This document shows, in pieces, positions 1 through 32,413 of a DNA stretch of 32,413 nt. The notes below the pieces were generated by a model. That model saw only the letters and a program-made list of their open reading frames with translations. It was not told the DNA's origin and ran no database searches. The DNA is from Natrialbaceae archaeon. GTDB taxonomy: Archaea > Halobacteriota > Halobacteria > Halobacteriales > Natrialbaceae. Position 1 is the stretch's first letter. Each line of letters begins with the position of its first letter. Where the stretch lies: the NCBI GenBank assembly GCA_003552325.1, contig PUKM01000024.1, positions 1 through 32,413 on the forward strand. The letters are read 5' to 3'. Position numbers and translations under genes: made by a program.

Positions 1-730
1 ACTCGAGGCGAACGTCAGTGACGTGTATCCGTCCCCGCGTCCCCTCCCACTCGCGATCGTACTCGAGGGAGATCCGTCGGTCCATGTGTGGCCCATCGAC
101 GACGAAGGTCTCGAATTCACCACCCTCCCCGAGGAGGTGGACGCCGTACTCCTCGTTCAATGCCTCGAGGTCCTCGAGTGCCTCGGCGTCGAGCGTCCGG
201 CCGAGCCAGGATTCGTCCAGGCCAGCGGCAGCGACCTGTACGATCAGGATTTCGAAGCCGGCCTCGAGCATCTCGTCAGCGAGTGTTCGTGGGTCTTCCT
301 GCCAGAGCGGGGCAAAGAGATCACAGCCGAGTCGCTCACACATCCCTTCGATACGACTCGTCTGGAATTCGCTTTCGACCGCACCGGCAGTGACGCCAGC
401 CACGCCTCCCGGAAGTTCGTCATCGAGGTCCGAGAGGGCAGCCTCGAGTGGCTCGAGTTCGCTGTCACCCTGGGTTCCCGAATCGCGAGCTGTCTCGGCA
501 TCGAATGCGTCGGGTTCGACGTCGACGAGCGGAATCCCGATGCTCTCGGCTGCGACGCCGGTGAGTCGCGTCTCGGGGACGTGATACATGTACGAGTCGC
601 CAGTCGGATGGACGGTCAGCAATCGATCGACCGAAAGGCCGTGCTCGAGTGCCTGATACACCGCCCACGACGAATCCTTCCCACCAGAAAAGAGTCCAAT
701 CCAGGAGCCTGCTGTGTCCGTCGTCGTCAT
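1..730 (-). CDS. dph6: Diphthine--ammonia ligase / Dph6-type ATP pyrophosphatase (C-terminus beyond window edge)
   Basis: Reverse complement from ATG at 730 reads MTTTDTAGSWIGLFSGGKDSSWAVYQALEHGLSVDRLLTVHPTGDSYMYHVPETRL..., with the SGGKDS PP-loop motif and a Dph6-like body (LGRTLDAEALEDLEALNEEYGVHLLGEGGEFETFVVDGP). Not in the ORF track because it runs off the window. Confidence 0.9.
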   Translation of the reverse strand, partial: MTTTDTAGSWIGLFSGGKDSSWAVYQALEHGLSVDRLLTVHPTGDSYMYHVPETRLTGVAAESIGIPLVDVEPDAFDAETARDSGTQGDSELEPLEAALSDLDDELPGGVAGVTAGAVESEFQTSRIEGMCERLGCDLFAPLWQEDPRTLADEMLEAGFEILIVQVAAAGLDESWLGRTLDAEALEDLEALNEEYGVHLLGEGGEFETFVVDGPHMDRRISLEYDREWEGTRGRIHVTDVRLE

Positions 731-862
731 GTACGCAGCTTCGTGGCCAGTGCCAAAGAGATGTCGAGTCAGACAGCCGATTGTGTATTCAGTTGGTGGC
801 CGACCCAGGGTGACCCACACCAGGAACAGGACGTACCAATGCGCACCACCCGTCCTGTCGGC

Positions 863-2137
863 TTATTCGCCGCTGTCGTCATCTGAACGGCGGTCGGATA
901 GAGTGTGCTCCTCGAGTCGGGCTTTATTCCCTCCATCAGTCAACTCGGCATCACCACTCCCGCCAGCCCCTTCGTCGTCAACTGGCTCGGGTTGCTCGTG
1001 GCCGTTCTCTCGGCCAGTAGAGGGTCGACCAGCATACCGCGAAACGATCTGGACGCCGACGAGAGTCAACAGTACGCCAAGGGCAACGAACATCGCCAAT
1101 CGCTGTCCGGGTGTCAGCGCAAAGCTCTCGATCCCCTGCTGGTTGATCATGATCGACGGAATAACGAACGAGTCGATCTGTCCCTGCTGCTCGAGGAAGA
1201 AACCACTGAACCCACGGACGACGAGGCCGACGGAGACGACCAGAAACGGGAGGTGGAGGTACGAGCCACGAAGTGGTTCGTCCTGGATGAGTTCGTCAAA
1301 AAGTCGTCCCGCACTCGCGGTGAGCGCCGCACCGGCAAGCCACGGGATACTGTCGAAGACGAACTGCATGACTGGAATCACCGACCCAGGCGTCTCCTCG
1401 AGGCTCGAGACGCCGAGTGCGCCAACGAAGAAACCGACGAGGGTGAGGCCAAGAGCCACGACGTAGGTAACGACCGAAACCTGGCCAGAATAGAGCGAAT
1501 CTCTGGTCTGTCTCGCCAGCGCCGCGACGATTTCGTCGACGCTGAAGCCTTTGTACAACAGAAACAGCCCGATCACTGCGGTAATCGTCGCGGCTCCTTC
1601 AGCCGGCCCGACGACCGTTGCGAGTACCGGAAAGACGAGGAGCGTCAGCCCGAGTGGGACCAGGATCGTCTGGCGAAGTTCCTCGTCGGCTAGGAATTGC
1701 TTGAGCAGGTAGTACGTCGATTCGATGTCCCGTGCCTGTCGGACGACCACCCGGTCGACGGCATCGACCTGTACCCTGCTCTCGACGATCGGTACCAGCC
1801 GCTCGTCTTCGGCACTGTCGATGACGACGATCGCCGAGTCGGGTTGGTACTCCGCGATGAGTTCATCGAGCTGGTGGGCAACGGCACGATCAGCCGACAC
1901 CATCGAATCCCGTTCGCCCGAAACGACCGCGACGACGGCCTCTTCGTCGTCGTCACGAAGGCTCTGGGAGACCCGTAACGCTTCGAGCAACGTATTGACT
2001 CCCGAATCCTCCGGATCGGCGAGCCCGACGTCGGTCACGAGCGCACGGACGGCTTCCCAGCCGACAATGGGCGTTCGGAGCCCCGTCCGTCGGCCCACGT
2101 CGTCGGTCCGGTCGAGACAGACCACCAGCGTTGTCAC
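863..2137 (-). CDS. DUF373 family multi-pass membrane protein
   Basis: ORF 863..2437; the likely GTG start at 2137 gives (M)TTLVVCLDRTDDVGRRTGLRTPIVGWEAVRALVTDVGLADPEDSGVNTLLEA..., typical of archaeal DUF373 N-termini, followed by several TM segments. The upstream part of the ORF is Arg-rich and looks non-coding. Confidence 0.88.
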   Translation of the reverse strand: MTTLVVCLDRTDDVGRRTGLRTPIVGWEAVRALVTDVGLADPEDSGVNTLLEALRVSQSLRDDDEEAVVAVVSGERDSMVSADRAVAHQLDELIAEYQPDSAIVVIDSAEDERLVPIVESRVQVDAVDRVVVRQARDIESTYYLLKQFLADEELRQTILVPLGLTLLVFPVLATVVGPAEGAATITAVIGLFLLYKGFSVDEIVAALARQTRDSLYSGQVSVVTYVVALGLTLVGFFVGALGVSSLEETPGSVIPVMQFVFDSIPWLAGAALTASAGRLFDELIQDEPLRGSYLHLPFLVVSVGLVVRGFSGFFLEQQGQIDSFVIPSIMINQQGIESFALTPGQRLAMFVALGVLLTLVGVQIVSRYAGRPSTGRENGHEQPEPVDDEGAGGSGDAELTDGGNKARLEEHTLSDRRSDDDSGE

Positions 2138-2220
2138 GGTTTCCGATCCATGCTCAGTAACGATAAAACCACGCACTTGTTCAGCGTCGGGAGTCGCGGC
2201 TGGCCGTCGTCCACGGAGAC

Positions 2221-3222
2221 CTAACTTCGAAGGCGAAACGATCCCTCTCCGCGAAGACCAGCAATACCAGCACCGAACGCGTACGCCAGCGACTGGGCCC
2301 CACTCCCGAGACGAGCGACCAACGGGCGATCGGGTTCGAACGTCTCGACCACAATAGCGGAAGGGTCCCGCTCGAGGCGCGATGCGATGGCTGCCTCCAC
2401 CTCTCGTTGGGTCCCAAGTTCGTCGACGAGGCCACACTCGTGTGCGTCCGTCCCGAGGTAAATTCTCGCTTCGGTATCCCTGACGAACGACGGTTCGAGG
2501 TCTCGACCCTCGCTGACCCGTTCGACGAAGGAGTCGTAGTAGCCATCGACCAGTCCCTGGAGGTACTCACGTTCGTCTTCCTCGAGGTCTCTGAGCGGGA
2601 CGCCGGCATCTTTGTACTCGCCGGCCGTGAACTGTTCGTAGCGCAGTCCAACCTTGTCCGCGAGGTCGGCCGCCGTCACCCTCGAGCCCACGACGCCGAT
2701 CGAGCCGACGAGTGTCCCCTCTCGAGCCCAGAGTTCGTCACAGCCGCTGGCGATCCAGTACCCGCCACTCGCACATTGGTCAGTGGCGTAGGCCACCGTT
2801 GGGCCGTCGAAACGCTCGGCTGCGAGTTTGATATCGTCACTCGGGACGACCTGGCCACCGGGGGTGTTGAGTTTCAACAACAGCGCGTCGACGTTGGTAT
2901 CGTCGTTGGCCCGGTCGATCTGGTCGACGATATCGTCGGCGGGCGTCCCTCGCGGTGCTCTGGCCGGGACGCCACCGCTCGGTTCTCGAACGATCGGTCC
3001 GCTCACCTCGACTTCGGCGACGTTGTAGCCCGGAAACATCGACCTAGCGATCGACCCCGAGAATCGAATCCCGGCGATCGCAACGAGCAGTGCGAGGCCG
3101 ATACCGAGCAGTTCCGTAAGCGTCTCCGGGACGACGACGAACAGGGTGACGCCGACGAGTGTCACCCCGAGCGTCCCACCAGCGAGAATCAGGAGTCGGC
3201 CAAGGACTCGCTTCCCGCTCAT
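2221..3222 (-). CDS. sppA: Signal peptide peptidase SppA-like protease (S49 family)
   Basis: MSGKRVLGRLLILAGG... N-terminal TM segments, then LLLKLNTPGGQVVPSDDIK and ATDQCASGGYWIASGCDELWAREGTLVGSIGVVGSR, characteristic S49 motifs. Confidence 0.9.
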   Translation of the reverse strand: MSGKRVLGRLLILAGGTLGVTLVGVTLFVVVPETLTELLGIGLALLVAIAGIRFSGSIARSMFPGYNVAEVEVSGPIVREPSGGVPARAPRGTPADDIVDQIDRANDDTNVDALLLKLNTPGGQVVPSDDIKLAAERFDGPTVAYATDQCASGGYWIASGCDELWAREGTLVGSIGVVGSRVTAADLADKVGLRYEQFTAGEYKDAGVPLRDLEEDEREYLQGLVDGYYDSFVERVSEGRDLEPSFVRDTEARIYLGTDAHECGLVDELGTQREVEAAIASRLERDPSAIVVETFEPDRPLVARLGSGAQSLAYAFGAGIAGLRGEGSFRLRS

Positions 3223-3390
3223 CGACACCACCTCCAGGCATCTGTCACTTCCAACATACCTCGAGTCGGCCGTCCGTGGTGGTAAGTGTTGGCCTCGAGG
3301 CGACCGCTCGCTAACGGGCCTCAAGTACCCGAACCCAGCAAGAGCCGCGTCGCTCGAGGAGGCTGAGAAAACAGAGAATACAGAACCCGA

Positions 3391-4293
3391 TTAGAGCAGA
3401 CCGGTCTTCTGGAGTTTCATCAGGTCCTCGGTATCGAGGGTCTCGCCCTCTTTGAACTTCTGATAAATCTCCTCGGCTTCGGCTTTGGCCTCCTCTTTCT
3501 TCTTGTCGCGAGCGGACTGGCGCTGTTTTTCCTCTTTCTTGTCCATCTCACGGAGACGCTTCTGGACGCGGACGAAGTCCTCGTGGTGGCGGTCGGCCGC
3601 TTCCTGGGCCTCGACGAAGGACTCGTGCATCTCGTCTGCCTCGTCACGGATGTCGTCGGCCTCCCGATAGGCCTCGATCATCTTGTTGTGGTGTTCCTGA
3701 GCCTTGTCAGCGAGTTCCGTCACCTTCTGGTGGTGCTGGGAGGCGTCGGATCGAACTTCTTCTGCTTCTTCGACGAGTTCCTCGAGTCCGTCAGTATCCT
3801 CGAGCTTTCCCTTTCGCTCGGCGTACTCCTCGCGTTTTGCCTCGATCTTCTCGATGAGGTCGCGCTCTTCTTCCGAGGAGAGCACTTCGGTCTGTTGTTT
3901 GAACTCGAGCTGTTCGATTTCGGACTCGAGTTGTTCTAAGTCCTGGCCTTCGTCGAGTTCCATGTCGGATTTCTGGGCTTCGACTTTGTCGAACAGTTTG
4001 TTGGCCTCGGCGTTGAGCTCGTTTCGTTTTTCCTTGTGCTCTTGGACCTGCTCGTTGAGTTCGTCGCGTTTCTCGCGGTGACTCTGGGCTTCGTCGACTT
4101 TTTCGCGAGTCTTTGCGTTGAGCTCGTCGCGTTTGGATGCTCGCTCAGAAGCCATTTGGTTGAGGTCGTTTCGTCGGTCTCGGAGTTGGCCTGCCTTTTT
4201 AATTAGCTGGCCTTTGGAGTCGTTTTCGAGGTCGTCGTCTGTGAGTTCAATGTTGTTTGATTCGTCTACCATGGTTAATACCTGCTGTGCCAT
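3391..4293 (-). CDS. Archaeal coiled-coil protein (COG1340-like)
   Basis: About 300 aa of charged heptad-like sequence (KRDELNAKTREKVDEAQSHREKRDELNEQVQEHKEKRNELNAEANKL...). Start could be ATG 4293 or 4272. Confidence 0.85.
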   Translation of the reverse strand: MAQQVLTMVDESNNIELTDDDLENDSKGQLIKKAGQLRDRRNDLNQMASERASKRDELNAKTREKVDEAQSHREKRDELNEQVQEHKEKRNELNAEANKLFDKVEAQKSDMELDEGQDLEQLESEIEQLEFKQQTEVLSSEEERDLIEKIEAKREEYAERKGKLEDTDGLEELVEEAEEVRSDASQHHQKVTELADKAQEHHNKMIEAYREADDIRDEADEMHESFVEAQEAADRHHEDFVRVQKRLREMDKKEEKQRQSARDKKKEEAKAEAEEIYQKFKEGETLDTEDLMKLQKTGLL

Positions 4294-4507
4294 ACCCGCA
4301 CCGGCCGGCACGGTCGCTCACGATTCGCGAAAACCCGGTGAGTAAGATTTCCTGTCATCGATTAGCGAGCGATACGCGCCCCGGTGGCGTTCTGGTACTG
4401 CCAACTACCGTCGCCCGACATTTAAATGTACCGGTCGACCGGCCTGTGAAAAACATTGTCAAGGGGCCCTATACCGTGGGATCCGGCCACATGGAGGGAA
4501 GTGAGAC

Positions 4508-6382
4508 TCAATATAAACCGTAGGTGTGTCCGACGGTTCGCTCCGGAAGTGTCACCTCGAGATGGACCTCGCGTGCGTCCGGTGGAATCTCGAGTGTGTC
4601 AACCTGGGTTCGTCCCATTGCGTTTACCGTCACGGTATCAACGCCCGATTGGCTACCGGTTTCCCAGGAAACCGTCGCCTCGAGCAGCGTCGGTCGGTCG
4701 TTACACAGCACGATCGGGACCGTCGACCCGGGAGTTGGCACGCCACCGAGGACGGCCTGGACCGGTTCGTACGCTTGCGCGAGTGTTTCGAAAGCCGGCT
4801 TCTCGGTCCCCTCGAGTGTGAGAATCCCGGGCCCGCCGCCAGGTGTCCCGTCACGGAGACTCGAGGCGACGAAGCACGCACTGTCCTGACAGCGAAGAAT
4901 GCTGGTAATCGTTTGCAGGACATGGGCCTGGTACCGCTGTGAATCCTCGCTTCCGGTCGTCCGGCGCTCGAGCGCGGCCGCATCGACCCCAGCGATCGTC
5001 CGTGGATCCCGCTCGTCATCGAGGACAGACTCCGCCCCGAAAGCGGCGACGAACTGCCCGAGTGCCGGTGTGTTTTCGAGCAACGGCTCGATATCGGCGA
5101 TTCGAAGGTATCGCCAGCCGGGAAAGAGCGTCGTCGCCGTGGCACCGGTTCCAGGCGGGCCAGTGGTCGGGATAGTAGCATGTGTCTCCGGGACGACGTC
5201 GATGAGCGGGTCAGCGATACCGTCGTCGATGGCCGCACGCCAGGATCGCCACCGGTAGGTCAGTCTGGCGAGGGGGCCAGGGCCGAGCGCGGAGGCGAAC
5301 GGATCGACCGGTTCGTCGAGCAAGCCGAGCGCGACGAGACTCGGGTGGACACAGTATCGCTCGAGGAGTTCCTGTACGCGCGCTGGCTTTGCAGTATCGG
5401 GGGTGAGCCCTGGAACGTCCTGCCAGACGAGTAAGCCCGCCTCGTCACACGCCTCGTACAGATCGGGATGTGGGGCGTGCCCACGCACGCGGAGCAGCGT
5501 GGCATTGGCCTCGAGGGCCCGCTCGACGTCTGCGGCCGGATCCGCACTAGGACGCCGCTCGAGCCCCCGTCCACGAACGGGCTGTCCGTTCACGAGAAAC
5601 GCGTCCTCGGTTCGTTCGACGGTGCGCAAGCCGACCGTCCGTTCGACCGCGTCGTCCCCAAGTTTCGCCCGTATTGTGTACTGATGCTGCTCCCCGTGTT
5701 CACGAGGCCACCACAGGGATGGGTCGCGAACCTCGAGTGTCATGGACGCGTGCACTTTCTCACCGACTCTTCCAGCAACTGGAACCCGTGACATCGTGCC
5801 CCCGCCACGGAATCCGTCGGGGCGAAGCGAGAGCGTGACCGCATCATCGAGCGCGGAGACATCGCCGACGTCGACGGTAAGCTCGACGTCGATTGCTGCT
5901 CGCTCCTCGATTACGCGAGGACGAACGGCCACCGTTTCGAGAAACGTGGCGGGACTGATCCGGATGTCGACACCCCACCAGAGTCCGGGCAGTGACCAGA
6001 GACGGGAGACCATGTCCGTCGAAAAAATACCCGGTGGCACGTAGCCGGCGTCAAAGCAGACGAACAGTTCGTTTTCCGGTTCCGGGTCGAACTCGAGGAC
6101 GGTCTCGACGTAGTATGGCGTCCGCTCAACCTCCCGTCGCTCACCGTTTATCCAGACTGCCTCGAGTCCTGGCGCTCCACGAAAGGCCAGGTGGGTTCGC
6201 TCTGTCGCGCTCGAACGTGGATCGACAAACGAGGTTCGGTAGACGAGTGTATCACCGCCCTCGAGTCGATCAGCGAGTGCGTGTGGTCGACCCGGGACCG
6301 AGACCGTTGTCCAGGAATCGACGCTCGGGGGGCTCGATTTCGACGGTGTATCGGCCACACCAGCCATCCACTTGCCAGCCAT
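4508..6382 (-). CDS. Glycoside hydrolase family 2-like protein (sugar-binding, Ig-like and TIM-barrel regions)
   Basis: MAGKWMAGVADTPSKSS..., GDTLVYRTSFVDP, WINGERREVERTPYYVE, PSLWWPREHGEQHQYTIRAKL, VGLRTVERTEDAFLVNGQPVRGRGLERRPSADP, YEACDEAGLLVWQDVPGL, HPSLVALGLLDEP: GH2 architecture. Start site approximate. Confidence 0.82.
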   Translation of the reverse strand: MAGKWMAGVADTPSKSSPPSVDSWTTVSVPGRPHALADRLEGGDTLVYRTSFVDPRSSATERTHLAFRGAPGLEAVWINGERREVERTPYYVETVLEFDPEPENELFVCFDAGYVPPGIFSTDMVSRLWSLPGLWWGVDIRISPATFLETVAVRPRVIEERAAIDVELTVDVGDVSALDDAVTLSLRPDGFRGGGTMSRVPVAGRVGEKVHASMTLEVRDPSLWWPREHGEQHQYTIRAKLGDDAVERTVGLRTVERTEDAFLVNGQPVRGRGLERRPSADPAADVERALEANATLLRVRGHAPHPDLYEACDEAGLLVWQDVPGLTPDTAKPARVQELLERYCVHPSLVALGLLDEPVDPFASALGPGPLARLTYRWRSWRAAIDDGIADPLIDVVPETHATIPTTGPPGTGATATTLFPGWRYLRIADIEPLLENTPALGQFVAAFGAESVLDDERDPRTIAGVDAAALERRTTGSEDSQRYQAHVLQTITSILRCQDSACFVASSLRDGTPGGGPGILTLEGTEKPAFETLAQAYEPVQAVLGGVPTPGSTVPIVLCNDRPTLLEATVSWETGSQSGVDTVTVNAMGRTQVDTLEIPPDAREVHLEVTLPERTVGHTYGLY

Positions 6383-6535
6383 TATCACCCACCAGTGAAC
6401 GGGGGCCAAATAGGTGTTCCGACGCACTGTGTGCACGACCCTCCCTGAGAGTGGGCCGTTCAGCCCCTGGGGTCCGTGTTTACTTTCACTTTCACTCCCC
6501 TGTTGGCGTAGCTTAAGGTAGTGTCGGCAGCGACA

Positions 6536-6724
6536 ATGGGTATGCTCGAGACGATTGCCCGTGTCTGTGATCGCTGCCATCGCCCGCTCGAGGACGACCA
6601 GTTCCGGTTATCCATGACGACAGCTGCGGGCACTCGAGGGGTGTATGAGTGTCCCTGTGGGGCGGTGACGGTGACCGTTATCGCCGACGAACGGACGTCG
6701 AATTCACCGCGGGAGCGACAGTAG
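6536..6724 (+). CDS. Small CPxCG-type zinc finger protein
   Basis: MGMLETIARVCDRCHRPLEDDQFRLSMTTAAGTRGVYECPCGAVTVTVIADERTSNSPRERQ; paired CxxC/CxC motifs; AT-rich cttaag about 25 bp upstream of the ATG, consistent with a leaderless start. Confidence 0.7.
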   Translation: MGMLETIARVCDRCHRPLEDDQFRLSMTTAAGTRGVYECPCGAVTVTVIADERTSNSPRERQ

Positions 6725-6833
6725 CCCGGCGGTGTAATCGACCGCGGGAACACCCTCGAGGAACCGGAGCGGACGATGGGTATCAGCCGACTTAAGAGGG
6801 CTCCCCGTCTCGTCACGAACGAGGTAGCCAGAC

Positions 6834-7529
6834 ATGTCCGACTTGCCGGACGAATTCAAATGCACAATTACGAACTGGGAGTACATCTACAGTCTCTGTC
6901 GGGACGTCAGCGATGACGTCAGACGGGACGAATTCGAACCGGACGTCATCGTCGCCCTCGCTCGAGGTGGCTGGTTCGCTGGCCGCTGTATCTGTGATTT
7001 CCTCGGGATGGACGACCTGACGAGTCTCAAGATGGAACATTACGTCGGCACCGCCGAGAAATCAGGGGAGCCGACCATCCGATACCCAATGCCGGAAGGC
7101 AGCGTCGAGGGAAAAGACGTCCTCATCATCGACGATATCGCCGACACGGGTGGCTCAATCAAACGCGCACAGGAGTACGTCGAGGACCGCGAGGCGGGTG
7201 AAGTCCGCACCGCAACCCTGCAACTGCTCCAGACCAGCGAGTTCGAACCGGACTACGTCGGTGAGCAACTCGAGGAGTGGGCGTGGGTCGTGTATCCGTG
7301 GAACTTCATCGAGGACATGGTCGACCTCATCTCGGGTGTCATGGCAAAGGCTGACGAGGACGCCTTTTCGAAGCGTGATATCCGACACTATCTCAAGGAG
7401 TATCACGAGGTCGACCGGATCGGGATGGAAATCGCGCAACCAAACCGTTTGACGGAAATTCTGACCGAGATGGAACGCCGGGAGGTCGTGACGATGACGA
7501 CGCCTGGTGAGTGGGCCCTCGTCGACTGA
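6834..7529 (+). CDS. Phosphoribosyltransferase family protein with C-terminal extension
   Basis: EPDVIVALARGGWFAGRCICDFLGMDDLTSLKMEHY and KDVLIIDDIADTGGSIKRA (PRPP-binding motif). Confidence 0.9.
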   Translation: MSDLPDEFKCTITNWEYIYSLCRDVSDDVRRDEFEPDVIVALARGGWFAGRCICDFLGMDDLTSLKMEHYVGTAEKSGEPTIRYPMPEGSVEGKDVLIIDDIADTGGSIKRAQEYVEDREAGEVRTATLQLLQTSEFEPDYVGEQLEEWAWVVYPWNFIEDMVDLISGVMAKADEDAFSKRDIRHYLKEYHEVDRIGMEIAQPNRLTEILTEMERREVVTMTTPGEWALVD

Positions 7530-7608
7530 CACTGTCGGCTGTCAGTCGTTCACGAGTCTTACCTACCCGGGTGGCGAGAATCGTTACACAGGTACAATCA
7601 ACAGTATG
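7526..7608. repeat. Dispersed 83-bp repeat, copy 1 (with 25947..26029)
   Basis: ctgacactgtcggctgtcagtcgttcacgagtcttacctacccgggtggcgagaatcgttacacaggtacaatcaacagtatg aligns without gaps to copy 2; about 65 of 83 positions identical by hand alignment. Confidence 0.75.
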
Positions 7609-7642
7609 ATGCGACGGCGTGTAATTCCTGCAGACGACCGGG

Positions 7643-9172
7643 TTATTCGAGCGGTTCGACTGGCATTTCTTCGTGCTCTGGGAGGGGTTCTTCAGTGGTT
7701 TCCTCGTCTTCAGGGGTCTCCACGATCGCGTTTTTCCAGGTGCCGCGTGTGAACCAGGCGATAGCGGCCACCGCGCCGACGACGTCGCCCGCAACGACGC
7801 CGATCCAGATGCCCGTCGTTCCCCAGCCGGCGACGAAAATGAGGTAATAGCTCACGGGCACCCGAGCGATCCAGAGCGTCACGACCGAGAAAACGAGCGC
7901 GGTCTTGGTGTTGCCGGCTCCGCGAAACGCGCCGAGGATGACCTGTAAGACTCCCATGAAGACGAACATTGCTGCCGCGATCTGGAGATAGACCGTGCCG
8001 TAGTGGATGGTTTCGGCAGTCCCCGCTGCACCCGAGGTCATGAACACCGCGACGATCGGTTCGGTGAACGCGAAGGCGATCACCGTCGCCCCGAGCATGA
8101 TCACCGCGATGACCCCGGAGGCGATCCAGGTCGCTTTTTCGGCACGGTCTGCCTTCCCCGCACCGAGGTTCTGCCCGACGATCGTGTCGGTCGCCTGCCC
8201 CATTCCCATCGCCGGGAGGAACGCAAGCGAGATGAGGCGGTTTCCGAGACCGTACGCCGCAACAACCGGCGAGGCGAACGTCGCTACCATCGCTGTCATC
8301 GCGATCATCGCCAGCGAACTCATCGACTGCTCGAGCGCCGTCGGCACGCCAAGTCGGGTGATTTTCGAGACGTACTCGAGGCGGGGCACGAGGTGGCCGC
8401 GCTCGATCGTCGGCCCCACGTCGGTGTAAAACAGGATGTAGAGCCCAATCATCGTCGCCACGCCGCGTGAGAAGACGGTCGCGACGGCAGCGCCCTGTAT
8501 CTCGAGGCGGGGAAACGGCCCGACGCCAAAAATGAGCAGCGGGTCGATAGCGAGGTTGATCACGACGCTGACGACCATCACCCGCATCGGCGCGCGCGTG
8601 TTGCCGTAGCCTCGCATCAACGAGACGAAGATGAAAAAGCCGAACAAAAAGGGTGCGCCGAGGAAGAAGACGCGCATGTACTCGGCTGCCATCGGTATCA
8701 GAACGGCTTCAGTGTCGCCGGTAGCGGGTAACAGCGCGAGCATCGGGTCGGTCGCAACATAGCCGATCACCCCGACGGCGATGGCAACGAGCGTGATGAA
8801 CGAGAGCGTCTGTCCGGCGATGAGCCCACCCTTGCCGCTATCTGCACCCGTATGTTGGGCGATCAAAATCGCGCCGGCAGCCGTAAATCCGCCGCCGATC
8901 GAGATCAGAAAGAAGATGAGCGGAAACGCGAGGCTCAAGGCACCAACTGCGTCTGGCGACAGCGCGCCCAGCCAGAACGTGTCCCCGACGTTGTAGGCAA
9001 CCTGGAGTAACTGGATCAGGACGAGTGGCCAGGCCAGATAGAACATCGGACGAACGAGATCACCGTCAGTGAGATTCGAGGGGCGTGTATCCGAGCCCGA
9101 ATCCGCCTCAGGCGTCGTCTGTGACGTCGCTGTCTCCTCGAGTGGCGGTCCGTCGTCGGCCTCAGGAGACAT
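7643..9172 (-). CDS. MATE family efflux transporter
   Basis: ORF with likely ATG at 9172 (MSPEADDGPPLEETATSQ...); 12-TM-like body, MGMGQATDTIVGQNLGAGKADRAEKATW motif typical of MATE proteins. Confidence 0.92.
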   Translation of the reverse strand: MSPEADDGPPLEETATSQTTPEADSGSDTRPSNLTDGDLVRPMFYLAWPLVLIQLLQVAYNVGDTFWLGALSPDAVGALSLAFPLIFFLISIGGGFTAAGAILIAQHTGADSGKGGLIAGQTLSFITLVAIAVGVIGYVATDPMLALLPATGDTEAVLIPMAAEYMRVFFLGAPFLFGFFIFVSLMRGYGNTRAPMRVMVVSVVINLAIDPLLIFGVGPFPRLEIQGAAVATVFSRGVATMIGLYILFYTDVGPTIERGHLVPRLEYVSKITRLGVPTALEQSMSSLAMIAMTAMVATFASPVVAAYGLGNRLISLAFLPAMGMGQATDTIVGQNLGAGKADRAEKATWIASGVIAVIMLGATVIAFAFTEPIVAVFMTSGAAGTAETIHYGTVYLQIAAAMFVFMGVLQVILGAFRGAGNTKTALVFSVVTLWIARVPVSYYLIFVAGWGTTGIWIGVVAGDVVGAVAAIAWFTRGTWKNAIVETPEDEETTEEPLPEHEEMPVEPLE

Positions 9173-9290
9173 TACGAATCGAAATAGCACCCAGTGTATT
9201 TGAACGTTCGTCACAGCTGATAGCGTGTCCCATACCGGCTCACCTCGACAAATCCACACCGTTTAGGTCGGTCACACGCGAGTTTGGAGT

Positions 9291-10157
9291 ATGACCATTG
9301 GCGTCATTGGCGGCAGCGGAATCTACGAAGCACTGCCACTCGAGAACGTGACGACCGAATCGGTGACGACCCCATACGGCGACCCGAGTGACGATCTAAC
9401 GAGGGGTGAACTCGCCGGCGAAGACGTCGTGTTCTTACCCCGACACGGCGAGGACCACCAACACACGCCGACTGGGGCGAGTTACCGCGCGAACATTTAC
9501 GCACTGAAAGCAGCAGGCGTCGACCGCGTCATCTCGACCAACGCGGTTGGCAGCCTGCGTGAAGACCTGCCACCACAGGCACTCGTCGTGCCGGATCAGA
9601 TTTTCGACCGGACGAAACACCGTCAGCCAACGTTCTTTGGGGATGGGATGGTTGTCCACATGGGGTTTGCCGATCCCTATTGTCCGACGATGGTCGACCA
9701 CCTCGCGGAGGCGGCTGAGACAGCCACCGATACCACCGTGCAAAAGGGCGGGACGTACGTCTGCATCGAGGGACCACAGTACTCGACGAAAGCCGAAAGC
9801 GAGTTCTACCGGGCCCAGGGATGGGACGTCGTCGGCATGACGACGATCCCCGAAGCAAAGCTCGCCCGCGAGGCCGAGCTGAGCTACGCGACCGTCACCG
9901 GCATCACCGACTACGACGTCTGGAAAGCGGACAGTGAAGTCACCCTCGAGGAGGTGCTCGAGAACGCCGCCGCGAACCAGGCGTCGATCAACGCCGTCAT
10001 CGAGGAAGCGATCCGGACAATGCCAGAGGACTTCGAAAGCAAGGCGTGGTCGGCGCTCGAAGGAACGATCAACACGCCCACTGCATCGATTCCTGATGAG
10101 ACCAGAGACCGTGTCGACTTACTGGCTGGCCACTACCTCGAGGAAGACGAAGACTAA
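9291..10157 (+). CDS. mtnP: S-methyl-5'-thioadenosine phosphorylase (MTAP/PNP family)
   Basis: MTIGVIGGSGIYEALPLENVTTESVTTPYGDPSDD..., VFLPRHGEDHQHTPTGASYRANIYALKAAGVDRVISTNAVGSL, YVCIEGPQYSTKAESEFYRAQGWDVVGMTTIPEAKLAREAEL. Confidence 0.93.
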   Translation: MTIGVIGGSGIYEALPLENVTTESVTTPYGDPSDDLTRGELAGEDVVFLPRHGEDHQHTPTGASYRANIYALKAAGVDRVISTNAVGSLREDLPPQALVVPDQIFDRTKHRQPTFFGDGMVVHMGFADPYCPTMVDHLAEAAETATDTTVQKGGTYVCIEGPQYSTKAESEFYRAQGWDVVGMTTIPEAKLAREAELSYATVTGITDYDVWKADSEVTLEEVLENAAANQASINAVIEEAIRTMPEDFESKAWSALEGTINTPTASIPDETRDRVDLLAGHYLEEDED

Positions 10158-10657
10158 AACTCGAGTGACGGCTCCGGGTCGCGGTTTTCCCTGGATGTGC
10201 TGAGCCCAGCGACGGCATCATCTTCGTTTCCGTGTTCCAGGTCCAGGTCCGTCCCACGAGCCTCGCGCTCGAGGCAGGCCGGACAGTACACGTTCGTCCC
10301 ATACGCATCGACGGCAATCGTCGTTCCAAAGAGTACCGTTCGACTGGCATACCGACGCCCTTCGCCACCAACAGCATTCCCACCGCAGACGTCACAGGAT
10401 CGATCCTGGGTGTCGATGGCCCATCGCGTGACCTCGCGCTTGCGTCCAATGGTCGTGATCGGGTGTGTGGTCGCCTTCGCAGCCTGCCAAGCGACGATGA
10501 GGCCAACCGATCCGAGAAGGAGGCCGAGCCACCACAGTCCAACGAGTCCCGGCACGACGGTCACCGAGATCACGATCCAGGCCCACAACAGCCCGAACAC
10601 GAGCCACTGGAAGACGTTATGCAGTGAACGGTCCACACTCCTCGGTCGGGTCGTCAT
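10154..10657 (-). CDS. Membrane protein with C-terminal zinc-ribbon (paralogue 1 of 3)
   Basis: MTTRPRSVDRSLHNVFQWLVFGLLWAWIVISV...; two TM segments, then CDVCGG...RRYASRTVLFGTTIAVDAYGTNVYCPACL. Same length (504 bp) as the two neighbours. Confidence 0.78.
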   Translation of the reverse strand: MTTRPRSVDRSLHNVFQWLVFGLLWAWIVISVTVVPGLVGLWWLGLLLGSVGLIVAWQAAKATTHPITTIGRKREVTRWAIDTQDRSCDVCGGNAVGGEGRRYASRTVLFGTTIAVDAYGTNVYCPACLEREARGTDLDLEHGNEDDAVAGLSTSRENRDPEPSLEF

Positions 10658-11157
10658 GATCGGTCGGAGGCTCCCTCGAATTCGAAGTCGGTGCCCTCAC
10701 TGTTGGTCTTTTCGTTGCCCTCGTGTGCGTCGCTATGAACACCGAGACCGTCGCCTGAGAGCGTACACTCGGGACAGTAGTCGTTGGCCCCCCACTCGAG
10801 CGTGTGTATCGGGACGCCAAAGCAGACGAACTGTCTGGTGTAGCGTCGTCTGAGCCCCTGGGTACAGGCGGTAGAACACGCCACACACTGTGTTCGTGGC
10901 CCATCGAACGTCGTGTCGTCGAGACGCTCTTCGATGCCGAACGTGTGGGCTTGATAGAGTGGGACGTCCCGGACGACCCACAGGACGAACAGTCCGATGA
11001 AGAGACCGGCCCAGCCAAGCACCCCCGCCAGGGGAGGGTCGAAGACGAACATGGGCCACACTAACAACGACACCAACAGGAGGAGGGGGAGGACGCTCCG
11101 AAGGAGGGCAAACGTCCCCACTCGAGCACGAAAGAGGACGTCGTCGGGGCGTGACAT
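10654..11157 (-). CDS. Membrane protein with C-terminal zinc-ribbon (paralogue 2 of 3)
   Basis: ATG at 11157: MSRPDDVLFRARVGTFALLRSVLPLLLLVSLLVWPMFVFDPP...CVACSTACTQGLRRRYTRQFVCFGVPIHTLEWGANDYCPEC; overlaps paralogue 1 by 4 bp (ATGA). Confidence 0.82.
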   Translation of the reverse strand: MSRPDDVLFRARVGTFALLRSVLPLLLLVSLLVWPMFVFDPPLAGVLGWAGLFIGLFVLWVVRDVPLYQAHTFGIEERLDDTTFDGPRTQCVACSTACTQGLRRRYTRQFVCFGVPIHTLEWGANDYCPECTLSGDGLGVHSDAHEGNEKTNSEGTDFEFEGASDRS

Positions 11158-11263
11158 GGGGCGGGGTATTCTGCTGATGCGGTAAAAGATTCCGCCTGGA
11201 ATCACTGTCAGCATGCGGGGGAGACGGTGAGCACGAGCACGATCCGTGTTCCCTTCGTGGCAG

Positions 11264-11767
11264 CTACGACCGATCGAACGCACGCTCGAGTTCGCTTTCG
11301 GCACTCCGGTCGTTGGGCTGGACACGGTTGACGCGGGACCCGTCCTCAACACCGGGACCGCCTCCGGGCCGCGCACACTCGAGACAGTAGTCGTTGATTC
11401 CCCACTCGAGGGTGTGCAGTGGGACGCCGAAACAGACGACCTGTCTGGTGTAGCGTCGGCGGAGGCCTTGCGTACAGGTGGTGGCACATTCAGCGCAGTG
11501 TTTCCGTGGCCCATCGAACGTGTCCTCGTCGACACGGTGTTCGACGCCGAACGTGTGGGCTGGATAGAGAGGAATATCCTGAGCGATCCACAGGACGAAC
11601 AGTCCAATGAAGAAACTCGCCCAGCCAAGCACCCCTGCCCAGGCGGTGTTGAACACGGCCATCGGCCAGACCAATAAAAACACCAGCAACACGATGGGGA
11701 GGACCTTTCGGAGGAGGGCGAACGTCCCTAACCGAGCGCGAAAGAGGACATCGTCGGGTCGCGACAT
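11264..11767 (-). CDS. Membrane protein with C-terminal zinc-ribbon (paralogue 3 of 3)
   Basis: MSRPDDVLFRARLGTFALLRKVLPIVLLVFLLVWPMAVFNTAWAGVLGWASFFIGLFVLW...CAECATTCTQGLRRRYTRQVVCFGVPLHTLEWGINDYCLEC; very similar to paralogue 2. Confidence 0.82.
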   Translation of the reverse strand: MSRPDDVLFRARLGTFALLRKVLPIVLLVFLLVWPMAVFNTAWAGVLGWASFFIGLFVLWIAQDIPLYPAHTFGVEHRVDEDTFDGPRKHCAECATTCTQGLRRRYTRQVVCFGVPLHTLEWGINDYCLECARPGGGPGVEDGSRVNRVQPNDRSAESELERAFDRS

Positions 11768-11835
11768 GGAGATGGCTATTTTGTTGACTTACCTAAATAT
11801 TTTGTCTCGAGTCACAACCTCGAGCGAGGAGACAT

Positions 11836-11853
11836 ATACACAGACGTGTGTAT
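11836..11853. promoter_or_regulatory. Candidate operator: inverted repeat ATACACA-GACG-TGTGTAT upstream of purF
   Basis: Perfect 7-bp arms with a 4-bp spacer, about 75 bp upstream of the purF start and upstream of a TATA-like tttttatc. Confidence 0.45.
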
Positions 11854-11926
11854 TTCTCTCACAGAAGGAGACGGATCCAACCACAAACACGAGCCTTTTT
11901 ATCGACTGCTCCCACTACGTCTCCAC

Positions 11927-13438
11927 ATGACTGATGGGCGGGGCAGGACACCCCGGCGAACAGGGATGACCGAGAAGTGCGGGGTTATCGGGATCGCATT
12001 CGACGGTCGAAACGCCGCACGACCGCTATACTATGGCCTCTACGCGCTCCAGCACCGCGGTCAGGAGTCAGCAGGGATCGTCACCCACGATGGCTTCCAG
12101 CAACACAGCCACGTCGAAATGGGACTCGTCGGCGATGTCTTCGACGAGGCTGACCTCGAGTCGCTCAATGGGACGGCCGGCATCGGCCACGTCCGCTACC
12201 CCACCGCCGGAAGCGTCGACTCCTGCTGTGCCCAGCCGTTTTCCGTGTCGTTCAAATCGGGCTCACTCGGGTTGAGCCACAACGGGAACCTCGTCAACGC
12301 CACCGAAATTCGGGACGAACTCGCGGGCATGGGCCACGCGTTCACCTCGGATGGGGACACGGAGGTCATCGCCCACGACCTCGCACGGAACCTCCTCGAG
12401 GGCGACCTGATTCGAGCGGTCAAACGAACCATGCAGCGGATCCACGGCTCGTACTCACTGACCATCATGCACGACGAGACGGTACTCGGTGTTCGCGACC
12501 CACAGGGGAACCGGCCGCTGTGTATCGGCAAACTCGAGGATGGATACATGATCGCCTCGGAGTCCGCCGCGATCGATACCCTCGACGGCGAGCTCGTACG
12601 TGACGTTCGACCGGGGGAGTTGGTCGTCCTCGAGGAAGACGGATCGGGATTCGACTCCTACCAGCTGGTCGAGGCCGACAACACGGCACACTGTTTCTTC
12701 GAACACGTCTACTTCGCTCGGCCGGACTCACGGATCGACGGGACGCTCGTCTACGAAGCCCGACGGAAACTGGGGCGGGCACTGTGGGAAGAAAGCGGCG
12801 TCGAAACGGACGTCGTCATGCCGGTTCCTGACTCCGGACGGGCGTTCGCGTCGGGGTATGCTGACGCCGCCGACGAGACGACTGCCGACGGCGACCCTCG
12901 TGATGAAGACGATACCGGCGTCGAGTTCGCCGAGGGATTGATGAAAAACCGGTACGTCGGCCGGACGTTTATCATGCCGACCCAGGACGAACGGGAACGG
13001 GCCGTCAGGCTCAAGCTCAATCCGATCACCTCCACCGTCGAGGGGAAGACGGTGACGCTGATCGACGACTCGATCGTTCGCGGGACGACCTCGACACAGC
13101 TCGTTGCCCTGCTGAAAGACTGCGGTGCGGAGGAAGTCCACATGCGCATCGGCGCCCCACCGATCGTCGCCCCGTGTTACATGGGCATCGATATGGCCAC
13201 CCGCGAGGAGCTGATTGCCTCCGATAAGACCATCCCCGAGATCGGCGAGGCCATCGACGCCGACAGCCTCGCATACCTCTCACCCGAGGCCGTCGCCGAG
13301 GTCCTCGAGAGCGATCGCAGCGACCTCTGTATGGGGTGTGTCACCGGCGAATATCCGTACGATATCGAGGGCGAGCCAACCGATCGGGACGTTTCGAGAC
13401 CCCAGATTGGTGGGGCGACGCTCGAAGCCGACGACTGA
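11927..13438 (+). CDS. purF: Amidophosphoribosyltransferase
   Basis: MTEKCGVIGIAFDGRNAARPLYYGLYALQHRGQESAGI, GIGHVRYPTAG, MPVPDSGRAFASGYA, VTLIDDSIVRGTTSTQLV, CYMGIDMATREELIA. Upstream ATG at 11927 is about 26 bp after a TATA-like box; ATG at 11966 is the alternative start. Confidence 0.95.
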   Translation: MTDGRGRTPRRTGMTEKCGVIGIAFDGRNAARPLYYGLYALQHRGQESAGIVTHDGFQQHSHVEMGLVGDVFDEADLESLNGTAGIGHVRYPTAGSVDSCCAQPFSVSFKSGSLGLSHNGNLVNATEIRDELAGMGHAFTSDGDTEVIAHDLARNLLEGDLIRAVKRTMQRIHGSYSLTIMHDETVLGVRDPQGNRPLCIGKLEDGYMIASESAAIDTLDGELVRDVRPGELVVLEEDGSGFDSYQLVEADNTAHCFFEHVYFARPDSRIDGTLVYEARRKLGRALWEESGVETDVVMPVPDSGRAFASGYADAADETTADGDPRDEDDTGVEFAEGLMKNRYVGRTFIMPTQDERERAVRLKLNPITSTVEGKTVTLIDDSIVRGTTSTQLVALLKDCGAEEVHMRIGAPPIVAPCYMGIDMATREELIASDKTIPEIGEAIDADSLAYLSPEAVAEVLESDRSDLCMGCVTGEYPYDIEGEPTDRDVSRPQIGGATLEADD

Positions 13439-13518
13439 GACGGTTTACTGGAAGTCATTTCCGGCGCAAGCGCGTCCAGTCCGGCGGTCGCGCCGGTAAA
13501 CCGTTACAGTAATCCGTC
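13439..13518. terminator. Convergent intergenic hairpin region (candidate bidirectional terminator)
   Basis: acggtttactgg (13440-13451) pairs with ccggtaaaccgt (13493-13504); gacggtttactg (13439-13450) can alternatively pair with cagtaatccgtc (13507-13518) with one mismatch. Lies between convergent purF and the histidine kinase. Confidence 0.45.
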
Positions 13519-13531
13519 TGAGAGGATCGGG

Positions 13532-15832
13532 TTAGTCGACGAACTCGACGCCGGTAATCTCGAACCGTGTTCTACTCGTCGTCGGCTCGAGTTCGATCTC
13601 CCAGCCGTGTGACTCACAGATGTCCCGGACGATGGAGAGGCCAAATCCGGTCCCATCGCTGCTCGTCGTGTATGTCCGTTCGAACACGTGTTCGTGTTGC
13701 TCGAGCGGAATGCCGACACCATCATCCTCGACGTAAAAGCCGTCCTCGAGGGAGCCGACTCGCACCGTGATTGCCTCCCCACCGTGATCCACTGCGTTTC
13801 GAAAGAGGTTCTCGAGCACCTGCCGAAGTCTGCTCCGGTTGGCCCGAATCCCGATATCCGTGTCGATCTCGAGCGTCGCCGATCGAGTCGGAACCCCACG
13901 CCAGCAGGCTTCTGCGAGGCCAGCAAGGGCGACAGCCGTCGTTTCCTCGACGGGTTCGCTGCTCCGTGAGAGCGCCAGGAGTTCCTCGATCAAGACGTCG
14001 ACACGCTCGAGCGCTTCACGGACGTACTCGAGGTGGTCGTTCTCGAAACCGTCGCTGGCTAACTCCAGGTGACCGGTCGCGACGTTTAGCGGATTCCGAA
14101 GGTCGTGAGAGACGACCGAGGTAAATTCCTCGAGTCGCTCGTTCTTCGCCTCGAGCTCGCTCCGGTGTTCGATCCGCTCGAGCGCGGTGAGGAACGCGGC
14201 GACGAGGAGTTCTGCCCGACGTAAATCATCGGTGTCGAACGCCCCCCGGTGTGCTGCGACAGCCTGAAAGACCCCACGCTCGCCGATCGGCACGGTCAAT
14301 CCCGATCGGATAGAGTCATCGATTGGTTGTCCGTCCGGATCAGACCCTGCAGTTTCAGTCACCCGGGGCGACTTCGTCTGATAGACTTTTCCCGTGACGC
14401 CTTCGTCCAGGCCGAGCGTCCGTTCGTCGGTCTCGACTGGTGCACCCGCCGAGACGGCGCGAATCATAAACCGTGGTTCGTCAGGAGCGGGCTCAGCGAC
14501 CGCACACCAGTCGAAACCGAGTATTTCGACGGCAGAATCGATGAGGATATCGTACGCATTGCTGGCCGAATCGGCCCCATAGAGTTCAACCGACGCTTCC
14601 TGTAGATGCTCCAGCGCACGGGCTCGCTCGACCTGTTGAATCGCGTTTTCGACGTGGGTCACGAGCAGTTTTGCCAGTTCGAGATCCCGGTCATCGAACG
14701 CTCGCTTTCGAGGATCAGTCACCTGTAAAACCCCCGTCTGATCGATCGGTACACTGATCACTGACACAATGTTACTCGAGCCGGGGTCTCCCTCGGGAAC
14801 GGTATCGATATCGTCGACCCGTATCGAATCCCCGGTTTGGAAGGAGTGTCCGGCAATCCCCTCGTCCAGGGACAGTCGAGGCAGTCTCTCGGCGGGGAAT
14901 TCGTCCGAACAGGCCTCGAGTACGAGCTGTTCGTCGTCCTCCACGAGTACGGCTACCTGCTCGAATCCGAGCAGCGTCTCAGCTGCCTCGATCGTCTCCT
15001 CGAAGATAGCCGCCTTCGTGTGGCAGCGAGCCAGCTCTGCGGCCGCTTCGTGAAGGTCCATAATCATCTGGGTATGTGCATCTGAGTGATGGCTGTCCCG
15101 ACCAGTTCCGGCCACACCGACGATGGACCCGTGTCCGTCTGTCACGCTGGAGACGCTGAACCGATAGGAAATCCGGTCCCCGACTGCCGTTACGAGATCG
15201 GCGGTAAGCGTGGTCTGTCCACCATCGAGGACGGTTTCGATGGCCTCGAGGATGCGTGATCGTTCGTCCGGTGGAAAGCACTCGGTGACGTGCATCTGTT
15301 CCAGTTCGGCCTCACTGTACCCCGTCGTTCGATGGAGAGCGTCGTTCCAACGAATAAACATCCCCTCCGAATCGAGGACGTAAAAAAGCTCATCCTGCGT
15401 GTTGAGAGACGGTCCGGTCGACAATTCGGGAGTGCCCAGGCTACCGGCCGGTCGTGGACGATTCGTTTCAGTTTCCGCCTCATGTGCAGGTGGACCTGCA
15501 GTGAATATATCGAACACTGCTGGATCCCCCGACTCATCCTGCTGTGGAAGGTATACCACGCCAGCGTGTGCGGCACGAACGGCCAGGTCGGGGTCAGGCT
15601 CAGGAGTTACCAGTACGACAGGCAGTGTTGGCCACCGGTCTCGAACCTCCTCGAGCAACGAGACTCCGTCGCCGTCGGGAAGGTCGGCCGCACTAAGAAC
15701 CCCGTCGTACTCGCCAGAAACCCGCTCGAGTGCCGCAGCCGCTCCAGGGACTGTCTCGATGGTCGCGGTCTGCAGGGAACGTCTAACAGCAGTCTCCCGA
15801 CCAACGGCGAGCACACGTGGTCCATCGGTCAT
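13532..15832 (-). CDS. Sensor histidine kinase: receiver-like, PAS, two GAF, HisKA, HATPase
   Basis: MTDGPRVLAVGRETAVRRSL (receiver-like), GMFIRWNDALHRTTGYSEAEL (PAS), two GAF-like stretches (ILGFDWCAVAEPAPDEPRFMI), EFTSVVSHDLRNPLNVATGHLELA (H-box), LRQVLENLFRNAVDHGGEAITV, VEDDGVGIPLEQHEHVFER, TGFGLSIVRDICESHGWEIEL. Confidence 0.93.
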   Translation of the reverse strand: MTDGPRVLAVGRETAVRRSLQTATIETVPGAAAALERVSGEYDGVLSAADLPDGDGVSLLEEVRDRWPTLPVVLVTPEPDPDLAVRAAHAGVVYLPQQDESGDPAVFDIFTAGPPAHEAETETNRPRPAGSLGTPELSTGPSLNTQDELFYVLDSEGMFIRWNDALHRTTGYSEAELEQMHVTECFPPDERSRILEAIETVLDGGQTTLTADLVTAVGDRISYRFSVSSVTDGHGSIVGVAGTGRDSHHSDAHTQMIMDLHEAAAELARCHTKAAIFEETIEAAETLLGFEQVAVLVEDDEQLVLEACSDEFPAERLPRLSLDEGIAGHSFQTGDSIRVDDIDTVPEGDPGSSNIVSVISVPIDQTGVLQVTDPRKRAFDDRDLELAKLLVTHVENAIQQVERARALEHLQEASVELYGADSASNAYDILIDSAVEILGFDWCAVAEPAPDEPRFMIRAVSAGAPVETDERTLGLDEGVTGKVYQTKSPRVTETAGSDPDGQPIDDSIRSGLTVPIGERGVFQAVAAHRGAFDTDDLRRAELLVAAFLTALERIEHRSELEAKNERLEEFTSVVSHDLRNPLNVATGHLELASDGFENDHLEYVREALERVDVLIEELLALSRSSEPVEETTAVALAGLAEACWRGVPTRSATLEIDTDIGIRANRSRLRQVLENLFRNAVDHGGEAITVRVGSLEDGFYVEDDGVGIPLEQHEHVFERTYTTSSDGTGFGLSIVRDICESHGWEIELEPTTSRTRFEITGVEFVD

Positions 15833-16017
15833 ATTGCCTTCATTGCAGGGCCCGCGTATAGCCGTTGTGGGCAGTGACCTCCTCCCGCGCCTCAAGTCGC
15901 ATCAGTATCGTCGTCCGTCGGTCAGCCCGGTGGCTTCTCCCTGTGGGCGACTGCCGACGATCGGTCGTCTCCGACCAGTCACGTGTAGTGAGAGACTAAC
16001 CCTCGAGTGTCAAGTAG

Positions 16018-16581
16018 TCAGAAAAAGACGTAGAGCAGGAGGTAGACCACGACTCCCATCGCAAACGAGATGAGCCACAGTGAGGCCGCAACACGACCGA
16101 CGGTCGCGTGTCGGGTCTGGGTCAGTTCCCGCGGTGAGTGCGTCACTGCCAACAGAACGACGTAGTAGAGAAGTGGAATGCAGATGACAGCGAGGAGAAT
16201 GTGCACCGCGAGGAAAGGGAGATACACGAACCGTTCGATCGTTTCGGGGCCCGGGAATGGCTGGGAGCCACCGATAGCGACCAGGCGATACAGGTAGAGC
16301 ACCAGGAAGGCTGCGAACAGGATGAGCGAGGTGATCATCAACGCTCTGTGTCGGGAGACATTTCCCCGCCTGATCGCCCGCCAGCCGCCGGTGATCGTCC
16401 CGATCGCGAGCAAGCTAATGACGACGTTGACCGTTGGGATACCGTCGAGTACCCACTCGGGGACCGTCGGAACCGCAGTCGATGGAATCTGTCCGCCCGC
16501 CGCACCGAACACTAACGCCAGTGAGATAACTGACAAGACGGCGGTCAGTGCTGGAACCCGCTCTCGAGTGACGAAAGTCAT
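16018..16581 (-). CDS. DUF420 domain-containing membrane protein
   Basis: MTFVTRERVPALTAVLSVISLALVFGAAGG...GNVSRHRALMITSLILFAAFLVLYLYRL...VHILLAVICIPLLYYVVLLA...HATVGRVAASLWLISFAMGVVVYLLLYVFF; four to five TM segments, conserved His. Confidence 0.85.
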   Translation of the reverse strand: MTFVTRERVPALTAVLSVISLALVFGAAGGQIPSTAVPTVPEWVLDGIPTVNVVISLLAIGTITGGWRAIRRGNVSRHRALMITSLILFAAFLVLYLYRLVAIGGSQPFPGPETIERFVYLPFLAVHILLAVICIPLLYYVVLLAVTHSPRELTQTRHATVGRVAASLWLISFAMGVVVYLLLYVFF

Positions 16582-16675
16582 ACCTAGTTCACTCTCGGCA
16601 GTGAGGACTGAAAGTGGTACCGTTCTCGGCGAGGAGCGTGTCTCAGTTCCGGAACGCCCCACGCGGGTGGAAACG

Positions 16676-17344
16676 CTACAGGCCAGCGATTTCGTCTTCG
16701 AGCCACTCGCTAAACCACTTGACGCGCTTGAGTCGCCGGTGGGCAATGCTCTCTGCGGTGTCGCTCCGAACCCTGGCTGCTGCTTCCAACCCACGCTCGA
16801 GGACGCGTTCGACCATCTCGTCAGCCTCCATGTGTGTGCGGGCTTCGTAGCCCATTCGGAGGAGCATCAGGGCCGTTCCGTTGGCACCGATCTTATCGAG
16901 CAAGTCGGCTTCGATGATACATTGGGCCTCGAGTGAGAGGTCCGTCAGGTCACCCTGATAGGAGTGGTATTCGATGGCTCGACAGACCTGGTCGATGAAC
17001 GATTCGGGGTAGTCGCCCTGTGCGTTCAGATACTCGCGAGCAACGCGAGCACCGGCTTCGGCGTGCAGTTCCTGATCCGTCTCGAGTTTGGCGACGTCGT
17101 GGAAGATGGCTCCAACGCGGGTGACGTCGACGTCGGCCCCTTCGTTTTCGGCGATTTCAGTCGCGAGATTGACGACGTTCAGGATGTGGTTGTGACGATA
17201 CTCCGCGGAGTGCCAGGGGTACCACCGCATTCGGCCACCCTCGTCTTCCTTTTCGACGCTGGCAGCGAGGTATTCGAAAACGAACGACCGCATTTTTTCG
17301 AACTCCTCATCGGTAACGGTGGTTTCGGTTATTTCGACACCCAC
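16676..17344 (-). CDS. HD domain-containing (predicted metal-dependent phosphohydrolase) protein
   Basis: GTG start at 17344; HSAEYRHNHILNVVNLATEIAENEGADVDVTRVGAIFHDVAKLE and HSYQGDLTDLSLEAQCIIEADLLDKIG match HD-domain metal-binding pattern. Confidence 0.88.
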   Translation of the reverse strand: MGVEITETTVTDEEFEKMRSFVFEYLAASVEKEDEGGRMRWYPWHSAEYRHNHILNVVNLATEIAENEGADVDVTRVGAIFHDVAKLETDQELHAEAGARVAREYLNAQGDYPESFIDQVCRAIEYHSYQGDLTDLSLEAQCIIEADLLDKIGANGTALMLLRMGYEARTHMEADEMVERVLERGLEAAARVRSDTAESIAHRRLKRVKWFSEWLEDEIAGL

Positions 17345-17519
17345 GATAGATCCCTCCGCAATAGACGAATGATAGTCATTGCTGGAATATTGGGCTGATT
17401 CACTCTTTAGCCTTTGGTTCAGGTAGCGACGGGTGAGAGTGTCGTCGCTGCCGACCAATCAGTCAGTCGAAAACCGACACGGCTAACCGCACGGTCACCA
17501 ACTCTCAGCCAGTCGAATC

Positions 17520-18497
17520 GTGTCGCCGAGTGACGACCCCTCGAGACGGAACCCAGCCCGGACGCCCGAGCGAGACGATGAGCGGGAAGCAGGCCCAGAC
17601 CCAAAACACACTGAAGCACCGGCTACGGCCACCCTGACCGACACACTCGCGACGACACGACCGAGGGCTGGTCGCTGGCTCGTCGTTTCCTGTGTGGCGT
17701 TCTTCCTCGCGTTATACACGTTCGCCAGTGTCGCCGCCTGGGCGAGCGGACAGTCTCTCGAGCCGATCGTCCTCACACAGACGGACCTGCCGACCCCACT
17801 CGAGGCCGGGGTGCTCGTCCTTGGTGCGCTCCTCATCACCGTCCCTCACGAACTCATCCATGGATTCGCGCTGGCTCGCTACGGTGGTCGTCCGGGGTAC
17901 GGGATACAGCGTTCCCGATTCGTGTTTCCGTACGCCTACGTAGAGAGTGAGAAACGGTACTCGAGGAACCAGATGCTCGTGGTACTCCTCTCACCGCTGG
18001 TCGTGATTTCGGTCGCGGGTATCGGGGCAGCCATCGTCTTCGAATCATCGTGGCCGCTCGTGTTGGCAGCGGTCAACGCCGCCGGTTCAGTCGGAGATTG
18101 CTGGCTCGCTGCCCGCCTCCCGACGTATCCGGCTTCGGTGACGGTCGGGCCGGTATCCCCAGCCGCTGAAGAGCCCGACACGGATGCAATCGGCATCTAC
18201 GGCTCGAACCAGACCGACGGCATCTACGGTACCGTTGTTTACCCGTTTCTGGTGGGTGCAGGGGTTACCGTGACCGTCCTGGTCACAACGCTCGTCGCCC
18301 TGGTGTTTCTCGCCCTGGCGTTCGCCGATGGGACCGTGATGCTCGGGGTGCCGGAATCCACCTGGTTCCTGTTCCGGCACGAACGTACCACTCACGCGGG
18401 AGCCGTCATCGAGTTCGGGACCCTCGCAGCGACGGGGCTGTCAGTGGTTGGTGGGACGCTCTGGACGCTCACATTCCACCGTCAGTCGGTCGGCTGA
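17520..18497 (+). CDS. DUF3267-like integral membrane metalloprotease
   Basis: GTG start; ...LVLGALLITVPHELIHGFALARYGGRPGYGIQRSRFVFPYAYVESEKRYSRNQMLVVLLSPLVVISV; HExxH within a TM context. Confidence 0.82.
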   Translation: MSPSDDPSRRNPARTPERDDEREAGPDPKHTEAPATATLTDTLATTRPRAGRWLVVSCVAFFLALYTFASVAAWASGQSLEPIVLTQTDLPTPLEAGVLVLGALLITVPHELIHGFALARYGGRPGYGIQRSRFVFPYAYVESEKRYSRNQMLVVLLSPLVVISVAGIGAAIVFESSWPLVLAAVNAAGSVGDCWLAARLPTYPASVTVGPVSPAAEEPDTDAIGIYGSNQTDGIYGTVVYPFLVGAGVTVTVLVTTLVALVFLALAFADGTVMLGVPESTWFLFRHERTTHAGAVIEFGTLAATGLSVVGGTLWTLTFHRQSVG

Positions 18498-19858
18498 ACG
18501 ACCATCACTCGCAGGTCGTTGACGTTGGTTCCGGTGTATCCCGTCGTCGTCTCGAGTAGTGCATCCAGCTCCTCGAGCAGTGTCGTCGAATCGTGTCGAT
18601 TCAGGGCGTTCCTGACGCGCCTCGCCGTTTTATCACCATCGACCGTATCCGTGTCGACGATACCACCGCAGGCGTGTGTCGGTCCATCGATTCCGTCGGT
18701 GTCGGCCGATGCGAGGACTGCCGTGCAGTCGCTATGGGCGAGCGAGCGCAACTCGAGGGCGGCCGCGAGGGCGAGTTCCTGATTGGGGCCGCCCGTGCCT
18801 GTGGTGGGGCCGTCGACCGTCACCGTCACTTCGCCACCGGAGAGGAAGACCGCCGGGGAAGCAATCGGATCACCCTCCTGGACACACTCCGCTGCGATTG
18901 CGGCGTGAACATCCCCAACGGTCCGGGCTTCACCGCGGATCCGACTCGAGAGGATGCAGACGTCATAACCACGCTCGAGCGCTTCGTCCTTCGCCGCCTC
19001 GAGTGCGGTTCGTGTCGTCGCCAGACAGTGCCACGGGCTCGTGAGTGAGTCGGAGTCCGGCGTCTCCTCGCGTGAGCCCTCGAGACCACGCTCGAGGTGT
19101 GTTTCGATCGCCGGCGGGGGCTCGATATCGTACCGCTCGAGGACAGCCACGGCATCGCCGTAGGTGGTTTCGTCCCCGACGGTCGGCCCGCTTCCGATCA
19201 CCGATGGATCGTCACCGACCACGTCACTGATGGCCAGGGTTACGTGCGTTGCTGGCTCGAGCACGCGCGCCAGGTGGCCACCCTTGATCGCTGAACAGTG
19301 TTTACGGACGGCGTTTATTTCCCCGATTGCGGCACCAGCCGCGAGTAACTCGTCGGTGAGTGAGGCAAGGGCCTCGAGCGGGATGTCGGGCGGCGGTGCG
19401 CACAATAACGCGCTGGCTCCGCCGCTGAGAACGACGAGGACGAGGTCGTCAGCCGTTGTGTCCCCAGCACGCTCGAGCACGGTGTTTGCAGCTTCAACAT
19501 TCCGCTGCGTAGGCGTTGGGTGGTCACCAACCTGCACGTCAATGGCGGACGTTTCCGCTCGGGCACTCGCCACGACATCTCCTTCCAGACAGGCGATTCG
19601 GCCATCTTCGAGCGCCGGGAGGAGGACTCCCTCGAGCGCAATAGCCATCTCCCCCGCGGCTTTGCCGCCACCGAGCACGAGCACACGGTCAAACTCGTCG
19701 AGGGTGTACGTCTCACCAGCAATCCGGAGGGTCAAACCCTCGAGTGAAACCGCGTCGTCGATCACCGTCGACGGATGGGCGGCCTGGATCCCCGCCTCGA
19801 GGCACTCGAGGGCGGTTCGGTGGGCAGGGGGTTCATCAGGAGGGAGTGGGTCAAACAT
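18482..19858 (-). CDS. Glycerate 2-kinase (DUF4147 / MOFRL family)
   Basis: LEAGIQAAHPSTVIDDAVSLE, DRVLVLGGGKAAGEMAIALE, DHPTPTQRNVEAANTVLERAG, VVLSGGASALLCAPPPDIPLEALASLTDELLAAGAAIGEINAVRKHCSAIKGGHLA, TGGPNQELALAAALE, STDTDGIDGPTHACGGIVD-like motif. Confidence 0.92.
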   Translation of the reverse strand: MFDPLPPDEPPAHRTALECLEAGIQAAHPSTVIDDAVSLEGLTLRIAGETYTLDEFDRVLVLGGGKAAGEMAIALEGVLLPALEDGRIACLEGDVVASARAETSAIDVQVGDHPTPTQRNVEAANTVLERAGDTTADDLVLVVLSGGASALLCAPPPDIPLEALASLTDELLAAGAAIGEINAVRKHCSAIKGGHLARVLEPATHVTLAISDVVGDDPSVIGSGPTVGDETTYGDAVAVLERYDIEPPPAIETHLERGLEGSREETPDSDSLTSPWHCLATTRTALEAAKDEALERGYDVCILSSRIRGEARTVGDVHAAIAAECVQEGDPIASPAVFLSGGEVTVTVDGPTTGTGGPNQELALAAALELRSLAHSDCTAVLASADTDGIDGPTHACGGIVDTDTVDGDKTARRVRNALNRHDSTTLLEELDALLETTTGYTGTNVNDLRVMVVQPTD

Positions 19859-19885
19859 CAGGGTTCAAGGTACCAAGACCTGTCG

Positions 19886-20830
19886 TCAGGCGAGCTTCTG
19901 AATCAGTCCATACGCTGCATCACGCAGCCTGTCAGGAAGGAATCGGGCGTACAGTCCGTACTCCGCCACGGCCCCGACAGGATACCGTGCCGGGGGCTCC
20001 GGACAGGTCCCCGCGTGGACGATGGCGTCTGCGACGGCAGACGGTTCGACGGCGAGCGGACCACCACCGCCAACGAGTTGGGTATCCTCGAACAGGTCGT
20101 ACAGCGGAGCATACGCCGCCGTGCGTTACTCGGGCACCTCATCCTGGGCACGCTCTTCGAATTCGCTCTGGACCGGCCCCGGTTCGACCACAACGACCTC
20201 GATATCGAATCCCTCGACTTCGGCCCTGAGGGCGTCGCTCATCGCCTCGAGGGCGTGTTTCGAGCCAGCGTAGGCGCCTGTCCCGGCGACGGCGATGCGC
20301 CCAAGCACCGAAGAGACGTTGATAATTCGCCCGTCCTCCTGGGCTCGCATGTGCGGCAACGCCGTCCGCGTGAGACGGTGTGGGCCGTAGACGTTGACCT
20401 GGAATTGGCGGTGGACCTCACTGGTCGGGACGTCCTCGAGCGGGCCAAGCTTAGCGTATCCTGCATTGTTGACGAGGCAATCGATCGCCCCACCGATCTC
20501 GACCGTTCGTTCGACCACTCGAGCGACCTGGTCCCCGTCCGTCACGTCGAGTGCCATCGTCGTACAGCCCGCCTCCTCGAGGTCGTCGATATCGGCCGGG
20601 TTGCGTGCAGTGGCGACCACCTGCCAGTTCTCCGCGAGGAAGGCCGCGGCCGTGGCGCGTCCGATACCAGAGGAACAGCCTGTGATGAGGGCACAACGCT
20701 TTCGGGTGTATCGGTCTCGAGTCGTCTTCGTGTCGTCGCTTTCTGTGGTCGAATCGACGCCATCGTCGGACGGACCGTCTGCACCAACGGGATCCGTCGC
20801 CTCAGCGTCGTCCGTCGCTGCCGGTGTCAT
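19886..20830 (-). pseudogene. SDR family oxidoreductase interrupted by an in-frame TAA at 20126-20128
   Basis: ALITGCSSGIGRATAAAF...NNAGYAKLG...AYAGSKHALEAMSDAL...VEPGPVQSEFEERAQDEVPE-TAA-RTAAYAPLYDLFEDTQLVGGGGPLAVEPSAVADAIVHAGTCPEPPARYPVGAVAEYGLYARFLPDRLRDAAYGLIQKLA-TGA; codon-by-codon reverse-strand reading was checked. Confidence 0.8.
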
Positions 20831-20934
20831 AAGCGGTGATTCGAGCGAGAGTACCTAAGTATCGATGGTTCGTCGCGCTGATTGGAGTTCGTTCGATTGC
20901 CTTTTCGTGCTGGCACGGCGAGAGACAGCAACTC

Positions 20935-21609
20935 GTGTCGGCCACCCTCGTTTCGCTCACCGCCGGTGTCGTCTTCGGGATCGCCCTCGCCGCACCGCCA
21001 GGTCCAATGAACGCCATTATCGCCGAAGAGAGCGTCCTCCGGGGGTGGACTGCTGGCTTCAAGGCGGGCGTCGGGGCGATGCTCGCTGACATCCTCTTTT
21101 TTCTCCTGGTGTTCGCCGGCGTCGCAACGCTCGTCGATAGCATCACCGGCCTCGAGACCGTGTTGTACCTCCTCGGAGGGCTCTTGATGCTCGTCTTCGC
21201 CCTCGATGCCTGGCGAGGAGCGCGTGATGCCGCGTTCACCGACGGCGACGACGGCGACGCTCGAGGGTTTCAAAAGGCGTTCGCGCTCTCAATCACCAAT
21301 CCGTACCAGATCGGGTTCTGGCTGACCGTCGGCGTGGGCCTGGTTCAACCCGGAACCCTCGACGTGTTCGCCCACCTTCCCGCACTCGGTGACGCACTGA
21401 CAGGGACATTCCTCGTGGAAACAGGGAGTCTCGCCCTGCTCGTTGGCTTCTTCGGCGGGATCGCTGCGTGGGTCGTGATCTATCCTGCCGCACTCGTCCA
21501 GGCCGGCCGGCGGGTCGACGCGTTCGCCCCGTTCGTGGCACTGCTGAGCGGTATCGTCCTGGCCGGATTTGGCCTCTTTTTTCTCCTGATGGGGCTCATC
21601 GGGCTGTAG
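20935..21609 (+). CDS. LysE family amino-acid exporter
   Basis: GTG start VSATLVSLTAGVVFGIALAAPPGPMNAIIAEESVLRGWTAGFKAGVGAMLADILFFLLVF...; PPGPMNAII motif, six TM-like segments. Confidence 0.85.
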   Translation: MSATLVSLTAGVVFGIALAAPPGPMNAIIAEESVLRGWTAGFKAGVGAMLADILFFLLVFAGVATLVDSITGLETVLYLLGGLLMLVFALDAWRGARDAAFTDGDDGDARGFQKAFALSITNPYQIGFWLTVGVGLVQPGTLDVFAHLPALGDALTGTFLVETGSLALLVGFFGGIAAWVVIYPAALVQAGRRVDAFAPFVALLSGIVLAGFGLFFLLMGLIGL

Positions 21610-21640
21610 CGATTTGACGAACCGCGACCCACTCGAGAGC

Positions 21641-22000
21641 CTACTCCTTCCCCTTCGCAGACGCAGGGTCAACTCCCTCGAAATACCAGTGGGCGTGGCG
21701 TCGACACCCTGGATTGAACGACGCCTGACAGTGGGGGCAGGTGTGGTCACACTCGAGGTACGTAGAGACGGTGAGTGTCGTTTCACAGACGCCACAGTAG
21801 ACTGCTGGGTCATCGAAGCGTGAAGCGGGCCACGGTTCGCTGTCGTGGTCAGCAACCACGTCGTGGCACCGTTTACAAGAAAAGTAGCGCTCACAACAGC
21901 CGAATCGAAGGGCAATGACGTCGAGGTCACTGTCATAGTGAGCACAGCGGGTCTCATCGTCGACGTCGACACCGTGAACCTGTGGGCGACTGTCAGTCAC
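21641..22000 (-). CDS. CHY-type zinc finger protein
   Basis: GTG start TDSRPQVHGVDVDDETRCAHYDSDLDVIALRFGCCERYFSCKRCHDVVADHDSEPWPASRFDDPAVYCGVCETTLTVSTYLECDHTCPHCQASFNPGCRRHAHWYFE. Confidence 0.92.
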   Translation of the reverse strand: MTDSRPQVHGVDVDDETRCAHYDSDLDVIALRFGCCERYFSCKRCHDVVADHDSEPWPASRFDDPAVYCGVCETTLTVSTYLECDHTCPHCQASFNPGCRRHAHWYFEGVDPASAKGKE

Positions 22001-22079
22001 AGGCTGGACATTGAACCCAGGACTTCTCAACGTTGTGACTGCCACCGGGGGCTTCGCTCTCCTGCGGTAGCCGAAACGG

Positions 22080-22598
22080 TCACTCGAATGCCGCGGTATC
22101 GCCACGACGGTACCGATCGAGGCGCTGATAGCCTCGAATCGAGCCGTCTTCGTCAAGAGTCAGCTCGTACCGTCCCAGTATGTCCTGGGTATCCGGTATC
22201 GCTCGCCGTTCGACCACGTCAACGACCGCCATCCAGCCCTCTTCTGTTGGTGAGATTTCACTGATGGTGTCGAGAGGGTGGCCGATAATTGCATCGGCAG
22301 CGTGTTCGATTCGCCGTCTAATGGCGAGCAATCCCTCGAGCTGGTCGTCATCAATCTCAACCTCTTCGAGTTCAGTATCGACTTCCTCGACGGCAACCGC
22401 CGTCGGTTCAGTGACGTCTTCTTGTTGCATAGGTTCTCTCATCTGCTCGTCGGTGTTGTCTTCGTCGGCCGCTGGATCAGTCACCGTCTCGTCTTCGGGA
22501 CCATGCTGGTGACAGAATCCATCCTCATCGGCCGCACGAGTACACCGGTCGCCGTCAGCCGTTCGTGCAATACACTGTGCTGTCTGTTGTGATGCCAT
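22080..22598 (-). CDS. gvpO: Gas vesicle protein GvpO with N-terminal Cys/His motif
   Basis: MASQQTAQCIARTADGDRCTRAADEDGFCHQHGPED... then ...EEGWMAVVDVVERRAIPDTQDILGRYELTLDEDGSIRGYQRLDRYRRGDTAAFE, matching the GvpO core. Confidence 0.9.
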   Translation of the reverse strand: MASQQTAQCIARTADGDRCTRAADEDGFCHQHGPEDETVTDPAADEDNTDEQMREPMQQEDVTEPTAVAVEEVDTELEEVEIDDDQLEGLLAIRRRIEHAADAIIGHPLDTISEISPTEEGWMAVVDVVERRAIPDTQDILGRYELTLDEDGSIRGYQRLDRYRRGDTAAFE

Positions 22599-22602
22599 CG
22601 CC

Positions 22603-23643
22603 TTACTCCTCGCTAAGGAGGTTTCTAACTTGTTCCTCGAGTGCAGTCGTTGCCGTGTGTCCGCCACCACTCGCGACTTTCGGGGCCAGGACATCGGTGA
22701 ACACCGACGCGATCGTGTTATCGTCGATTTCTCCCTCACTGTCACCAGCAAAGACGGCCAGTCCTGTCGCTGCAGTGATCGCTACACGGGTGCCGATCAC
22801 CACATCGAGCTCGGTCCGAAGCCGCCGCGTGGTTTCGACCACGGTCGTGATCACATCTTCCGGGACGTCTACGTGTGCGCGAACGATTTCTCGTTCCGTC
22901 TCTTCATCGTGGTAATCGACGGAGACGCCAACCATTCGGTCGAGCAACGCATCCTGTGGTTCGTGGACGCCGGCATATTCGGCCGTGTTAGAGGTCAGGA
23001 TCGCGCGAAACTCGGGGTGTACGTCCAGTTTCCGGTCGCCACCACGTTTTGCCGGGCGCTCGAGGACGCCTTCCTCGAACATCGACAATAACACGTTGTG
23101 TGCAGCCGGATCACTCCGTGAAAACTCGTTATAGACGAGTGTTGCGCCCTCACTGGCTGCAACGGAGAGTGGGTTGTCAACCCACCGTTCACGGACGACC
23201 TCCGTGTGTTTGTGGACCCCGCTGACGTAGCGGTCGTCCTCGACGTATCGTTCACCACCGGCGTGCGCCCCAGTGAGGGTTGCGGTGTTGACGGCCTCGT
23301 CGCCGTCAATCCAGACGACCGGGCGGCCCCGGTTGGCTGCCGCAGTGAGGGCAAGGGCTGTCTTTCCACACCCGGTCGGCCCGATGACGTGCACGGGTTG
23401 GTCGGCGTCGAGCCACCCGTTCACCCGGTCGATGAGTGCGTCGATGGCGTCGGTCCGGACGAACGGATCGGGAGCGACCGCATCCGGTTCGCGGAGAATC
23501 GACTCTCTCGAGCGAGCCGAACCAGCCGCTTCATCCGCACCGTTATCGAGGTGCTTTTTCGCTCTCCCTTGCTTCTCACTCCGATCGCTTCGGATCTTGC
23601 GCCCGCGAACCTTCCGTTCACGTCCGGACGATGGTGGTGCCAT
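22603..23643 (-). CDS. gvpN: Gas vesicle ATPase GvpN (AAA+)
   Basis: ERKVRGRKIRSDRSEKQG... HVIGPTGCGKTALALTAAANRGRPVVWIDGDEAVNTATLTGAHAGG...EGATLVYNEFSRSDPAAHNVLLSMFEEGVLE...EFRAILTSNTAEYAGVHEPQDALLDRMVGVSVDY. Confidence 0.93.
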   Translation of the reverse strand: MAPPSSGRERKVRGRKIRSDRSEKQGRAKKHLDNGADEAAGSARSRESILREPDAVAPDPFVRTDAIDALIDRVNGWLDADQPVHVIGPTGCGKTALALTAAANRGRPVVWIDGDEAVNTATLTGAHAGGERYVEDDRYVSGVHKHTEVVRERWVDNPLSVAASEGATLVYNEFSRSDPAAHNVLLSMFEEGVLERPAKRGGDRKLDVHPEFRAILTSNTAEYAGVHEPQDALLDRMVGVSVDYHDEETEREIVRAHVDVPEDVITTVVETTRRLRTELDVVIGTRVAITAATGLAVFAGDSEGEIDDNTIASVFTDVLAPKVASGGGHTATTALEEQVRNLLSEE

Positions 23644-23650
23644 CGAGGAC

Positions 23651-23938
23651 TTATTCCGCCGCCGATTGCGGCGAGGATTCCGGTCGTCGCTCGATTTCGA
23701 GCTCCTCTAAGTCTTCGAGGTCTCCCTCGGCCGTTGCCCGCTCTATCTTCGATATCTCTTCGGCATAGTGGAGGAAGGTGTCCACCGATGCGACGACGAC
23801 ACGGGCTTCGATAGTCAGCAACTCGATACCGACCACGGAGATCCGTGCCCAGACGTCGATCACGACGCCTTTGTCGAGGATACGGTCCAGTACTTCGGCA
23901 AGACTCGAGGAATCCGGTCGACGTTGTGGTTGTGCCAT
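23651..23938 (-). CDS. gvpA: Gas vesicle structural protein GvpA
   Basis: [66 protein letters not shown]; canonical GvpA core. Confidence 0.96.
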
Positions 23939-24038
23939 TGCAAGCCATGTCCGCGGGGAAGCTGTTTCACGGCACGCGCTGCACGTGCAAGCCAAATGAT
24001 TCGGTGGCTTTCTATAGCTCTTCGACCAGCACTCGAGT

Positions 24039-24782
24039 ATGCATGATATCTGTATCGTTGGCGGTGGTGTTGCTGGCCTCGCCGCATCGATTTTTACGGC
24101 CAGAAACGGGCTGGATACCCTCGTGATCGACGGCGGTGAGTCGATCCTCGCCCGGAACGCCAGCCTCGAGAATTATCCCGGGTTTCCAGATGGCGTCGAC
24201 GCCCGCCGGTATCTGCAATTGACGCGTAAGCAAGCCCAGACGTCGGGTGCAGCGTTCGAACTCGGTCGTGTTACTCGTGTTACCCCACGTGAGCCTGCTG
24301 ACCTGGACGCTGGCTTCGTGCTCGAAACCGACGGCGGAGGTCCGCTCGAGGCCCGTCGCGTGATCGCGGCATCCTGGCCCGACAGCGAGTATCTCGTTCC
24401 CCTCGACGTTGGCCGAGAACAGCGCGGGAGCAAGTACATGGTCGCCGTCGACGAGGCAGGACGAACAGCCGTCGACGGGATTTACGCGGCTGGACGCCTT
24501 GCGGGGGAACCCCATCAGTCGATCGTCGCCGCAGGGCACGGTGCAAAGGTCGCCCTCGCGGCGATCCACGACGCTGACACCGCGTTCTATCACGACTGGG
24601 TTACACCGGAGGGATACTTCACCGGCCGCGGGCGAGAGATTCCACCCGGCTGTGTAGAAATCGACGAGGACGAACGCAGACGGCGTGATGAAAAAGCGAG
24701 AGCGACCATGCTCGAGTCTCTATCCGAGCCACTCGAGGAACAGCCGACGATGCATCCGTCAGTCGACACGGACACGGTTTGA
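24039..24782 (+). CDS. Compact FAD-dependent oxidoreductase (thioredoxin reductase-like fold)
   Basis: [67 protein letters not shown]...[34 protein letters not shown]-like tttctatagc about 26 bp upstream. Confidence 0.88.
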
Positions 24783-24832
24783 GCTGGCGGCGTAAGTCGA
24801 ATTGGTATAGCGGGAAGCGTCACCAAACGGAG

Positions 24833-25285
24833 TCAGGTCTGGACCAACGCGACCCAGAAATCCTCAATTTCGGTCGCGAACTCGAGAAAGTCCGCTGGTT
24901 CGATTGGCTTTTGGACGAAGCAATCCGCCTCGAGACCATGTGACCGCACGATCTCCTCACCGACTGTCGAACTCGTCAGGACGACCACGGGAAGGTCCTT
25001 GAGCACGGACTCCTCCTGTAATTCCTGTAATAGCTCGACCCCGTCTGTGTCGGGGAGTCTCGGTTCCAACAGGAGCAAATCGGGTTTGGGCTGGTTCGCG
25101 TGCTCGCCTCGCTGGCAGAGATACTCGAGTGCAGACCCGCCGTTCGTCACAGTATGGACGGTGTTTATCAGATTCCCCTCAGTGAGTGATTCCGAGAAGA
25201 GACGGGCATCACCGGGGTTTGGCTCGATCAACAGGATATCGATTGGCTCGAGTTCCGATGTCGATTCTGCCGTCATTGCCACCAC
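24833..25285 (-). CDS. Receiver-domain-only response regulator-like protein (phospho-acceptor position Glu)
   Basis: PIDILLIEPNPGDARLFSESLTEGNLINTVHTVTNGGSALEYLCQRGEHANQPKPDLLLLEPRLPDTDGVELLQELQEESVLKDLPVVVLTSSTVGEEIVRSHGLEADCFVQKPIEPADFLEF. Confidence 0.9.
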   Translation of the reverse strand: MVAMTAESTSELEPIDILLIEPNPGDARLFSESLTEGNLINTVHTVTNGGSALEYLCQRGEHANQPKPDLLLLEPRLPDTDGVELLQELQEESVLKDLPVVVLTSSTVGEEIVRSHGLEADCFVQKPIEPADFLEFATEIEDFWVALVQT

Positions 25286-25396
25286 TACCTAGCGCAGGAA
25301 CATAAGCCTCGCTACAGTTTGAACCAGCCTGAGAAGTAGCCAGCCATTACGGGCCAAACAACAGTACTGCACTGCAAGATGGCCAATTATTACAGG

Positions 25397-25843
25397 CTAC
25401 TCGAGATCGTACGTCTCGATCAGGACTGACTGCGAACCGGATGAATCCACCCAGATGATCCGGAGTTCGTCGGGGCTCTCACAGTCTTCATCAAAATCCT
25501 CCTCTTTGATCGTATCCCCTTGCTCTATGACCCCTTCCCACGTATGGCAGAGTTCGTTGCTCTCGTTTCGGATCTCGAGGTCGCCCGGGATCGGTGTGCT
25601 CGAGGCGAGGACGAGGGTAATATCCCCATCCCCGTTCTGATCCATCACAACGTTCGTATCCGGCGGCGGTTGATTCGGCCCCGACTCGAGCACGAACGCG
25701 CCCACGACAGCCATCGACAGCACCGCAATCGCCACTAACAGTACGACCCCGATCACCGGCGACACGCCACGCTCGAGCGCGTTGTTGGCTCCCTCCGACG
25801 AACCGTCACCTGTTGAGACCGTCAGTGACGAGCGTGCTTTCAT
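25397..25843 (-). CDS. Archaeal type IV pilin-like protein (Pilin_N domain)
   Basis: MKARSSLTVSTGDGSSEGANNALERGVSPVIGVVLLVAIAVLSMAVVGAFVLESG...; GVSPVIGVVLLVAI hydrophobic pilin N-terminus. The ORF track's upstream extension to 26365 appears non-coding. Confidence 0.88.
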   Translation of the reverse strand: MKARSSLTVSTGDGSSEGANNALERGVSPVIGVVLLVAIAVLSMAVVGAFVLESGPNQPPPDTNVVMDQNGDGDITLVLASSTPIPGDLEIRNESNELCHTWEGVIEQGDTIKEEDFDEDCESPDELRIIWVDSSGSQSVLIETYDLE

Positions 25844-25946
25844 CGTCCAATTATTGCTTGCAACGAACAAATACCTACCGACCGAACGGTCTGTCGAAGC
25901 GTTCACACTCGGCCGCCAGCGCTGTTTTTCCCGGATCCAGCGGACA

Positions 25947-26029
25947 CTGATACTGTCGACTGTACGTCGTCCACGGTTCTTTCCTCCCCGGGTTGTGAGA
26001 ATCCGCACACAGGTACAGCCAACAGCATG
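25947..26029. repeat. Dispersed 83-bp repeat, copy 2 (with 7526..7608)
   Basis: ctgatactgtcgactgtacgtcgtccacggttctttcctccccgggttgtgagaatccgcacacaggtacagccaacagcatg, gap-free alignment to copy 1. Confidence 0.75.
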
Positions 26030-26152
26030 AGCCATACGACCGTTCGCGGATGCTGGGGCCAGATTCAGCATGGCGAGCGTGCTGAAGGTATGAACGAACC
26101 AACACTCCCAGACAGCGGATACTATAAACCACCAACACCCCAATGATCGGTA

Positions 26153-27319
26153 ATGACCGATCTCGAGGGAGTGAACGTCGCTCTCGGCGTCTCCGGATCC
26201 ATCGCCGCCGTCAAGACCGTCGAACTCGCCCACGAACTCCGCCGCCAGGGGGCCAGTGTCCGCGCCGTCGTCTCCGGAAGTGCCCAGGGAATCATCCACC
26301 CCTGGTCGCTCGAGTTCGCCACCGAGAACCCCGTTGTCACCGAAATCACGGGGCACGTCGAACACGTCGAACTCTGTGGGTACGACGGCTGGGCCGACAT
26401 ATTGTTACTCGCCCCGGCAACCGCGAACACCATCGGAAAAATCGCGAGCGCCGTCGACGACACACCCGTGACAACGTGCGCGACGACCGCACTGGGTGCT
26501 GACATTCCCGTCGTCGTAGCCCCCGCTATGCACGCGCCGATGTACGAACACCCCGGCGTCCTCGAGGCCATCGAAACCGTCGAACAGTGGGGCGTCGACT
26601 TCGTAGCCCCACGCCTCGAGGAAGGAAAAGCGAAAATCGCGACCGAAGACGCGATCTGTACCGCCGTCGCCCGCGCAACGGGTGTGACTCCACTCGAGGG
26701 GCAGCACATAGTCGTGACCAGCGGGGCGACGAGCGAATCGATCGATCCCGTTCGTGTCCTCACGAATCGATCCTCTGGTACGATGGGGCGAGCGGTCGCG
26801 CACGCCTGTCACGTCCTCGGCGCGCGAGTAACTCTCGTTCACGACGGCCCAGACGTCCCCTACGCCGACGTTCAACAGGTCGAAAGTGCAGCCCAAATGC
26901 TCGAGGCCACACTCGATCTCACCCCCGCGGCTGATGCCCTCGTCTCTGCGGCCGCGATCGGCGATTACACACTCGAATCTAGTCCCGAGAAGCTCCGTTC
27001 CGGCGAGCCCCGAACGCTCGAACTGGAGCCAGTACCGAAACTCCTCGATACCGTCAGGGAGTCCCACCCGGACCTCACGATCGTCGCGTTCAAGGCCGAA
27101 ACCAGCGGTGAGGACGAGGCGATGGTCGACGCGGCCAGGACGCTACTCGAGCGCGTCGGCGCGGCGTTCGTCGTCGCAAACGATGCGAGCGTGATGGGGC
27201 GTGAACAAACACGGGCCCTGTTGGTCCACGCCGACAGCGTCGCCGCATTTGAGGGGGAAAAAGAGGCGCTTGCTCGAGAGCTCGGCGAGTCACTGGGTGT
27301 CATTTTGGAAGGGGAATAA
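26153..27319 (+). CDS. coaBC: Bifunctional phosphopantothenoylcysteine decarboxylase / phosphopantothenate--cysteine ligase
   Basis: GVNVALGVSGSIAAVKTVELAHELRRQGASVRAVVSGSA...LLAPATANTIGKIASAVDDTPVTT...APAMHAPMYEHPGVLEAI...VTSGATSESIDPVRVLTNRSSGTMGRAVA...VSAAAIGDYTLES. Confidence 0.96.
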   Translation: MTDLEGVNVALGVSGSIAAVKTVELAHELRRQGASVRAVVSGSAQGIIHPWSLEFATENPVVTEITGHVEHVELCGYDGWADILLLAPATANTIGKIASAVDDTPVTTCATTALGADIPVVVAPAMHAPMYEHPGVLEAIETVEQWGVDFVAPRLEEGKAKIATEDAICTAVARATGVTPLEGQHIVVTSGATSESIDPVRVLTNRSSGTMGRAVAHACHVLGARVTLVHDGPDVPYADVQQVESAAQMLEATLDLTPAADALVSAAAIGDYTLESSPEKLRSGEPRTLELEPVPKLLDTVRESHPDLTIVAFKAETSGEDEAMVDAARTLLERVGAAFVVANDASVMGREQTRALLVHADSVAAFEGEKEALARELGESLGVILEGE

Positions 27320-27422
27320 GTCACAACCCAAGACCGTCGTCAAGAGAATTATATAGGTGGCGTCCAATCCGTTAGTCGATGGTGCGTTCGACACCACCGC
27401 TTGTCAACGTGTCCACCTATCT

Positions 27423-27998
27423 ATGAGCCTACAGCGAGAAACACACAGCCCCCAGCTCTCGAAGGGCGAAATATTCGAAGTCCTCCGGAATCAGCGGCGC
27501 CGATATGTCCTCCAGTTTCTCAAACAGGACGGAAACCCCGTCGAACTCGGCGACCTCGCCCAGCAAGTGGCGGCCTGGGAGTACGAAACGACACTCGAGG
27601 ACGTGACGCCGGAACAACGAAAGCGAGTCTATACCACACTCCAGCAGACCCATCTCCCGAAGATGGATACCGCCGGCATCCTGCGATTCGATTCCGACGA
27701 AGGGATTATCGAACCCACCGATCGAACCAACGATCTCAACGTTTACCTCGAGATCGTTCCCGGCAGTGAGTTCGCCTGGCGTGAACTGTACCTCTCTCTC
27801 GGGGCTATCGGCTGTGCGCTTGTCGCTGCACTGTGGCTCGAGATTTATCCGTTCACCCTCGTGTCCGAACTCGCCTGGGCGGGATTGCTCTCACTCACCG
27901 TCACGATCGCCGCGACAGCACACATCTACTACGAGCGGAACATGCGGCTCGGACAGGGGGAGGCCCCACCGGAATTGTCCTACCGCAACGGTCGGTAA
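27423..27998 (+). CDS. DUF7344-like wHTH protein with two C-terminal TM segments
   Basis: [99 protein letters not shown] followed by two hydrophobic helices. Confidence 0.88.
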
Positions 27999-28041
27999 CG
28001 CGGATCGTCACCTTTTACTCGATATCCCACGCATCCACGAC

Positions 28042-28611
28042 ATGGATCAGTTGAAAGAGTCACTCCTCGAGGCTCCTATCATCGAAAAAGACGGGTATCA
28101 CTACTTCGTCCATCCGATCAGCGACGGCGTTCCAAAGATCGAACCCGGCTTGCTCCGTGAAATCGTAATCCGGATCACGCGAAAAGCCAATCTCGAGGAA
28201 GTAGATAAGATCGTCACCCCCGCAGCGATGGGCATTCACATCTCGACCGCCGTGTCGCTCATGACGGATATCCCATTGACGGTGATCCGTAAACGACAGT
28301 ACGGTCTCGAGGGTGAGGTATCACTCTCTCAGCAGACCGGTTATTCCAAAAACGAGATGTACATCAACGACGTGCAAGCAGGCGATCGAGTGCTTGTTCT
28401 GGATGACGTCTTATCGACCGGTGGAACACTCACCGCGGTTATCGGTGCGCTCGACGAGATCGGTGCCGAGGTCGTCGATACTGTCGCCGTCATCAAGAAA
28501 GTCGGTGGCGAGAACAAGGTCGCAGACGCCGGATACGACGTAAAGACGCTGATCAACGTCGACGTGGTCGACGGTGAAGTCGTGATCGTCGACGAAGACG
28601 GCGACGACTGA
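28042..28611 (+). CDS. hpt: Hypoxanthine/guanine phosphoribosyltransferase
   Basis: [45 protein letters not shown]...; [24 protein letters not shown] (PRPP motif); TATA-like cttttactcg about 30 bp upstream. Confidence 0.92.
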
Positions 28612-28704
28612 CGCTGGCAGTCACTTTTTGTCTCCCCAGGGAGCGATGGCCGATGGCCGACTTTATCGCCTGTGGGGCCTCGAGAGTGACTTCGGGCCAC
28701 CTGC

Positions 28705-30024
28705 TCAGTCGTCGGTCGCGGGCGACTCGACAACCGCTGTCGTATCCTGCTCGATCAGATGGCAGGAAGCGCGGTGATTTTCCTCGATATGAATCTCCGC
28801 AGGTTTCTCTTGGCGACACACTGTCTCGAACTCCGCCGATAACACCGCGCTCGCTTCCTCGAGGTCGTGGGCAAACACCAGTTCGATCGAGTCGGTGAGC
28901 GTTTGTTCGGCTGTCCCGTCTGCCAGTGACGGTGGAATCTCGAACTCTTCTCTGAGGCGTGTCTCGAACGCCTCCAGAGGGACTTCTTCGATATCGTCAT
29001 ACCCCTCCTGTTCGGTGACGACTCCTTCGAAAATGGACTCCACGTCGATGTTCTGATCGTGCACTCGATAGATGTAGTCCATGAGATGACGCCACGTTGC
29101 TTGCTCGAACGAATAGCCATCCGGTTGGATAATCTCCGGACAGCGGGTGTGAAACCGACACCCGACGGGAGGATTTGCGGGACTCGGAACGTCCCCTGAG
29201 AGGGTCACTTCGTCACGTGATCGATGTGGGTCTGGAACCGGAATCGAGGAAATGAGCGCGCGGGTGTACGGATGTTGTGGGTTAGTGAAAATCTCATCCG
29301 TCGGCCCCTCTTCGACGATCTGGCCCAGGTACATGACACCGACTCGGTCACAGATTTCACGGATGACACCCAGGTTATGACTAATGATCAAGATACCCAG
29401 GCCAAACTCGTCCTGTAAGTCTTGCATGATCGAGAGAATCTCGGCCTGAATTGAGACGTCCAGTGCGGACACTGGCTCGTCTGCCACCAGAAGGTCAGGG
29501 TTGACCGATAATGCTCGAGCCAGGCCGATCCGTTGTTTTTGACCACCGCTGAACTCGTGTGGGTACCGGTCGGCGTCGGAGGCCTGCAATCCAACTTTCT
29601 CGAGCAGGGTTCCGACGATCTCTCGTCGACGTGCCCGGTCGTTCATACCGTTGACGTACAACGGTTCGGCGACCGATTCACCGATCGACATCCGGGGGTC
29701 GAAACTCGAGTCCGGATCCTGGAAGATCATCTGGGCCCGTCGTCGAAACCGTTTGAGTTCTCGTTTGGAGAACGTCGTCACGTCCTCGCCATCGAACAGC
29801 ACTTGCCCATCAGTGGCCTTTTCGAGCTGTAAAATCGTGGTTGCGGCCGTCGATTTACCACATCCCGACTCTCCGACGATCCCGACGGTTTCTCCGCGCC
29901 TGACACTCACGTCGATCCCGTCGACCGCACGGACGCGTCCGATTTCACGTTTCAGGATGCCTTTCGTGATCGGATAGTGTTTCTTGAGGTTTCGGACCTC
30001 GAGCAGTGGTGTCTCGGCGCTCAT
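28705..30024 (-). CDS. oppF: Oligopeptide/dipeptide ABC transporter ATP-binding protein (OppF/DppF type)
   Basis: [59 protein letters not shown]...MIFQDPDSSFDPRMSIGESV...FSGGQKQRIGLARALSVNPDLLVADEPVSALDVSIQ. Confidence 0.92.
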   Translation of the reverse strand: MSAETPLLEVRNLKKHYPITKGILKREIGRVRAVDGIDVSVRRGETVGIVGESGCGKSTAATTILQLEKATDGQVLFDGEDVTTFSKRELKRFRRRAQMIFQDPDSSFDPRMSIGESVAEPLYVNGMNDRARRREIVGTLLEKVGLQASDADRYPHEFSGGQKQRIGLARALSVNPDLLVADEPVSALDVSIQAEILSIMQDLQDEFGLGILIISHNLGVIREICDRVGVMYLGQIVEEGPTDEIFTNPQHPYTRALISSIPVPDPHRSRDEVTLSGDVPSPANPPVGCRFHTRCPEIIQPDGYSFEQATWRHLMDYIYRVHDQNIDVESIFEGVVTEQEGYDDIEEVPLEAFETRLREEFEIPPSLADGTAEQTLTDSIELVFAHDLEEASAVLSAEFETVCRQEKPAEIHIEENHRASCHLIEQDTTAVVESPATDD

Positions 30025-31100
30025 AATCTGTCACCTCCGGCCTCAGAGTGGGCACCAGCCGTTGTTTCCCGGGCAGTCGTTGCTGTACCCTCACCAGCCG
30101 TGTCTTCGAGAACGACAGATGAGTCATACATGTCGTGGTAGTGAATACACGAGACCTCGTGGTCGGGACCGGTAGCCTGGAAGAACTCGGGTTGGTCACC
30201 GACGAAACAATCGTCGATGGCGTACTCACAACGATCTGCAAACCGGCAGCCATCGGGTGGGTTCGTGACGCTTGGTAACGTTCCACCGATGGGTTCGATG
30301 GTTCCGCTCGCACCGGGCAGACAGTTCAAGAGCGCTCGCGTGTAGGGGTGTGCGGGTGAGTCATACAGGTCGTAGACGTCTGCCCGTTCCATCACCTTAC
30401 CGGCGTACATCACGATGACACGGTCGGCGATTTCTGCGACGACACCGAGGTCGTGCGTGACGAAGATAATCGACATCCCGAACTCCTCCTGAAGGTCCAT
30501 CAGCAACTCGAGGATCTGGGATTCGATCGTGACGTCGAGTGCGGTCGTCGGTTCGTCGGCGATGAGCAGGTCGGGTTCACAGGCGAGTGCCATCGCAATG
30601 ATCGCCCGCTGTTTCATCCCGCCGCTGAATTCGTGTGGATAATCGTCAACGCGCGAGGCGGCTTCGGGAATACCCACTTCGTCCAAGAGCTCTATCGCTC
30701 GTTCTCTGGCGGCGTCTTTCGAGAGATCCTGATGGGCCTGAATTGCCTCGCGGATTTGCGCCCCAACGGTGTAGACGGGGTTGAGCGCACTCTGTGGGTT
30801 CTGGAAGACGTGACTGATCCGCCCGCCGCGAATCTTTCTGATTTCATCGTCACTCATTTCGGTGACGTTCTGTCCGTCGAAGATAATCTCGCCACCGGCG
30901 ATTTCGCCGGGTGGCATCTGCAAGATGCGAGTGATCGATTCAGTCGTGACGGATTTACCGCTGCCACTTTCACCGACGATACAGACGGTTTCGCCCTGAT
31001 CGACGTCGAAGCTGACGCCGTCGACGGCGTATACGGTACCCTCGCCGGTGTGAAACACCGTCTCGAGATTCGTGACTGAGAGGAGTGGATTGCTGCTCAT
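30021..31100 (-). CDS. oppD: Oligopeptide/dipeptide ABC transporter ATP-binding protein (OppD/DppD type)
   Basis: [55 protein letters not shown]...[17 protein letters not shown]...[39 protein letters not shown]...[12 protein letters not shown]. Stop overlaps oppF start by 4 bp. Confidence 0.93.
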
Positions 31101-31103
31101 AGG

Positions 31104-32240
31104 TTAGGTTTCGTGTCGTGGATCGAGTGCGTCTCGCAGGGCATCACCGAGGAAGTTGAACGACAACACGGTGAAAAACAGGAAGATCCCTGGAATCGTT
31201 GCGACCCACCAGGCCGTCGCCAGGTGGTTCCGGCCATCCGAAATGATGCGCCCCCACGACCAGATGTTGGGGTCGCCAAATCCGAGGAAGGCCAGCACGG
31301 CTTCAGTCAGGATCATCACTGGGATGATCAACGTCGCTGCCGTGATGATCGTGTTCGACACGTTTGGCAGAATGTGGCGTCGAATAATGTAGGCCTTCCC
31401 TGCACCGGCGGCCTCGGCCGCCTGGATGTAGGACTCTTCGCTCCGTTGGAGTGCTTCCGACCGCACGAGGCGGGCAGTCCCACCCCAGCCAGTAAACGCG
31501 AGGATAACGATCAGGAGGAAGAGGCTGCCACCGTAGATGTAGACGAGCAGGACGATCAGGAAGAACGTCGGGAACGTCATCAGGAGGTCGACGAAGCGCA
31601 TGAGCACCTCGTCGATCCAGCCGCCCGAGAACGCAGCCGTTGCACCGACGACGCTCGCAAGGATGATGCTGAACAGCGTCGCGATCAGGCCAACCTGGAG
31701 GCTAACCTGTGCGCCCGTAATCGTGACCTCGAGGATATCTTCTCCAGTTCGGTGGGTACCGAAGGGATGTGCCCACTCCCCACCGAAGAAGACCGGTGGT
31801 GCGTTTGGATTACCCCAGTTTGGCTCGGGGTGGCCGATGATGAGTGGCCCGACGGTCCCCATCACGAAGATAATCGCGAGGAAGCCGAGACTCCATATCG
31901 CGGCCGTATTCTGTTTGAACTTCGACCAGTAGTACATCGTCATTCGCTTGTTTTGGTACAGGGGGACGACGACGTACCAGAACAATGCAACCAATGTCAG
32001 GCCAAAGAGCCAGTCGACGTTATTGGGGGTCAGTGACAACTCGAAAAGTATCAGGTCCTGTTCGAGGACCGGGTGACGCTCGGCGACAAAGAGGAAATCA
32101 TAGAGCCAGAGCAGGCCAACGGCAAGCAACGACAGCGTCGATCCGACCGTCTTTCGGTCGAAATTGAACCGCCCCGTCTCGTACTCCTCCCAGTCGATCT
32201 GTCCGATTTCGATTCTATCTGGTGAAGTGTCTGTTGCCAT
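31104..32240 (-). CDS. oppC: Oligopeptide/dipeptide ABC transporter permease (OppC/DppC type)
   Basis: GTHRTGEDILEVTITGAQVSLQVGLIATLFSIILASVVGATAAFSGGWIDEVLMRFVDLLMTFPTFFLIVLLVYIYGG...EALQRSEESYIQAAEAAGAGKAYIIRRHILPN...FLGDALRDALDPRHET. Confidence 0.94.
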   Translation of the reverse strand: MATDTSPDRIEIGQIDWEEYETGRFNFDRKTVGSTLSLLAVGLLWLYDFLFVAERHPVLEQDLILFELSLTPNNVDWLFGLTLVALFWYVVVPLYQNKRMTMYYWSKFKQNTAAIWSLGFLAIIFVMGTVGPLIIGHPEPNWGNPNAPPVFFGGEWAHPFGTHRTGEDILEVTITGAQVSLQVGLIATLFSIILASVVGATAAFSGGWIDEVLMRFVDLLMTFPTFFLIVLLVYIYGGSLFLLIVILAFTGWGGTARLVRSEALQRSEESYIQAAEAAGAGKAYIIRRHILPNVSNTIITAATLIIPVMILTEAVLAFLGFGDPNIWSWGRIISDGRNHLATAWWVATIPGIFLFFTVLSFNFLGDALRDALDPRHET

Positions 32241-32413
32241 TAGTTTCTCCCCTCGTAGGTAATCCGTGGGTCAAGCACGGTGTACAGGATGTCCTGTAGC
32301 AAGTTCCCAAGAATCGCGATAATGACCGGGACCAGCGTGGTCGCGAGGACCAGTGGCGTGTCCATGTTGATGATCGCATTGTAGCTCACGAGGCCGAGGC
32401 CGGGAATACCGAA
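32240..32413 (-). CDS. oppB: Oligopeptide/dipeptide ABC transporter permease (OppB/DppB type), C-terminal fragment only
   Basis: Reverse strand reads FGIPGLGLVSYNAIINMDTPLVLATTLVPVIIAILGNLLQDILYTVLDPRITYEGRN-TAA, typical OppB C-terminus; TAATG overlap with oppC start. Confidence 0.9.
   Translation of the reverse strand, partial: FGIPGLGLVSYNAIINMDTPLVLATTLVPVIIAILGNLLQDILYTVLDPRITYEGRN

Follow-up and report, generated by a model that had tools for sequence, protein, structure and literature searches.

A short palindromic MITE that duplicates TNA targets in haloarchaea and is probably mobilised by IS630-type transposases

Two non-coding repeats in the window (the whole 32,413-nucleotide stretch of DNA that was analysed) are old, mutated insertions of one MITE family, which has terminal inverted repeats, a covarying inner hairpin, a 3-bp TNA target duplication with empty sites in a related genome, and copies in many haloarchaeal genera. 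The data suggest, with a probability of about 0.8, that this MITE of ~78 bp is driven by transposases supplied in trans by a haloarchaeal subgroup of IS630 elements that make TNA duplications.

Copy 1 (77 bp, plus strand, positions 7530 to 7606) begins with CACTGTCGGCTGTC and ends with TACAATCAACAGTA, and it lies between TGA trinucleotides at 7527 to 7529 and 7607 to 7609; its inner hairpin (7553 to 7583, plus strand) is decayed and has a CCCGGG centre. Copy 2 (77 bp, plus strand, 25951 to 26027) has the left end TACTGTCGACTGTA and the right end TACAGCCAACAGCA, TGA repeats at 25948 to 25950 and 26028 to 26030, and an inner hairpin at 25974 to 26004 (plus strand) with a CCCCGGG centre. The gap-free alignment over ~83 bp reported in the first-pass annotation was reproduced (80% identity over 85 bp, BLAST E ~1e-15), and so were its contexts, with copy 1 between convergent Pribosyltran and MatE genes and copy 2 between divergent pilin-like and coaBC genes. 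Two features were absent from that annotation: the imperfect palindromic symmetry of the unit, and the use of copy 1's left TGA as stop codon by the upstream gene.

The assembly containing the window is partial (2.33 Mb in 287 contigs, 66.6% complete). A search of all of it recovered ~27 distinct copies, with a best E value of 2e-24, which places the similarity of the original pair beyond chance. Contigs C98 and C252 overlap at their ends, so that two of the listed hits there are one and the same copy, and a further weak hit (L048) was excluded from the family. The copies are dispersed and their flanks are unrelated, as expected of a MITE.

Aligned copies have sharp edges and span TACTGYCGGCTGTA...TACAGCCRRCAGTA, with a length of 76-79 bp in the window's genome and 78 bp in most others; the element contains no gene and falls within the MITE size range of <500 bp. 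It forms a three-part imperfect palindrome, consisting of outer 14-bp terminal inverted repeats (TACTGYCGGCTGTA), ~12 unpaired positions that are specific to each arm (CGTCGTTCA-like versus CTGTGTAA-like), and a GC-rich inner hairpin with a CCGG-like centre. The covariance analysis proposed in the first-pass annotation was performed on 29 non-redundant elements from many genera, in which the sequence of the inner hairpin varies and its pairing is kept. Pairs 28, 29, 31, 33 and 37 were paired above the partner-shuffled level (0 of 400 shuffles for pair 33, p < 0.05 for the others) in a test uncorrected for relatedness of the elements; the outer pairs, being built into the search pattern, provide no independent evidence of pairing. 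The inner hairpin may aid transposition, for example by drawing the ends together.

Shorter forms were also seen. Several genomes (G289, G338, G258 and G385) carry recurrent 70-bp variants in which eight bases are missing from the inner-hairpin tip, and internally deleted derivatives of ~40 bp and less occur at L115:914 (G000:C55) and L117:3371 (G000:C137). These derivatives keep both ends, wholly or partly, and the one at L115:914 also has TCA flanks.

In the window's own genome, 28 flank rows were aligned, with one copy counted twice on overlapping contig ends. The flanking trinucleotides were equal in 18 of these rows and the middle N was equal in 23, a level reached by 0 of 100,000 shuffles; TGA/TGA and TCA/TCA are typical flanks. 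The pattern is sharper in Natribaculum breve strain TRM20010 (G022; the compared 4-kb stretch is identical to CP095391), where the copies are near-identical and therefore recent. All 13 copies on its 637-kb plasmid and 21 of 22 other copies lie between perfect TNA repeats, with unrelated flanks.

The N. breve flanks were then joined with a single TNA and matched against the congener G303. Clean empty sites, which hold a single TNA and lack the element, were found for ~8 of the examined loci (e.g., copies 5, 6, 7, 8, 12, 15 and 17), including the junctions GAGC-TCA-GCGAG, GAGAC-TGA-GTCGC and GAGGAG-TGA-GCC; the remaining loci had junctions with mutations, gaps or incomplete alignment. Insertion therefore adds the element and three further bases, which makes the duplication TNA and not TA. 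One copy in the window's genome (L002) has a right flank that continues from a single TCA in congeners, and its left flank is less conserved. These data show that the MITE inserts into TNA targets with a 3-bp duplication. The movement would proceed by DDE-type transposition into TNA, in which three target bases are copied.

It is extremely improbable that the repeat is a REP-type palindrome and owes its movement to a RAYT (Y1) transposase. REP/BIME sequences resemble the MITE in being small, palindromic, intergenic and present at high copy number, but REP elements are not known to make target duplications and depend on a different enzyme class (Y1), whereas the present element shows perfect 3-bp duplications and empty sites.

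The distribution of the MITE was determined with an exact end-to-end pattern in 394 sampled genomes of the order, with the reversed pattern as control. Intact elements were found in 58 genomes representing 22 of 95 genera, and the control yielded 0 matches. Carrying genomes had from 1 to 99 intact elements, with the maximum of 99 near-identical copies in N. breve, and named carriers include Natribaculum longum, Haloarcula hispanica, Haloarcula sinaiiensis, Halomicrobium sp. LC1Hm and Haloplanus sp. HW8-1. No copies were found in seven congeners of the window's genome, and neither a phage collection nor viral contigs gave a match to the MITE.

The first-pass annotation had named three candidates for the repeat. 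One of them, a MITE-like element, is borne out by the inverted repeats at the ends, the duplication of 3 bp of target, the empty sites and the patchy occurrence. The term conserved intergenic repeat holds as a description and goes no further, since the copies are insertions and the seven congeners yielded none. The third candidate, a small RNA family, is very improbable, and so is a dispersed hairpin that the host retains for regulation or termination. Such a role would fit a palindrome with a covarying inner hairpin, the frequent position of own-genome copies at the 3' ends of genes or in convergent intergenic regions, and the good folding of copy 2 RNA on the minus strand (z -3.9 versus shuffles). 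However, target duplications and empty sites identify the copies as insertions, mobility explains their contexts, and recent copies in N. breve also lie in divergent regions and in some genes. An Rfam search of the window gave no match, copy 1 RNA on the plus strand folded no better than shuffles (z -0.1), and the lack of copies in the seven congeners also speaks against a host function.

Many copies sit in stop codons. In the window's genome, 10 of 22 non-coding copies had landed precisely in a neighbouring gene's stop codon (12% expected, binomial p 9e-5), and the same was seen for 5 of 19 copies in N. breve (9% expected, p 0.02). The expectation was the share of available non-coding TNA sites, with genes from a custom caller trained on the window that erred at least once (the pilin-like gene beside copy 2), and the test is exploratory, as it was conceived after cases had been seen. 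Because TGA and TAA both fit the TNA target, the duplication leaves an in-frame stop and the stop codon is restored. Copy 1 in the window is such a case: the phosphoribosyltransferase-like ORF at 6834 to 7529 (PF00156) ends at the left TGA (7527 to 7529), and its orthologue in a congener (L368) terminates at the same position. Copy 1 landed in this stop codon, and the insertion was tolerated because the duplication restored the stop.

To find a candidate driver, N. breve was scanned for long elements whose ends resemble TACT...AGTA and whose flanks are equal, with a small bonus for equal flanks. The scan identified a 1070-bp IS present in five identical or nearly identical copies. Its transposase is split over two ORFs, with HTH_32/HTH_33 in the N-terminal part and DDE_3 in the C-terminal part; both ORFs matched NF033545 above the cut-off, and PF13358 and PF13592 were also matched, which identifies an IS630-type DDE transposase. 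The ORFs overlap at AAAAAAA, and the sequence there suggests a -1 frameshift. The seven-A run is seen at the overlap in the copy at L142:1871-2940 (minus strand), and two copies that are one base longer (L281 and L285) contain just one long ORF, of 355-371 aa. Close relatives of the IS were found in >15 haloarchaeal genera.

The IS is flanked by TNA. Both sides are identical at 34 listed loci, and many of the exceptions have TNA with a different N. Since the scan favoured equal flanks, empty sites provide the cleaner test of duplication, and six N. breve IS copies have an empty site with one TNA in the congener G303. The IS resembles the IS630 family in its HTH_32/HTH_33 and DDE_3 transposase, its length of ~1.07 kb and its terminal repeats, but differs in the 3-bp TNA duplication, as the classical duplication of the IS630-Tc1-mariner group is TA (PMC7386202). 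A related IS630 element with 41% identity (G020, L224/L228) sits in C-TA...TA-G, consistent with TA. Within the same transposase group, the eukaryotic Fot elements (pogo superfamily) have reported TAA and TAAA duplications, the former also of 3 bp (PMC7386202); the 3-bp form in Fot is TAA only, whereas N in the haloarchaeal IS is C, G, A or T.

The TNA duplication is common to the MITE and the IS, and their ends are similar but non-identical. At its 5' end the IS has a TACTGTCGGCT-like sequence and at its 3' end a TACTCACGGACATAAGTACGTAAAGACAT-like one. The 5' end shares only ~11 terminal bases with the MITE end, while the 3' end agrees with one MITE arm at 15-16 of 20 positions (nt 15-34) in Haloarcula-type MITEs, with a shuffle p of ~3e-4 in the best cases; outside the best pairs, the similarity was not significant (72 comparisons). 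Judged from these alignments, the two MITE arms may have come from the two IS ends, with interior support for only one arm. Transposases of this IS630 subgroup would then recognise the MITE ends in trans.

TNA duplications are also made by PIF/Harbinger-type and IS5/IS1031-type enzymes. A different or lost transposase, for example one of these types, could thus drive the MITE, and the IS630 likeness would then be coincidental or very remote. We regard this as unlikely, although several results point that way. No autonomous IS with exact MITE ends was found in N. breve, where the single-end counts (101 and 99) are explained by the 99 full MITEs. The IS subgroup, at E<=1e-15, was absent from 13 of 22 MITE-carrying genomes searched, including the 67%-complete assembly of the window, and two further MITE-rich genomes had no DDE_3 proteins at all. 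This absence does not refute the IS630 subgroup as driver, because MITEs with a missing or broken driver have been described in Haloquadratum (PMC3119063). Against another enzyme stand the terminal bases, the unusual TNA duplication with its empty sites and the interior of one arm that the IS630 subgroup and the MITE share, together with two further MITE-like families in G303 whose flanks are of the TNA type and one of which shares the end core. Among the PF01609-type (IS4/IS5-type) transposase loci, a subset of 30 was examined and none had matching ends; the hits close by were complete MITEs or chance matches.

Other IS630 elements in MITE-rich genomes were rejected as drivers as well, since their ends mismatch (G137, GAGTGGTC; G020, TAGTAACCG; and G197). 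Isolated matches to one end alone, seen in G055, G033 and G020, could mostly be put down to chance or to MITEs that had decayed or been truncated.

The two further families were observed as high-copy elements in G303. The larger is palindromic (L264, L265, L266 and L261; at ~1480-1600 of the locus) and has the ends TACTGCCGGACAACACGG...TGTTGTCCGGTAGTA, TNA flanks (e.g., TGA/TGA and TCA/TCA) and an end core, CGGACA, that resembles the IS 3' end. The other (L251-L253, L255-L260, L263 and L267) measures ~85-90 bp, spans TAATGATGGCTGTGACTGG...CTCACAGCTATCGTTA, and lies between two TGA trinucleotides in nearly all of the copies shown, often after GAC or GAG, as at gene ends.

MITEs are already known in haloarchaea (PMC3119063, PMC10969869), and Haloquadratum walsbyi has five families (PMC3119063). 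These resemble the present MITE in being short and mostly gene-free, with transposon-like terminal inverted repeats, target duplication and many copies. They are other families, and IS630 is unmentioned in the main text of that report (PMC3119063); unlike them, the present MITE is ~78 bp long, occurs in 22 of the sampled genera and contains a central hairpin that covaries. Our literature search, with ISfinder outside its scope, found nothing on a TNA-duplicating archaeal IS630 or an IS630-linked haloarchaeal MITE; the IS may be catalogued in ISfinder. The mobile element is ordinary in type and unusual in its target rule and structured centre.

The MITE accounts for a widespread, unannotated intergenic repeat of haloarchaea and supplies its exact target rule, and the IS adds a subgroup of archaeal IS630 elements that does not follow the group's TA rule. 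The choice of target renders insertion into stop codons harmless. We tentatively propose, as a possible extension, that a haloarchaeal IS630-type clade cuts with a different stagger, duplicates TNA instead of TA and drives several MITE families across the class, that stop-codon insertions offer a safe niche at gene ends, and that the central hairpin is required for movement. Those who annotate conserved palindromes between haloarchaeal genes as RNAs or regulatory sites should weigh a MITE origin.
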